Assembly (NCBI GenBank): GCA_027577595.1 | Contig: JANBRJ010000054.1 | Location: 46,663-110,662, forward strand | Direction: 5' to 3' | Origin: Coemansia sp. RSA 487 | Lineage: Eukaryota > Kickxellomycota > Kickxellomycetes > Kickxellales > Kickxellaceae | Length of the DNA stretch: 64,000 nucleotides | Part shown: positions 1-64,000 of the stretch, in pieces | Position numbering within the stretch: the first letter of the stretch is position 1 | How the letters are laid out: each line of letters opens with the position of its first letter | Made by a program: the position numbers and the translations under genes | Notes under the pieces: generated by a model | What the model was told of the DNA's origin: nothing | The model's input: the letters and a program-made list of their open reading frames with translations, nothing else | Database searches by the model: none

Positions 1-1086
1 GGGAAGGTGATCACCACACCCGAGGTCAATCGCGTGTATCTCGGATCGTTCTGGCCAAAGTACAAGACGCCGGTCGGCACGATATACGAGGAGAACCGGG
101 ATCTGATAACCAGCGAGCAGCGCGATCTTCTCCGCGACCTCCGCAGCATCCCCAAGAACGCGGCGCTGCGCAGGGTCAACGAGATCGTGAAGCGTGCTCG
201 GCAGGCGCGCGTGCATGCCCATATAATCGGGCACTTGCGCAGCGAGCTTCCGAGCATGTTTGGCAAAAACAAAAAGGCAAAGGCCATGCTTGAGGACTTG
301 CCGAGCGAGTTCAAAAAGATCCAGGTCAGGTACAATCTCCCCCCAGGTGACTTTCCAAACCCAGAAGCGTTCAAGGGCGATCTCGAAGCGTTTAAAATCG
401 CCGACTTTAACAAGCTTAACCAAAAGCTCATTTCCGTTGCCGACGATGCTCTGTCGACGGACTTTCCAAAGCTTATGCAAAAGTTCCCCTCGATTGGCAG
501 ACCCTCCGCCGAGATTGGTACCGATGAGTTTGAGGACCGTGAGCATACGCCATACACAAACGAATACAGCAGCAACCGGGCAAGCGAAAAGCCGGACGAG
601 AGGTTTGGCGAGAAGCAACCCAGCGAGGACAGCGGTGTCCTGTATACGCCGATTGCCGGTCCATCCGCACAGATGCCCCCGCCTCGCCCGCCACAATCCG
701 CACCGATACCCCCGCCACGCCCGCCACCATACTCGGCGATGTCAGCGGCCAGCTCCTCTACCAGCAGGAACCCCTTTGGCGAGGACACCGAGAACAACAC
801 TGGGCTTCTTCGCTACAGGACGGTTTTCGAGGGCGTCAGCGACTCAAAGCGAAAGGTACTTCCAGCCGACAGCGCCTATGGCGTGTTTTCCGAGTCTGGA
901 CTCCCAACAGATGTGCTGAGGGAGGTGTGGGGCATAAGCGACTGGGATAATCGTGGCGAGCTTGACCAGGTGCAGTTTGAGGTTGCGATGCGGCTATGCG
1001 AGCGTCTTAAGAACAATGAGCCGCTGGATTCAGCGAAGCACCACGTGTTTGCGGAGTTGGGTCTACTCAATCGTTTTCACAACTGA
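1..1086 (+). CDS. EHD/Rme-1-type EH-domain ATPase, 3' part only
   Basis: The reading frame is already open at base 1 and no start is visible, so only the C-terminal ~361 residues are in the window. EHD proteins are dynamin-like ATPases that tubulate membranes in endocytic recycling. The first residues match the end of the EHD GTPase domain (GKV.TPEV.RVY.GSFW), followed by the helical region (LLRDLRSIP, ARQARVHAHIIGHLR). A proline-rich disordered linker (about 215-250) and an NPF motif precede a C-terminal EH domain. The EH domain contains an EF-hand loop (DWDNRGELD) that looks able to bind calcium. Baker's yeast lacks full-length EHD proteins, so this fits an early-diverging fungus. The family call is secure. 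Confidence 0.9.
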   Translation, partial: GKVITTPEVNRVYLGSFWPKYKTPVGTIYEENRDLITSEQRDLLRDLRSIPKNAALRRVNEIVKRARQARVHAHIIGHLRSELPSMFGKNKKAKAMLEDLPSEFKKIQVRYNLPPGDFPNPEAFKGDLEAFKIADFNKLNQKLISVADDALSTDFPKLMQKFPSIGRPSAEIGTDEFEDREHTPYTNEYSSNRASEKPDERFGEKQPSEDSGVLYTPIAGPSAQMPPPRPPQSAPIPPPRPPPYSAMSAASSSTSRNPFGEDTENNTGLLRYRTVFEGVSDSKRKVLPADSAYGVFSESGLPTDVLREVWGISDWDNRGELDQVQFEVAMRLCERLKNNEPLDSAKHHVFAELGLLNRFHN

Positions 1087-1863
1087 AAAAGGGGAGGCAG
1101 GTCTTTCTTGTGGCAAGTTCCTTTTTCTAGTTTTTAAACATTTTCTTGGCACACAGCAGTTGTCGTCTGTCCACTAAACGTATCATCGCACCTGTTTGAA
1201 TTTTAAATGCAGATTTAAAGCGCACATGCGGATTTTATGCCCAGCTCTAGCGAAACATGTGTGACGTTTTGAGACAGTGTTTGCAGGTGCGCTGCTCCTT
1301 GACAAAGAATTGCCACCCTCCCCACATGCACGCACTGATTGACTAAACTTACTTTGCGAACAATTCATGCACTTTGGTCACTTTGATAAAGGGGCAATGT
1401 GTCTGTCTTGCACACGTCACAGTTTCATGCCGATCTGAGCGTATACGCCCTAAACCTGAAGATGGAATGTGTTGATGGAAGTTGGACAGGTGTGTAGTAG
1501 CAGCATTTTTCTGGCGTGGCCATCATCCACATTGGATGATTTAGAAATTGCTATATAAGTAGACATGAGCTCCTCCATCCCTTGCGGCCATGCTTTCTTC
1601 AGAATTAAACTATTCCACATATTATATATGCTATTTATTTCGCCTTTCGCTACTTTAGTAGGATTTTTTTTACCAAGGCCTAGAAACAAGCACACCCACT
1701 CTAAATCTATTAAAGTTTATTGGTTTTTCCCAAGTACTTTAGCGTTTGTAACATCGCCTATATTTATAACACTGAGGATATCACTGTTCTGGAGAATTTG
1801 CTTTGCTGGCTTCTACTTTTTTCTCAACTAAACCAAACCAAGCGCTTTAACCAATCTTTCACG
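1087..1863. other. Intergenic, nothing recognised
   Basis: AT-rich spacer between the EHD stop and the glutamate decarboxylase start. It should hold the EHD 3' UTR and the decarboxylase promoter. Short open frames here are low-complexity and have no upstream support. The reading frame of the next gene stays open upstream from 1720, but that translation is not GAD-like. Confidence 0.6.
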
Positions 1864-3600
1864 ATGGCTGAAAATGTTGAGGATTTGCTGCCTGGCGTCC
1901 GCCGCCTTGGAATTGGCAAGCGTCGGATGACGGTAACTGACATGACCTACGGCACCAGCTTCTCAGAGAGTTCTGGCGATGTCCACTCGTTCCCTGCAAA
2001 GAGCATGCCAGCACGCAACGCGTACCAGATCATCCATGACACACTCAAGTTTGATGGCGACCCGACGCTCAACTGCGCAACGTTCCTGACAACCTGGATG
2101 GAGCCAGAGGCCGAAAAGCTCATCATGGAGAACCTGGCCAAGAACCGCGTCGACATTGACGAGTACGAGTCGACGGAGCGCATCCACCAGCGCTGTCTTG
2201 CGCACCTGCATGATCTCTGGAATGGCCCCAAGGGCGCCGACCCCGTAGGCACTGTTGTTGTCGGCTCGTCAGAGGGCATCATGCTCGGCGGCCTGGCGAT
2301 GAAGTGGAGATGGCGCGCCCGCCGCGAGGCTGCTGGCAAGGACGCGTCAAAGCCAAACATCATTTTTGGCGCAAATGCCCAGGTCGCCCTCGAGAAGACC
2401 GCAAGGTACTTTGACATCGAGGCGCGCATGGTGCCTGTCTGCGAGGAATCACATTACTGCCTGGACATCCGCAAGGCAATCGATATGATTGATGAAAACA
2501 CGATCGGCGTGTATGTCATCCTCGGCAGCACTTACACAGGGCACTACGAGGAGGTTGGCGAAATGGCCAAGCTGCTGGACAGGCTGCAAGAGGAGAAGGG
2601 GCTTGACGTGCCGATCCACATTGACGGGGCCAGCGGCGCGTTCATCGCTCCCTTTGCCCAGCCAAACCTTACTTGGGACTTTAGAGTTCCTCGTGTTGTT
2701 TCCATCAGCACCAGCGGCCACAAGTTTGGGCTGACCTACCCAGGAATTGGCTGGGTTCTATGGAGGTCGCAAGAGTTCCTTCCAAGTGGTCTGGAGTTTG
2801 AGCTGAGCTACCTAGGCGGCGTGGAGAAGACGTTTACGCTAAACTTTTCGCACCCCGCGTGCTTCCTCATTGCACAGTACTACCAGTTTATCCGCTATGC
2901 GCGAGAGGGATACGCACGCATTATGAACGCTTGTCTGTATCACGCGCGGCTCCTCTCGGTTGCGCTGGAAGCAACTGGCGTTTACGAATGCTTCTCCGAC
3001 ATCCACCGCCCGAGCGGGCAGTTTGGATTCAGCGAGGAGACGCGCCTGAGCGCCAGCAACCTGTTTGTTGAAACATCCAACCAGAGGGTCTCCGGCACCG
3101 ATCCCTCGATCAACGAAAAGTTCAACTACGGCGCGCCTGTTGTTGCCTTCCGCTTTACCGACTGGTTTATCCAAGCTCATCCAGCGGCGAACCAGGACAT
3201 TGTGTCGACTCTTTTGCGTGTGCGCGGATGGATCATTCCAAACTACCCGCTGCCCCCAGACACAAACACAATCCGTGTCTTGCGCGTGGTCGTCAAGGAG
3301 ACCACGTCCGAGGATCTGATCAACAGACTTGTTCGCGATGTTATGTGGGCCACACAGACCATGCTTGATACCGAAATCAAGTCTCTCGGTGAAACCTTCG
3401 CCAAGCCACTGGCCACCGATCCGTCTGTGTCGAACCTTGCAAACGTGGTTGCCTTGTCTAACACCAAGAAGATGGAGGATCACGCCAAGAGCTCGCACTG
3501 GAAAGGACTACTTGACAAGGTTGGTGAGTTGGGAACGAGCAAGAGCAAGCATCTGAGTGATGACGACTTGTCAAAGCCTGTATACCAAAAGGTGTGCTGA
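1864..3600 (+). CDS. Glutamate decarboxylase (PLP-dependent, group II)
   Basis: Predicted to decarboxylate L-glutamate to GABA in the cytosol, the entry step of the GABA shunt. The 578-residue protein starts at the ATG of MAENVEDLL, which sits in a plausible context and begins the conserved N-terminus; an upstream in-frame non-ATG extension is not GAD-like. The bacterial/yeast GAD pattern is clear: P.NCATFLTTWMEPEAEKL, then GTVVVGSSEGIMLGGLAMKWRW, then HIDGASGAFIAPF. The pyridoxal phosphate lysine is K287 in the motif TSGHKFGL. The length exceeds bacterial GadB (~466) because of a longer C-terminal tail of about 60 polar residues. No intron is needed. Confidence 0.93.
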   Translation: MAENVEDLLPGVRRLGIGKRRMTVTDMTYGTSFSESSGDVHSFPAKSMPARNAYQIIHDTLKFDGDPTLNCATFLTTWMEPEAEKLIMENLAKNRVDIDEYESTERIHQRCLAHLHDLWNGPKGADPVGTVVVGSSEGIMLGGLAMKWRWRARREAAGKDASKPNIIFGANAQVALEKTARYFDIEARMVPVCEESHYCLDIRKAIDMIDENTIGVYVILGSTYTGHYEEVGEMAKLLDRLQEEKGLDVPIHIDGASGAFIAPFAQPNLTWDFRVPRVVSISTSGHKFGLTYPGIGWVLWRSQEFLPSGLEFELSYLGGVEKTFTLNFSHPACFLIAQYYQFIRYAREGYARIMNACLYHARLLSVALEATGVYECFSDIHRPSGQFGFSEETRLSASNLFVETSNQRVSGTDPSINEKFNYGAPVVAFRFTDWFIQAHPAANQDIVSTLLRVRGWIIPNYPLPPDTNTIRVLRVVVKETTSEDLINRLVRDVMWATQTMLDTEIKSLGETFAKPLATDPSVSNLANVVALSNTKKMEDHAKSSHWKGLLDKVGELGTSKSKHLSDDDLSKPVYQKVC

Positions 3601-3737
3601 GGTAGCTTTCTTCCTACACCAGGAGCGCTGCTGTGGGCTTGTGCACACAGGATGAGTCCATCGGAGTTTACTTTTTACTATCCCTTTTCCTTTTTTTTGA
3701 ATAACAAATTATTTAGTCCATGAATTACATCACAGTG

Positions 3738-5723
3738 CTATGCTGACAAAACTCCAAGATCCGATGACGGGCGTGCAGCGTCGATGCGGAGGCTTGTCTC
3801 GGGAGAAAGCGGCTCGCAATACGATGTCAAAGACAATACAAACTCCTGGCCAACTGGCTTCGCAAGTGCTAACTGTTGTTCGCTTGTATTCGGCAGATGA
3901 AGGAACAGCTCTGGCGATATACCGATTATTTCGTTAGCTGCAGCTGGCGCTGCATGCGCGCAAACAGAACTGGTTCCGTCATCTATCTCAAACTCCAGTA
4001 CAAACACAGATTCGACGGTATTTGCGTCGAGGTTAGCTACACCGCAGCTGGGACAGTCAAAGGAATATAAATCCACGGGGTTTTCCAGTTGCTTGCCGCT
4101 GGTGCTACCGTCGCTTGGAGCATCAGTGAAAACGATTGGTCTTTTGCAGATCGAATGCACCAGAGACGTAGCAGCTAGACGATCGCGTGCATCGCACATA
4201 TGGTTTCCAGCGCTCGTAGCTGCTACGACACGCGCCTTGCAATATCTGTTGGCCGCATCAGGGATTTGGGCTAGAGGCGTGTACTTGCACAGAGTTGCGC
4301 TTGTTATAATTCCGGTCATGGCCGAAATGTTGTAAAATTTCGTGTTGATCTCCAAGCTACCATTAAGGATCACGTCTCCGCCTTCCTCATGCGTCTCCAG
4401 ATCGTCCAGCAATACCAGTTGTCCTGGAAGCAGCTGGGATGCCTGCACGCCCACCTTGTCCCACAGTGTGAGGTCGCGCGTACCTTTCTCATCTTCTACA
4501 CGCAGCGCATAACGGTCCAAGATTTCGCTGTCCTTCGTATAAGGCATGTTTTCAGACACCGCGACGACACGAACTAGCAGCGCAAGGTTTATCATATCTG
4601 CGCGGCATCGATCAAGATACACCCTGTGTGCATATCGTCTATAGTCTAGGTTTCCAAGGTTGTTGTATGCTACGCTTAGCTGAGACGCTAAAATATTGGT
4701 AGGGCTGATGGTCGTACACGAAACAAAAGCAATTGTCTGCGACCCATATTCCACTTCAAAGGTCTTTGCCGACGGCTTTGATACAATGATTGGGCAGAGC
4801 AAGCCTATGTAGTAGTCCTGCTTGAAAAGGGAGACAATGGCTATGTCCTTATCCCAGAAGCTAATATTCACAGACTTGGGTGGGTCCTCATGCTCGATTA
4901 TACAATGAATCTGCTGGTGCTGGACCAGCCGGTTTCCCCTGTATTGTGTTTCGGCAGAGTATATATGATCGACTTTGCACCATATCTGGTCAGCATTGAA
5001 TGCAGGTAGGGCACAGCGGATAAACCTGCCTTCGGAGTGCTGGACCCCGAATATACTTTCCAAAAACGGTTCATCTGTAAATGGTCGAAACTCCTCTGGA
5101 AGACCCTGTGTTTCCTTGATACGTAACTCGAATGCAAGAGATGTTATTGGAAGGATCGTCTGGTTGGGCTTTCCATTGATGCCGCCGCCGCGATCGGCTA
5201 TAGAAAGACCAGTTGCATAAAGCGTGCGTTTGCGCGAAAAGAATCCTGAAAATTCCAATGCCTCTATCATTGGGTAATATCGCTGGTGGATAAATGCATC
5301 GATTTGGATATCCGCCGTATTTCGCACTTTCATCGGACGATTGCCATGTGCTAGAGGGCCGCCATCCGAAGGATCTGGCGCACCTGACAGTTTCCAGAGC
5401 CAGATGCCTGAGCCAGGAATGGTCCACATATCATCAATCTTTAGCCCAAACACATCTTCTAGCGAGGGCTTGGACTCGCGGTGGTAGAAGGGGCCGACAG
5501 TGCGACGAATTTCTGTGTGCATTGCCTCCTCTAAGGCTTCCCGATGCCATTGCGCCTCCAATTCAGTAAGAAGCACTGTTCGCGAAAGACTGGAGCAGTG
5601 CTCGCTCATGATCTTAGTCGCAGCAACAGCCAACCGGCACCATGGTATTTCGCTAGCGTCTGATGCGCTGATACATGTACTGAGCTCGTCGCGTAAAGAA
5701 AGAAGTATACTCTGAAACTCCAT
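3738..5723 (-). CDS. Triple OB-fold protein, RPA1 / shieldin-2 (SHLD2)-like
   Basis: A 661-residue protein starting at MEFQSILLSL. I see three OB-fold-like segments in its second half. The first is around residues 255-330 (QIWCKVDHIY to the SFWDKDIAIVSLF strand region). The second is around 385-470 (LLVRVVAVSEN to RDLTLWDKVGVQASQLLPGQ). The third is around 495-620 (KARVVAATSAG to IIGISPELFLHL). The third follows the pattern of RPA70 DBD-C, including the closing strand-helix (I.GIS.E.F). It carries a CPSC pair (C557, C560) where DBD-C has the second half of its zinc ribbon. The first half is unusual, with C510 and C526 far apart. Three OB folds with a zinc knuckle in the last occur in RPA1, MEIOB and SHLD2. 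The segments are too divergent for RPA1 itself, and a tryptophan-rich N-terminal domain (about 70-130) is not RPA-like. Probably an ssDNA-binding repair factor, by inference. Confidence 0.5.
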   Translation of the reverse strand: MEFQSILLSLRDELSTCISASDASEIPWCRLAVAATKIMSEHCSSLSRTVLLTELEAQWHREALEEAMHTEIRRTVGPFYHRESKPSLEDVFGLKIDDMWTIPGSGIWLWKLSGAPDPSDGGPLAHGNRPMKVRNTADIQIDAFIHQRYYPMIEALEFSGFFSRKRTLYATGLSIADRGGGINGKPNQTILPITSLAFELRIKETQGLPEEFRPFTDEPFLESIFGVQHSEGRFIRCALPAFNADQIWCKVDHIYSAETQYRGNRLVQHQQIHCIIEHEDPPKSVNISFWDKDIAIVSLFKQDYYIGLLCPIIVSKPSAKTFEVEYGSQTIAFVSCTTISPTNILASQLSVAYNNLGNLDYRRYAHRVYLDRCRADMINLALLVRVVAVSENMPYTKDSEILDRYALRVEDEKGTRDLTLWDKVGVQASQLLPGQLVLLDDLETHEEGGDVILNGSLEINTKFYNISAMTGIITSATLCKYTPLAQIPDAANRYCKARVVAATSAGNHMCDARDRLAATSLVHSICKRPIVFTDAPSDGSTSGKQLENPVDLYSFDCPSCGVANLDANTVESVFVLEFEIDDGTSSVCAHAAPAAANEIIGISPELFLHLPNTSEQQLALAKPVGQEFVLSLTSYCEPLSPETSLRIDAARPSSDLGVLSA

Positions 5724-6078
5724 ATGATAGCAGTCTGTATTTTTATCAGTATTTGTGCACGACCAAGCATAAAAGGTAAAACGTTGAAAAAGGTTTATTT
5801 ACTAAATAAAAGAGCCAAAGGTTAAACACAAACTCGTCAAAAAAACCAAGGGCAACTGGTGGTTTCTTTTCTCTGCTTGAACGCGTGCTTGTGATTCGCG
5901 CTAAAATGGTACGCGCATACTTTTTGAAAGTTCATATACCACCCCAGTTTTCTTTTTCAAATTTATTGCCTTTTTGCTTCTTTTTCTGTAATTAGTCATA
6001 TTTCTTTAGCTTCTTGGCTTGTCTCTGAAGTCATCCTCTTTTTGTTTCCGGTTACTCCTTTTTCTTTACTTGCACAAG
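5724..6078. promoter_or_regulatory. Divergent promoter region
   Basis: A 355-bp spacer between two divergently transcribed genes, the OB-fold gene (minus) and MED15 (plus). It is AT-rich with long T tracts close to the MED15 start. Both promoters must lie here. No specific factor site is assigned. Confidence 0.5.
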
Positions 6079-6747
6079 ATGAGCGGCCAGCCTAATTTGG
6101 GTGCCCTAGGCGGCGGCGATTGGCGAGCAACCATTAGCGAACAAGCGCGCAGACAGAATCTAATTAACAACATGACGCCTATTCTTCAAGGACTGAGCGA
6201 GCAACATAGTGGCCTCGTCATGAACATTGCATACCAATGCGAGAATCAGGCATTTACTACTGCAAAGTCCAGCCAGGAGTACCTAATGCATCTCAACAAC
6301 CAAATCATGGAAATCTCGCAAAGGGTCAAATCCATCGCAGCCAACCCAGTATCTGGTGCGTCCGCTGGCACTAACGCAGCAGGACAGAGCCCTGCTGCAG
6401 CGAATCCGGCTGTGGCACTTATGCAAAGCATTCAATTTAATCAGCAGACAACTGCGCCAACGCAGACACAGCTTCAGACACACGGCCAAGCGCAGCCACA
6501 GCAGGCTCAGCCACATATGCAACCGCAGCCACAAGTATCAGTACAAGGGACCCCAGCTGGAGCACAGCCTTCTACGGATTCTATTATTCCGCAAATACGC
6601 AATATTATCCAGAATCCCGACAACTATTCTATTCAGGATATTGGTATGGCGATACAGTTCTTGCAGGCACAGTCCAGTTCTGCTCCTAATAAGCAAGTAT
6701 TTAACGAAACAATCAGGAAGCTTTATATTGCGGCCCAGAAGAAGCAA

Positions 6748-6778
<31 letters not shown>

Positions 6779-8967
6779 CGCAACAGCAGCAACAATTACA
6801 GCAGCAGCAGCAACAAGCCAGCCAGCTACAGCTCCAGGCAGCATTAAGGCAGCGACAGCAACAGCAACAGCAGCAACAGCAGCAACAGCAGCAGCAACAG
6901 CAGCACCAGCAGCACCAGCAGCAACATACTCCTCAGCAGTTGACGGCGTTACAGAATTCCCAGTCGGGAGCCAATCCCAATGCTAATAGCCTGGCACAGT
7001 CGCTACAGCTACAGCAGCAACAGCAGCTGCTACATATGCGTTTACAGGGGCAACAGAATCAGTCCCAGCAACAACCCCTACAAGACAACCCGCAGCTTGC
7101 AAATGCATTTGCAAACGCAGCACAGCAACAACAGCAACAACAGCAGCAGAAGCAACAACAGCAGCAACAACAACAACAGCAAACTGGTGGATTTTCTCAG
7201 CCTATTGGCGCCGGAAATACGACAGTTGCGCTGACAGGATCTGGACAAGCCTCCGCCGAAGACACCCAGAAATGGATGCAAATTCTTCGCACATTCACCC
7301 GCCCGTTTAAGCTCAACGAAATACAGCTCGATCTCAACTTCTTTCACGCCTATAGATTGTACAGTCAGTTCAAGACTCGCGGAGATACAGTGTATGAGGC
7401 CAGCATGGGCAAGTTCATCCATGAACTTGTTGCCGCCATTCAGAATGAGGTCGGTAGGAATATAGACAAGGAGATACTTCAGCTTGCAGCCCAAGAGTCC
7501 CAAGCGGCAGCAGGTGCTGTTGGGCAAGCCGCTAACCAACTGGGTCCAACGCCACTGTCTACACAGGCGCTGAACGCACGTGCCACTCCTATGATGAGCA
7601 GTGCTGCTATCCCAGATGCTGTCCTCGCTAACATGGCAGGGCCTAGTGCGCAAGTTGGACTGCAGGCTGCTTTTTCGGGGTCAACAATGACCAATCTCCC
7701 GGCAAACACCGCAACGCAGCCAGCAGCCAGCAGCGTCGCTACAGTAGCCAACGTGGTGGGCAAAAAGCAAAGCACAGGTAAAAGCTCGTCTTCTGTTGCA
7801 GGCCCAAAGTCAAAGAAGAAGTCACAGTCGCCACGCACTTCGACAAAGACACGCAAGGAATCGCCAAAAGCACCTACAGCAGCGCAAGCACAATCTGGCG
7901 CCTCTTTACCTGGAGGTAGCAGCTCTGTCAGTGCTGCTACGTCTATAGTTGCTGCAGCAAGCTTGCCTGTATCGCAAGGAACTGCAACAATGAACTCTGC
8001 TGCTACTGCTGGTAACAATGCTCCGCCAATGAGCCGCTCGGATTCTATTTCGGCAGAGACAGCAACGAAGGCTGTGACCGAGATAATAGCCTCCATCGAT
8101 GGCGAGGGAATAAAGAAATCCCCTCGGATATCGCTTTCGGAACAAGACAAAAAGATGGTGAAGGGCCACCTTTCGTATATCGAGCCGGTTTTGGAAACTG
8201 TGAACAAACTTTTGCCTGTCATCTTCATGTGTATGAAAAGCGCAGACCCGATCAAAAAGATATACACCATTCAGATCATTGTGAAGGAGCAGCTGCGACT
8301 TCTAAATGAGGACCAGTACATCGTCACGCCTGCAAATACGCTCGGCTACTATGAGCTTCTTCGCAAGTTTGTTGGGATCGCAAAGGATTGGGGTAACATG
8401 CAGCAGCAAGAGCACTTGCAAGCCCTCGGCACACAAGCAGGAACAAGAGCTCCTGCTACGGCTACTGGAGAAAATGCAAAAATATCTGCGGTCCAGGAGA
8501 CACCTCTTACCAACCTTCATCCGGGCGCGATGACCAACGACCCAGCGCTTGAGAACTTTCAAAAGGCGGTCAAGCATCCTCTTGACCCTGTAAGCCTGAA
8601 GCTCCCTGTGGCAAAGAAACGCGCAGCCAACAAGTCCTCGGCAGCAACCAGCACTCAACCTATTGCTGCAACCAGTTCGCCATTTAATGCACCTGCGATA
8701 GGTGGCCAGCTGACGCAGCAGCAACGGAATCAGCGTCTACAGCAACTACAGCAGCTTCAGCAGCACTATGCTCAGTCGCAAACACAGACGTCTGCGCCCT
8801 TTGCGCCCGCACCTCCCGTGCTCCCGCCCAGCATCAGTAAGGAAGACTTTGACAAGCTATCATTGGAGATGCGCACGGCAATACTGAAAAACCAGCAGGC
8901 GGCGCTGATCAGACAGCATACCATTGGCATCAGTGCTGCTAGTCCTGTGTCTGCGCACATATCGCAG

Positions 8968-8999
<32 letters not shown>

Positions 9000-9336
9000 G
9001 CAACAGCAACAACAACAGCAACAACAGCAACAGCAACAACAGCAACAACAACAAGGGCCAGGGGTAAACCCGTTGTTGCTTGCAACAATCCAGGGATCTG
9101 AAACATCAGGCGTCAATTCCCAGTCTGCGGAGGAGCAGCGACTCAAGCTGCTTGAGCAAGACAAATGGAACAACCCCTTGGAATATCTGATGTGCGTTCT
9201 CGGCAAGTTCTCCAAGGGCGCAGAAAAAGCTGGGGTCGAGCAAACGCCGATTCTTCAACAGGCATTCTGGCCGATTGCACGCAAGTCCATGATGTCGAGC
9301 GGCTGGGGAGTCGTTGCTCCTGACGCCGTGTTGTAA
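6079..9336 (+). CDS. MED15: Mediator complex subunit 15 (GAL11-like)
   Basis: Tail-module subunit of Mediator, the coactivator that links activators to RNA polymerase II. The predicted protein has 1085 residues. Residues ~13-83 are a KIX-type activator-binding domain (DWRATISEQARRQNLINNM, then LVMNIAYQCENQAFTTA and YL..LN.QIMEIS). A second conserved helical block lies around 393-455 (KWMQILRTFTRPFKLNEIQLDL), and a conserved C-terminal block is near 1025-1085 (KWNNPLEYLMCVLGKFSKG). Between them are very long glutamine-rich stretches encoded by mixed CAG/CAA codons. The start at MSGQPNLG places KIX at the N-terminus as in the family; an in-frame ATG at 6019 would only add a hydrophobic leader from UTR-like T-rich DNA and is rejected. 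Confidence 0.9.
6745..6930 (+). repeat. CAG/CAA polyglutamine tract cluster 1 in MED15
   Basis: Near-continuous CAG and CAA codons with a few Pro, Leu, Arg and His interruptions. The synonymous mixture argues for selection on the glutamine tract rather than a pure triplet expansion. Confidence 0.9.
7123..7182 (+). repeat. CAG/CAA polyglutamine tract 2 in MED15
   Basis: Twenty codons of CAG and CAA, interrupted by a single AAG (Lys), just upstream of the second conserved MED15 block. Confidence 0.9.
8965..9054 (+). repeat. Thirty-codon uninterrupted polyglutamine tract in MED15
   Basis: Ninety bases read as thirty consecutive glutamines with CAG and CAA codons interspersed. It is the longest pure run in the window and likely to be length-variable between strains. 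Confidence 0.95.
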
Positions 9337-9438
9337 AGACCAGAGAGACGGATGGTATCGTTCATAATGTTTATTTTGTTTTTTATCTAGCAGGTTACAT
9401 TTATATTACTGAAAACCAATAGCATAAATATTGGATGG

Positions 9439-11649
9439 CTACGTTTTGTCTAAAGAGCATAGCTCGCGAATCTTGAACGCCAATGCTTTGGCCATAAACT
9501 GCTGCTGTGCTAGCTTTCGGATCTGCCGCATGTATACGCCGACCGACAATTTGCCGTCGTTCAGGGCCTTGCCTAGTATGTAGATCGTGTCGTCAATAGC
9601 TGAAATCTCGCCTGCCAGGCTAAAAAGCTGCTCCATGGCTGGCGTTTGGCCGCGGAAAATCTGGCAAACGTCTTTGATCTGGGAAACGTCTGGAAACTCG
9701 TTCTTCTTTTCGTTCAATTCGTTCAGCTTGTTCTCGAGCACACTGATGTTTGCCGATAGCTGGCGCTGCGACTCTAGCAGTTGGTGTCTTTCTTCTGCTA
9801 TTACGCCGGCGCCAGAGTTGAGGTTTGCCGACTGATCAAGCAGCTCCTTATTTACTCGCGTGTGCTTCTCGCGTGACTTGTCGACCGCTCCAATGACTTT
9901 GTCCAGTATGGCAAGCTGGTACCCAAGTAGCCGCTTCTGCGGATCGTCCATAGGCTCATCGTCGAGTAATGAAGACTGCGGTTGATGCCGCGCTGGCGAA
10001 GCAGTGACTTTTGCTGCAATAGGGCTGGTGATCGGGACCGAGGATGCAGTTGCTGTAGTTGGAGTCACTATAGCTCCAGAATGGATTTGCGTTGGTACAG
10101 CTGTTGCCGATGAAACATTTGCTGCTCCTGCTTCTGCTTCTGCTTCTGCTCCTGCTTCTGCTCCTGCTCCTGCTCCTGCTGCTGCAGATGCAGATGCAGA
10201 TGTGGCGGCTATTGACATGGCAGCTAGCGGTGTCGGCCGAGTTGTAGATAGGGCATTTAGCGGTGTTTGCTCCTCATCTGGATCCTCAGTAAACGACAGA
10301 GCAGAGTCTGTTGTGGACCAGCGCTTAGCCTGCTCGCTCATTGTATCGCTTTCGGATGCATAGCTGCAACGACGGGGATCAGGGGCAGAAGTGCCTGAGT
10401 TTGCGTTTGCCATAGCTGATGTACCGCTTGTTGTGGCAGTGTGTATGCTTTCGGGATTACTGGCACTGGCCAACGAATTTAGGTTTGGAATCGGAGGTCT
10501 GCCAGCGACAGGGTTAAATTTATAGCTGTTTTGCTGCTGCTCCTGGGTTTGCTCTTGTTTACTGTTATCACCATGCTGTTGCTGTTGCTGTTGTTGCTGA
10601 GAAGCCTGAGATGGCCCATTAGCCAAGTCCTGATGGGCGTGCTTTGCAGAGGCTTCGCTAACGGAAAGTTTAGAAACACCGTGCTCCGCAGCAGCCACAG
10701 CGACATTTGGACTGTGTGGCAACTGTGCCTTGGTTGGCGATGGTGTGCTGTGGCTATTTGCAGATCCCGGGGCGTTGAGCGTGGCGAGGTCGTTCTCCAC
10801 CGATGAAGCCGGACGGACAAGGGCCGACGAACGGGGCATGGCGGTGTTTGGCCTTGGGGAGCTGGCGGTTGTAGCCATGGGCACCGTTATTGGTACTGAT
10901 TGCGGCAGCGAGTTCATGGACATGGTGCCTATGGATGGCAGCGAGGACATGGAAGCAGTGCCAGCGTACGGAAGCGTAGACATGGACGCCGAGCCTAGCG
11001 ACATTTGGGGTGATGCGGTGAGCGGTTTGGCCGTCGCAGCTACTGCAGACGATGGCGTGCTGTATACGGGCGGTTCTTTCGAGAACAGCATGATGAGATT
11101 CTGGAACAGCTCGACTAGCGTCGATGTATTCGACCATCCTGTCATGTACGGGTGGTATACTCGTCCGCGCCCGTCAACGCTATTACTGACCTTGATTACC
11201 ATTCTGCGTGTGGGGGTGACAAATGTCATCGGAGGCGCCTCTGGAAACCCTCTTGGTAGCCAGAACACCACGGGGATGTTGAACGAGGAGCCGCCAAATG
11301 GCACGGGCAGTGTTCCATGGAGGCAGAGAAGCGCTTCTCTCACGCCGTTTTCAGATACGTACTGTGCGACCTTGGGCTGCAAGGCCCTGTACTGCGTCAG
11401 TGCATTCTCAACGAGCGCATCCACCTGCTTTGCATTCGCAAACTACACAAACGAATCCAAATGAGAAAAAGGAACCATTTTAAGCAAACATTATGCTAGC
11501 ATCATATTTATTTTTGGGCACTTGCTGCAGCAAACAGCTCTCTCCTCTTCAGGAGTTTGCCAAGAAATAGAAAAAACGCAGGATAGAGAATAGTAGAGGC
11601 TTACCCTGCTTTTTGTGTTCTCGTGAAGCCAGTTTATAGTTGCTTCCAT
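9439..11649 (-). CDS. VPS23: ESCRT-I subunit VPS23/TSG101, two exons
   Basis: Ubiquitin-binding subunit of ESCRT-I in multivesicular-body sorting at endosomes. I read it as join(9439..11424, 11605..11649) on the complement, 676 residues. Exon 1 encodes only MEATINWLHENTKSR. The intron (11425-11604, 180 nt) runs from GTAAGC to GCAG in phase 0. The long frame has no ATG at its 5' end (it would begin with GTG) and lacks the first UEV helix; this small exon supplies it. The UEV domain is at about 1-145 (GTLPVPFGGSSFNIPVVFWLP, PP.TFVTP, YHPYMTGW). A long Ser/Pro/Gln-rich linker includes an Ala/Glu/Gly repeat. A coiled coil at about 510-600 and a C-terminal steadiness box (DTIYILGKALNDGKLSVGVYM) finish the protein. 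Exon 1 is inferred, but sequence and phase both fit. Confidence 0.9.
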
Positions 11650-12139
11650 AGTTTCGGAATGTTTTCCAAAGACCGCCCGAATTCTTCGTCTTGCTACGAG
11701 GTATTAGTAGTATACAACAAGCGTTGGGTCGCAAGCCAAGTAGAAATAAAGATGAGAAAAATGTAGCAAGAAAAATGAAAAAATAATTGGAACAGAAGTT
11801 GGAAGAAAAGCCTGGTATGACGCAAAAAAAAAGAGAACAGGGCAGATTTTCAGGGCTGGAAATATTTGGCAGTAGGTAGTGCTCTATCCACGTGAGCGAT
11901 AGAAGGGATTACACAAGTCTATTGGTCAGGCTGTCTAGCAGCAAAAAAGCAAATTCAAAGGATGATGTAGCAGCCTTTTTTTTGCCAGTGGCAAAAAGAG
12001 CGATTTTAGCTAAAGATTGATTTCGGTTTTTTATTTTTATTTTTGACTTTTCAATTTCATATAAACAAACAAATAAACAATATGTTTAAACAGCGGCAGA
12101 GCATATTTCTGTTTCATAGTATGCAATCTAGTGGCTGGC
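11650..12139. promoter_or_regulatory. Divergent spacer between VPS23 and the CDCA7-like pseudogene
   Basis: A 490-bp AT-rich, partly purine-rich spacer that should contain the VPS23 promoter and the former promoter of the zinc-finger gene. No other gene is seen. Confidence 0.45.
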
Positions 12140-13079
12140 ATGCCTTTGTATGAGAATGAGCGCGCTCGACAGATGCGCGAAAACGCCGAGTTCCTGGCCA
12201 GTCTGTGCATCGGCAAGCCTGTGCTTGCCAAAGCCGTAGCACCAAAGAAGCGCGTTACTAAGCCACGGGATGCTGACGAGCACACGCCAACGCGCGGGTT
12301 CAACATGTGCAAGCGCTCAAAGCCGATCTCGTACCGCGAAAACGACTACTATGCGGATACGGCGTACTCGTACAGACGGAAAAAGACTAAAAAGGGCTCT
12401 GGAGTGATAAGGCTGCGCAGGGCTGACTCTGGACGCTGTATCACTGGAAACAGGGTATACGGCTCCAAGCTAGGATAGACATGTCATCAGTGCCGCCAAA
12501 AGACAGTTGAGGATGATACACTGCCCTGGCAGCACATGTAATATTATGTTTGACCACGGATGTCTGCCAATTCGCTACAGTGAGGATGCAGAGACCATGG
12601 ACCATTTGGACTGGATCTGCCCCAAGTGTCATGGCATCTGCAGCTGCTCCTTGTACATAAAGAAGTGCGGGAAGCTACCAACCGGCCAGCTATCCACGTT
12701 CATAAAGGTCAATGGCAGTGACGCTGCCAAGGCACTCATCAAGGCAGACAACATCAACTCCGACGTGCTCCGGCATGCACAGAATAGCCACAGCAAAAGA
12801 AGATCTGCGCAAAGACGCATACTAAACGGCCTCGACTAGCAGATACTGACCGACTACGAAGGCGAAAGTGAAGGCGAGGGTCATGACAGCGATTCCGAAA
12901 GACCGGCCTATTCATTGAGAACAAGGAACAAGAACGCTAGCAAGGCCGTCGCAGAGTCATTTTATGGCTCCGAGAGCAGCGGATCTGGAGATGACAGCGA
13001 CATGGATCCCGAGCCGCTCCTTGCGGACTGGAGCCATTGCCCACCAAGCATTGGCCGGATCGTTTTGATCGATGAGTAG
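12140..13079 (+). pseudogene. Decayed CDCA7 / MAO-A-repressor-R1-type 4CXXC zinc-finger gene
   Basis: The family hallmark is split over two reading frames. The first frame (12140-12478) has the N-terminal helix PLYENERARQMRENAEFLASL and PISYREN typical of fungal members. It ends at an in-frame TAG (12476) placed directly before CHQCRQKTV, which continues in that same frame. A one-base shift near 12500-12510 then moves to the frame carrying HCPGSTCN, IMFDHGCLPIRY, WICPKCHGICSCS and CGKLPTGQLSTF. This frame meets a second TAG at 12837, followed by 79 more open codons (acidic and serine-rich) up to 13079. The usual cysteine in the CNC.FC element is a tyrosine here. Two nonsense codons, one frameshift and a lost ligand indicate a pseudogene. 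Several assembly errors in one gene are a less likely alternative. Confidence 0.75.
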
Positions 13080-13188
13080 GCTGGCTTCAATATCATTTAT
13101 CTTTGACTACCTCGTCTCTATATGTTTGTTTGTTTTATCTTTTTTTTGTTCTGCCTCAGTATAAAAGAAAACCCTCCTTGCTGCACTA

Positions 13189-14910
13189 TCAAACTACTGC
13201 TATTTCGTTCTTTTCGTGCTCCACATAGCCCTGCTGGCCGCCAAGCGCTGCTGGCGTTGCAGGCTCCTCGTCTGGCATGTCATGCTCCTCGGCCTCGACC
13301 CACGCCGTGAGATCATCGCCTGACCGCTTTGGCCACCACACCAGGCGAAAGTACCATGGAGCCAGGCCAACCAGCGTAGTGATCAAGCCGAGCAAGGGCG
13401 ATAGGTAGAATGGGTACGGAGCATCGTCCTTGCCCTTTGACGGCGGAACGAACGGGAACACGGTGATATATATGCAGAAAAGAATGAAGAGGATGTTGAG
13501 AGGATGGAACGACCTGAACGAGCGCAGCGGATGGCGCGGCCTGGTGAAGCGGAGGACAATGGCGCCAGCAGCAGCAAGGCCATAGAAGAGCCAAGTGCTC
13601 CACTGCACAAAGTCAACAAGGAGGTCAAACACCTTGCCGGGCGGCGGCGCCAGCAAGTAGATCAGAGTCAGCGCATACATGATCAGCAGCGAGTTCACTG
13701 GCGTCCCGAGTCTCCTGTGGTTGCCGCAGATCCTTGTTCCATACGGGATGAATCCAACGTGGTTGGCCGAATCCAGGAGCCGTGACACGCCGTATGTCTG
13801 GGCGCAGATTGCGCCAAGCACAGAAAACCCAATCAGCACAGGCAGAGCCACGCGTCCGACCTGGTGCCCAAACACGCGATATGTGAATTCTGCAGCCAGA
13901 ATCTCCTCCGAGTTGACTGCCACGTCGATTGGAACGACAACAAAGAACGCGACGTTTGCCATTATGTAGAGGAAGCCAACAATGCCGACCGAGCCGCCAA
14001 TAGACCATGGCAGGTTGCGCTCAGGCCTGCGAAGCTCGCCAAGCGAGTACACAAGGTTTGTGAAGCCATCGTAAGCCCAGAACACCTTTGTCAGCGCAGA
14101 CGCATACGAATGGGCGTCGCTGCTGGTGCCATTGAAGCCCCGCGACCAATTGGTGTTGCGCTCGATATTCAGCCCTCCTGCTGCTGCAATGATCCCCGTA
14201 ATGACGATTATCAGAAGAACAACGATCTTGACCACCGTCAATAGATTGATCAGCCGCAGGGACCATTTTGCTGATAGGATGTTTATCAGCGTCACAAACG
14301 TGATGCAGCCGAAGCCGACTCCACGCGCCTGCCAGCCTATGCTTGTGCCGGCGCTGGAGTCGCCTCCGATGGCATACAGCCAGTACTTGCCGATAACAGG
14401 CCCGTTTGCCGCGATTGCGCCGGGCCGGATGCACACAACCATCACCCACGCAAACAGATACGAAAGCATGAGCCTTGGCCTCGGGAATGCGTGTGCAAGA
14501 AACCGCATTGTACCACCGTTTTCGCGGTACATCAGTCCCAGCTCGATAAACGCTGTGGCTCCGCCAAACGAGATCACCGCTCCGATCCCCCACAGAATGA
14601 GCGCCATCGACGGTGTTCCGACAAGGCCTAGAATCGACGCTGGCGTTGAAAATATCCCCGAGCCCACCATCAGACTTACGCCCATTGCAGTTGCTGAAAA
14701 CATCCCGATGTTCTTCTTCGACGCTGCAATCCCCTCGCTGTTATCGCCACTGTCGCTGTTGTTGCCGCTACCTGCCGCTATGTCTGCTGTTGTGGTGGGA
14801 AGCACAGCCGCTGAAGATTGTCTGTCAATGTTGGTGGCATCCCAGCTCTGGCTGACAGAGCCGACCTCAGTCTGTTTCTCATATAGCGAAGCTTTACTTA
14901 CTATGTCCAT
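13189..14910 (-). CDS. Amino-acid permease, APC superfamily, MUP1/LAT-like
   Basis: Plasma-membrane amino-acid transporter of about 573 residues with roughly twelve hydrophobic segments. The core starts near residue 65 with the APC signature around GVSLMVGSGIFSTPASIL (the substrate-binding GSGIF loop of TM1). Later segments include the LAT-like block FWAYDGFTNLVYSLGELRRPERNLP in TM6 and the following loop. Among fungal permeases it is closest in style to the methionine permease MUP1 and the SLC7 LAT group, which guides but does not prove substrate. The ATG of MDIVSKASL is preferred; further upstream the frame has only TTG. The C-terminal tail is short and acidic. No intron is needed. Confidence 0.85.
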   Translation of the reverse strand: MDIVSKASLYEKQTEVGSVSQSWDATNIDRQSSAAVLPTTTADIAAGSGNNSDSGDNSEGIAASKKNIGMFSATAMGVSLMVGSGIFSTPASILGLVGTPSMALILWGIGAVISFGGATAFIELGLMYRENGGTMRFLAHAFPRPRLMLSYLFAWVMVVCIRPGAIAANGPVIGKYWLYAIGGDSSAGTSIGWQARGVGFGCITFVTLINILSAKWSLRLINLLTVVKIVVLLIIVITGIIAAAGGLNIERNTNWSRGFNGTSSDAHSYASALTKVFWAYDGFTNLVYSLGELRRPERNLPWSIGGSVGIVGFLYIMANVAFFVVVPIDVAVNSEEILAAEFTYRVFGHQVGRVALPVLIGFSVLGAICAQTYGVSRLLDSANHVGFIPYGTRICGNHRRLGTPVNSLLIMYALTLIYLLAPPPGKVFDLLVDFVQWSTWLFYGLAAAGAIVLRFTRPRHPLRSFRSFHPLNILFILFCIYITVFPFVPPSKGKDDAPYPFYLSPLLGLITTLVGLAPWYFRLVWWPKRSGDDLTAWVEAEEHDMPDEEPATPAALGGQQGYVEHEKNEIAVV

Positions 14911-15422
14911 CAGCGGGTATCTTTCAAATATAGCAATAGGTTTTGGATGCAATAGCCAGGGTTTAAATACACAAACGATTTTTCTTGCAAGCCAGATAAA
15001 AAAAACCTGAATAAAGAGTATATATCTCGTATTTATATTACATCGTTGTTACCGAACAGCATTCTCCACAGGCAAGAGAATGGTTTCAGCGAGATCCTTG
15101 ACAAAAGGGAAATGTCGCAATAGCCATCTAAAATGGCTATATTCGACTACAGCTGCTAAACAGAAGGGGGCATGCAGATGAAAAGAAGCCAGACCCACTC
15201 TTCCTTGTCTTATATACAAGCCAGTGACATGAACTATCATCTATTGGCCCTTTATTGCGCCACCACATCCTGTGACTGTAGAGAAGAGTTCCTCGTAAAT
15301 TGAGAACAGCCTAGAAAAATTTGCACCATCTGTTACACAATTTGGCTTTCTTGTCATCCACCACCTGCCCAAAAAGGAAGGCTTAATGTTTATAGCTCAA
15401 TATTTTTTGCCAGTACGTTGGA
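14911..15422. other. Spacer between permease and transposase remnant
   Basis: AT-rich DNA holding the permease promoter at its left. The right part, from about 15250, probably contains the decayed 5' end of the Tc1-like element. No clear terminal inverted repeat could be identified by eye. Confidence 0.4.
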
Positions 15423-16110
15423 ATGATTCTAAAAGATGAAGGCATCGTTTCTAGGATAGCAAGGAAGAAGCCATTTATTACTGATAAACAGGCAAAGGAG
15501 CGACTGGAGTTTGCCAGAGACCATATCAATTGGGATATCGAACAGTGGAAGAAGCTTATATTCACTGATGAAAGTGCATTCCAGCTCAATTTTGATCAGT
15601 CAAGAACTCTTGTAAAGCGATCTAAAAACAGTGAACTTGATAGATGTAATGCGGTTGGTGCCTTCAAACCAGGTGGTCGTTCTCTTAACGTGTGGGATGG
15701 TATCTTTTACAACGAACACACCGACTTTGTTGTTTTCAGAGAAAAGTCGGTGACTAGTGAGGTATTAAAAGAAGCATATAGGTCTCAATTGGTGCCTTCT
15801 ATGAAAGACAACAAACTCAAAACACTTGTAGAAGACAACGTTGATACACACATCAAACTCTTCCTGGGAGTATCGTCAGTTTCAACATATTAAAAAAACA
15901 TGGCCAGTGCATTCTCCTGACCTCAATCCGATTGAAAATTTGTGGGGAATGTTGAAGCACATATTTGCCAAGCAATTAGCAAGATACTCAATACAAAATG
16001 ACAAGGAAACACTTTGCAAACTCTGGAATAACATCGAAATAAAGTATATCAACAAACTAATCAAAGGCATGCCTAAGCGCATAAAGATGGTCATCGACAA
16101 GAAAGACTAA
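15423..16110 (+). mobile_element. Broken Tc1/mariner-type transposase
   Basis: A frame beginning near ILKDEGIVSRIARKKPFITD reads through the Tc1 catalytic block, with the first DDE aspartate in LIFTDESAFQLN and the second at EDNVDTH. It then runs into a stop at 15891-15893. The homologous C-terminal part (WPVHSPDLNPIENLWGMLKHIF, carrying the third catalytic residue) continues in another frame to 16110, so a frameshift lies near 15850-15870. The N-terminal DNA-binding domain is missing or too decayed to read. It is a dead copy and lies directly upstream of the Fanzor gene. Confidence 0.85.
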
Positions 16111-16950
16111 ACAGAAAAAATTGGCTAACCACTGTACTATCGCCCATATGCATGCCCACCAGTTTTTCTAGCCAGCACACTATCACCACCAGATACTAGC
16201 TCAGTAACTGTGTTCTGTAGAGGTTGCTTTCTTTATCGCGCCTTTTAACAAATAAAGTTGTGGTGTTTGTGGTTATACTGCGTAGACGCTGCCAGTGTAA
16301 CTCTTGCATGAAGTGTTCTGTAGATTATGTTTAATAGCTTACAAAATAAACAGCAATATAGAAATATCAAATAAACAAAACAATTGTAGAAGACGAGAAC
16401 ATATAAAAGATGCTGGTGACAACAAAACCAGATAGCAAGCAAACATCGGTTAACAGGAAGAGAAGGAAGCATTGGTGTCGGAAGAGAGAAAATAAGATGA
16501 GTACAACAAAGGAGAGAAAACGAACAGTGCTGGTAACAGTTAAAAGCGAGAAAGAGAAAGAAGTGTTGAAAAGGAAAGTGTTTATTGAGGGCATTTGTGC
16601 CCCGCCATGCTGTATCCACTTCTCCCCTGATGTGTGTGCCGCGAAAAGCAAAATACAATCAGAGAGAAAAAGAAATATATTTACAAAAAATAATCGAGAA
16701 ATAAAAAAAAGGATGGAAGAGCTCGCCTTCCAATCACAAGAAAAAAGCAATCACAAATGATTCTGTCAACACCCTAGCGGATGGCGGCAAAGAAAAAAGT
16801 TTCCCCCTACGAAATAGCTACAAAGAGTAGAGAAAAGTTATTTTTTTTTTCGCGTTTTTCTTTTTCCTTGCATTGCGGTTACTTTTTTCTTATTTATTAA
16901 ACCTACAAAAGCTCAACCTCGTCTTTTCCTTTTTTTCGCGCACATCTCCG
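16111..16950. other. Spacer between transposase remnant and Fanzor gene
   Basis: A-rich then T-rich DNA. The last 150 bp have T tracts typical of promoters in this genome and probably drive the Fanzor gene. A lysine-rich open frame (16410-16760) is low-complexity and is not called. A transposon end or target-site duplication might lie here, but I could not identify one. Confidence 0.45.
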
Positions 16951-19192
16951 ATGGTATGCAACGACGAGGTGTGTCCTCAAAGTTCCTTTGCAGGCCATCA
17001 GTTGGCGCCGCAAGTACAGACCGCCACTTCGTAAGCTGGTCAAAACAGCAAACTACAACACTCGCCATTCTTATAACTTCTCTCGCTGGATATTCGTATA
17101 CGAGCTTCGCGAGGACATTAATTTCAAGCTCGACCGCTATGTCTGTGTTCCCTTTTTCAAGGAGGTGATCTTAAAGATCAACGGCGGGAAAACTGCAGCT
17201 GTCGGCAAAACACGGAAGAAGAAACCCAAAGCAGAAACAGAAGCGAAAGCCAAAGGCGCCAAGGTCACTGAAATTGACAAACCAGACACAACAGAATTTC
17301 GAACCCTCATAGCAAAACATTGGGATACATATGCACAGGCGTCGCATATCAAGCAACAAAAGCAGCCATACATGGCTCAAGTTGCTGGGTACGAAGCCCA
17401 AAAGATACATACTGCGTTCCTCGTATCTGTCAAGAACAACCTCGGAAATCGCCTACGTGGAGCTGTCAACATGCTCTGTAGGTCTAAAACCGAAGCACTT
17501 GCCAAGCGGATCGAACTCAAGGCTGCCAGTGCATCAGCTGATACTATCCGAGATACCCTAAGAGCTGAGGTGTGGGGCCCAGCAGACAAGGCCAAGAAAT
17601 GTGTTGAGCGTGGCAAGATCATCGAAGCTGAGCTGGACGCACACATTTACGAACGGGTCAAGGAACTTCAATCGGTGCTCTACATCTATGAAAACGATGC
17701 GCCTAGCGAAAAGGGTCTCTACTATGACATCAAGTGTGACCCTATCAAGCACATCAAAACCTTCTTTCTTCTGGCTCGGTTCTTTCAGCAAAACAAGCCC
17801 CGCAGCTTCCAGTGCATGCCGCTTCGCACACAGTGGATCCCATGCCATGTCCACATTGACAAGGCTATCCTTTGTCAGTGGTTCCTTGGTGGCATCAAGA
17901 AGGGACAGAAGCTTACGAATGACCTTTGGGGTGAGGTCCTTGACATAAACTGCCGGGCGATCAAGAGCAAACAGGGTGGCAAGGTGTTTGAAGGCTCAGT
18001 TCAGACAGATGGTGTGTCGATCTCTATTTTCAAGAAGTGCAAGGCCAAGAAGAAACCCAACAACAGCACAGACCAGATCAGCGACATCAAGACACCTGAC
18101 ACTGCCAGTACTGCCACGACCAAGACGCCAAAGACTAAGAAGGGCAAGAGCAAAGATGAATTTGAGTTTGAGTACATTGAATCAATCAACCAAGACAAGC
18201 TATGTGCAATGGAAGGCAGTTGTGTGCTGATCGACCCAGGCAGGAGGGACCTTCTGTTCTGCATGCATGAGTACAGCTCCATTGGGAATCCGTGGCTATT
18301 CCGATTTACGCGCAATCACAAGGCCAAGCTGACTCGCTCTACCAAACTCCGCAGGATTCTCGAAGCAGCCAAGAAGATGTATCCTGACAATGCCATCATT
18401 GAGGCAGAGCAGCGTCTGGCTGAGGTTTCATGCACCACTGTTGATCCTGATCAGTTCAAGAGGTTCATTGAAGTCCAGGCTGAGGTATGGCCCCTTCTGA
18501 GCAAGTTCTATTCCTGCACGCAGACAAACAGCACAACGAACAAGAAACCGCTTCATCGGCAGCTGCGTCTGGCAGCCTACCTTAACAGCCAAAGGGCAGA
18601 TCATACCCTTGCCAACCTTATCCATGAACAGTTTGGTCCTGATTCTGTCCTGGTTCTTGGAAATTGGTCTGCTGGCATGTGCAAGTACCATGAGCCCATC
18701 CGGGGTGTAGGTATGCGTAGGATGCTGCGAAAGCATGGGTTCAAAGTGTACCTGTTGGACGAATTCCGCACCTCGACTTTCTGCCCTGGTTGTTGCGAAG
18801 ACAGACTTGTGCATCCTGAAGAGCTGGTTCCAAACCCAAGGCCCTACTCAAAAGAGAGTAGGCATGAGTATGTTATTTGCCATGGACTCCTAATGTGTCA
18901 AAACAAAAAATGTGTGGAGTACGTGGCAGATAACATGAAGCCTGCTAACCACCTCGGGAAAGAGCCTGCTGCTCGGTTTTGGAACAGGGATCTTGCTGCT
19001 GTGTTGAATTTCAGGCATATTCTCCATAGTCTGCGCCAAATACACAAGAGGCCTGAGCGCTTTAGGCGTGGTGCCACTCTTCCGCCAGCAAAGAAGACCA
19101 AGAAACCCACGAAGGCCGCCAAGAGGTCTGCCAGTGGTTCTACGCAGCCCAGAAAGAAGTTCTGCTCAGCGACATCGCAGCAGCAGCCTTAA
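16951..19192 (+). CDS. Fanzor (TnpB-like, RNA-guided RuvC nuclease)
   Basis: The long frame (open from 16901, stop at 19190) encodes a Fanzor protein, the eukaryotic relative of TnpB/Cas12. With the start proposed below it has 733 residues. RuvC-I is IDPGRRDLLFC (D415). At the usual RuvC-II position the sequence is VLGNWS, without the expected Glu; instead LLDEFRTSTFCPGC supplies a candidate catalytic Glu (E591). RuvC-III is FWNRDLAAVLNFR (D667). A zinc finger uses C598/C601 and C636/C641. All the expected catalytic elements are present and uninterrupted. Lys/Arg-rich stretches near residues 60-80 and in the last 50 residues look like nuclear-localisation signals. The long frame has no ATG. 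I propose ATG at 16951, a 40-nt intron (16954-16993, GTATGC to CTTTGCAG) and continuation at 16994 as MAISWRRKY. The start is uncertain; the family call is strong. Confidence 0.9.
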
Positions 19193-19210
19193 CATCAACC
19201 ATATTTTTCC

Positions 19211-19320
19211 CTGGGTGCTATAGCACTCCAACTGCCCAGAATCGTTCTGGGCAGAAAGTAATGCCAGATACAAGGCTTCAGTTGCCACACGTTAGTGGTA
19301 ATCGGAGGTCGTTGGCAGAA
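19211..19320 (+). ncRNA. Candidate Fanzor guide-RNA (omega-RNA) scaffold
   Basis: It starts 19 bases after the Fanzor stop and holds three adjacent stem-loops: GTGC(TATA)GCAC at 19215-19226; a perfect 10-bp stem CTGCCCAGAA / TTCTGGGCAG with loop TCG at 19232-19254; and TTGCCAC / GTGGTAA (one G-U pair) around loop ACGTTA at 19282-19301. TGCCA at 19262 and TGGCA at 19313 could close the last hairpin into a larger arm. Fanzor and TnpB guide RNAs are encoded at and just beyond the 3' end of the protein gene, so position and structure fit. The alternative is simple 3'-end structure between the convergent Fanzor and CDT2 genes. No transcription evidence is available here. Confidence 0.4.
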
Positions 19321-19343
19321 TGGCGACATTATACAAGGCAGCG

Positions 19344-21011
19344 CTAGAGAGGTGGTTCGCGACAGATCCTGGAGAATCCCCAACAGTACTTTCTCATGGG
19401 ATCTGCTTTTCCTTCCTCGGCAAGCTTTGGGTCTAGGTCCCACACACGCAACGTCCCGTCATCGCCACTAGTGGCAAGTTGCACACGGTCCTTGCCAGGA
19501 TACCACGCAACACAGCCGACCTCTTTGCCATGCCCCTCAAGCACAGCCCTGGTCTTTTTGCTGCAGAGCCCATACCGATCCAGCTCCCATATAACAGCGT
19601 TGCCGCTTGCCGAGCCAGCTGCTAGATAGCTACCACAGGGGCTCATAGATGTGCCAATGTTAAAGCTGTTGCATCGGAACTCTGGCGCACCAAGCTGTGA
19701 GACTGGCTGTCCCAGGGCCAATGCGTTGTGGATATAAACAGCATTGTCGTTGCATGCGGCATAGAGCCGGGTCCCGTCAGGGTCTAGCGACAGCGATGCT
19801 ATTCCTCGCGAGCGCTTCGTGGTCGAAACAAGAAGTGATGAAGCGATGGGCATAGGAAGCGCCGTGGACCGCGTTGGTGCTGTCATCCTCATGTCCCAGA
19901 ACTTTATGACCTCGTTGGTGGAGCCAGCAGATGCAATTACGTTTGCGTCATGACGGAGATGCTTGATGGCTGTAACGCTTCCAGCTATAACGTTGTGTTT
20001 GCCGCGTGCCGGCTTCTTCGAGCTCCGAAGGTCGTGGTGAGCGCGGGCGATTGTATTAACAGGGCGGTAGCTGTGTTCCCCAGAGGCGGCGGTTTTGTTG
20101 CACCGCACATCCCATACCATGATCGATCCGTCGCGGGATGCTGTTGAGAAACAGTGCTGGCTGTTGTGCTGCCAGCTCACCGAACGCACGGTCTGCGTGT
20201 GTCCGTTGAACAAGCCTAGCATCTGCTGGCGCTCGACGTCCCAGAGCCTGCATGTCTCGTCTGCCGACGCCGTCACAATCTGATCGTCGCAAGGACTCCA
20301 CTCAAAGTCAAAAATCGAGTTGTCATGGGCCTTCCATTGGATCATCGGCTGCAGTCCTTCCAGATCCTGCTGAGATGAGGTATCCTCTTGCTCTCTGAAT
20401 GTATCGAATATACTAACATTCCCTCCTTCATCTACTAGCGAGAGCTTCCCACACGCCTTTGCATTGTTGCTGTATTTGCACGCAAGGGGTAGAGCGACTA
20501 GCTGAGGCTCGTCTGTAGACTGTAGTCTAAATGTGCGTAAATTCGGGGACACCAGCGACTCCAGTCTGCTTATTGTGGACACTGTGCACGGCGCGATGAC
20601 CTGATGGCGTCTTTGGCGTATTGCTGTGATCATACTACACTGTCCAAATGCCGGACAGGTAGGCGGAGCCGGAGCGATAGAGTGCTTGATACGACCAAGA
20701 TGCTGTTCTTGCGGTTTGCCTAAAATAAGCACTCTTTTGGGCGCGATACCAGCACATTCTGTCCGTACACGTCTCGGAGACCCGATACAAATGCGTTTGG
20801 CCTGCTTTCCATCGACACAGGGGCTGATATTCTCGCTGTTTGTATGATCTTTGCTCTGTGCGGTGTGTTCAGATTGCCGTTGGCGCTTACTGCGTCGCTG
20901 AGCAGTGTTGAGTGCATCGAATAGGGTGGTTTGTCGAACTGACGATTGCACTCTGGAATCGGTAGCAGCACTCGCATTGTTTATGCGCTGTGTAATGTCT
21001 GAAAGTGCCAT
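19344..21011 (-). CDS. CDT2: CDT2/DTL-like WD40 substrate receptor of CRL4
   Basis: A 555-residue WD40 protein that should act as the CRL4-Cdt2 ubiquitin-ligase receptor, destroying Cdt1 and related targets during S phase. After a basic disordered N-terminus (~150 residues), about seven WD repeats follow. They include KAHDNSIFDFEWSPCDDQIV.ASADETCRLWD, GHTQTVRSVSW with FSTASRDGSIMVWDVR, and the Cdt2-typical long insertion before SVTAIKHLRHD..VIASAGSTNEVIKFWDMR. The C-terminal repeat ends at ATSGDDGTLRVWD. The N-terminus carries RQTTLFDAL, similar to the start of a PCNA-interacting (PIP) box but without the aromatic pair, and a basic stretch (QRRSKRQRQ). It is convergent with the Fanzor gene. 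WD40 paralogues can be confused, but the block order fits CDT2 best. Confidence 0.78.
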   Translation of the reverse strand: MALSDITQRINNASAATDSRVQSSVRQTTLFDALNTAQRRSKRQRQSEHTAQSKDHTNSENISPCVDGKQAKRICIGSPRRVRTECAGIAPKRVLILGKPQEQHLGRIKHSIAPAPPTCPAFGQCSMITAIRQRRHQVIAPCTVSTISRLESLVSPNLRTFRLQSTDEPQLVALPLACKYSNNAKACGKLSLVDEGGNVSIFDTFREQEDTSSQQDLEGLQPMIQWKAHDNSIFDFEWSPCDDQIVTASADETCRLWDVERQQMLGLFNGHTQTVRSVSWQHNSQHCFSTASRDGSIMVWDVRCNKTAASGEHSYRPVNTIARAHHDLRSSKKPARGKHNVIAGSVTAIKHLRHDANVIASAGSTNEVIKFWDMRMTAPTRSTALPMPIASSLLVSTTKRSRGIASLSLDPDGTRLYAACNDNAVYIHNALALGQPVSQLGAPEFRCNSFNIGTSMSPCGSYLAAGSASGNAVIWELDRYGLCSKKTRAVLEGHGKEVGCVAWYPGKDRVQLATSGDDGTLRVWDLDPKLAEEGKADPMRKYCWGFSRICREPPL

Positions 21012-21288
21012 ATTTATTTTTCGCTAGCTCTGAGAGGATTTTGCGGAAAGGGGAATTTAAAATGTACATACAAATAAAGAGCAATGAAAATATTAGCTAA
21101 AACAAAACAATAAAAAGAAAAGAATGACGCACGCCTGCTCCTTTCAAGAATTTGGGAGGGAAAGAAAAATATTTTCAAACAGCGCGACGCGCTTTTTGAA
21201 CGCATGCACTTTCAGCAATTCCTGCACAGGATGAACGCGTCGCAAAAAAAGCAACTGTTTTCTCAGCGAAAAAAAAGGAATAGAAAAC

Positions 21289-24200
21289 CTAGCCCAAAAG
21301 CAGATTGAGGTCGTCCAAGCGCTGTTGGCGGGACTGAGTGCCAGTAGAAATCGCAAGTGCGCCAACGGCAGTGTCATTTCCGTTGCTCGGCCCGGCCCCT
21401 GAGTTGGACCGGCGGTTGCTGTCCATCAACGAAATATCAGCAATCCTGGACTTGCGCTGCTGAAGCTCCATGATCTTCTCTTCAATGCTACCTTTAATAA
21501 AGTAGCGCGTAACCGTTATTGGCGACTTTTGGCCCAGGCGGTGAATGCGGTCAATGGCCTGGTGCTCAACGCTTGGGTTCCAAAATGCATCAAGAAGAAA
21601 CACATGCGTCGCAAACGCCAGATTCAACCCTACACCGCCCGCGCGCAGCGATAGAAGAAGAACCTCGGTATCTGGGTCGTTTTCAAACTGCCGGAGATTG
21701 TGGTTGCGATTATTACGACTCATCTGTCCGTCAAGCCGGGCATATTGGATTCCTTTCTTTTCAAGGAGAGGCTCAATAAAGTCGAGCATCTTGGTCCATT
21801 GAGAAAACACCACGCACTTCTCGCGAAGCCCTGGCGACGACGCAAGCTTTTCTCGCCTGGCCAGAACCGCAGGATGGGTCTGGTCAACGGCAAAGCTGGG
21901 ATCCGTTATCCACTCCCGTCTCTGGATCTTTTCAATGTCCATTATCAGTGCTGCCGCTTTTGTGCTCGTGTCGTACTCGCCGCACAGCCGATTCAACTCC
22001 TCATAGTGATCATCGAATACCTCTGCGTTTTCCTGCTCGCCAATAAAGGCAGCTATATTCTTGTCATGCTGCGTATCGCCGCTTGTCCCTGGCTCGCCTT
22101 TGGGTAAAGCTGAAGCTGGTGCTGGTGTGTCTGAGCCTCCAATAGCACTAAATACGATTTGTGCAGGAAGGGGAATCAACTCGCCGATTTCGAGTATCTC
22201 TCCGCACATCACGCACTCGGAAAGCGCCGACGAAGGACCTGTTTCCTGGCAAAGCTTCGAATGCTCCGCTGGACCAGACGGCGCAGCACCAAAAAGCACA
22301 ACCTGGCATTGCCTGCAGGCTATATGCATGCACCTCGTAAGAGCTGGGCCTGGATAGTCTGTATCGTGATAATATGCCTTGTTCTGGATAGCGGCTGGCG
22401 AAATTGCGTTCTTGTCGCAAAAGTCGCATTTCACAAAATGCCCACACTTGGTTGCCTCCAACGTCCATTTCTCGTAGTACGGCACCAGCTCGGCAGAACC
22501 CGCACAACAAACTTCCGATTCAACCTTTGCCAGGGGCTCGGGCTTGGTCGCAACCATTGGCTCATTTTTTGGCTTTACGTCGGCCACACTCCCAGGCTTG
22601 GAGTCGCTTTCACTATCTTCTGCTATCGCGTTGGGCTTTGATTCAGAGTTTGCGCTGGGTCGGTTGTTGTTTTTGGGCCCTGCGCGCTTTGGCCCGCTAG
22701 GCTTTTTTCTCTGCGACGCATGTGAATCGGCAATTTCATTGTCTGCACCCAATGCATGCACCTCCTTCCACTTGTCGTCCGACCAAAGCCCTGGATGCGT
22801 GCACAGCTGCCGAAGACGCAGAATGATCTTCAGGATTCCCATGTAGTTTGAGAGCACAGTGCCGTCGTTTGCCATCCCCGCAAACGATTCCCGTGCCATG
22901 TCCTCGGCCATCTTGTACAAACGCTTTTCGCCTTGATCAAGTTCGAGCCATCGCACAACCTCAAACTTGGGCGGAAGCTCGATCATTGTCTGGTTTGTCT
23001 TGATGTCGACTTGCTGCTTCATCCTGCGCAAGCATATGGACTGCATCAATCTTTGCACGCGGCTAGCGCCAACATTTTCTTCGGTGCTCCCACCGGTAGC
23101 AGTGGTGTTGAGGTTCTCGTGGAATGGCGCCCCGATATACGTGAGCCATACCTTCCAATTGCTTAGAGGCACGGCATGGAGAAAGCGCAACAAGCTATAC
23201 AGGTCGTCCAAGCGGTTCTGAATCGGTGTCCCCGTCAAGCACCACCTCCGATCAGCTGTCAACGCACATGTACCAAGACTTGCTAGCGTTCGGCGCTCTT
23301 TGATGGTATGCGCCTCATCAAGAACAACACGATGCCAGTGGACCGCTTGCAAAGGAGAAACGTATGGATTGTCTGGGACGGTGTACATTTTGCTGACTTC
23401 TTCTTCCGAGCTGCTATCAAAGCCACGTGCTGCTGTGATAAGTGGGTGTGCCTGTCCATTGTATGCAAACTGATGCGTCTCCTTGCGGTATTCGCTCTGA
23501 ATGACATTGTACGTTGTCAAGACCACATCATACTGACAAAGTCTCTTTGGGTTCTTGTGCCGCGATGGACCATGGTACGGGTATACACTAAGGCGGCCAG
23601 ATTCGACGTGCATATTAATCTGGTCCTCCCAGTTGGTCATTGTTGAGAGAGGACAAATGATAAGCGTGCTGCCCGCATACCGACCACGGTAGTTTTCACT
23701 AAAGCGACGCTCGCATTCTTCCTTCTTAGTTGGCATGTTATCAAATGGCGGCGGAGGAGTCATAGGCCGATCGTCAACCTGGCTATTGTAATCTGCATCG
23801 TCTGACTCGCTGGCGCTGCTGCTGCTGCTGCTGTCAGGTTCGCTTGTATTGTCGCTGTCTTGATATCTGCTATTCGTGCGGGGATCATTCGAAAGCGACG
23901 AAAGACTGGAGTCCGAAGCTGAGCTATCCAGGTAATGTCGTGAATTTAAACCACCAGCAACAGTAGGCGATCCAGACTTATTCCTCGGTCTTGCAGCCAT
24001 TGGATCATCAACAAGCCCGTCAGAATCACTACTTAATCCGTCTGGAGGCCCCCTCTGCAGTGGAGGCTCTCTACGAGTACGCATCCTCGGACGGCGTATT
24101 TCGGTAAACGAATCGCTGTCACTATCGCTATCAATTAGCAAGGGTAGTTCCGGCGCCTTTCCCTTAGTTTTCTCGCTTGCTCTGGAGCCTCTGCAGCTAG

Positions 24201-26187
24201 CATTCTTTCCGCTGCTGCGAGTGATACGTGTATGTCGCTTTTTCTTCTTGGACTTTTGAAGCCCGTGCACCTGTCTATTTCGCCTGGGAGCGGAAGCACT
24301 ACTAGTGCTATTATTGTTGCTCTCTGAGCTGATTACCGAGTTGCCCTCGGCGTTAATAAACTTCAGGCGGGCACATGGCTGTCGAGAAGGCGGAAGCTTT
24401 GCAACTAGGGAAATCACAGACAGAGTTTTCCCCAGCCCCATGTCGTCGGCTAAAATGCCGCCTAGCATCGAGTCTGGTCGATCAATGCACCTGATATTGA
24501 CTAGCGCATGCCGGTATTCTTCACCGCTTGTGAGCCGCGTGTTGGCGACGCGTACCCAGAGTTTAGGGAAATATATGTCGTTGTCGATATCGATTACATC
24601 CGAACTCTCAATGTCAACTCCTTTCGTTTCCCTGTGTGCCATAAAATAGAGTGCCTGTTTCTGGTGTCTGCGCAACGGGGTAGTGATATACGCTGGCGCC
24701 TCAAGCTCCGGCAAGTCCAGCAGTGTCACAAATGTTGACTTTATGTCTGCCAGTCTTTTCTTTGTATCCTCGGGGGCTGCTTCTCTACGTTCCACGAGCA
24801 TTGCTGCAGGTAAAGGCTGACTTTTATATCGGTTTTTCGCTTTGACAATATGATTATCCGCGCCAGTTCCATCATTATATTTCTTTGCATGCAGACCCAT
24901 GTTAGTAAACACGCTAGGCAGAATATGGTCCGAATTTGTGTCCAGTGAAACAAGCCCATCGCTATCGCGGGTTGGATGCGTGGCAGTATACGACATTCCC
25001 TGGGTCAAAATGTTGCTCCCAGCACCCATGCCACGTAGTGCGTTCTGAACTTCTGTCGCCGACTGATCCAAATACAGCCCTGACTGTTCGAGAATATCAA
25101 GTACGCCCTGCGCGATTGTCTGATCCGCATAAAACGACAGTAAAATAGGCGACACAAACTTTCCGCGCAGAGGCCCGCTAATCATCCCAACGACCTTTAT
25201 ATTTCCGTCCGCTAGCAGTGAATGGATCGCCCGAGTGATAGACTGCTCTAGCGTGCCAATCAGCCTGTTGTCATGATCGAAAAGCTCAACCTCGTGTATA
25301 GTTCCAGTGCGATTTCGCAGTAATGTTGGTATCTGTGTGGCTTCGCCATTGCGGTAGTGGACAGATCCCGTTGAAATCACAGCAACTGCCTTGAGCTGTC
25401 CAAGCATGCACAAACGAGAGTTTTTGCTATTTGTGTTGCTAGCCAAAGGATCCGTTGCATCTGGAGTTTGGTATCCCAGTGTAGCTGCTGGTGATGGAAA
25501 TCCATGCTGCCCGCTCAAATTGCTTCCTTTGACGGCCGAGAATAAAGTGACGCCTTCTGACTGCGGCCGGCGATTCTGTGTCGACAGATTTTGCTGCTGC
25601 TGAGTTTGACCTTGTAAGACTGTGTTAGAAAACGGAGCATACATTGTACTACTCATACCATCGGCAGGTATCCAGGAAGACGAATAGGTTTGCTTCACGC
25701 CATCCAGACTGGTTCCAATATAGGCATGAAAGTTGGGATTGTTTGATAAGCTCATGGCACCTGAAGCCCTGTTTGGTGGCATCAAAGGCGGCTGTAGAAA
25801 CGCTGGCTCGTCCGTGCTAGAATCATCCATAACAATATCAGTGCTCGTGATGCTTGGACTATCGTCGATATTGATAACTGCATCTAATCCTGACTGCTGC
25901 GAATCGTGCTCATGCTCTGGTGTGCTACTTAAAGACAGCCGCTCTGCGCTACCGTCAACATTCTTTGTTTCGACGGCAGAGAGTTTTCGCTTACGTCCAG
26001 GGGGTGTACTGCAAGCATTAAACTGCAGCTGTGATGTAGGTATATTTTTGTGAATATCAGCGGCTGTGGTATTATCTGTGTGTGTTGTGTTCTTTTCTGC
26101 GTGGTTACTGTCGGGCAACAAGAAGACACCAGTGTCGCTCCCAGAGCCTACGGCGTCATCGTCGAACGTCAAGTCAATTACGCTCAT
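21289..26187 (-). CDS. RAD5/HLTF/ULS1-type SNF2 ATPase with RING finger
   Basis: A 1632-residue Rad5/Rad16-group SNF2 translocase and likely E3 ubiquitin (or SUMO-targeted) ligase in DNA damage tolerance. The N-terminus MSVIDLTFDDD is a textbook SUMO-interacting motif, and AVINIDDSP and DVIDIDND resemble further ones. A HIRAN-like fold (~270-385, ending in GMISGPLRGKFVSPILLSFYADQ) precedes the ATPase. Walker A is DDMGLGKT (K587) and motif II is DEAH (D957). They are about 370 residues apart because of a ~230-residue acidic, serine-rich insertion after motif I. A RING lies between the ATPase lobes (CDFCDKN, then TRCMHIACRQC, then CVMCGE), followed by helicase C (VFSQWTKMLDFIEP, SLRAGGVGLNLAFA, QAIDRIHRLGQ). 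The start is set at MSVIDLTF, since the upstream frame is only a translated GA repeat. Confidence 0.88.
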   Translation of the reverse strand: MSVIDLTFDDDAVGSGSDTGVFLLPDSNHAEKNTTHTDNTTAADIHKNIPTSQLQFNACSTPPGRKRKLSAVETKNVDGSAERLSLSSTPEHEHDSQQSGLDAVINIDDSPSITSTDIVMDDSSTDEPAFLQPPLMPPNRASGAMSLSNNPNFHAYIGTSLDGVKQTYSSSWIPADGMSSTMYAPFSNTVLQGQTQQQQNLSTQNRRPQSEGVTLFSAVKGSNLSGQHGFPSPAATLGYQTPDATDPLASNTNSKNSRLCMLGQLKAVAVISTGSVHYRNGEATQIPTLLRNRTGTIHEVELFDHDNRLIGTLEQSITRAIHSLLADGNIKVVGMISGPLRGKFVSPILLSFYADQTIAQGVLDILEQSGLYLDQSATEVQNALRGMGAGSNILTQGMSYTATHPTRDSDGLVSLDTNSDHILPSVFTNMGLHAKKYNDGTGADNHIVKAKNRYKSQPLPAAMLVERREAAPEDTKKRLADIKSTFVTLLDLPELEAPAYITTPLRRHQKQALYFMAHRETKGVDIESSDVIDIDNDIYFPKLWVRVANTRLTSGEEYRHALVNIRCIDRPDSMLGGILADDMGLGKTLSVISLVAKLPPSRQPCARLKFINAEGNSVISSESNNNSTSSASAPRRNRQVHGLQKSKKKKRHTRITRSSGKNASCRGSRASEKTKGKAPELPLLIDSDSDSDSFTEIRRPRMRTRREPPLQRGPPDGLSSDSDGLVDDPMAARPRNKSGSPTVAGGLNSRHYLDSSASDSSLSSLSNDPRTNSRYQDSDNTSEPDSSSSSSASESDDADYNSQVDDRPMTPPPPFDNMPTKKEECERRFSENYRGRYAGSTLIICPLSTMTNWEDQINMHVESGRLSVYPYHGPSRHKNPKRLCQYDVVLTTYNVIQSEYRKETHQFAYNGQAHPLITAARGFDSSSEEEVSKMYTVPDNPYVSPLQAVHWHRVVLDEAHTIKERRTLASLGTCALTADRRWCLTGTPIQNRLDDLYSLLRFLHAVPLSNWKVWLTYIGAPFHENLNTTATGGSTEENVGASRVQRLMQSICLRRMKQQVDIKTNQTMIELPPKFEVVRWLELDQGEKRLYKMAEDMARESFAGMANDGTVLSNYMGILKIILRLRQLCTHPGLWSDDKWKEVHALGADNEIADSHASQRKKPSGPKRAGPKNNNRPSANSESKPNAIAEDSESDSKPGSVADVKPKNEPMVATKPEPLAKVESEVCCAGSAELVPYYEKWTLEATKCGHFVKCDFCDKNAISPAAIQNKAYYHDTDYPGPALTRCMHIACRQCQVVLFGAAPSGPAEHSKLCQETGPSSALSECVMCGEILEIGELIPLPAQIVFSAIGGSDTPAPASALPKGEPGTSGDTQHDKNIAAFIGEQENAEVFDDHYEELNRLCGEYDTSTKAAALIMDIEKIQRREWITDPSFAVDQTHPAVLARREKLASSPGLREKCVVFSQWTKMLDFIEPLLEKKGIQYARLDGQMSRNNRNHNLRQFENDPDTEVLLLSLRAGGVGLNLAFATHVFLLDAFWNPSVEHQAIDRIHRLGQKSPITVTRYFIKGSIEEKIMELQQRKSRIADISLMDSNRRSNSGAGPSNGNDTAVGALAISTGTQSRQQRLDDLNLLLG

Positions 26188-26191
26188 TTTG

Positions 26192-26196
<5 letters not shown>

Positions 26197-26233
<37 letters not shown>
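26197..26233. repeat. GA/TC microsatellite in the 5' leader of the SNF2 gene
   Basis: About 18 uninterrupted AG dinucleotides starting ten bases upstream of the SNF2-gene ATG, within its presumed 5' UTR. On the coding strand it is a TC tract. Confidence 0.95.
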
Positions 26234-26237
<4 letters not shown>

Positions 26238-26483
26238 CTGAAGTTTTTGGCAAACTAAATTAAACCGCGACTAAATAGCAGGAATGTGCTGTCCTGTACA
26301 CATGTATAAACAAAAAAGGAGACAACTTTGGTAAATAATTGCAATGGTTAATAATTCGAAACAAAGAAAGAAAAATATAAGTTAGAATTGTAAAATGATC
26401 CCAGCTTTTTTTTTTGATGTGATCACAAAAAACTGTAACAGAAAATGTTCCCAGTGGCAGCCAATGCCTTGACTTTTGTGCTT

Positions 26484-27626
26484 TTACGCATTGAGGGTGC
26501 GCACAATGTCGCCAATGTTGCCAGAAGTACCATCGTCCACTTGAAGTGTGGCCATCCGGCGCACAGGGCATCTAACTGATATGTTTTGCCTGCCAGTCTG
26601 CGCTGACGACTGCTTCATCTTGGTGTGGAAGTCGGCTTGGATTTCGGCCTCGAGGTTCATTTCGCCAACGCCGGTGTCATGCAGGCCGCAGCTCTCGACC
26701 ATGCCAAGAAGAATTGGTGGCGGACCGCGCTTGACGTCGTATCTTATGGTTACTGGCATTACGATTTCTGCAACCCGCCTAGATGGCACCTTGATATTGC
26801 TTAGGCGGCCTCCACCAAGGGCAAAGTTGGTGTCGGGCCAAAAGACAGCCGTGCTGATTCCGTCGACAACCATGTCAAAGTAGTTATCGTTCTGCACGCG
26901 GTACACTAGCTCGATGTGGAATTGCATCTTTGTGCCCTGGAGCTTGAATTCCTTGGCTCTGCTGTCGGGCGAGTTGACGCCATACAATGCAATATCCGGC
27001 GTGCGCGGAGAGAGGAAGTAGCCTGTTAGGGAGCAAGCAAGTATGACCAGCAGTCCAACCACCACGTACGCGGCATATGTTATGATCCGGCGAAGGCGCC
27101 GAGAACGCATCATCTCTTCGAGCTCTTCGTTTGCATCGTCATCGTCGATTTTTCCATACCCCATATTGTATGACGGTAGGTGGTGCTTTTCACTCATGCT
27201 CAAATTGCGTGCTGCGACTGGCGGAGCTCTTAGACTTGGAGCAGCTGCCTGCGACCATGGAGACATGATGCTCGTTACAAAGCTGCGCGGCCTTTCATCG
27301 CGCTGCATAAATGACGGTGCTCGTGGTATCGAATGTGGCGGATGTTTGTGGTACATTGATCCACGAAAGCCGCTGAAGCCATCGAGCCTATTGTTGGATG
27401 GTCTTGCTGGTTTCATTGATGGGCCACGGTGGTATCCAATGTAGTTGGATACGGGATCCGGACGAAGATACCTGCTGTTTCTCCTACCCATGGGCGGCGA
27501 TTTAACCAGCGTTTTGCGGCTTCGGTTGTTTCGTCCAGAGTCGTTTGTGCTATCGGTAAATATATCTGAAAGCCCGCTGGGCGAGTATGCCGACTCGCGG
27601 TCTCGATTCAGATGACTGTCATCCAT
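26484..27626 (-). CDS. LEA2-like single-pass membrane protein
   Basis: A 380-residue protein from the ATG of MDDSHLNRD; the frame further upstream begins with GTG. The first ~165 residues are basic, Ser/Arg/Pro-rich and disordered. One transmembrane segment lies near 185-207 (YAAYVVVGLLVILACSLTGYF), preceded by arginines, so the N-terminus is probably cytosolic. The C-terminal ~160 residues form a beta-rich domain with the LEA-2 / NDR1-HIN1 pattern (IELVYRVQNDNYFDMVVDGI, then SRRVAEIVMPVTIRYD, then ADFHTKM). Domains of this kind occur in fungal vacuolar proteins such as Vac7 and Tag1, but no direct orthology is claimed. It probably sits on a vacuole or endomembrane with the LEA2 domain in the lumen. 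Confidence 0.6.
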   Translation of the reverse strand: MDDSHLNRDRESAYSPSGLSDIFTDSTNDSGRNNRSRKTLVKSPPMGRRNSRYLRPDPVSNYIGYHRGPSMKPARPSNNRLDGFSGFRGSMYHKHPPHSIPRAPSFMQRDERPRSFVTSIMSPWSQAAAPSLRAPPVAARNLSMSEKHHLPSYNMGYGKIDDDDANEELEEMMRSRRLRRIITYAAYVVVGLLVILACSLTGYFLSPRTPDIALYGVNSPDSRAKEFKLQGTKMQFHIELVYRVQNDNYFDMVVDGISTAVFWPDTNFALGGGRLSNIKVPSRRVAEIVMPVTIRYDVKRGPPPILLGMVESCGLHDTGVGEMNLEAEIQADFHTKMKQSSAQTGRQNISVRCPVRRMATLQVDDGTSGNIGDIVRTLNA

Positions 27627-27872
27627 TCTATGATGCACGTATAAGCGTATGTCCTATATATTACAATTGGCAAATGGCCAGTTGATTAGCTAAAAACAAA
27701 TGGAGAGTTTTGTATGCAGATACAGACAAATAACTATATCAATACAATATAATTGAAAGAAGCGGCGTTTACCTTTTAGAATGTGTACTTAAAATAGGGG
27801 GGGAAACCCAGAGCAAGATTATTTAAAGAAAAAGAGATTCAAATATATTTTTAACTCTGAATATTGGTTTAG

Positions 27873-28515
27873 TTACAGGCCATCAGGATACCAAGCGAAA
27901 AAGGGAACATTGTGGCCGTCGCTAGTTTTCGCTTCTAGTTCATGTGTTGGGATGTCTCCGCTTTTCGTTTCAATATGCATTATCCCCCTGGTCGATATAG
28001 AGAAAATAATCCGTTTCCATGTGGCTTTCCAATGCGCAATATTTATTTGGGATAGCTTAGGGCGACATTGCTTGTGGGGAAGATGGTCAGCATCAATAAT
28101 TTCAAGCCATGAGATGTTTACTGGCAATCTTGAAAAATAAGGATATTGAAGTGGTATGTTCGTTACACTCGCCTGGAATGCATACAATGTACGAATAGGT
28201 GGATATGTGGATAGATACAGTGGCAGCCTTACTACTACTTTCTATGCCGTCCTCATTTACAACCAGGCACGCGTACTTTTCTGGAAGAGTAGGACTGGAT
28301 GCAGGAAAGCTCTAAAGTCGTAACATTTGATCACAAACAGGGCACAGATCCGGTGATTGATTTCCTGTTAATTTCACACGATCGCAATCATCAGCTTTTT
28401 TTTCTGTAAAAAGTAAAGCCTGCAAAATAAAAAAAATATTTGGTATAGACAGCGAGAAATAGCCAAAAGTTTCTTGTCCACCATTCGCTTTCCTGGTTGA
28501 GCTTTTTTCTTCATA
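27873..28515 (-). other. Unrecognised coding-like stretch, possibly a decayed or multi-exon gene
   Basis: On the minus strand three segments look protein-like but lie in different frames. From right to left they are ALLFTEKKADDCDR to LCPVCDQMLRL (about 28425-28318, with a C-x2-C pair), SFPASSPTLPEKYACLVVNEDG (near 28310-28245), and a 104-codon open frame ending YPDGL at 27873 that includes ISWLEIIDADHLPHKQC. No standard set of introns joins them cleanly. An ATG at 28515 would make it divergent from YTM1. I do not recognise the family. It may be a small gene with introns I cannot place, a pseudogene, or chance. Confidence 0.3.
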
Positions 28516-28623
28516 TTACAAATATTACATACGTGAACTCAAACAACGTACTTGATTCTTTCGTATTATAGAATACTGCAAACGTTTAAAACTAAGCGGA
28601 TAGAATAACAGGAGAGCCAAGAA

Positions 28624-29940
28624 ATGCCGTCTACTGGTGAAGCGCAGGTGCAAATTCGGCTTGTTGCAAAGCAGCCGGAGCACGCAGTGCCCGATGCACC
28701 TATTGTGGTCCCACAGCAGCTGCAGAGATATGGACTTTCAGAGATTGTTAACCATCTCCTGGGCACAGAGACACCGGTGCCGTTTGACTTTCTTGTAGAT
28801 GGGCAGTTTCTGCGCGAGTCGATTGCAAGCTATCTAAAGACAAAGAATCTGTCAGCAGAAAACATACTCACGCTAGAGTATGTGGAATCAATGCTTCCAC
28901 CGACAGAAATAGCGTCATACAGCCATGACGACTGGATTAGCTCTGTAGCGGCATCGTCCGCCAGTCGGTTTGTAGTTGGATCGTATGACAGCGTGATACG
29001 GGTTTGGAATGCACAAGGCGAGTGCGAGAACGAGCTGCGTGCACATCAGTCCGCGGTAAAGAGCGTAACAGCCACGAGGGACTCGGGCAGAAAAGGAAAG
29101 ATCGAGTTTATTTCTGGATCGCAGGACCAGACAGCCATTGCCTGGGGCTTAAAGGAGAAGGAGCTGCGGCCGCTGTACATTGCGCGCGGCCATACGGGGA
29201 GCATCGAAGCGGTGGCGATCAATCCATCAAAGACCCATTTTGTGACCGGGTCGACGGACGCGACAATCAGGTTCTGGAGCCTGGCAGTGCCAAAGCAGTC
29301 AGAAGCGGATCAGATTGCTTCTGGAGAGGCCGAGCCGTCGTCAAAGAAGCAAAAGAAGGCGAATGTCAACATTAAAACCAAGGCTGCGATCGGAACGCTG
29401 AGCGGACATGTGGGCCCTGTGACAGGCGTATGCTTTAACGGTGACCAGGAATCGCAGATCTTCTCTGGTGGCTGGGACCACTCGATGCGCACGTGGGATG
29501 TAGCATCTGGCGTTAATCTGACTACGAGCCTGTGCGACAAGGTCGTGCTGGATGTGGCGTACTCGACGCAGTCGCGGCTGGTTGCCACCGGGCATGCGGA
29601 CCGCGCTCTCAGGCTGTGGGACCCACGCTCTCAGGACAGCACAGTGGTCAAGCTGCGTCTGAGCAGTCACAGGGGCTTTGTCACGGGCGTTGCCTGGGCG
29701 CCAAGTTCTGCATACATGTTGGCATCGGCCTCGCACGACAGCACCGTCAAGGTGTGGGACATTCGCAGCCGCACGCCGCTGTACACGGTGCATGCGACAA
29801 ATGACGAAGACAAGGGCAAGAAGCTTCTGGCGCTTGACTGGCACAAGTCGCGGTTGCTTGCAGGCGGTGAAGGCAAGTCCCTTCGAATCCACGCCTTTAG
29901 CGACCACAACGAGAGCACAGCATCTGGCCCAAATGAGTAG
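28624..29940 (+). CDS. YTM1: YTM1/WDR12 ribosome-biogenesis WD40 protein
   Basis: A 438-residue subunit of the PeBoW/Nop7 complex (with Nop7 and Erb1) needed for maturation of the 60S pre-ribosome in the nucleolus. The N-terminal ~90 residues are an NLE/ubiquitin-like domain (VQIRLVAKQPEH, VPQQLQRYGLSEIVNHLLG, PFDFLVDGQFLR.S), which in Ytm1 contacts the Rea1 MIDAS domain. Seven WD repeats follow (HDDWISSVAAS, AHQSAVKSVTA, GHTGSIEAVAIN, GHVGPVTGVCF, then SHRGFVTGVAWAP). A basic insertion (SSKKQKKANVNIKTKAAIG) sits between repeats 3 and 4. It is single-exon with good length agreement. Confidence 0.92.
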   Translation: MPSTGEAQVQIRLVAKQPEHAVPDAPIVVPQQLQRYGLSEIVNHLLGTETPVPFDFLVDGQFLRESIASYLKTKNLSAENILTLEYVESMLPPTEIASYSHDDWISSVAASSASRFVVGSYDSVIRVWNAQGECENELRAHQSAVKSVTATRDSGRKGKIEFISGSQDQTAIAWGLKEKELRPLYIARGHTGSIEAVAINPSKTHFVTGSTDATIRFWSLAVPKQSEADQIASGEAEPSSKKQKKANVNIKTKAAIGTLSGHVGPVTGVCFNGDQESQIFSGGWDHSMRTWDVASGVNLTTSLCDKVVLDVAYSTQSRLVATGHADRALRLWDPRSQDSTVVKLRLSSHRGFVTGVAWAPSSAYMLASASHDSTVKVWDIRSRTPLYTVHATNDEDKGKKLLALDWHKSRLLAGGEGKSLRIHAFSDHNESTASGPNE

Positions 29941-31210
29941 AGGAGGGAAGGAAGGAAGGAGGGTTGGCCGACCACAGGCGCTGGCTTTGGCGGGGGAGGC
30001 CCATGCCTTTTCAGCATTTGATTTTGGGTGTTTGAAATAAATATTCAGTGCATGCAGGAGACACGACTGCACAGTCTTTTGAAGAAACTGAGGAAGGAGG
30101 GCCTTTGGGGTTCTCTGTACGCACAGCCATCTTCGTTGTCGTCTTCTTCTGGATGCGCCACAAATGGCCGTGATGCCTCCTTGCAAATCAGCTTGTTTGA
30201 AGAGCCAAGCTGGCGAACTGGCAGGAGGGCAAAGCGGTGAGTTGCGCTGCACTGTGCCTATCTCTTGTACTGGACGGAGGGAGGGCGATCAGTCTGGAAG
30301 TGGACTGCCTTATGTGCTGCAGGATGTTCATCTCGGACTGCTTGCAAGCTGTCCAGATTGCCACTTTGAGAGATCATCCCTCTTGCTGGTTTGGCTCAAC
30401 GGCAGCTCCGCCTCAGACTTGAGGTGGGGGAAGAAGCAGCCAGCTCAACACTGGCACAAGTTCAAAACAAGCTTTGGTCTGAAAATATCCATTTTGCGTG
30501 GTTTGAAATCGTGCCAATTGTTGCTCTGATAGCAACAAAAACAATAGCGTTGAAATTGCAACAACTGGTGCCAGCCTCAAGCGCCTTTTCCCCCCTCCCT
30601 TCTACACCTACACAACCCCCTACTTTCTCGTCTTCTTTCTCTCTCTTTCTCATCTAGATACCAAAACTTTCACTTTCTTGCCTTTTCTGCCCAGCTTACT
30701 TTATATTTTTTAGTGGTCATATCTGGCTCCGTGGTTTTCCTGCGAATAAAGCAACACCCACAGACTTTTCCTCTTTCACTGTTGCCTGGCCTTGTGTTCT
30801 GTCTGTCTATTGGGCGAGAACAGTGACATAAAAAGTAACAAACGCAGCAACAAAGAGAGCGAAAGAAGCCAAGCCAAGCCAAGCAAAGCAAAGCAAAGCA
30901 ATTGCAGAAAATAAAATAAAGACACCACAAATACTAAAGGAAAGCGTGGGTGCAGTTTGGTTCTTCTTTGCCTTCCTCCAATGCTTTATTTTCCTTCTTA
31001 CTTTTCCAGGTCTCCATTTTCCTTCTAGATCAGCATTTATAAGTTTTGCACATTGTGCTTAATTCGCGTGCCCGGCGGCTGCGCTATCGCTTCTACTCTA
31101 CCCACATTCACACACACTCCACTTGGCCTCTGTCGTCTTTTCTGCTCGCCAAAGACACTATATCACATAGAACCCAAGTCTATTCGCTTTGTAATTTCCC
31201 CTAGCTAAAG
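29941..31210. other. Intergenic spacer with a coding-like minus-strand segment
   Basis: This is 1.27 kb between YTM1 and casein kinase 1. It begins with a GGAA-rich stretch and the YTM1 3' end (AATAAA at 30037). Between 30052 and 30378 the minus strand has one frame from an ATG (MISQSGNLDSLQAVRDEHP) that is open except for a single in-frame TAG, ending near SFFKRLCSRVSCMH. It is GC-rich like coding DNA but unrecognised. From 30600 on the DNA is CT-rich, as expected of a highly expressed gene's promoter and leader. Confidence 0.4.
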
Positions 31211-33811
31211 ATGCAGCAAGCCGTTAACCACGACAAGTACCGCATGCCCGAAAAAAGGATGGTTGTTCGCCAAAACAAGGCCCCTCACACGAGCCCCAGC
31301 ATCGTCGGTGTCCACTACCGCGTCGGCAAGAAAATCGGCGAGGGCAGCTTTGGCATCATCTATCAAGGTAAGTGGTGTGCCATATGTAGCAGAGTTCGTC
31401 ATTTGCACGGCGTACACAACGTTGCATGAGGCTGCTGCAAAGACAACAGCCAAGGATTGCATAGCACTAAAATAACCCAAAAAGCTATTGTGTGTTTGGC
31501 TTTCTTGTGTCAAGTAGGCACCAACCTGATTACAAACAAGTCCGTGGCTATCAAGTTTGTAAGTATCCTCCTTTATCCTTTTGCTTCTCTGTTTGCGGAT
31601 TTCTGCGGTTTAATCTGCTTTCCTACCGAAAATATTGTGAAGAAAGCTTGTGGCGTCTTCTTTGCGCCAAATAAAGGATATATTGCCTGCTGCAGGCAAA
31701 ACCTGCCTGGGTAGGCCTATAGAAGGCGGCCACATTTTCGCATGCTATTTATTTATTTGCCATTGGCTTTTATCCAGCCCAATCTATGCCAGTCGTGTCC
31801 CCCTTCCTCGACCCAGCATCAAAGGAGAGAGAGCAGCGTGCTTTGGTTGGCGCTGGCCTCCCCGCTCGTTGCCTTTCCCCGCCTGCCTACATACACACTC
31901 TCTTCTCTGAATGCAATGTGCTGGGCAAGACAAGAGCAGTGCCAGCGCCATGTGGACGCTTTCCTTTACCTTTAATCATCCTTGAGCAAAAGAGCTGTAT
32001 ACGCCCAAGTCTTGCCAAGCAGCTATTTAGAGGGAGTTCGTGCCTGGCGCTTTCGTCGCCTTGTCTGATATTTGGTAGCGGAATTGCGTTTCATTTCTGC
32101 AGGGCAGAGTGTTTCCATGCAGAAAACGCCCTGTCCATTACACGCACGAGATGATGTACCTTCCCGGGCCTTGGAAATGAGGGGTGTCTGGTCCACTTGC
32201 ACGGGAGCTGTGTTGGGAGCAGGGGCAGCAGGGCAAACAGCTCTTCCCCTTTTGGATCTTTGCCATTTTTGCACGTTTGTTTGGGCTACATTGTTGTTGT
32301 TTTCGCTATCTGCTTGTTTTGATGGTGGTGGTGATGTTGTTGTTTGCTGAGCAGGAGTCTCTTGTTCTACTGCCGCTTTCATCTATTTATACACTTGCAA
32401 ATGACCTGCACTTAAGCCTCTTTTCTCCCCCCGTCGTTTATTCCTCACTATTTAGCATGCTTCCTTGTTCCATCAGCACAGGATTCTAGTACTCAATTTC
32501 ATGCATGTCGCTGTTTACTTTTGTCACGTAAAAGCACTTCTGTTGCTTCCGCTGCTACTGGGGTGGTTATTTGTTTTGTTTGCTCTGTAGGAAATGCGGA
32601 AGAGCGAAGCGCCGCAGCTACGAGATGAATACCGAAGCTACAAGATCCTTGCCGGCGAAGAAGGCATACCCGAGGCCTACTATTTTGGACAGGAGGGACT
32701 GCATAATGTGTTGTGCATAGATCTCCTTGGTCCCAGCCTTGAGGATCTGTTTGATCTCTGCAGAAGGCGCTTCTCTGTAAAGACTGTTGCGATGCTGGCC
32801 AAGAACATGCTACGGCGTATACAGATCGTGCATGAGCACAACCTCATCTACCGTGACATCAAGCCCGATAACTTCCTCATGGGATATCCAAACACAAAGA
32901 CGGAAAATATGGTCTACATGGTCGACTTTGGCATGGCGAAGCAGTACCGTGATCCCAGAACACAGCAGCATATCCCATACAGAGAGCGGAAGAGTCTCAG
33001 CGGCACTGCACGCTACATGAGCATCAACACGCATCTTGGCCGCGAGCAGTCTCGGCGCGACGATCTTGAGGCGCTGGGCCATGTGTTTATGTACTTTTTG
33101 CGCGGCAGCCTTCCGTGGCAAGGGCTCAAAGCGGCTACAAACAAGCAGAAATACGAAAAGATTGGCGAACGCAAGCAGCAGGTCGGTGTTCGCGAGCTGT
33201 GCGAGGGCTTCCCACAGGAGTTTGCTATTTATTTGTCAACTGTGCGGAAGTATGCGTTTGAGGAGGCGCCAGACTACGACTACCTGCGCGGCCTGTTTGA
33301 CAAGGCGCTGGCCAACATGGGCGAGACCGACGACAACATGTACGACTGGAGGCTACTGAACAACGGCCGCGGATACGACACAAGCGCATCCACGATTTCC
33401 CCTGCCGCTCGCCACGGCGGAGCCCAGCACGGACGGGTTTCAGGAGCATACAATGCTGAGAACCAGAACCACATCTCGAACCAGGCGCTGCGTAGCTACG
33501 ACAACGTTGCGCACAGGCAGTCGACGCCAAATTTGGACAACTCTGCTGCAAACACCCCTGGAAAGCACTCGCGCGAGCATCTCAGCCCCGCAGACGCAAA
33601 GGCACACGACCATGTGGCCAGCCCTTTGTCGCCCAACGCTGGAGACAGGCAGCAGGCTACCAAAGCAAATGGTCTGACGCACCACTCAACCGATGCTGCA
33701 AACGTCGCTGTAAACGGACGCCATAATGGAAACGCGCGCGCGCACGAAAAGCAGGGTCTGATGTTCAAGATCAAATCGGCATTTGGGTGCTGTTCATCTA
33801 GCAGTGTCTAG
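31211..33811 (+). CDS. Casein kinase 1, YCK/gamma type, three exons
   Basis: Serine/threonine kinase, read as join(31211..31367, 31518..31558, 32591..33811), 472 residues. Exon 1 ends at the glycine loop [11 protein letters not shown]. The 41-nt exon 2 encodes [14 protein letters not shown] with the ATP-binding lysine. Exon 3 begins [14 protein letters not shown]. Introns are GTAAGT...TAG (150 nt, phase 1) and GTAAGT...TAG (1032 nt, phase 0), and all joins restore the CK1 sequence. The catalytic loop is [12 protein letters not shown] with [11 protein letters not shown], and [25 protein letters not shown] is CK1-specific. The C-terminal tail ends [10 protein letters not shown] near-terminal cysteine pair is the palmitoylation site that anchors Yck1/Yck2 kinases to the plasma membrane, so this is probably the Yck1/2 orthologue. 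Confidence 0.93.
31559..32590 (+). other. Long second intron of casein kinase 1
   Basis: 1032 nt, with canonical GTAAGT and TGTAG ends, against 40-510 nt for the other introns in the window. It has GC-rich patches and short open frames on both strands with no recognisable protein. It could house regulatory sequence or a structured RNA; none was recognised. Confidence 0.85.
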
Positions 33812-34522
33812 CGACATGGAAATGTTGGTGTTTCTTCGTCCAACACTTTTTTCTGTTTTTTTTTGGCTTCTGGCTCCTTTCCTTTCGTATATGTATGTGT
33901 GCTATGTGCTCCAGCCTTTTCTTTTCACTCATCCCTTCTCCCTTTTTACCCTCTAGCTTCCCCTTCCGTTCAGCACACGCCAGTTGGCTTTTCTCATATA
34001 CTCTGATAATCTGATACTGTGGAATTGGCCTGTTTAACGACGTATACCACTCTTTTTACCCTTTCCTTCTCTCCGCTTACTCTCTATTCAAACCCTGGTA
34101 CTGGATGACACATACAGAAAATGCAATATAAAAACTAGCCTTGTTTGTTACTCTTTTTTCTCTGTTCTCTTACATTTTTACTCTTTTCTTCTGAATACTT
34201 TAGCTCAACAGATGGTATCCGTTTGTACTATTCTTTTAACTGACAAGCAAATAGTTTCAAAAGGTGTTGGTTTTAAAGCTGTCGTGGATATTGATATTCA
34301 AAAAAAAAGTTATGAATAGAGCATGCACATGACCCATCCCTTAAAGCACTTGAGCGCAGTGAATCGATCTTGAGAGAAAAAGAAATAATACCTTCCAGAA
34401 ACAATTATTTTTTGATACATAGGCGTACTCTTTTTTTATTTATTTCTGCAATCATACTATATTCTTTTTCTAGCGAGCGACGCTCTGAACAACAACTAAT
34501 CGAGAAAGACGGGTGTAAAAAC
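33812..34522. other. 3' UTR and promoter spacer
   Basis: Strongly pyrimidine-rich after the casein kinase stop, then AT-rich up to the CBC2 start. No gene or repeat family recognised. Confidence 0.5.
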
Positions 34523-35056
34523 ATGGTTTCCGCAACAGAGATTGACAACAGTTTGTTAAGCGACACATTTACGATCGTGCCCAGGCTTGACATGCCATCG
34601 ACATACAAGGACCACCAGTACCAGGGATCTGCGGGGCAGTGGAATGAAGAGCTTACAAAGTCAAGCACGCTCTACGTCGGAAACCTCTCGTTTTACACGA
34701 CTGAGGAGCAAATATACGAGGTTTTCTCAAAGGCTGGAGAAATCAAACGCATAATCATGGGGCTATCGCGCGCCGCTAAAACACCGTGTGGGTTCTGCTT
34801 TGTGGAATACTATACGCACGAGGACGCATTGAATTGCATGAAGTACGTGAACGGTACCAAGCTCGACGATCGCATTGTACGCACTGATTTGGATCCAGGA
34901 TTCAGAGAAGGAAGGCAATTTGGACGCGGTCGGTCTGGCGGACAAGTTCGCGATGAGTACCGGCAAGAGTACGATGAGGGTCGCGGCGGTTGGGGGCACA
35001 TGCGGTCAAAGCAGGAAGACGGTGGGAATGCTCAGCAACAGGAAGAGGACTTTTGA
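34523..35056 (+). CDS. CBC2: Nuclear cap-binding complex subunit CBP20
   Basis: The small subunit of the nuclear cap-binding complex, which binds the m7G cap of Pol II transcripts together with CBP80. The protein has 177 residues. One RRM spans ~52-130, with RNP2 LYVGNLSF and RNP1 GFCFVEYY. The family-specific flanks are present: an N-terminal [20 protein letters not shown] containing cap-stacking tyrosines, and a C-terminal [33 protein letters not shown]. The ATG at 34523 is chosen because the family N-terminus begins just after it; the frame is open further upstream but that DNA is T-rich leader. Confidence 0.93.
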
Positions 35057-36222
35057 GTTGTACAGAAATTGTTCTTGGTGGACTCTTGCTCTGCCGCTTC
35101 TCTGGTGTGGTGTTTGTTGTAGCGCTACGCATTTAGTAGGCCTTGCCATTACTTACATTTTCTGTTTCTCAATTCTTTTATAAAACCGTTGCATGTCTCG
35201 AAAAAGGCAAGATAAAAGGTTCTGAATGACGTAGCTAGCGGGCAAAGCTGGCTACATTCCTATAAAAATATATGTTTATCCAATAGCCTGTTTATCATAT
35301 AAGGCCTTAAATAGCGCTCTGAGGTTTATCTAAATTCGGATAGCTTGTTTTTCCTTGACTTTCCAAAATGCACTTGCCTTGGTATAGAAAATGCAAGATT
35401 AAAGACATCAACAACTATCTACATTAAACTACACTACACACTATACATTGCTAATAAAGCTAGAACTGACAGCACGCCAACGAAATGTGACTTTCACATA
35501 AATGGATTTCTTTCAGCATACTAATCAGTAATTGCGTCATAATTTGGTCAGTTTCTTAGAGTGTTCTGACTTGTAGGGTATTTGCATTTCTTTTCCTTTT
35601 GCATCTCTAGTGCATCACCTCTACGTTGGAGGAATGGTAACATCGTTGTAGAGGCTGCTGCTCTTTCAGAAATTGTCCACATCGTAATTTTGCTGATACC
35701 ATTGGCTTTTCTTTGTGTAGCAGCTATTGTCAAGTATTTCTTTTATAGAAGGGAATTGGTAGTGCGTGGATCGTTCAACACGTAATGCGGCAGAGTACTT
35801 AAATGGCCCTCTTTCGTTGGGTTTCTATAAAGACAATCCGTTATAGATGTAGACTTCTAAATGGACAAGGCTTATCCAGGCTTTGGCCTTTTTAATCCCT
35901 TTCTTTCATTCCATCCCCACTCTCTTTCAGATTGCGCAAGAGACGTAGTGGGGATTCAAGCCATTCCGCTCTCGCTATGCGTCCTGCACTATGCCAAGGA
36001 TTCTTTATTCTTTTTCTTCTTGACCCGTCGCTTGGTATCGCTATTTTTATCGTTCTATACATATTTTCATAAATTATTTATTATTGCGGGAGCATATTGC
36101 TGCTTCTTGCCAATCCAAAGGCTGACATCCAGAAGGGAAAATTAGCGCAAATAAAACACAATTTCAAAAGTTAATAGCAAAAGAAAAAGAACGTATTTTT
36201 GAACTCCAGCTGTGGTGGAGCA
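35057..36222. other. Spacer with one possible small membrane-protein ORF
   Basis: AT-rich spacer. A 67-codon plus-strand frame (35582-35785) encodes a hydrophobic segment (IVILLIPLAFLCVAAIVKYFFYRRE). It lies downstream of a branchpoint-like TACTAAT (35520) and an acceptor-like CTCTAG (35605-35610), so it could be the last exon of a tiny membrane protein. No first exon or family was recognised, so it is not called. Confidence 0.35.
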
Positions 36223-37206
36223 ATGAATTCGCACCACACAACAGGCTACTCACCATCAAGCAGGATGTCAAGATACAACCCACCACCGTCCTTCAACTCC
36301 GCCCCAGCCCAAATGGCATACCCACACAGCAATGCATACAACCAAACCGCTAGCACAGGCTACCACCACTCGCACCATGCGCCCTCACACAGCGCATACA
36401 CTGCCCATGGCGGCGCTCCGCACCACGGCCCCGCATCTCACAACACACAGCACTATGGAGGCATGCCGCACGGTGCTGTCCCGCCACACAACGGTGCCTC
36501 GTATCATGGCGCTCATAGCATAGGGCATGCGCCGCACCATGGCGGTCCGCGTCCTAGCATATATGGCGCTGGAAGCCAGCACGTGCACGGAAACGGCGCG
36601 CGCCCAAAAAGAAGCAAGTATGGAATATCCAGTCTTTTTGTGCCTGCTGATTGGAATCTTGATTCGTCAAAGGCTGGATTTGCGAATTTTCTGGCTCGCA
36701 TATTCACCAATATTGACTACCAGTACAATTCAATGGACCATCTGCCTATGCATGGGATTGGTAGCGTGATGGGTCATCCGGGAGGGCTTGGAAGCCACTA
36801 TGCACCCAGTGCTTCTCACCACAGCCTTCATCCAGCCGCAGCGCATGCCGTCAGTGTTGTAAGTGACCCGCACGGGATGTTTTCGCTTGGCAATATGGCT
36901 CGGATGGGTATGAGCCGTGGACACGCGCGCTTCAGCAGCAAATCCATACCTACAATATGCCCTCGCTGCAAAAAACGCATCATGACGCTGGTGAAGCGCC
37001 GCCCTGATGGCGTCAATATAACTGCCACTGCTGCAGCAGTGATTTGTGGTTTGCTATTCAAGGTACCAAAGGCCCTGCTGCCATTGACGCTTCTGCCGCT
37101 ACAGATGACGTCTTTGCAACCATGTATCCACTACTGTCCCGCGTGCAACTACAAGATGGGTAAAAATGTTCGGGTGTACATACCGGTTGATGATATCTAT
37201 GACTAA
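36223..37206 (+). CDS. LITAF-like zinc-ribbon protein with His/Pro-rich N-terminus
   Basis: 327 residues, starting at MNSHHTTGYSP; the upstream in-frame start would be TTG. The first ~130 residues are rich in His, Ser, Pro and Tyr. Next comes SSLFVPADWN, a block shared with the gene at 38111. The C-terminus has the LITAF layout: CPRC (C246, C249), a hydrophobic ~30-residue segment (ITATAAAVICGLLFKVPKALLPLTLLPL), then CPAC (C305, C308) followed by MGK. In LITAF proteins the two CxxC pairs bind one zinc and the hydrophobic stretch inserts as a monotopic anchor into late-endosomal membranes. That role is inferred here. It is one of two paralogues in direct orientation. Confidence 0.65.
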   Translation: MNSHHTTGYSPSSRMSRYNPPPSFNSAPAQMAYPHSNAYNQTASTGYHHSHHAPSHSAYTAHGGAPHHGPASHNTQHYGGMPHGAVPPHNGASYHGAHSIGHAPHHGGPRPSIYGAGSQHVHGNGARPKRSKYGISSLFVPADWNLDSSKAGFANFLARIFTNIDYQYNSMDHLPMHGIGSVMGHPGGLGSHYAPSASHHSLHPAAAHAVSVVSDPHGMFSLGNMARMGMSRGHARFSSKSIPTICPRCKKRIMTLVKRRPDGVNITATAAAVICGLLFKVPKALLPLTLLPLQMTSLQPCIHYCPACNYKMGKNVRVYIPVDDIYD

Positions 37207-38110
37207 GCAGAGAAATTAAGAACGCCTGTGCATCGATGTCATGTCTGCCAAGAGGCTCTTATTTAAGCACATTTATATTGCGAAATCATGTACAGATGTA
37301 GATGTGTGTGGATTTGGCAACACGCTAGCATCGGAGCCCACTATAAAAATATGCGTTATAAACAAAAATAACAGCACTGGACGTGCCATTTTGCATATAC
37401 AAGCACGCATTAGAAGAGAAAATATCTGCTCTGACAAATCACGCTGACCACTTCAAACAACGTATCCATATCTGTAATGCATACCCCCCTAGCCAGGGGT
37501 ATGTTTTTGTTGCAGAAAATCACAAGTAAAGCAGGATACGTGTGATTTGGTAGGGGATGGATGGTGGCAAAGATGATCCTTGATATGCCCATATCCTCCC
37601 AACAAAATTATAAAGATGTTTGCCATTTATACACGTCTACCGAGGATTGGCATGTAAGAGGGGTTGTCCATTTCAGCTAAAAAGGAAATACAAAAGGAGA
37701 GTTTGTAAAATATAGGCTTTACACTTCCATTTCTCTATTATATTTCCTCTACAAACATATAAAGAGCTGAATCCGAATTGAATACTAAAAAAAGGTGAAA
37801 TGCCTGTGATAGTTGTTTGATGTTGCCACTTAAATCATCACTAATCGTCATCAATTCTATTTTTGCTACTACTGCGTGATTGCGGTTTCTGGTTTGCAGC
37901 GGAGCTACAATCTTGCTTACCCACTTTTCAATTTTTGGCTTCTTATTTAACATCGCTCCCTTTACTTTGTTCTTGCTTTTCTTTTTCTATTTTTCAAAAA
38001 TTGATTTATCTTATATAGACCTATACTTTTCTCCTTTCTAATATAATAGTATTTGAATACGTACCCACAACCACGGACCCGCGCCAGGGTAAAGTACGTT
38101 TATTGCACAG
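37207..38110. other. Spacer between the two LITAF-like paralogues
   Basis: 900 bp of AT-rich DNA carrying the promoter of the second paralogue. One clear hairpin is listed separately. No other gene is seen. Confidence 0.5.
37480..37503. repeat. Perfect 8-bp inverted repeat (hairpin)
   Basis: CATACCCC at 37480-37487 and GGGGTATG at 37496-37503 flank an 8-base loop (CCTAGCCA). It lies about 270 bp downstream of the first LITAF-like gene. Function unknown; it could be a 3'-end structure or a protein site. Confidence 0.7.
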
Positions 38111-38827
38111 ATGTTACAAGAAATGTTAAAGTCCAGCGCGTTCGTCCCTGCCGACTGGAAAATCGGGAAAGGTGGCGGTGGTGTTATCAATCTTATATCA
38201 GGAATCGTCAAACAAGTTGATCACCAGATTGTGGAGGAAGACAACTCTCCAATTTTCCACAAAAGAAAGTACCGTAGCTCTAGTCGCAGAGAACGCAGAG
38301 AACCTAGAGAATATTCTGGCAACAGAAACCAGCGGAGCCATGCAAACCGTAGCTTAAACGGCGGGTACAGTGACAACAAGAAAGCTCCCAGAGCTGCCGC
38401 CCCATCGATGTCGAGCGTCAGCATAATCGACGATAAACATTCCATATTTACAAAGCAGATGTTGAACCGTGGAATACTCTTGCGTGGCTCGCATGCACGG
38501 ATTACCGACGATTCCGTTATGGCTAAGTGTCCGCGCTGCCGAAACAAGGTAATGACGGTTGTTATGAGGAAGATTAGCGCCAAGAATATTGCTGCTACCG
38601 CCACCGTCACAGTGGTGGGAATCATGGCAAATGCATTTGCGACCCTCGTGCCGCTGGCTCTGGCTGCCCTTGACTTAAGTCCACTCAAGAATAAGATACA
38701 CTACTGCGCCTACTGCAACTACGAGTTTGGGAAACATGTCACAGTCTCTATTCCCAAACCATCTAACAGCCAGCTCAATAGCGAGCTAAACGCCTCATAC
38801 TCTACAAGATACGGAAAGCACTACTAG
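38111..38827 (+). CDS. LITAF-like zinc-ribbon protein, second paralogue
   Basis: 238 residues from MLQEMLKSSAFVPADWKIG. It shares FVPADW and the following ~25 residues (VDHQI versus IDYQYN) with its upstream neighbour, and the same C-terminal arrangement: CPRC (C140, C143), a hydrophobic stretch (IAATATVTVVGIMANAFATLVPLALAAL), CAYC (C199, C202) and GKHV. It lacks the histidine-rich N-terminus and instead has a basic RRERREPREYSGNRN linker. The pair probably arose by local duplication followed by divergence of the N-terminal halves. A short upstream exon is possible, because a CACAG precedes the ATG. Confidence 0.62.
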   Translation: MLQEMLKSSAFVPADWKIGKGGGGVINLISGIVKQVDHQIVEEDNSPIFHKRKYRSSSRRERREPREYSGNRNQRSHANRSLNGGYSDNKKAPRAAAPSMSSVSIIDDKHSIFTKQMLNRGILLRGSHARITDDSVMAKCPRCRNKVMTVVMRKISAKNIAATATVTVVGIMANAFATLVPLALAALDLSPLKNKIHYCAYCNYEFGKHVTVSIPKPSNSQLNSELNASYSTRYGKHY

Positions 38828-40676
38828 CGTCCTTTTTTAAATGGCTCTGATAAATGCCATATTCTTTCTTCATTCTACTTTTGCGCAAGGATATGACTGG
38901 TTTGTTTCTGGTGTAAATTTGTTTGGTAGATTGCTGTGCTTCTCACATGCACATACTGTTAATATGATGATAAATATGCAACGTCCTGTAGGAAAGATAT
39001 AGCATATGAGATCTGCCTTCTCTGAACACGTGTATATGTTTGAAAGGTAGATTTGATTGCTGGTGATTAAAATATTTATATATTTTATATTAACTGATCC
39101 TGTACACGATAGTAACATTTGGACACTAGGAGTCAGACAATGGTAGGAAATAAAGAGCTTCTAAAATTCAAATTACAAAATAATAGTAATAATAATTATT
39201 CAGTTGCCTATATACTTGACTATTTACTAATGCACGACTTTCAGGCGAGTTAATGGACATTGCTAGAGTGAACATCGGTGATTGATCACTTGCGTTGGAA
39301 TCAAAATAGAACAGCCAAATTATCCATCGAGCCTCCTTTGATTTTTATTTTTATAATCTAATATAGTAATTACTCAGCCAGCTCCTTTTACTAATTTTCA
39401 CATACATTCACACGCTCATAAAAGAAACAATGTGGCACATAGCATATGACATAGTCGCATTAATTAATTAATGTATCTTATCTCCAAAATTTACACTTAT
39501 CCTTAGTATGAAACGAGCAGAAATCCGACAGTAAAATGTGCCTACACCGCCCACAACAGACAATAAGGAAGAATGGCAAGAAACAACACTGTTTTTTGAT
39601 CGGAGTGGTTGAAAGAAAAAGCCTCACCAATTCCTTGTTTTCAGAGGTCAAACTGTAGCAAACATCTATGCAAGTGACAAGCACACATGACAACTGTTTC
39701 TTGCTGCAATTGTATAATATAGAGGACATGCTGGCCAGCGAACTTGCGTTTTCGTTTTTTCGTTCAACTGGCTTGAGTCTGCGTTTGCACTTTTTGTCCC
39801 CCCATGCATAAACGCTTTGATGGTGGAAGAAAACAACAGCAACAACAACAATAACCCAAAGGCGTTCCTCCGACGTTTGGCTAGAAAACATGCCTTTTCC
39901 TACTGTTCGTAGATTTGACAAATAAAAATAAACAGGCGGTGTCAAAGCACATACTTTTATTTTGGCCAGGTGTGGTAGCCAACATATCCCTCATGTCTAA
40001 TTTCCATGATGCACGCGTACCTACATAACTCGCCTTGTTCTCCCCTGTCGTACGCAACGTCACCAAATGAAACCGAGTATGAGCATTCGGAAACGACGCC
40101 AGAGAACAATAACATGTACATGTATCCGCATCCAGAGTCAACACTGGTGTGTCTCAGTTATCCGTGTAAATTGAACCCTCATTTATGTTCGTCCCTCTTT
40201 TAGGGAATGTCCGGATTGGACGAAAAGGGGTCACAATCTTTCACACAGAATATGCAAGTGTGTATTCTTCTCTTGCTTCCATTCCGCTTGAATGCAATTT
40301 TCCTCACATGCATTTGCCGAAATTGGATAGCACTCCCTATTTTCCTCTATGCTGTTTTTTTTATTGATTTGCATTGTGTTGTACATAAGCATACATTCAG
40401 TGTCTTGTGTCTGCGTATCAAGTGCCCATCTGTCATCTGAGTGATACCTGCGATAGTCAAAATAAAAGAGAAAGAGGAGACTCGGAACGAAATATTCAAA
40501 AGCAGAGTATTGCAGTTTTGAATAAAAGCAGGAGGGTTGGGGCACTTTTTTTACTTTGCCATCCACAACAACCACCTTTTTTTCAAAGCCAGCATTTTCA
40601 CACGTTGCTCCAACTTTCTTTTACACGCAATACCAATCTTTCAAGACAGCAAATCGATTTTCCAAACCAGTAGAAA
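38828..40676. other. Long AT-rich spacer, nothing recognised
   Basis: 1.85 kb with homopolymer and ATTAAT-type stretches (39455-39475). Open frames here are short and low-complexity. The last ~200 bp form the metallothionein promoter and leader, with TATA-like AATAAAAG at 40460 and 40521. No tRNA or repeat family seen. Confidence 0.5.
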
Positions 40677-40766
40677 ATGAGCCACGATAGCGGTAACGGA
40701 TGCGGCGAAGGCTGCAAGTGCGGCGAGAGCTGCGGTTGCGCGGCCAAGGGCGAATGCAATTGCTAG
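40677..40766 (+). CDS. Metallothionein-like cysteine-rich peptide (29 aa)
   Basis: A complete ATG-to-TAG frame encoding 29 residues with seven cysteines spaced C-x3-C-x-C-x3-C-x-C-x5-C-x-C. The remainder is mostly Gly, Glu, Ser, Lys and Ala, and there are no aromatic residues. This is the layout of small fungal copper metallothioneins such as the 25-residue Neurospora and Agaricus peptides, which also have seven cysteines. It should bind Cu(I), Zn or Cd ions in the cytosol. It has its own promoter-like upstream region. The coding DNA is GC-rich (GGC/TGC codons) inside very AT-rich surroundings, which supports real coding. Confidence 0.8.
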   Translation: MSHDSGNGCGEGCKCGESCGCAAKGECNC

Positions 40767-41172
40767 AGTGAATAGTCCATTCCCCTGCGACATGTCGTGG
40801 GCGATATGGAGCTGTTTGATTTGTTCTGATGCTCTTTTAAGCCATTTAAAGCATACGAGATACATTCGACATAGGTTTGTCCTAAATCAGCTCAAGTACA
40901 ATTATTTTTAAGCTCTTGTCGTATTGTATCTATTCGTGAAGGCTTTGTTCTACTTAAAGGTGAGGGAGGGGGGATAATGTCAGAACAGCACACACTTCTT
41001 TTTATCAAGTTTACTTTTACTTTCAACTCTATAAACCCAAGATAAAATATGATATTTTCCAGTAACAAGTGGCGATATAGTTTCCGCAACACAAAGGTCA
41101 TTTATTTCTTGTTTGGCTTAAAAACAAAAAAGAAGCTTTCAAAATTGCGGATACCCGCTATCTCTCATTTAA
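40767..41172. other. Spacer between metallothionein and GH35-like gene
   Basis: AT-rich convergent 3' region, 406 bp. Nothing recognised. Confidence 0.5.
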
Positions 41173-44100
41173 CTACGAACTCGCAGTGGTGGTATGTTTG
41201 GTCGATGTGAGAGAAAGTTCAACAGATATACTTCTCTGACTGCTCGCCGTGCTGCCCGAAATGTCAGCATCATCGGCCCAGCCGTACATCATAACCATGA
41301 CATTATCTGTTGCCGATTGTGGCAGCGATGCTGACCTGCTTTTCGCAAGCGAGCCACCACTCAGAAGAATAAACGATTCGTTGGCAGATGCTCTGTGTTT
41401 TCCAAGCAAAAGACCATTGACCCAAACAAATATAGCTGCTCGGCCAACAACATGCAAGTATATTGGTTCATCTTTGTGCAGCTTTGCGCCCGCCAACTCG
41501 GAGATCTGCCAGCGCAGCCATTGTACCCCAGCATCAACATCGACGTCGACCAAAGTCGACCACTCATTCTGCACAAGCGGCTTTTCAACCGCCAACACCC
41601 ATCCCTTTTGCTCCGACTCGTCCGGAACTCCCGATGAATTGAAAGGCTGTGCCAGCTGTGTCGCATCAATGCCAGATATCTCCCACTTGATCTTGAGCTG
41701 TTCTGTCCGAGAGTCATGGGCATGGTCGTGAATCTCAGAGTCGTCGTGGTCTTCTCCGATCAAGTTGAATCCATGCCAGTATGCCGCAATCAGTCCCCGC
41801 GGAGTATGTGCGTCGTTGAGGCCGTTTGCTTGCGTGCCCACTCCAAAGGACTCGACAAGAACCACGACCTCGTTAAGCGCACCCTCCTCAGCATCCGCCT
41901 CAGAAAGCAAGATCGACTTTGTAACATCGTAGGTGACAGTGCCGCCCCATCTGTCTGGGCCGTTGGATGAACCTGGTTGCTTCAAGGCGCCAATTACAGC
42001 AGAACCTAGGTCAGCCTGGCGGTTGGAAAGGTGGAACGTCTCATGGCCAGACATGTTTGTTCCGTTGATCCATACCGTGCAGCGATGACGCACATTTAGC
42101 TGGAGAAGGATCTGACGCGCCTTGATATGCTGGGGCTTAAGTTGCACCTGGCACCGATATAGAACATGGCTCGCATTGAATCCAATGTCTGTTGCCTGGT
42201 AGGCAAATGTGCCTAGATCCCGCTGCCACGACATTATGTTGATCTGGTCCATTGTTTCCAGGTCAGACAGGGTCGGCAAAAGCTTCCAAGGCAGGGAATT
42301 CCAGTCGGTTCTTCGTCTTCCGAGCTTCTGCACAGTAAAAATGGCTGGTGCATCTTTTCCTACAGGCTCCACTGTAGTTGTTTCGCTATCTTTGCATTTG
42401 CTGCTAGGCAGGGAGTAGCGCCAGATAAAAGGAGAGGCGCCAAATGAATCGGCGTAGCAGGCGCCGTTTGTGACCTCTGCAAGCTCCAGCATTGTCTGAG
42501 GCCTGTTTGGCGAAACAACCACAAGCTGTTTGCCGGCACTGGAGCTAGAGAGAGGAAGCTCGACATTCCCAGAGACCGGATCAAACAGAATGCCATCGAC
42601 TCCCCAGGCAGCAGCGACATGCGCGCCGGACGCTGGGCGGCTGTGGGTTTTGGTTTTGTACGAAGAATAGCCTACAGCCAGCGTGTCCAATGCCTGTTGG
42701 TCAACCAGAACGATATGCACGGAAACATTGTCCTTGCTGGTGACCTGGATCATGCCGGATCCGGGTTTGGGGATAACGAAGCTGAATTTCTGGTCCTTTG
42801 CATGCTCGATATCAACGACCTCGAGCTCAGCATGCCCAGAAACCTGACATTCGCCATGGAAGAACAGCTGCCCAGATTGCACGCCTTCTTCTGCACACAC
42901 CCAGACCTCAGAATGGTCGCGGCCAAGCGAAATTCTTGTGTAGATCTCTTTGGACGCAGCCACCAAATGAAGCTTATCGCCCGTAGTACTGCCGCCGACA
43001 GACACGTTGGACACGAATATGCCGCGGTTACGCGGGCCGAGCGTGCCAGTCAGAGCAAAGCTGCTTTTCTTGTTGGATATCGGTGTATCTGCAAGCGAGA
43101 ACATAAACCCAAGTTCCTTTCTTGCGTTTGCATCCAAAGAGCGGCCATCGACATATGTTATAAGGGTGGCGTGTTCGGTGCCGTTCGCATCTGTAGTGGT
43201 GCTTTCTGCGGCGCTGTTGTGTTCCCATTGTCTGCGCACGCGAACAGCACCCTTCGGCAGAGCTGCAACCTTCACACTGCGTACTGTTGGGCGTTTGGCG
43301 TGCGAGATCCATGGCCGCGAATCCGCCGCATCCGAGGATGCTGACTGCAGCTCAAAAGCACGGGCCATGTGTAAGACCATGCGTGATACGCGGGAGTCGT
43401 CAGAGAACGAGCCATCCTCGTTAACCGCAGCAGATGGGTTATTGTTGGCTGCGGTCGAGCTGGAGCTGGAAAGATTGCCCCAGTCAGCCAACGTGAAAAA
43501 GCCAGGGATGGAAAAGACAGAAAGCCCCTGGCATAGCGCAGACTCGATCTGGTCGCGTACGCTCCGACTGCTGCGTGTGCCTGGGTCCCCACAGAGTTCA
43601 AGCGCAGCCATTGGGACGTTGTCACCCTTTGTCATGCGTGCCACGCTGTCAATGTCAACTGGCGTGCCGTCGATATCCGAGGCATGGAACCCAGAGACGT
43701 CGGCACGATATGGTTCCTTGATCAGCCGGTATCCGCAAAGTTTCTTCTCGGCAGCAGCCCACGCTTTGGATGCAAGAGACGTAAAGTCGTTCGGCCAGCA
43801 GAGGTTGTTTGTGGCAAGGGGAACCCTGATGATGCGCTCGCGTGCCATACGTGCAAGCAGCCTAGTTTCGTCGTGGAGTGCCAGCGGGATGCCTGACGGG
43901 CTGCGGCTGGCAAGGTGGTTCTCCAGCTGCACCAAAAAAATGCAGCCATGGCCACGGGCGTTCTTGATGACCACCTCGTGTCCAACAAGCATGGATATGA
44001 TCTGGTCATACCATTCGCCCTGGGCTGCTGCGAACCTGTCGTCCCAGATCTTAATCCCCGAGCTCCAGAGGTGGCGGAGACGGATGTGGTCCCGCTGGAC

Positions 44101-44913
44101 AAGCCAGAAGGGGTATCCGCCGCCCTGCACGTCGTCACCAATGTACGGGCCAATGCATGCCACGACCAGGATGCCAAGCTCCTCACACAACACAAGCAGA
44201 TCGTTCACATTGCGGCTTCCAGAAAAGTCGTACGTTCCCTTGCTCGGGGAGTGGAAGCCCCAGTGGAAGCGAATCCGCACTGTGGTAAATCCGGCTGCCT
44301 TGTACTGCAAAAGCACGCGCCTCCACACGCCCCGCACAGCATCATCGGAAACTCCGGCACCTCTGGGTGTATCTGCTGGCTCTGAATGGGCCGGTATGCG
44401 CCAGTAGTCAAAGTCTGCTGCCGCGATCCAGGTTGGACGCCCGTTGATGTAGAAGCAGCGGTGGTCGAATGTGAGTGAGGATCCGTAGAGCTCTGTGTCG
44501 TACTTTGTAGACTCTGCCGTCACTGTGTCTGAAAGCAGCGCACCGCTGCGTTCAACAATCTCGTCGTCAATATCGCCGTGTTTGCGGGCGTCTTGCACAA
44601 TCTCCTCAAACCCGTTGGAATTGCTGTCTGGTGCAGGCGCAGTCTTGCCCGCTTTGTTCTTTTTCGGCTTTGGTCTTTTGCTTGACGAAGTGGCAGTATC
44701 CGACGATTTCTGATGCGCTGAGCCAGGTCGCACAGTGATATCGATACGTGCGCCAGACGAGTAGTGATAGCGTAAGCGCATAGCTAGCAGTCCGACGATC
44801 GAGCTTACTACAATAAACGCCGTAAGCAGCTTGTTCGATGTTACAATGATGTACATGGCCGCGCAGGCCAGCGGAACAAGGACAAGGCCCGATTCGAGCA
44901 GCATTCCGGCCAT
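41173..44913 (-). CDS. Membrane-anchored GH35 (beta-galactosidase-like) protein, probable loss of acid/base residue
   Basis: 1246 residues from MAGMLLESGL. Two hydrophobic N-terminal segments (~5-25 and 28-46) suggest an ER or plasma-membrane anchor. They are followed by a GH35-type barrel from ~135: SLTFDHRCFYINGRPTWI, then GFTTVRIRFHWGFHSPSKG, then VVACIGPYIGDDVQGGGYPFWLV, then QLENHL. GH35 enzymes use the second Glu of a QxENEY motif as acid/base; here that position is His333 after E331-N332. A plausible nucleophile is E439 (AALELCGDPG). Beta-sandwich domains follow, including two galactose-binding-like modules (TVWINGTNMSGH and AAIFVWVNGLLLGKHR). It may be an inactive lectin-like or altered hydrolase. 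The family assignment is good; activity is doubtful. Confidence 0.75.
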   Translation of the reverse strand: MAGMLLESGLVLVPLACAAMYIIVTSNKLLTAFIVVSSIVGLLAMRLRYHYSSGARIDITVRPGSAHQKSSDTATSSSKRPKPKKNKAGKTAPAPDSNSNGFEEIVQDARKHGDIDDEIVERSGALLSDTVTAESTKYDTELYGSSLTFDHRCFYINGRPTWIAAADFDYWRIPAHSEPADTPRGAGVSDDAVRGVWRRVLLQYKAAGFTTVRIRFHWGFHSPSKGTYDFSGSRNVNDLLVLCEELGILVVACIGPYIGDDVQGGGYPFWLVQRDHIRLRHLWSSGIKIWDDRFAAAQGEWYDQIISMLVGHEVVIKNARGHGCIFLVQLENHLASRSPSGIPLALHDETRLLARMARERIIRVPLATNNLCWPNDFTSLASKAWAAAEKKLCGYRLIKEPYRADVSGFHASDIDGTPVDIDSVARMTKGDNVPMAALELCGDPGTRSSRSVRDQIESALCQGLSVFSIPGFFTLADWGNLSSSSSTAANNNPSAAVNEDGSFSDDSRVSRMVLHMARAFELQSASSDAADSRPWISHAKRPTVRSVKVAALPKGAVRVRRQWEHNSAAESTTTDANGTEHATLITYVDGRSLDANARKELGFMFSLADTPISNKKSSFALTGTLGPRNRGIFVSNVSVGGSTTGDKLHLVAASKEIYTRISLGRDHSEVWVCAEEGVQSGQLFFHGECQVSGHAELEVVDIEHAKDQKFSFVIPKPGSGMIQVTSKDNVSVHIVLVDQQALDTLAVGYSSYKTKTHSRPASGAHVAAAWGVDGILFDPVSGNVELPLSSSSAGKQLVVVSPNRPQTMLELAEVTNGACYADSFGASPFIWRYSLPSSKCKDSETTTVEPVGKDAPAIFTVQKLGRRRTDWNSLPWKLLPTLSDLETMDQINIMSWQRDLGTFAYQATDIGFNASHVLYRCQVQLKPQHIKARQILLQLNVRHRCTVWINGTNMSGHETFHLSNRQADLGSAVIGALKQPGSSNGPDRWGGTVTYDVTKSILLSEADAEEGALNEVVVLVESFGVGTQANGLNDAHTPRGLIAAYWHGFNLIGEDHDDSEIHDHAHDSRTEQLKIKWEISGIDATQLAQPFNSSGVPDESEQKGWVLAVEKPLVQNEWSTLVDVDVDAGVQWLRWQISELAGAKLHKDEPIYLHVVGRAAIFVWVNGLLLGKHRASANESFILLSGGSLAKSRSASLPQSATDNVMVMMYGWADDADISGSTASSQRSISVELSLTSTKHTTTASS

Positions 44914-45620
44914 TTCGACTAAATAGAAAAGGCAACGCTAGCTTGTTGGCTACTAAAAACGTGTGCTATTTATGTGTGTACTTTATCTGCTTCCCAGAGA
45001 CTACAAAAATTTTACTTTCGAGTCTAAAACAAGCTAAAAACTAAACAAAGATATGAAACTCAGTCAACTAAAAGCAAAAGAGACAAAGTGACATCAAGCC
45101 CAACCTGTAAGCAGAGCTTGGCATGTCACCAGCCTCTGCGATCTACCTTAAAGGCTCGGCCTTTTTGGCCTGGGTTCAAATTAATAACTACACATTTTCC
45201 GCACTCTGATTGTTGCTTGTGGCTGGATAAAACATTTTGGCTGAGAGAAAGCAATAGGCTGGAAAATTGCCGCGAAAGACCCCCGCTAAAGCAAGCGGCT
45301 TTGGTTCGGGGTTCTCTCTGATCGATACAAGGCATTTGAAGCACATTAAGCTCTGTAAAGCGGTGATTCTACCAGGGTTGGCTGACCATATTTGAATTGA
45401 TTCTAGCAAAAAAAAGTCGGCTATATCTTCTTTCCGTTTTCTCTCCGTGTTGGGTTTTGGTGATAAGAGCGATTCCATTTCCTTCTTTTTTTAAAGCGAT
45501 CTGGTCATACTTATATTTCTCGTTGTTCATAAAAGCGTTATCGCTTTAGTATTGTCTTTGTTTGTTGCTGCCAGAACCAAACTGGCTGTTAAATATCCAC
45601 CAACGTAGCTACAGCACATA
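44914..45620. promoter_or_regulatory. Divergent spacer (GH35-like / BNA4)
   Basis: 707 bp holding promoters for both divergent genes. A small perfect hairpin AAAGGC(TCG)GCCTTT lies at 45150-45164. A GGGTTCAAAT at 45174 resembles a tRNA B box, but there is no tRNA fold around it. Confidence 0.45.
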
Positions 45621-47072
45621 ATGCCTGAGCGCACTGTCGCTGTCATCGGTGGCGGACTTGTTGGGTCGCTTTCTGCCTGCTACTTTGCCAAGCGCGGGTG
45701 GAATGTCAAGTTGTACGAAAAGCGTCCCGATATCCGCCTTCCAGAGAATGCAAACCTTGTTGAGCATCGGTCGATCAACCTGGCGATATCCGAGCGCGGC
45801 TTTTCAGCGCTGCGGCGACTGGACGCAGACCTGGAGAAGCGAGTCAAGGCGGTGGTAATCCCAATGCATGGCCGGATGATCCACACGCTGGATGGCAGGC
45901 AGATGAGCCAGGCGTACGACGTCTTTGGCAAACACATCAACTCTGTTGGACGCAGCGCACTGATCCGGCTGCTTCTGGACGAGGCAGAGTGCTTCCTAAA
46001 CGTGTCAATGCACTTTGGCCACGAATTTGTCGGCGCAGACTTTGACAGCGGCGCAGTCACCATCAAGGATCTCAGGGATGGAGAGCAAGCTACCGTGCAC
46101 GCCGATCTCATTGTTGGTGCCGACGGTGCTTATAGCAGGGTCCGCCAACGCATGATGACAAAGGTCATGATGAACTACTCGCAGACGTATATCGAGCACG
46201 GATACTGTGAGTTCACAATAGCACCTCGCCACGGCACATTTGCCATGGATCCCAACCACCTGCACATCTGGCCGCGCGGCTCCTTTATGCTGATTGCATT
46301 GCCAAACCCCGACAAATCGTTTACATGCACGCTGTTTATGCCTTGGAGCCAATTCGACGTGGTCAAGACAGGCGACGGCATTGCTGCGTTTTTTGCATCA
46401 CACTTCCCCGATGTGCTTCCGCTAATTGGCGAAGCCGCTGTACGCTCCGAGTATATGGCGAATCCAAAGGGCTCCCTGATGTATCTCAAGTGTGCCCCGT
46501 ATACGTACAAAGGCAGGGCGGTTATTCTCGGGGATGCAGCACATGCTATGGTACCATTCTACGGCCAGGGAATGAACTGTGGCTTCGAGGACGTTGAAGC
46601 CCTCGACAGGATCATGCTTGATGTGCTGAACAGAAACAGTACCAGAGACGGCCAGCGCGACCAGACCGTGCTTCTCACAGATAGCCAGATGGCTGATGTA
46701 CTTGAAGAGTATTCCGCCTCGCGCACAGAAGATGCCAGTGCAATCGTCGATTTGGCTCTTGAGAACTATGTGGAGATGCGTGCCAAGGTGGTCGACTATA
46801 CATACCTGCTCCGCAAGCACTTGGAAGGCTTCCTGCATCGGATATTTCCTCGGAACATCATCCCGCTTTACACAATGGTCAGCTTCACCTCGATCCCTTA
46901 CGCTACAGTGCTTAGGAGATGGCAATGGCAGTCAGTTTGGCTTCGTAGATCGATCAAGGCAGCCGTTGTTGGTTTCGGTATATGTGTCGGATTGATCTTT
47001 GTGCGAATTCTGAGCAAAATAGCATCAGCTTCGCATCTAACATCCCGCATTTCTCATTTTCTTTCAAAATAG
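45621..47072 (+). CDS. BNA4: Kynurenine 3-monooxygenase
   Basis: An FAD-dependent hydroxylase of the kynurenine pathway that makes 3-hydroxykynurenine on the route from tryptophan to NAD. 483 residues. The N-terminal Rossmann motif is VAVIGGGLVGSLSACYFAKRGW. The family block RSINLAISERGFSALR and the GRSALIRLLLDEA region follow. DLIVGADGAYSRVRQ is the DG motif. YKGRAVILGDAAHAMVPFYGQGMNCGFEDV is the FAD-binding GD motif. A C-terminal hydrophobic segment (VVGFGICVGLIFVRIL) corresponds to the outer-mitochondrial-membrane anchor of these enzymes. It is single-exon and complete. Confidence 0.95.
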   Translation: MPERTVAVIGGGLVGSLSACYFAKRGWNVKLYEKRPDIRLPENANLVEHRSINLAISERGFSALRRLDADLEKRVKAVVIPMHGRMIHTLDGRQMSQAYDVFGKHINSVGRSALIRLLLDEAECFLNVSMHFGHEFVGADFDSGAVTIKDLRDGEQATVHADLIVGADGAYSRVRQRMMTKVMMNYSQTYIEHGYCEFTIAPRHGTFAMDPNHLHIWPRGSFMLIALPNPDKSFTCTLFMPWSQFDVVKTGDGIAAFFASHFPDVLPLIGEAAVRSEYMANPKGSLMYLKCAPYTYKGRAVILGDAAHAMVPFYGQGMNCGFEDVEALDRIMLDVLNRNSTRDGQRDQTVLLTDSQMADVLEEYSASRTEDASAIVDLALENYVEMRAKVVDYTYLLRKHLEGFLHRIFPRNIIPLYTMVSFTSIPYATVLRRWQWQSVWLRRSIKAAVVGFGICVGLIFVRILSKIASASHLTSRISHFLSK

Positions 47073-47220
47073 AAGTAGAAACACACGACTTTGCTAACAA
47101 CGACAGCAAAAGGGGGGTTTCGTATTGATGTAAACATAATCATTAAAAGTAAAAAGGAATGTATGTAATGTCTGTCAGAAAATTTGCTTAGGAAATCGAC
47201 TTTTAGAGATGATTTAGGAA

Positions 47221-47706
47221 CTAATAGACACGATACGAGGGGTAGTATTCACCAGGACCCTCATGAGTCTGCTCGGGAGAAAGCTTGTACTTATAAGGAA
47301 TCCCGGGAACAGGCGGCAGATTGGAAGCCGAGTACAAGGGCTTCTGCAGTCTGTCCAAGGCTTCCACAACATCTTTGACCTTGACAACAGGGACATCTAC
47401 GACCTCTGCACCATCTGCAGTTGCTTCTTTGCCGTTCGATTCTGGCAGAGCTTCGACCGCCTTCGCTCCGAGTAGCAATGTTCCAACATCAGTTTGTGTG
47501 TAAACCTCCGTGCGTGGGTAGTTGCGGCGGACATCGCGCTTGTAGTACTGGTTGTTGTATATGTCTGATGCTGCTGTAACTGGACTTTGGTATGGTGGCT
47601 GTGATACCGGTGCTGGAGAACGAAATGTAGTGCGCGGCATCATCGAGTCCTTGTACTCAGAAACCCACACCTTCCTGCCGACTGCCTGCCAAAGCTTTTT
47701 AAACAT
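47221..47706 (-). CDS. Complex I accessory subunit, NDUFA7 (B14.5a)-like
   Basis: A 161-residue protein from MFKKLWQAVGRKV, convergent with BNA4 (148 bp between stops). The central block (RTTFRSPAPVSQPP, then DIYNNQYYKRDVRRNYP) resembles the NDUFA7/B14.5a core, in which a proline-rich segment is followed by NNYY.tRD.RR. The C-terminal tail (LSPEQTHEGPGEYYP) matches the place of the short conserved C-terminus. Such subunits sit on the matrix arm of mitochondrial NADH:ubiquinone oxidoreductase. It is longer than the animal protein (~113) through a central Glu/Val-rich linker, as in fungal forms. A divergent small protein, so confidence is moderate. Confidence 0.6.
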   Translation of the reverse strand: MFKKLWQAVGRKVWVSEYKDSMMPRTTFRSPAPVSQPPYQSPVTAASDIYNNQYYKRDVRRNYPRTEVYTQTDVGTLLLGAKAVEALPESNGKEATADGAEVVDVPVVKVKDVVEALDRLQKPLYSASNLPPVPGIPYKYKLSPEQTHEGPGEYYPSYRVY

Positions 47707-48169
47707 TTTCCTCTGTGGTTTTCTGCGCCAATACGATTTGTCCAGCCTTGGAGAAAACTGCGATTTAGAGATTTAAGCTAAAGCTCAGGATTGAGAAATA
47801 AAAACTGGCAAAATCCAAAACAATTTAGAATCTAGAAATGACAAAGATAAAGCTACAGAAAGAAGTTTGTACTTTTTCAGCCGCAACCACTTTTCGCTGT
47901 CTTTCATCTCATGATGTGGTTGACAGATTGATCTGTCCAATCACAAAACATGTCGCTAGAACAAGGTCTCCCAGCCCTCCCCTCCCCATCCCATTTGCAA
48001 GCAATTTTTGGATAGATTTTAAAAATATGAAAAATGGAGCTGAAGGCTACTGTTTCTGAGCGGTTAAAATAACTGGAGAACTGGGTCCTATCGAAAAACG
48101 GGTTATAGAGGACTGAGGATTTGTAAAACGGGCTTTTCCTTGCGTTTGGATTTTGAGCATCTTCTCAAA
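47707..48169. other. Spacer between NDUFA7-like gene and eIF3c
   Basis: 463 bp with the NDUFA7-like promoter at the left and the eIF3c 3' end at the right. Nothing else recognised. Confidence 0.5.
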
Positions 48170-51058
48170 TCAGCGGCGCGTGCCAACGCCTCTGCGCTGG
48201 CCACCGCCGCCGCCGCCACCACCTCTGCGTGGGTTCCGTCCTCGGTTTGCACCGCCGCCATCCTTTCGGTTTTGGTTGCTACCGCTTCCGCCACGCTGAC
48301 CATCTCTACTGCCGCCTGCTCCACTGCGCTGCTGGTTCGTGCGGCCATCGCGCTCACCCTGGTTCCTGTGACCTTGGTCACTGCCACCCTGCTGGCGATC
48401 ACCGGGCGCGTTGCCGCCGTTAATCTTCAACTCAAACATACGCTCATTAACATCCGCAAAGGTGTTGACCTTGTTCGCAAGGGTGAGCGCAGTCTGCTGC
48501 AGACGCGAGGACACCTCAAAGTTGGCACGGCTAAATACCAGCACGCCACCTACTTCGTCGATAGACGCCTGAAGTTCGCCGCTATACACCATGCGCGCAA
48601 GCAGTGAGTAGACCTTACCATTTGAAAGGCCAAACATGGTTGCAAGCTCTTCCAAACCAACAGACTCGAACTGTGTCGCGTATGTGAACAGATACGTACG
48701 CAGGGCCTCGATCTGGATCTGGGAGGCAAGGATCTCCTTGATCTCGTCACTGTCGGGAAGAAGCGCCCAGATCTTGATGTCCTGGATAAAGTCACGCGCA
48801 GATTCCCAGTCGCCCGTAGCCAGCGCCTTGGCTGCGGCCATAATGTGGTCGCGAGTGTTCTCAGGCGGACCGATAAACACCTGGCGCTCGTTAAAGTCAA
48901 GCATACGGCGGAAGAGACGGCTGACCGGAGCACGACGCGCCTCTGGGTTGTTGTTGGCAGAGGCCATGTACGGGATCTCGATAAGCATCGACGATGTCAG
49001 GAACACACACTCAAGGAGCTCGAGGTTGATGTTTATGTGGAACGGCAGCTGGCGCTGACGCTGAAGCTGCTCTTCTGCAGGCGACAGCTGCTGCGTGCGC
49101 TGTTGAGTAACGCCCTGTGCAAGGAGCTCACGCTGACGACCAGACGACACAAGCTCGAGGGTGTGGTCAAATGCATCCTGAATCTTGCCAAGCCTGAACG
49201 CAGCAAGGCCAAGCTGTGCGATTGCACGGTTATAAAGGACCTGGGTGTTGACATCAGCCTGGTGCACATTTTCCTGGATGTGCGACATAAGGAGCAAGTC
49301 GCGCGAAACGTAGTAGCGCTTGTGCAGAGCATGGTTGAAGATGTGCATCAGCATTGCACGGGTGCGCAGAAGGGGCTCGGAATTCTGGTACAGGAAGGTG
49401 CACAGATTGTGGATGATGGCCTCCATGTCGCCGGCAATCGATGGGGGAACGATTGTGGATGCGGCCGACGCAGGCAGCTTCGCAACGTTGGCCTCAACGT
49501 GGGCGTTGACTTGGTCTGTGCGGTAGTACAGGTGCTCAAGACGACGGAGCACGATGCGGCACATGCTGTCCTTCAGGGCAATGCGCTCAAAGTAGTGCTG
49601 CGAACGGACAATAGTCACATAGAGAGGGACCGTGTCGCGCATGCGCTCAACGTACTCGGGCGTGTGCGGATCGATATTTTGCAGAGACCGGGTGAACTCG
49701 TCGTCAAGGCGGTCAATAAATGAAATGATCGAGCCGCGCAGAGCCACAGGCTCGCCCGCGTAATCGAAATCGTTGCTATCTTCGACAACGTCAGCTGACT
49801 CAAAGATGGATATCGTCGGGTTGGCCTCGAGAAGAGACAAGAGATCGTTGATGGTGGTTTGAGTCTTGTGCCACAAATCCACTGGCGTGTATTGAACGTT
49901 TCCGGAGCTATCAAATTGAGCAGACACAAGCGCCATAAGCACATTCACCTTTTGCAAAGGATTGGCCGCAATGGTAAGCAGGTTCTCGAGCTTTGCCACG
50001 GCCTCCTTTTTGTCGGTGTTCTTGCGGCCACGCGATTCGATAATGGACTTGAGATGCTCGCCAAGCTTCTCGGCAGTGATAACGGCCTTGGCTGCGGGTT
50101 TGCCACCCTTGCCAACAGTCGTAAAACCATCGTCTTCCTCTTCTTCAGTAGCGCCAGGCTGAGGAGTGGCTTTCTGTGGTGCCTTTTCCTTCTTGACGGT
50201 CTTTTTGACTTCGGCCTTCTTTGTGGGCTCTTTCTTAAGCCAGCGCGAGTATCTGACGTGACCCTCGCCTTCGTGCTCGTCCTCGCTTTCGCTCTCGCTT
50301 TCGGACTCGGACTCAGACTCGGACTCGCTTTCGGAGCCCCACGAATCGCCCGAGCCAGACTCTGACTCCGAAGCAGAGTCGCTCTCTGACTCGCTGCTAC
50401 CCGTCTCGCTTTCGGATTCAGAGCTGGACTCCGCTGCTCTGGCCTTGCCCTTTGCCTTAACAGACACGCGCTGCTTAGGAACAACCTGGTCGCCCGCAGA
50501 TTCGGCACTGCTGTCACCCCCGTCCTCCTCATCAGAGGCCATGGGGTTCGCCTTGTACTCGGCAATCTGCTTGGCGAAGTCCTTGTTATACTTGCGCACG
50601 CGCTGCTTTATCTTGTTGAAGCTACGGACAACGTCGGCATTGAGCCTGTTAAGCTCCTCCTTGGATCTGCCCTTGTCAGTAGCTTCTTCGAGCTCATAAA
50701 GACACCGAATATACACGCGAGGAAGGCCTTGGGCCTTGGCATTTTTTGAAATCTTGACAGCAACAGTGGCGGCCTTTTCAAAATCACTGGATACGTCTTT
50801 CCATTCATCTGCGCGCACCGCCTTCAGAATCGCCTTGGACAGGTCAGTGATCTGGTCGAGCTGCTTTTCCTTCACGCTCTTGACCACACGCTTAACGTTG
50901 TCCTCGTCGCTGTCGGAGTCAAAGGCGGCTTGAGCGAAACGGTTCGATGTGGCGGCAGACTTCTGCTGCTGGGCATCAATGTCGGATGCTCCCGAGTCCG
51001 AAGAGCTGTCGTAGTCCGAATCAGAGTCGGACTCGTTGCCGCGGAAGAAACGTGGCAT
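48170..51058 (-). CDS. NIP1: Translation initiation factor eIF3 subunit C
   Basis: A 962-residue core subunit of eIF3, which scaffolds 40S recruitment and contacts eIF1 and eIF5. It starts MPRFFRGNESDSDSD, the conserved N-terminus. Characteristic blocks are FDSDSDEDNVKRVVKSVKEKQ, LPRVYIRCLYELEE, YFERIALKDSMCRIVLRRLEHLYYR and HIQENVHQADVNTQVLYNRAIAQLGL. A C-terminal PCI domain follows (KIWALLPDSDEIKEILASQI, ATQFESVGLEELATMFGL). An acidic Ser/Glu repeat at about 205-270 and a Gly/Arg/Asn-rich RGG-type tail (from ~895) are disordered. The open frame antisense to the acidic repeat is a codon-bias shadow. Confidence 0.95.
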   Translation of the reverse strand: MPRFFRGNESDSDSDYDSSSDSGASDIDAQQQKSAATSNRFAQAAFDSDSDEDNVKRVVKSVKEKQLDQITDLSKAILKAVRADEWKDVSSDFEKAATVAVKISKNAKAQGLPRVYIRCLYELEEATDKGRSKEELNRLNADVVRSFNKIKQRVRKYNKDFAKQIAEYKANPMASDEEDGGDSSAESAGDQVVPKQRVSVKAKGKARAAESSSESESETGSSESESDSASESESGSGDSWGSESESESESESESESESEDEHEGEGHVRYSRWLKKEPTKKAEVKKTVKKEKAPQKATPQPGATEEEEDDGFTTVGKGGKPAAKAVITAEKLGEHLKSIIESRGRKNTDKKEAVAKLENLLTIAANPLQKVNVLMALVSAQFDSSGNVQYTPVDLWHKTQTTINDLLSLLEANPTISIFESADVVEDSNDFDYAGEPVALRGSIISFIDRLDDEFTRSLQNIDPHTPEYVERMRDTVPLYVTIVRSQHYFERIALKDSMCRIVLRRLEHLYYRTDQVNAHVEANVAKLPASAASTIVPPSIAGDMEAIIHNLCTFLYQNSEPLLRTRAMLMHIFNHALHKRYYVSRDLLLMSHIQENVHQADVNTQVLYNRAIAQLGLAAFRLGKIQDAFDHTLELVSSGRQRELLAQGVTQQRTQQLSPAEEQLQRQRQLPFHININLELLECVFLTSSMLIEIPYMASANNNPEARRAPVSRLFRRMLDFNERQVFIGPPENTRDHIMAAAKALATGDWESARDFIQDIKIWALLPDSDEIKEILASQIQIEALRTYLFTYATQFESVGLEELATMFGLSNGKVYSLLARMVYSGELQASIDEVGGVLVFSRANFEVSSRLQQTALTLANKVNTFADVNERMFELKINGGNAPGDRQQGGSDQGHRNQGERDGRTNQQRSGAGGSRDGQRGGSGSNQNRKDGGGANRGRNPRRGGGGGGGGQRRGVGTRR

Positions 51059-52151
51059 AATTACTGTTGGATTTTATGGATGAATCTCCCGAGCCTGAAG
51101 ATGATTATGCAGGGAAGGGAGAGTAAAGAAAAGTATGCGGTAGATTCACCTGATGAGCTTCCAAATTGAAAAAGAAAAGGTGGGACAAGAAAGCCAACGT
51201 ATTCTGAAATAAGAAAAATTCAAAGAGAGAAAGCTAAAAAGCCGTTCTTTTGGTATTTTAAATTCTGTTCACCCTTTTTAAAACTTGGAAACGACCGGCG
51301 TAAAAGACAATCTCTGCCTGTGGAGAGAAAAGAGCAAGTCAGCAAGGTGGATGAAATAGCTAAATGATGCCAGGATAATTCGCAAAACAAGAAAAGAAAA
51401 GCAAACCAATGCAAAGAGACTTTTGCAAAACGGCCAGGACTTTTTGGGTCACTGCGCTTCTGTGCAAATTTCTTCACACTCTTTCCTCTTTCAGTGGCTA
51501 TCAGCAGTCGCTGGCTGGTTTTGTTCCAAGCATACAGGTACTTTGGCCTGTTTTTGCATGGAAGCATGAATTCAGACTTTTGGCAGCAAGCTGGGGGGTT
51601 GTTGAGCAGAATAGAGGTGAAAATTTTTTACTTGACCAAAAAAGGTGGTGGTCGATCGCTACGTTGATTTTGTAGGTGATTATTCGGTTGTATAATCACC
51701 GGTTTATGGTGACCCAAGACTGAGCTGGCAACAGCCAAAAAAGCATATAAATCTAGATGTTACAAGCCGTTGCGAGGAACATTGGCTTATGACAGAATGT
51801 TCATATATAGGCTGTTCTGGCTCCTATAATCCAAAATAGCAAATCAGTATGTTCAATTATGTCTGATGCTCGCCAAGTTTGAAGGATACATGCAAGAAAG
51901 GGAAAACGCATAGATTAGAGCCCTCCAGGATCTATAGATTCTCCAAAGTATCTGAAACAGGGGGCTAGAGGTACCTAATCGGGACCCGCGGAAGTGAGTG
52001 CTTTTTGCGCAGCTATTTATAAGTAATTAAATATATGAAAATTTGGTTTCAAGAAAACGAAAAAGAATTTGGAGGCACGACTCTGCCACTAGCAGAGAGC
52101 GAACCAGTCTTATGCCAGCCTACAGAGAAATGAAGGCAATGGGTACTATTC
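51059..52151. other. Spacer upstream of eIF3c
   Basis: 1.09 kb containing the eIF3c promoter and leader at the left and the 3' end of the DUF3759-like gene at the right. No gene or repeat recognised. Confidence 0.5.
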
Positions 52152-53480
52152 TTAGTAGCCGCCTCCACCGTAGTACTGCTGCGAGGGTGGGGGGTTACCG
52201 TGCCCCTGCTGGCCGTTGTAGTAGTTGCCCTGGTAGTTGTTGCCAGCGTTGTTGTTGAACGATGCATCAAAGCTGTTTGCCTCGCCTCCCTTACCAGCAC
52301 TGTTATAGGTGTATCCAGTGTCGTAGTCGGGGTACTCCACGTTGGCCACCTGGGTGGCAGTGCGCGTGGCCTCCTCGACAACAAGGTCGCGGGTAAGGCC
52401 GTTCTGGAACGATGCGCTGTTCTTCTCCCAGTACTTGACCGCCTGCGATGCGGCAAAGGCAACTAGAAGCTTCTTGGCGAAGCTGTGGCTAACCTTCTTG
52501 CCCTGGTTGCGCGACTTGTTCTGGTACCAGTTGAGTGCAGCCCATGCAGCAGCACCGCCTATTGTTGTATGCAGTTAGAACAGGATATTGGCTTAAAAGA
52601 TAATTAGTATTACTGTTGCATGTCATATTACATGAGAGCCATATGCACATAGCGTGATGCAAAGTAAAATTCCAAAGAGGCGCTGGTGCATTCCAATTAC
52701 AGGCCACATGAGCCGATGTCTCTTTTTCTGGTGATGAGAAAAATCAGGCACCTGAAATCCAAACGACGAGGCATCTCAAAGCAGCACAACACAAACATGC
52801 AGCCCTTGGGGCACAAAAAAACAAGGCCATGCATGCGGAAATAATACAAGAAAGGAAAGCCCCAGCCATTGAAGTCTTTCCTCTGCCCCTCCTTGATATC
52901 TGAAGAAAGAAATGACGAAATGCAAATAGCTTGGACAAAATTCGTCACCACAACACTACACATCTGGTTTCTGTCGTCAGACGCAGAAACGGTGCAGCTC
53001 CTGTCATGTTGTTTTGTCTTCCACGATGTAGCAGCCAACTATACCAAAAAAAGTGCATTACCACTTACCAAGAAGCTGATGGCTGGTCTTCGACTCGCCC
53101 TGGAAGTTGTTGCCGCTTCCAAAGCCAAAGATTCCGCGGTCGGCATCTCCACTCACTCCTCCGTACTTGCTGTAGAACTCGTTCATGTTAAAGTCTTCAT
53201 CGGGAAGCGCACGCGCTTTCTCCTCGTATGCGCCAATGTTGTTGATAACGTCGCTGTTTGCAGAGCCACCCATCATCATACGAGCAATCTCCTCAGTGGA
53301 CTCGTTGCCAGTGAAGCCGCTGATGTCAAAGTCGCTTTGCTGCTGGCCGCCTTGGGGCTGGTTGTAGCCGCCCTGCTGCTGGCCGTAGTTGTCATAGCCG
53401 CCCTGCTGCTGACCATAGTTGTCGTAGCCGCCCTGTTGCTGGCCGTAGTTATCGTAGCTACCAGGATAGTTGTAAGACAT
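52152..53480 (-). CDS. CipC/DUF3759-like protein with Tyr/Gln/Gly repeats, two exons
   Basis: Read as join(52152..52558, 53069..53480) on the complement, 272 residues. The 510-nt intron runs from GTAAGT to ATAG in phase 1 and joins SHQLLG to GGAAAWAALNWYQ. The N-terminus has repeats of YDNYGQQQGG (prion-like, low complexity). The core spans the splice: TSHQLLG..AAAWAALNWYQ, then KKVSHSFAKKLLVAFAASQAVKYWE. It matches the DUF3759 (CipC-type stress protein) pattern of S..LLG.AAA.EA...Y and G..VSH..AK..L.GF. The C-terminus is Asn/Gln/Gly/Tyr-rich, ending QQYYGGGGY. The function of the family is unclear; it is linked to stress and antibiotic response in Aspergillus. Confidence 0.7.
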
Positions 53481-54782
53481 TGCGTGTTGTGTTGACTGGA
53501 CGCCTTGTGGGGGGATAAAAAGTAGTAGTGTTAAAAAGCAAGCTAAAAATGTACTTTAAAAAGTAAAAAGCAAAAGCGAAGAGAAAAGAAAAGTGCAGAA
53601 GTTGTTGGCAGAAAAGTTCAGTTGTGCTCTGAGGCCGCCAGACATTCAACTATTTATATCCAAAAGCCGAGAAGGGAGAACCTGCACATCTCCCAGTAGG
53701 GGTTAATCAGTGGTGGGTGACATGATGATTCCCCTCTCCATTTCCGCACCTCGCGGTCATTTCCTTTCCTTTCCTGCGCAATTTCCATACCTCTAAAAGA
53801 AACTTGGCGTTTCTTCAAAGTCGAACGTATTTGGCATTGGCTGAGGCGTGGCTGTTTGCTCTCTCCCTTCTTTGTGCGAAGGCTGAAACAGCAAAACTTC
53901 ATTATCTCGCGGGTTTTTCCAAAACGCTGTTGGAGAGTCTTTGCCTTTCCACAAGCTTCTGATATTGTTAGAGCTAACTGCGTAGTCGCATCCCGCATTT
54001 TCCATCCTCCCTTTCTCTCGTTTTCTGCTGGTCTTGGCTTCAAGACTGAATAGAAATTAATGTATAGTCCGCTTGTCCGACATCATTACCAGCTCTTTGA
54101 TTTTGCCTTGCATTGGAACTGTTTTCTTTTTCCATCACTGATGCCGCAGCCACAACAACAAGCTCATCCTTTCTCCAATTGCTTGACATGAAAAGAAAAG
54201 AAAGTTCGATCATTCTTATCATGTGAGTATATTCCCCCATCTTGCGTCAAGGTCACCTGGACATTCCCTCATACATCTTCACAACGCTTTGGGGTTCTGT
54301 CCAATCAAAGATTATCTCCACATCCCTTGCTGCGCATTTCGCCTGATGTCTGACCTCCCCTCCCCCAATATTTGTGAGATTTGGGGGTATGGTCATCAGT
54401 CGCCACAGCTGGTTTGCGACTGAGTCTTGGCGCATATTCATTGTTGGAAATCTATTTATAACTTATAACACAACAGTAGGTAACCCACCCACTCTTCAAA
54501 TAATCCAGATTAGGAATGTTAAATGTGTCAAGGCTTTTTACATGGTTTACAGTAAGAGCTGTTGGCAATTTTTGGTGTGCCTGTCCGCTCTCCCTGAAGA
54601 GAGGGCAATCTGCTCTTAGAATATAGAGGCCTTGCTTAAACACAAGCACGTAATACTTGCGCTGGCGGAGAGATTCCCCTCACTCCTACCGGCATTACTG
54701 AAGCTGCACACTATGCGGCGGGTTGGAAAATAGGGGTGTTAGAATAGGTGTGCCAGTTCGGCATTGTGTCTATCAACAATTG
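53481..54782. other. Spacer, nothing recognised
   Basis: 1.3 kb. The left end is the promoter and leader of the DUF3759-like gene. The rest is pyrimidine-rich with only short, unsupported open frames on both strands. Confidence 0.5.
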
Positions 54783-56160
54783 CTACTCGTGACATCCAGC
54801 CAGCCAACATATGGTCGAGCGTGCCCATTCGTAAACTACAAAATTCAATCCGTGAATCGGGAACGCCCGAATTAGGCTCACAGACACTCCGCGATAAAGC
54901 CCGGTTATTCCAAGCTTCGAATACGTGCTCCGCGCGCAGTGCCAGGGACCGCTGAATAGCAGAGTCTCTTTGGGCTGGAGGGCCTGTGACTGTATGCCGG
55001 ACTTTATCAAATCAACCGGAAAGATCAGGAGCCACGACAACACGCCGCATGTGCCGCCTGCAAGCATATGTGTCATCGGTCCAGTTGTTTCTGAGCCAGT
55101 AACCCGCCGAAGCGTCTCTTTGACTGTTTCGTAAGCGGCAAAGTATATTGCGGTGCCGCTTGCATCGCGTACTATATCCAGGGCAGTAGAAGCAGAGTGA
55201 GTAAAAAATTGCTTAACAGCCGAGGCCACAGCAGTAATTGACATCTGTGTTAAAGCATGATGCGAAATAGCATGCCATATACATGTGGCCGACTTTTGTC
55301 ACAGCTCATCTGATTTAAATTAGGTACTTACACATGTGTAGGCCAATACCGTAGTACAGCCCAGTCGCGCCTCTACGCTGGATTATCTCTCGAATAACGG
55401 ACAGATTGGACCGCGCCCACGACGGCGCCGAGGAAGCTCCTTTTGCCGGTTCTAAGGTGATAGAGGGTGTTTGTTTTCTGGGGATTGCTCCTTCTCCTTT
55501 GGAGTTCGACTGTGGTGTAATGTCTGGATTTGCGCACAGAGCTGAAGATATCATCCGTCTTTTGTTCAGCAACTTGGCGAGCTGCATCTGGACTTTGACG
55601 AGCTCCAAAGGGCAGCACAATGCCGCAATCATTGTTCCAGACACGGCCCCCGAAAGGCCTGCAGTAAATGCTATAGATCCAGCTGTCTTGCGCTGAAAGT
55701 CTGGCATCCCCAGGGGCGAATGCTTGTCCATATAAGGATCATTCTGACGTAGCCATAGCTTTGTTTTCTCAAACAAAGAGAACGACAGCGACTTTGCGAT
55801 GGACGCTGTGAGAAGTGGTGGAAGAAGGCCACGATACAGTCCGGAAAAGCCCTCTTCAGCGATCGATCTTCGTGCACAGACAATAAGCGACGGATAGTGG
55901 TTTGTCTGCATTCTCGTCTTAAGCGAATCGAATGGATATCCGACAAGCATTCCTGTGATGGCAGCAGTTATTGCCGACGCCAGCGTGCGGTTTTCGTATA
56001 GAGCAATACGCCAATATGCTGTCTTTTGCGTTTCCAGTTGCTGTTGTGTCCAGGTTGTATCAGAGGATGGCTTGCCATACCGATCTACCACCAGTGCAGA
56101 TGTGTCCTCTGCAAGCGGTTTACTGCTCTCAGCAGAAGAAATACTGCCACGGTGACTCAT
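54783..56160 (-). CDS. Mitochondrial carrier family (SLC25) protein, two exons
   Basis: Read as join(54783..55171, 55332..56160) on the complement, 405 residues. The 160-nt intron runs from GTAAGT to the acceptor ATATAG. Of the acceptors considered, only this one keeps frame and yields the family sequence GLHM-L-RDASGTAIYFAAYE. The three carrier signatures are present: YPFDSLKTRMQ, CPLELVKVQMQ and FPVDLIKSGIQ. The ATG of MSHRGSISS is used because the frame upstream begins with TTG. A serine-rich N-terminal extension of ~60 residues and a polar insertion between repeats 2 and 3 are longer than in typical ~300-residue carriers. Substrate cannot be read with certainty; the carnitine/amino-acid-type branch (YMC1/ORT1/SLC25A45-like) is likely. 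Confidence 0.85.
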
Positions 56161-56945
56161 CCTTTCGTTGTTGCTGCTCTTAGACAAATACAATGTACAC
56201 GTAAATACAATGAGGATAGACAGAGCCGGTAAATTGCGCTCTTGTTCGTTTCTATATAGTCGAGCTTCTTTGGCAAGCAGCCGAGATCATAATAGCCAGG
56301 ATGTAGTATATTAGCCAAAGCGTCGCCTATCCAAACTATCGGGCTATCGGCATACAAAGCTTGTAGTAAGCGATATTAGCCACCGGGTTCAAGGTCTGTT
56401 TTTCTTTTTCTTTTTCTTTGTTTGTTGAAATTCCTTAATACTCCACCAGGACAACTTTGTTTTGTCGAGCAGTGGTGAGTGTTTTATTTGCTAAACTACG
56501 GGCTGTGGCCGAAACAGAGGAGTTTGGAGGAGAACGCAAATGTAGGGCTGTAGCCTGTTAGTAATATAACGTTGCTGTTGTGGTGGGTCCCGTTTTTCCC
56601 GTCTCGTTATAACTCCAAATTACAGTAATAGAAATAATAAAACAAGAGCGTAGAAATAGAAGAAAAAACACTTGACAAGCAAAGGGCAAAGGGTGTGGCA
56701 ATACGTGCAGCTCCTGCACAAAAGAAAAAAAAAGAAAAAAAACAGAGCTTTTGAAAAGCACGATCTCGGTTCCAAACACAGTCTGTAGGATAACACAACG
56801 AAAGATAAAAGGAAAAGGGCTGTTTTATTTGTGTTGTGTGGTCCTTTTGCAACTTGTCAGCGTTCAACAGTTTGCAAAGAGAATCATGCATTTTTATCGT
56901 CTACCTTTGAGAGTCAGTGGTCCCAGAGGCACCACTACTTTTCTT
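56161..56945. other. Spacer, nothing recognised
   Basis: 785 bp of AT- and purine-rich DNA: promoter of the mitochondrial carrier and 3' flank of YOS1. No additional gene seen. Confidence 0.5.
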
Positions 56946-57188
56946 CTACCCGAGGACAAGCGCGTATGCTATGACAACAACATTGACGATAATAAGCGGG
57001 ATCCTCATCAGCGTCCGCACAGCAGAAATGAGGTTGATGAGCTTGGCCTTGACCGATTCGGTGTCTCCGTAGAGCTCTGCACTGTTGCGTGCCCAGCCGA
57101 TTCGTGCGAGGAAACGCTCCTCATTCAAAATGGCCACTGCATTGAGAAGCAGTATTATTACATACAGCAGTGTTCCAAAGCCAAACAT
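56946..57188 (-). CDS. YOS1: YOS1/IER3IP1-like ER-Golgi protein
   Basis: An 80-residue integral membrane protein of the Yip1-Yif1-Yos1 complex, needed for COPII vesicle transport from ER to Golgi. It starts at MFGFGTLLYVIILLLN (first transmembrane segment), continues with the family hallmark AVAILNEERFLARIGW, then SVKAKLINLISAVRTLMRIPLIIVN and a second membrane segment to the C-terminus. The length matches yeast Yos1 and human IER3IP1 (80-85). The upstream in-frame GTG is not used. Confidence 0.92.
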   Translation of the reverse strand: MFGFGTLLYVIILLLNAVAILNEERFLARIGWARNSAELYGDTESVKAKLINLISAVRTLMRIPLIIVNVVVIAYALVLG

Positions 57189-57957
57189 ATTCACTTGTGC
57201 GCACACGTGTGCAGAATGCGCTTCCTTGTTCCAGTTGGTTTGGACGTGAAATGAGCGGATGGGCAGACAGTTGGCAACACCTCTCTTGCACTGTAAGAAA
57301 GAGGAGATTCAATGAAAATAAAATAAAGTAGAATTTGTGGTAGCACAGAAGAAAGCTGGAAAAGAGGAAATCAGCATCTCTTCAGACCTTTCCGGATGTG
57401 TAGGGTAGGGCTGGTACAGCATTTGGCTTCTACTGCCTTTGCCATCTGGAACCACTGTGGCCCACACCATGAATAGATAATAAAAAATAACCTGACTGTC
57501 TCTTTGAGCTACAACCTGGGGGGGGCGCTGGAAAGCAGGAATATGAACATATGGCTTCCGAAAACACCAGTCGTGTGCATACATGGTTTGACAGCACTTT
57601 TTGCTGTGACTGCTTGGCCAAAATATCTGTGGCATCAGGCCATTACAAGCGCCGGCCACGGACATTCCGAATCCTTTGAAACACCAAAGCCCACACACCT
57701 CACACCCTTTCGTTTTTTCCGACATTTTGTAACCCTGCGCATAGCAGAGAAGCGTTGCTCCGACGAAGCGCGCAAAATTGTCCAAACGCTTACCCGATGA
57801 TGGTGTTGCTGCCAGGACTACGCTATGTATTTAAAGAAGCCCAAATCCCTGTTTCTCTCCAACCACTTTACGCAGCTCTGCACATATTTTCCATATGCTA
57901 TATATTTCCTGTATTTATTTTTCGGGTCAATCTAAAAACACTCGTGTATAGATCGCA
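57189..57957. promoter_or_regulatory. Divergent spacer (YOS1 / ERG25)
   Basis: 769 bp between divergent YOS1 and ERG25. TATA-like ATATATTTCC lies at ~57900, 60 bp before the ERG25 ATG. No sterol-response (SRE) element was confidently identified. Confidence 0.4.
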
Positions 57958-58860
57958 ATGTCAAACAGAACCACCGCTGCCATATTGATTGATCAGTTTG
58001 TGGCTGAGCTAAAGACCACAGGATCCATTGCCAGCGTCATCCCCTTGGATTACACCCCGACATGGGCTGAGCGCATGTGGTTCTCGCTGTTTGACGGGCG
58101 CAACGAAGCAATAACATTTGGCATCATCGCCTTTACCGTGCACCAGGTTACATACTACGGCCGCTACCTGCCTTACTACATCTGCGACCACATCCCTGCT
58201 ATGAAAAAGTACAAACTACAGCCTGACAAGGAGATCACCAATGTCCAGTGGTGGAAGTGTCTGCGCAGCTTGCTCTTCAGCCAGATCTTTGTCCAGCTTC
58301 CAATGATGATGTTCTTTCTGCCTGCTGCAAAGCTCGTTGGCTTTGACTGCCTAGCTCCCTTTCCTTCCTGGCTCCGTGTCTTGTTCCAGGTCTGCGTGTT
58401 CTTTGTAATTGAGGACTTTTACCACTACTGGGCCCATCGGCTCTTCCACTATGGCATATTGTACAAGCGCATACACAAGGTCCACCACGAGCATACCGCG
58501 CCATTTGGAATCGTTGCCGAGTATGCGCACCCGCTCGAGACCGCGGTTCTTGGACAGGGAACAATTGCTGGCCCGCTGTTCTTTAACTATTTTATCGAGC
58601 AGGTACACATTACAACAATGCTAATCTGGATTGCCGCCCGGCTCTGGCAGACCGTCGAGGCACACTGTGGCTACGACTTCCCATGGTCCATGAGCCACTG
58701 GCTGCCCTTCTGGGCCGGCGCCTCGCACCACGACTATCACCACATGGCCTTTGTTGACAACTTTGCCTCGACGTTCCGGTGGTGGGACAGGATCTTTGGC
58801 ACCGACCGCCGCTACCAGACCTATGAGGCTCGCCGGACAGGCAAGGCCAAGGCAGAGTAG
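57958..58860 (+). CDS. ERG25: C-4 methylsterol oxidase
   Basis: A 300-residue di-iron ER membrane oxidase that removes C-4 methyl groups of 4,4-dimethylzymosterol in ergosterol synthesis, with ERG26 and ERG27. All histidine boxes of the fatty-acid hydroxylase superfamily are present: HRLFH (in YHYWAHRLFHYG), HKVHH (in KRIHKVHHEHTAPFG) and HHDYHH (in GASHHDYHHMAF), plus the ERG25-specific ETVEAHCGYDFP-like block (here QTVEAHCGYDFPW). Hydrophobic segments occur near residues 55, 100, 140 and 210. It starts MSNRTTAAIL in good context, single exon, normal family length. Confidence 0.94.
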   Translation: MSNRTTAAILIDQFVAELKTTGSIASVIPLDYTPTWAERMWFSLFDGRNEAITFGIIAFTVHQVTYYGRYLPYYICDHIPAMKKYKLQPDKEITNVQWWKCLRSLLFSQIFVQLPMMMFFLPAAKLVGFDCLAPFPSWLRVLFQVCVFFVIEDFYHYWAHRLFHYGILYKRIHKVHHEHTAPFGIVAEYAHPLETAVLGQGTIAGPLFFNYFIEQVHITTMLIWIAARLWQTVEAHCGYDFPWSMSHWLPFWAGASHHDYHHMAFVDNFASTFRWWDRIFGTDRRYQTYEARRTGKAKAE

Positions 58861-59038
58861 CAGCTGCGCTACTACCGGCTCTGTTTGTCACGCTACGTAG
58901 CTTTATGAGGACAGAACAATGAAATTATATAGCCACCGAATTCGTTTTTCATACTTTTGTATGTTATTATAATAGAGAGAGAGAAAAAAAACTGAGAACT
59001 CAAACACAAAGCCAAAGAAATACTCAAAGGATATCGCT

Positions 59039-60683
59039 TCAAGCGTCATAGGTGGATGCATGGACGTTTCCGCCGCGTCCGGTCCAGTTGGTGTGGATAT
59101 AGCTTCCAGGGTTGCTTTCCAGCTCATAGGTGTGTGCACCAAAGTAATCGCGCTGGGCCTGGAGCATGTTTGCCGGAAGACGAGCGGTGCGGTAGCCATC
59201 ATAGAAGGACAGCGCGGTGCTGAGTGCAGGGACCGGGATACCAAGCAACATCGCCGTGCTAGTGGCGCTGCGCCATCCAGGCTGAGCAGTGGCGGTAGCC
59301 TTCTGGAAGAAGGGGTCGAAAAGTAGGCTCTCTAGGCTCTTGTTGCTGTCGAATGCATCCTTGATGTCGCCCAGGAAGGCAGAGCGGATGATGCAGCCGC
59401 CACGCCACATCAATGCGATTGACCCGTAGTTGAGGTTCCAATTGTAGTTGCTTGAGGCCTCGCGCATCAGCATGAAGCCCTGCGCATATGAGATGATCTT
59501 GGATGCGTACATGGCCTGCTCGAGGTCCTTGATCAGCTTGGCCTTGTCCCCAGTGTATTTGCTATCGGTTGGACCAGCAAGGATCTTGGATGCGCGCACG
59601 CGCTCGTCCTTGATGGACGACAGGCAGCGTGCAAACACGGCTTCGCCGATGAGGGTGACCGGCATTCCATAGTCGAGTGCAGCAATTGCAGTCCATTTTC
59701 CAGTTCCCTTCTGGCCGGCGGAATCGCGGATCTTTTCAAGCAGATGCTGGCCATCGGTGTCCTTGTAACGCAGGATATCGGTGGTGATCTCGATCAGGAA
59801 TGAGTTCAGAACACCCTTGTTCCACTCTGAAAATATGTCGCCTTGTTCGTCGTCGTTGAGGCCAACACCATCGCGGAGGATCTGATAGACTTCAGAGATG
59901 AGCTGCATGTCGCCGTACTCGATGCCATTGTGGACCATCTTGACAAAGTGGCCGGCACCCCCGTCACCGACCCAGTCGCAGCACGGCGCACCGTCAGGTG
60001 CCTTGGCAGCGATCGCCTGGAAGATGGGCTTGAGATGAGGCCATGCCTCGGGGTTGCCGCCAGGCATAAGGCTAGGGCCATAGCGGGCACCTTCCTCACC
60101 ACCTGAGACACCACAGCCGACAAACAGAATCTTCTTGGCGGTCAGTTCCTCGTAACGACGCTGGGTATCAGCATAGTTCGAGTTACCACCATCGATGATA
60201 ATATCGCCCTCCTCGAGGTGGGGCAGCAGAGTCTCAATAAACTTGTCCACGGCAGATCCGGCCTTGACGAGGAGCATCATCTTGCGAGGGCGCTTCAGCT
60301 TGGCAACAAACTCCTCGACGGAGTGTGCGCCGACGATCTGTGTGCCCTTGGCCTCGTTCTCGAGGAAATGGTCGACCTTTGAGACAGTGCGGTTGAATGC
60401 ACAGACTTTGAATCCATGATCGTTGATGTTGAGGATCAGGTTCTGGCCCTACATTTAGGAGAAACAGGATCAAACAGCACATTCGTGCCGTTTTTGTCGT
60501 TGCTGGCATAAAGTATTAGATGCATTGTATCGTTATTCACACTAAAAAAACACAGAATATAACCGATCACCAGGGAAGATAGAGGGCAATACACCAGCTA
60601 GCTTATCGCAAAGAGACACTTACCATGACTGCAAGGCCGATAAGACCAAAGTCGGCAACAGCAGTGGTGGCAGATGAAGACAT
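59039..60683 (-). CDS. GND1: 6-phosphogluconate dehydrogenase, two exons
   Basis: Oxidative pentose-phosphate enzyme: 6-phosphogluconate + NADP to ribulose 5-phosphate + CO2 + NADPH. Read as join(59039..60448, 60624..60683) on the complement, 489 residues, the usual fungal length. Exon 1 encodes exactly MSSSATTAVADFGLIGLAVM. The 175-nt phase-0 intron (GTAAGT...GTAG) splits the NADP-binding loop GLAVM-GQNL. Other hallmarks are IIIDGGNSNYADTQRR, FVGCGVSGGEEGARYGPSLMPGG and KMVHNGIEYGDMQL, with the catalytic Lys in the last. LNYGSIALMWRGGCIIRS is in the C-terminal domain. It ends with the short tail GNVHASTYDA, and TAL1 is the next gene upstream. Confidence 0.95.
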
Positions 60684-61383
60684 GGCTGGTATAATGAACA
60701 GACAAACAGGGTCGGGTTTTTGACAAACAGGTCAGAGGGTCCTTATAGAGGAGAAAGAAGAAGCGCTAAAGCGTCAAGATAAAAATGAAACAATTTTTTA
60801 TTGTTACGAGCAAAAAGAGGAAAGAAAAGAAAGGAAAAGAAAGAAAAAGAAAGAAAAGAGTCTAGAATTCGCAAGCGATAGTGACGCTGATAGATTGTGA
60901 TTACTGTACCAGAAGTTTGTGGTGTAAGTTGTATCTGTCGGATCGATTGTACACAGCCACTGCGCTTTCTCAGGGTGACCAAAAGCTGCCTCTTTATCAG
61001 CTTTTTTGGAGCAAGAGAACCTTCTTGTTTGGCTCCTGAGAGGGACATTGCTGACAATTCAAAACACAGCTCCATTCGCCCTAGTCCTGATTTCTAAGCA
61101 AAGGCTAATAAACTTCCTATTCGCTGCTTGCTATCGTGTTATCTCTACTTTCATTTCCATGACAGCCGGCGAAAATAGGCCAATGGCCAATGCACACATT
61201 TACTTTGTCTTCAGTCGTGTTTTGTTGATACCAGTTGCTTTCAGCACCTGGACCATATGATAGGTGGGGCAGATATCTCCCAATCGTATATTGTGGCAAA
61301 ACACTGCTAATGAGTCAGCGGCTTCATCAACTCTGAAAAAAAAAACAGTTAAAGGAAAGAAAGGCAAGGTGGTGAATCCTGCT
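60684..61383. other. Spacer between GND1 and TAL1
   Basis: 700 bp: GND1 promoter (purine-rich stretch 60830-60860) and TAL1 3' flank. Nothing else recognised. Confidence 0.5.
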
Positions 61384-62352
61384 TTAGGCGTTCAGCTTCT
61401 CGCGCAGGATCTTGCGAAGCTTGATCGCATCAGCGTTGAACTTGCGGATACCGTCGCTGAGCTTCTCGGTCGCCATCTGGTCCTCGTTGAGCGCCCAGCG
61501 GAAGTTGGTCTCGTCAAAGGATACCTTCTCCAGCGCGCCGGCGGCAGCAGCTGCCTCAGGAGACAGCTTGCGCTGCAGATCGCCAGTTTCCGCCTTGAGT
61601 TCGCCCAAAAGCTGGGGAGAGATGGTGAGGAAATCGCAGCCAGCCAGCTCCTTGATCTCGCCGACGTTGCGGAACGACGCTCCCATGACGATTGTGTTGT
61701 AGCCGTGCTGCTTGTAGTAGTTGTAAATGGTGCTGACGCTCTGGACGCCTGGGTCCTCGTGTGACGCATAGTTCTTACCAGTGCTGGTCTTGTACCAGTC
61801 AAGAATGCGTCCAACGAACGGCGAGATCAGCGTAACGCCGGCCTCGGCAGCGGCTACAGCCTGCGGGAACGAGAACAGAAGCGTCAGGTTGCAGTGGATT
61901 CCGTACTTGGACTCAAGCTCACGCGCAGCCTGGATACCCTCCCAGGTCGACGCGATCTTGATAAGAATACGCTCCTTTTCGATGCCGACGGACTTGTACA
62001 GGTCAATGATCTCGCGGGCCTTGCGGATGTTAGCCTCCTTGTCGAACGAGTAGCGGGCATCAACCTCGGTCGACACGCGGCCAGGCACAATATCCAGGAT
62101 CTTTGAACCAAAGTTGACCAGCAGCTTGTCAAAAGCCTTCTCGATCTGCTCGTCAACGCTGCTAGCCTGTCCCTTAGCCCACTCGACGGCCTCGTCAATG
62201 AGATGGGCATACTGGGCCTTTCCAGAGGCAGCAAGGATCAGTGACGGGTTGGTGGTGGCGTCAGTTGGCTTGTACTGCGCAATGGAGTCAAAGTCGCCAG
62301 TGTCAGACACAACAGTCGTGTAGTTCTTGAGCTGGTCGAGGATTGTAGCCAT
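61384..62352 (-). CDS. TAL1: Transaldolase
   Basis: Non-oxidative pentose-phosphate enzyme transferring a dihydroxyacetone unit from sedoheptulose 7-phosphate to glyceraldehyde 3-phosphate. 322 residues from [12 protein letters not shown]. The Schiff-base lysine is K132 in [11 protein letters not shown]. Other signatures are [11 protein letters not shown] at the N-terminus, [42 protein letters not shown], and [27 protein letters not shown]. Subfamily 1, normal length, no intron. Same strand as GND1. Confidence 0.96.
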
Positions 62353-62860
62353 TTTTGTTTTGATGTGCAAGCTTTTCTAGTATCGGTAAAAAAGTAAAAG
62401 AGGGCAAAAGTGTATTATTTCTGAAGCAAAGGAAAAAAGGAAAAGCGAAAGAGAGGGCCGTTTTGTATCCAATTTATGATTTCGTTTTGTCATCGCAAAT
62501 AACCATCGTCCCCTCCTCCTTTTTCTGCATACATTGTTTTAAAAAACTAGCTGTGTCGAATAAGGGAGATATACGCGTCGAATGGTGAAAGGTTTGCCAG
62601 TAGCAACAATGCATTTTGCGATCCAAGAAAAGTCGTTTGCATTGATTGGCGTTATATATTTGCACTTGGAAGCAAGAGGCGCAAACTGGGCTTTGCGGAG
62701 AAAGCTGCTCGCTACACGCCTATTATTTCATACTAAAATGGATTGGCTTCCCAACCTCTTGTCTGTGCTTTCAACATGATTAGTTAACACTGATCCTAAT
62801 AAAACCTAACAATCTGAAGAAATACCACCACTAGCTTGAACAAGAACAACTAAGCCATGC
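62353..62860. other. TAL1 promoter and flank of transposase remnant
   Basis: About 500 bp; a purine-rich leader next to TAL1, then AT-rich DNA leading into the decayed element. No terminal inverted repeat was recognised. Confidence 0.4.
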
Positions 62861-63406
62861 ACTCTTTGCTAGATGTAGACATGCTGGAAGAAGACTGTCA
62901 CTCGAATAAGGAGCCAGAGAACATTGTTGTACACATGCGCATGTTGATGGATGTTTCACTGAGAAAGCCTCGCCGTTTCTGCTGCCAAAAAGAGAAAAGC
63001 CAATGGCAACGAGATCAGAATTAGTGGGGGTGGCATACGAACAGAGCACTTTCTGGCCTACATCTCAAATGCAATCGATGCACTGGATGCAAAGAACATG
63101 AAAGGCCACTATCTTGTGACGGACAATGCTCCAATACACACGCCATTAGCTATTCGAGACCTAATAGAAAACATGCAATACAAGTGTCTATATCTGCCTT
63201 CATACTCACCCTTTCTAAATCCCATTGAGGAGCTTTGGTTCAAAGTAAAATCGGGTGTTCGCAGAACAGCGCTTACAGCAGACGACAGACTCAGTGATAG
63301 AATATGTGAGGCAGTCAACAAAGTGACAGCATCAGACTGCCAAGACTACATCAGACATTTTATGACATTCTTCTCTCGCTGCAAAGATGGAGAAACAAAT
63401 CTTTAA
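62861..63406 (+). mobile_element. Decayed IS630/Tc1-like DDE transposase remnant
   Basis: The 3' half of a DDE transposase. An upstream piece reads VSLRKP and then shifts frame near 62970 to VSAAKKRKANGNE, GGGIRTEHFLAYISNAIDAL and MKGHYLVTDNAPIHTP (second catalytic Asp). It continues with CLYLPSYSPFLNPIEELWFKVK (third catalytic Glu) to a stop at 63406. The N-terminal half, with the DNA-binding region and the first Asp, is missing or unreadable. This family differs from the remnant at 15.4 kb (YSPFLNPIEELW versus SPDLNPIENLW). Confidence 0.8.
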
Positions 63407-64000
63407 ATCTTCTGTTTTGACAAACAAAGCTTGTACTCAATCCTTTGATTGCTGTGGATAATTTGAAAGCCCCTTCCTTCAGTTAAAATAACCAACGTTC
63501 CTGATTTTCTTTTGTAACTGTGATAACGATTAGGCTCGCGAGTTGCCGAGCCATCATCGCAATATGATTGTCTCATGTCGGAACAATTATATTGTTGGGC
63601 AGCATATATCGTATGCTTCCCAATTATCTGGTTCAATTGTTGTAGTGTTTGTACGGCTATAAAAGCTAGGTTGTGTATGAAAAATAAAGACAAGGAAGTT
63701 TACTTTCATCTGCTTTCTTGGTATTCTTGTGAAAATTATATATCAGTATTGCAAGTGTTCCCAAATAAGCTAAATAATGAAGAGAATGTATACCTGATTA
63801 GGAAAGGCAGCGTGACATTGATGACAACGTTGACCAGTGCTATGTAACGACCAAAGGGCGTTTGTTTTTCCTTTTCACTTTTGTTTCTTCTTGGCTTTCC
63901 TTTGGCATTTTATTTCTACTAGTAACACCAAATACACCTTTCAACGCATATATTATATTAGTTATCTGCTCTTATTTGCTCACCCATCACCAATGGGCAA
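63407..64000. other. AT-rich window end, nothing recognised
   Basis: 594 bp of AT-rich DNA after the transposase remnant. A 90-codon frame at 63575-63847 has no recognisable family and biased composition, so it is not called. Confidence 0.5.

Follow-up and report, generated by a model that had tools for sequence, protein, structure and literature searches.

The plus-strand open frame at 16901-19192 of the 64-kb window (the whole stretch of DNA that was analysed) reads as an intact Fanzor1 gene with a predicted product of 733 residues, a member of a family that is already known. The gene is intact at the level of the protein, and its product is very probably a nuclear RNA-guided DNA endonuclease that would take its RNA from the 3' flank of its own gene, a function proposed from homology and from the complete active site. 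What is new at this locus is the lack of the FRI insertion, an added basic C-terminal tail and a candidate two-stem guide RNA. The coordinates of the features are collected in Table 1, and residues are numbered on the spliced gene model.

Table 1. Features of the Fanzor1 locus and its flanks, in window coordinates.
Feature	Position	Strand	Basis
Dead Tc1/mariner-type transposase relic	15435..16110	+	HTH_Tnp_Tc3_2 match begins at profile position 42; DDE_3 match, in a different frame, just under cut-off
Proposed Fanzor1 start codon (exon 1 is the ATG alone)	16951..16953	+	Predicted; in frame only with the intron
Proposed 40-nt intron, GTATGC...TTGCAG	16954..16993	+	Predicted from frame and splice dinucleotides
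Fanzor1 coding exon 2, including stop; 733 aa counting the start codon	16994..19192	+	PDB homology
RuvC-I catalytic D415, DPG motif	18233..18235	+	Alignment; DPG is 415-417
RuvC-II alternative glutamate E591	18761..18763	+	Six residues before zinc-finger C598; position is that of Ealt in PMC10711439
C4 zinc finger C598, C601, C636, C641	18782..18913	+	Alignment
RuvC-III catalytic D667	18989..18991	+	Aligned with SpuFz1 chain residue 1000
Basic C-terminal tail, residues 695-733 (39 aa)	19073..19189	+	C-terminal to the part matching the two solved relatives
Candidate guide-RNA (omega RNA) scaffold; guide from about 19255	19193..19256	+	Position, two-stem fold, published layouts
Stem-loop 1: 7 bp, one bulge, 4-nt loop	19212..19230	+	Folding
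Stem-loop 2: perfect 10-bp stem, 3-nt loop	19232..19254	+	Folding

Family assignment and active site

The relationship of the predicted protein to proteins of known structure was examined using phmmer against the PDB, which at E-values up to 1 gave three rows: PpFz1 of Parasitella parasitica (E 1.9e-100, 340.8 bits), SpuFz1 of Spizellomyces (E 2.7e-38, 135.3 bits) and one chance row (E 0.92). Two stretches matched PpFz1, one at residues 6-518 of the 734-codon open reading frame and the other at 523-694, with an identity of 38% over these segments compared to 30% over the segment matched in SpuFz1, and GtFz1, the third solved Fanzor1, was absent from the matches. Because the homology is direct and extends to two solved Fanzor1 proteins, the family call is strong. 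No TnpB or Fanzor2 chain, the presence of which in the searched copy is unconfirmed, was among the matches at E up to 1, and as far as this search tells the protein would be of type 1 rather than type 2. The first-pass annotation had called a Fanzor nuclease in a fungal genome, and both parts of that call are borne out; the fungal host agrees with a Med15_fungi domain in the vicinity (46.7 bits, where the cut-off is 25.2), which belongs to a Med15-like protein encoded at 6019-9336 (+) and rich in very long runs of glutamine.

Other searches with the Fanzor1 protein were less informative. Pfam gave a single weak match under the cut-off, the NCBIfam and PHROGs profiles gave none, and one profile search was circular, its alignment having held the PDB sequences that it then found, and was excluded as evidence. 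AlphaFold2, run on the single sequence without an alignment, gave a mean pLDDT of 36.9, too low to serve as a model of the REC2 kinked helix pair and the RuvC fold expected of a Fanzor1. Relatives were sought in viral contigs (3 pattern matches, and 46 matches in a second search) and in prokaryotic genomes (110 pattern matches), and none of these matches was confirmed. Among the literature matches listed, the titles and abstract openings contained no domesticated Fanzor and no Fanzor from Kickxellomycotina, Coemansia or Zoopagomycota.

The alignment of the three sequences revealed that the predicted catalytic triad D415-E591-D667, the TDG motif of the WED domain at 339-341 and all four cysteines of the zinc finger are invariant between the Fanzor1 described here, PpFz1 and SpuFz1. 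The RuvC-I aspartate in DPGRRD (DNA 18233), the zinc finger C598/C601/C636/C641 and the RuvC-III aspartate in NRDLAAVLNF (DNA 18989) had already been proposed from the letters alone and are upheld by this alignment, while the glutamate E591 had not been named. The SpuFz1 chain residue that is aligned with D667 is residue 1000 as counted on the alignment, and with an offset of 394 we equate it with D606, a residue mutated in PMC11423790.

The DPG motif together with the rearranged glutamate Ealt is described in PMC10711439 as a fingerprint of Fanzors that is common to a small clade of cyanobacterial TnpBs. Both are present here, the DPG at 415-417 and E591 just ahead of the zinc finger, and since the pair is common to Fanzor2 and some bacterial TnpBs it is by itself no proof of type 1; according to the papers cited, Fanzor2 and bacterial TnpB likewise have a RuvC domain with a zinc finger and cut under RNA guidance. 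The Fanzor1 motif of PMC3627910, D-X(125,275)-[TS][TS]-X-X-[C4 zinc finger]-X(5,50)-RD, is found as D415, 178 residues, TS, the cysteines from C598 onwards and RD at 666-667, with a gap of 24 residues between C641 and RD. The loose pattern can be satisfied from nine further aspartates too, so it is the alignment and not the pattern that picks out D415.

When the protein was compared with PpFz1 (PDB 9cf0-9cf3), one of the three Fanzor1s whose structures are described in PMC11423790, the motifs DPGRRD, DEFRTS and WNRD were found to be common to both. The main difference is in the FRI, an insertion of approximately 100 residues in the RuvC domain of PpFz1 that binds cyclophilin and that the authors of PMC11423790 report finding in Parasitella and Rhizopus only. 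Opposite chain residues 992-1095 of PpFz1 the present protein has 4 residues, and the FRI is absent. The missing stretch would be residues 598-701 of PpFz1, including P614 and P616 that contact cyclophilin, if the tag offset of 394, which was counted for SpuFz1 and carried over to PpFz1 by inference, applies. The same offset and the chain numbering suggest that approximately 130 N-terminal residues of PpFz1 are also missing, whereas the 39-residue basic tail is extra relative to PpFz1. A lysine-rich stretch at about 67-95 is longer than in PpFz1 in a region where SpuFz1 is unaligned, and a second at about 351-392 is longer than in both relatives. SpuFz1 (Spizellomyces punctatus; PDB 8gkh, 9ceu-9cez; PMC10432273) aligns across the triad and the zinc finger, and its RuvC-I motif reads DPN in place of the DPG found here.

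Basic tails resembling nuclear-localisation signals had also been described in the first-pass annotation, and basic stretches are present at the C-terminus, where residues 695-733 contain 10 K/R and no D/E, and in the internal linkers, but not at the N-terminus. Patterns of the form K-[KR]-X-[KR] are found at residues 77, 348, 383 and 701, and the bipartite basic pattern that was tried gave no match in the protein. The PDB chains of PpFz1 and SpuFz1 both stop 5 residues past the matched region.

A candidate guide RNA 3' of the gene

The region directly 3' of the open reading frame, which is also where the RNA of SpuFz1 lies (PMC10432273), folds into two strong stem-loops in tandem. The first stem starts 19 nt past the Fanzor1 stop codon, and stem-loop 1 is present in the minimum-energy folds of 19193-19340, 19193-19275, 19205-19260 and 19150-19275. 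The fold of 19205-19260 has an energy of -25.4 kcal/mol and a z-score of -4.87, which was equalled by 0 of 200 shuffles; the z-score of 19193-19340 was -4.03 and other folds gave -3.20, -3.73 and -2.60, the last for the wider stretch 19150-19275, all of these values being flattering because the stretches were picked after the sequence had been seen. A lower energy than that of 19205-19260 was obtained for 18 of the 9136 windows of 56 nt, all of which have a GC content of at least 0.607 compared to 0.50. In the 64-kb window, stem-loop 2 alone has a perfect stem of at least 10 bp that closes a loop of 3-8 nt. Its 10-bp hairpin has no second copy there (1 match when 3 mismatches are allowed), and searching with half of the hairpin gave 9 near-matches where 7.67 are expected by chance. 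A scan against Rfam at gathering scores and a tRNA scan each gave 0 matches.

The arrangement is consistent with the published two-stem Fanzor1 scaffolds. In PMC11423790, stem-loop SL1 has 7 bp in three Fanzor1s and the RNAs of SpuFz1 and PpFz1 have one more stem ahead of the guide; the PpFz1 RNA is 75 nt long, and its second stem has 4 bp compared to 10 bp here. The SpuFz1 RNA lies between the stop codon and the 3' repeat and has a guide of 14-15 nt (PMC10432273), and a guide of that length added to the scaffold proposed here would give an RNA of close to 80 nt. The match is one of layout and not of sequence, and the two stem-loops are put forward as a candidate only.

It is quite possible, if not the reading that we favour, that the stem-loops are instead a transcription 3'-end signal, or a fold of the 3' UTR of the convergent WD40 gene. 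The 10-bp stem is 89 nt from the end of the WD40 open reading frame at 19344 on the opposite strand, and the stem is symmetrical and so able to form on either strand; the hairpin may as well be a 3'-end signal of one convergent gene as of the other. The distance from the stop codon, the number of stems and the length of stem 1 nevertheless agree with the scaffolds described in PMC11423790 and PMC10432273. A second perfect stem of 10 bp closing a loop of 3-8 nt is absent from the window and hence from its other gene ends, which also argues against a 3'-end signal.

Genomic setting and mobility

Genes of the Fanzor type originally ride in transposons, where cutting at the empty site would help the element to be retained. 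The uninterrupted frame beside a dead transposase had been taken in the first-pass annotation to suggest recent mobility or selection for function. The neighbour is indeed the relic of a Tc1/mariner-type transposase, with its pieces in different frames and its N-terminal part unrecognisable. Recent mobility is not supported, as neither terminal inverted repeats (TIR) nor a target-site duplication (TSD) was found, and there is no second copy within the 64-kb window. None of the 12 inverted-repeat pairs found encloses the Fanzor1 gene. When the flanking intervals were compared in three pairings, shuffled sequence did as well as the best inverted match in 199, 102 and 85 of 300 cases, and as well as the direct match in 41, 201 and 143 of 300. 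A TIR-plus-TSD search around the gene was run in six settings and returned 0 or 1 hits per setting, no different from the shuffles, and no pair of TIRs with a TA target-site duplication enclosing the gene rose above shuffles, in a search that diverged or very short ends would escape.

The transposase relic and Fanzor1 differ in composition (GC content of 0.39 and 0.50 respectively) and in codon use. The codon score of Fanzor1 is 0.040, which is within the host range, as 6 of the 18 host genes in the window score lower, and 2 of its 7 blocks of 100 codons have a score below zero; the two transposase pieces, at -0.074 and -0.056, are outside the range of the 18 host genes. The names of the host genes in this comparison are presumed, save those borne out by Pfam or PDB matches. 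The Fanzor1 gene and the mariner transposase were considered as one element and this was rejected, since no terminal repeats were found to enclose both, composition and codon use differ and the window contains no second copy. The two may be neighbours by accident. Fanzor1 genes are found within the Tc1/mariner elements PGv-1, PUl-1 and HMa-1 (PMC3627910), and as in these a mariner-type transposase is upstream on the same strand; in contrast to them no TIR or TA duplication was found around both genes, and the transposase is dead, AT-richer and different in codon use.

Three further observations were made on this DNA. A 13-nt inverted pair (15168-15180 and 16145-16157, 92% complementary) flanks the transposase relic and may be what is left of the relic's ends, although matches as strong as this between the intervals concerned are at chance level. 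A lysine-rich open reading frame of 116 residues at 16410-16760 (+), between the relic and Fanzor1, is probably due to chance in AT-rich DNA; it was considered as a lost N-terminal exon, corresponding to the extra N-terminus of PpFz1, and rejected, having matched no PDB Fanzor at E up to 10 and no Pfam family. A weak similarity to the first relic led to a second transposase remnant at 63098-63406 (+) (TDNAPIHTPL...FLNPIEELW), which we take to be Tc1/IS630-like.

It is doubtful that Fanzor1 belongs to a recently inserted and still mobile element that depends on a transposase encoded elsewhere in the genome and acting in trans. Its open reading frame is intact, and multi-copy Fanzor1 elements with inverted repeats are known, SpuFz1 being carried by an element of this kind, which has inverted repeats of 30 nt and for which 19 of the 42 loci in one genome have full-length genes (PMC10432273). 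No such repeats were found around the gene described here, where no flanking inverted-repeat pair exceeded the shuffles and the TIR-plus-TSD hits were as in shuffles, and its codon use is not foreign.

Domestication by the host is likewise unlikely. In that case the transposon ends would be gone and the fungus would keep the gene, for example to direct cuts into foreign or selfish DNA, which the failure to find TIR or TSD, the single copy in the 64-kb window, the host-like codon use and the intact catalytic residues would all fit. Against this, short or diverged ends would escape the search, and the copy count covers the 64-kb window. A more specific form of host takeover has a slightly smaller chance still: a single-copy Fanzor1 that has shed its transposon ends, acquired a spliced start as well as codon use like that of the host, and kept its triad and 3' scaffold, with a guide fixed by the neighbouring sequence. 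Selection for function, the other half of the earlier suggestion, is plausible from the open frame and the host-like codon use.

Proposed start codon and role

The interval 16951-19192 had been annotated as one uninterrupted frame. The open frame is present, running from 16901 to the stop codon at 19190-19192 with no internal stop or frameshift, but a straight read from 16951 meets 47 stops. The ATG at 16951 and the Fanzor1 open reading frame lie in different frames and come into register only if the 40-nt GT..AG intron is removed, whereas the first ATG inside the unspliced frame is codon 128. Removal of the intron gives a protein that begins M-AISWRRKYRPPL..., starting just ahead of the tryptophan that is aligned with PpFz1. 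This spliced-start model is likely but unproven. The 60 nt 5' of the proposed ATG are 68% pyrimidine, a level reached by 18 of the 1051 plus-strand ATGs in the window. Of 14 other gene starts examined, however, just 2 attain that level, in a sample where at least one, the CK1 open reading frame, probably does not start at its true start, and the pyrimidine-rich leader therefore gives weak support for a start at 16951.

One other gene in the window, that of 6-phosphogluconate dehydrogenase (6PGD), also appears to be interrupted by an intron near the beginning of its coding region. This intron (60449-60623, minus strand, GTAAGT...TGTAG) was predicted from the sequence directly after an ATG codon (...GLAVM / GQNLIL), and at 175 nt, the single other intron measured, it is considerably longer than the 40 nt proposed for Fanzor1, whose shortness counts against the spliced model. 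A young pseudogene, in which the start codon has been lost and the frame has yet to decay, is improbable: without the proposed splice there is indeed no ATG ahead of codon 128, but the ATG-GT..AG solution recovers an N-terminal region conserved with PpFz1, 6PGD has a similarly placed intron, and the frame is undamaged.

The locus is thus best read as the gene of a complete Fanzor1 nuclease. The protein would bind a short RNA made from its own 3' flank, consisting of the candidate scaffold and the guide that follows it, the REC/WED half would serve to locate the target-adjacent motif and to open the DNA, and the RuvC site formed by the predicted triad would then cut both strands. In its original setting the gene would have been carried by a transposon, the ends of which are unrecognisable here. 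As a relative of PpFz1 that lacks the FRI and has a candidate guide RNA, the protein offers a possible comparison for the role of the cyclophilin-binding insertion. Should the fungus prove to retain the gene outside any mobile element, this would also bear on the role of Fanzors in eukaryotes.
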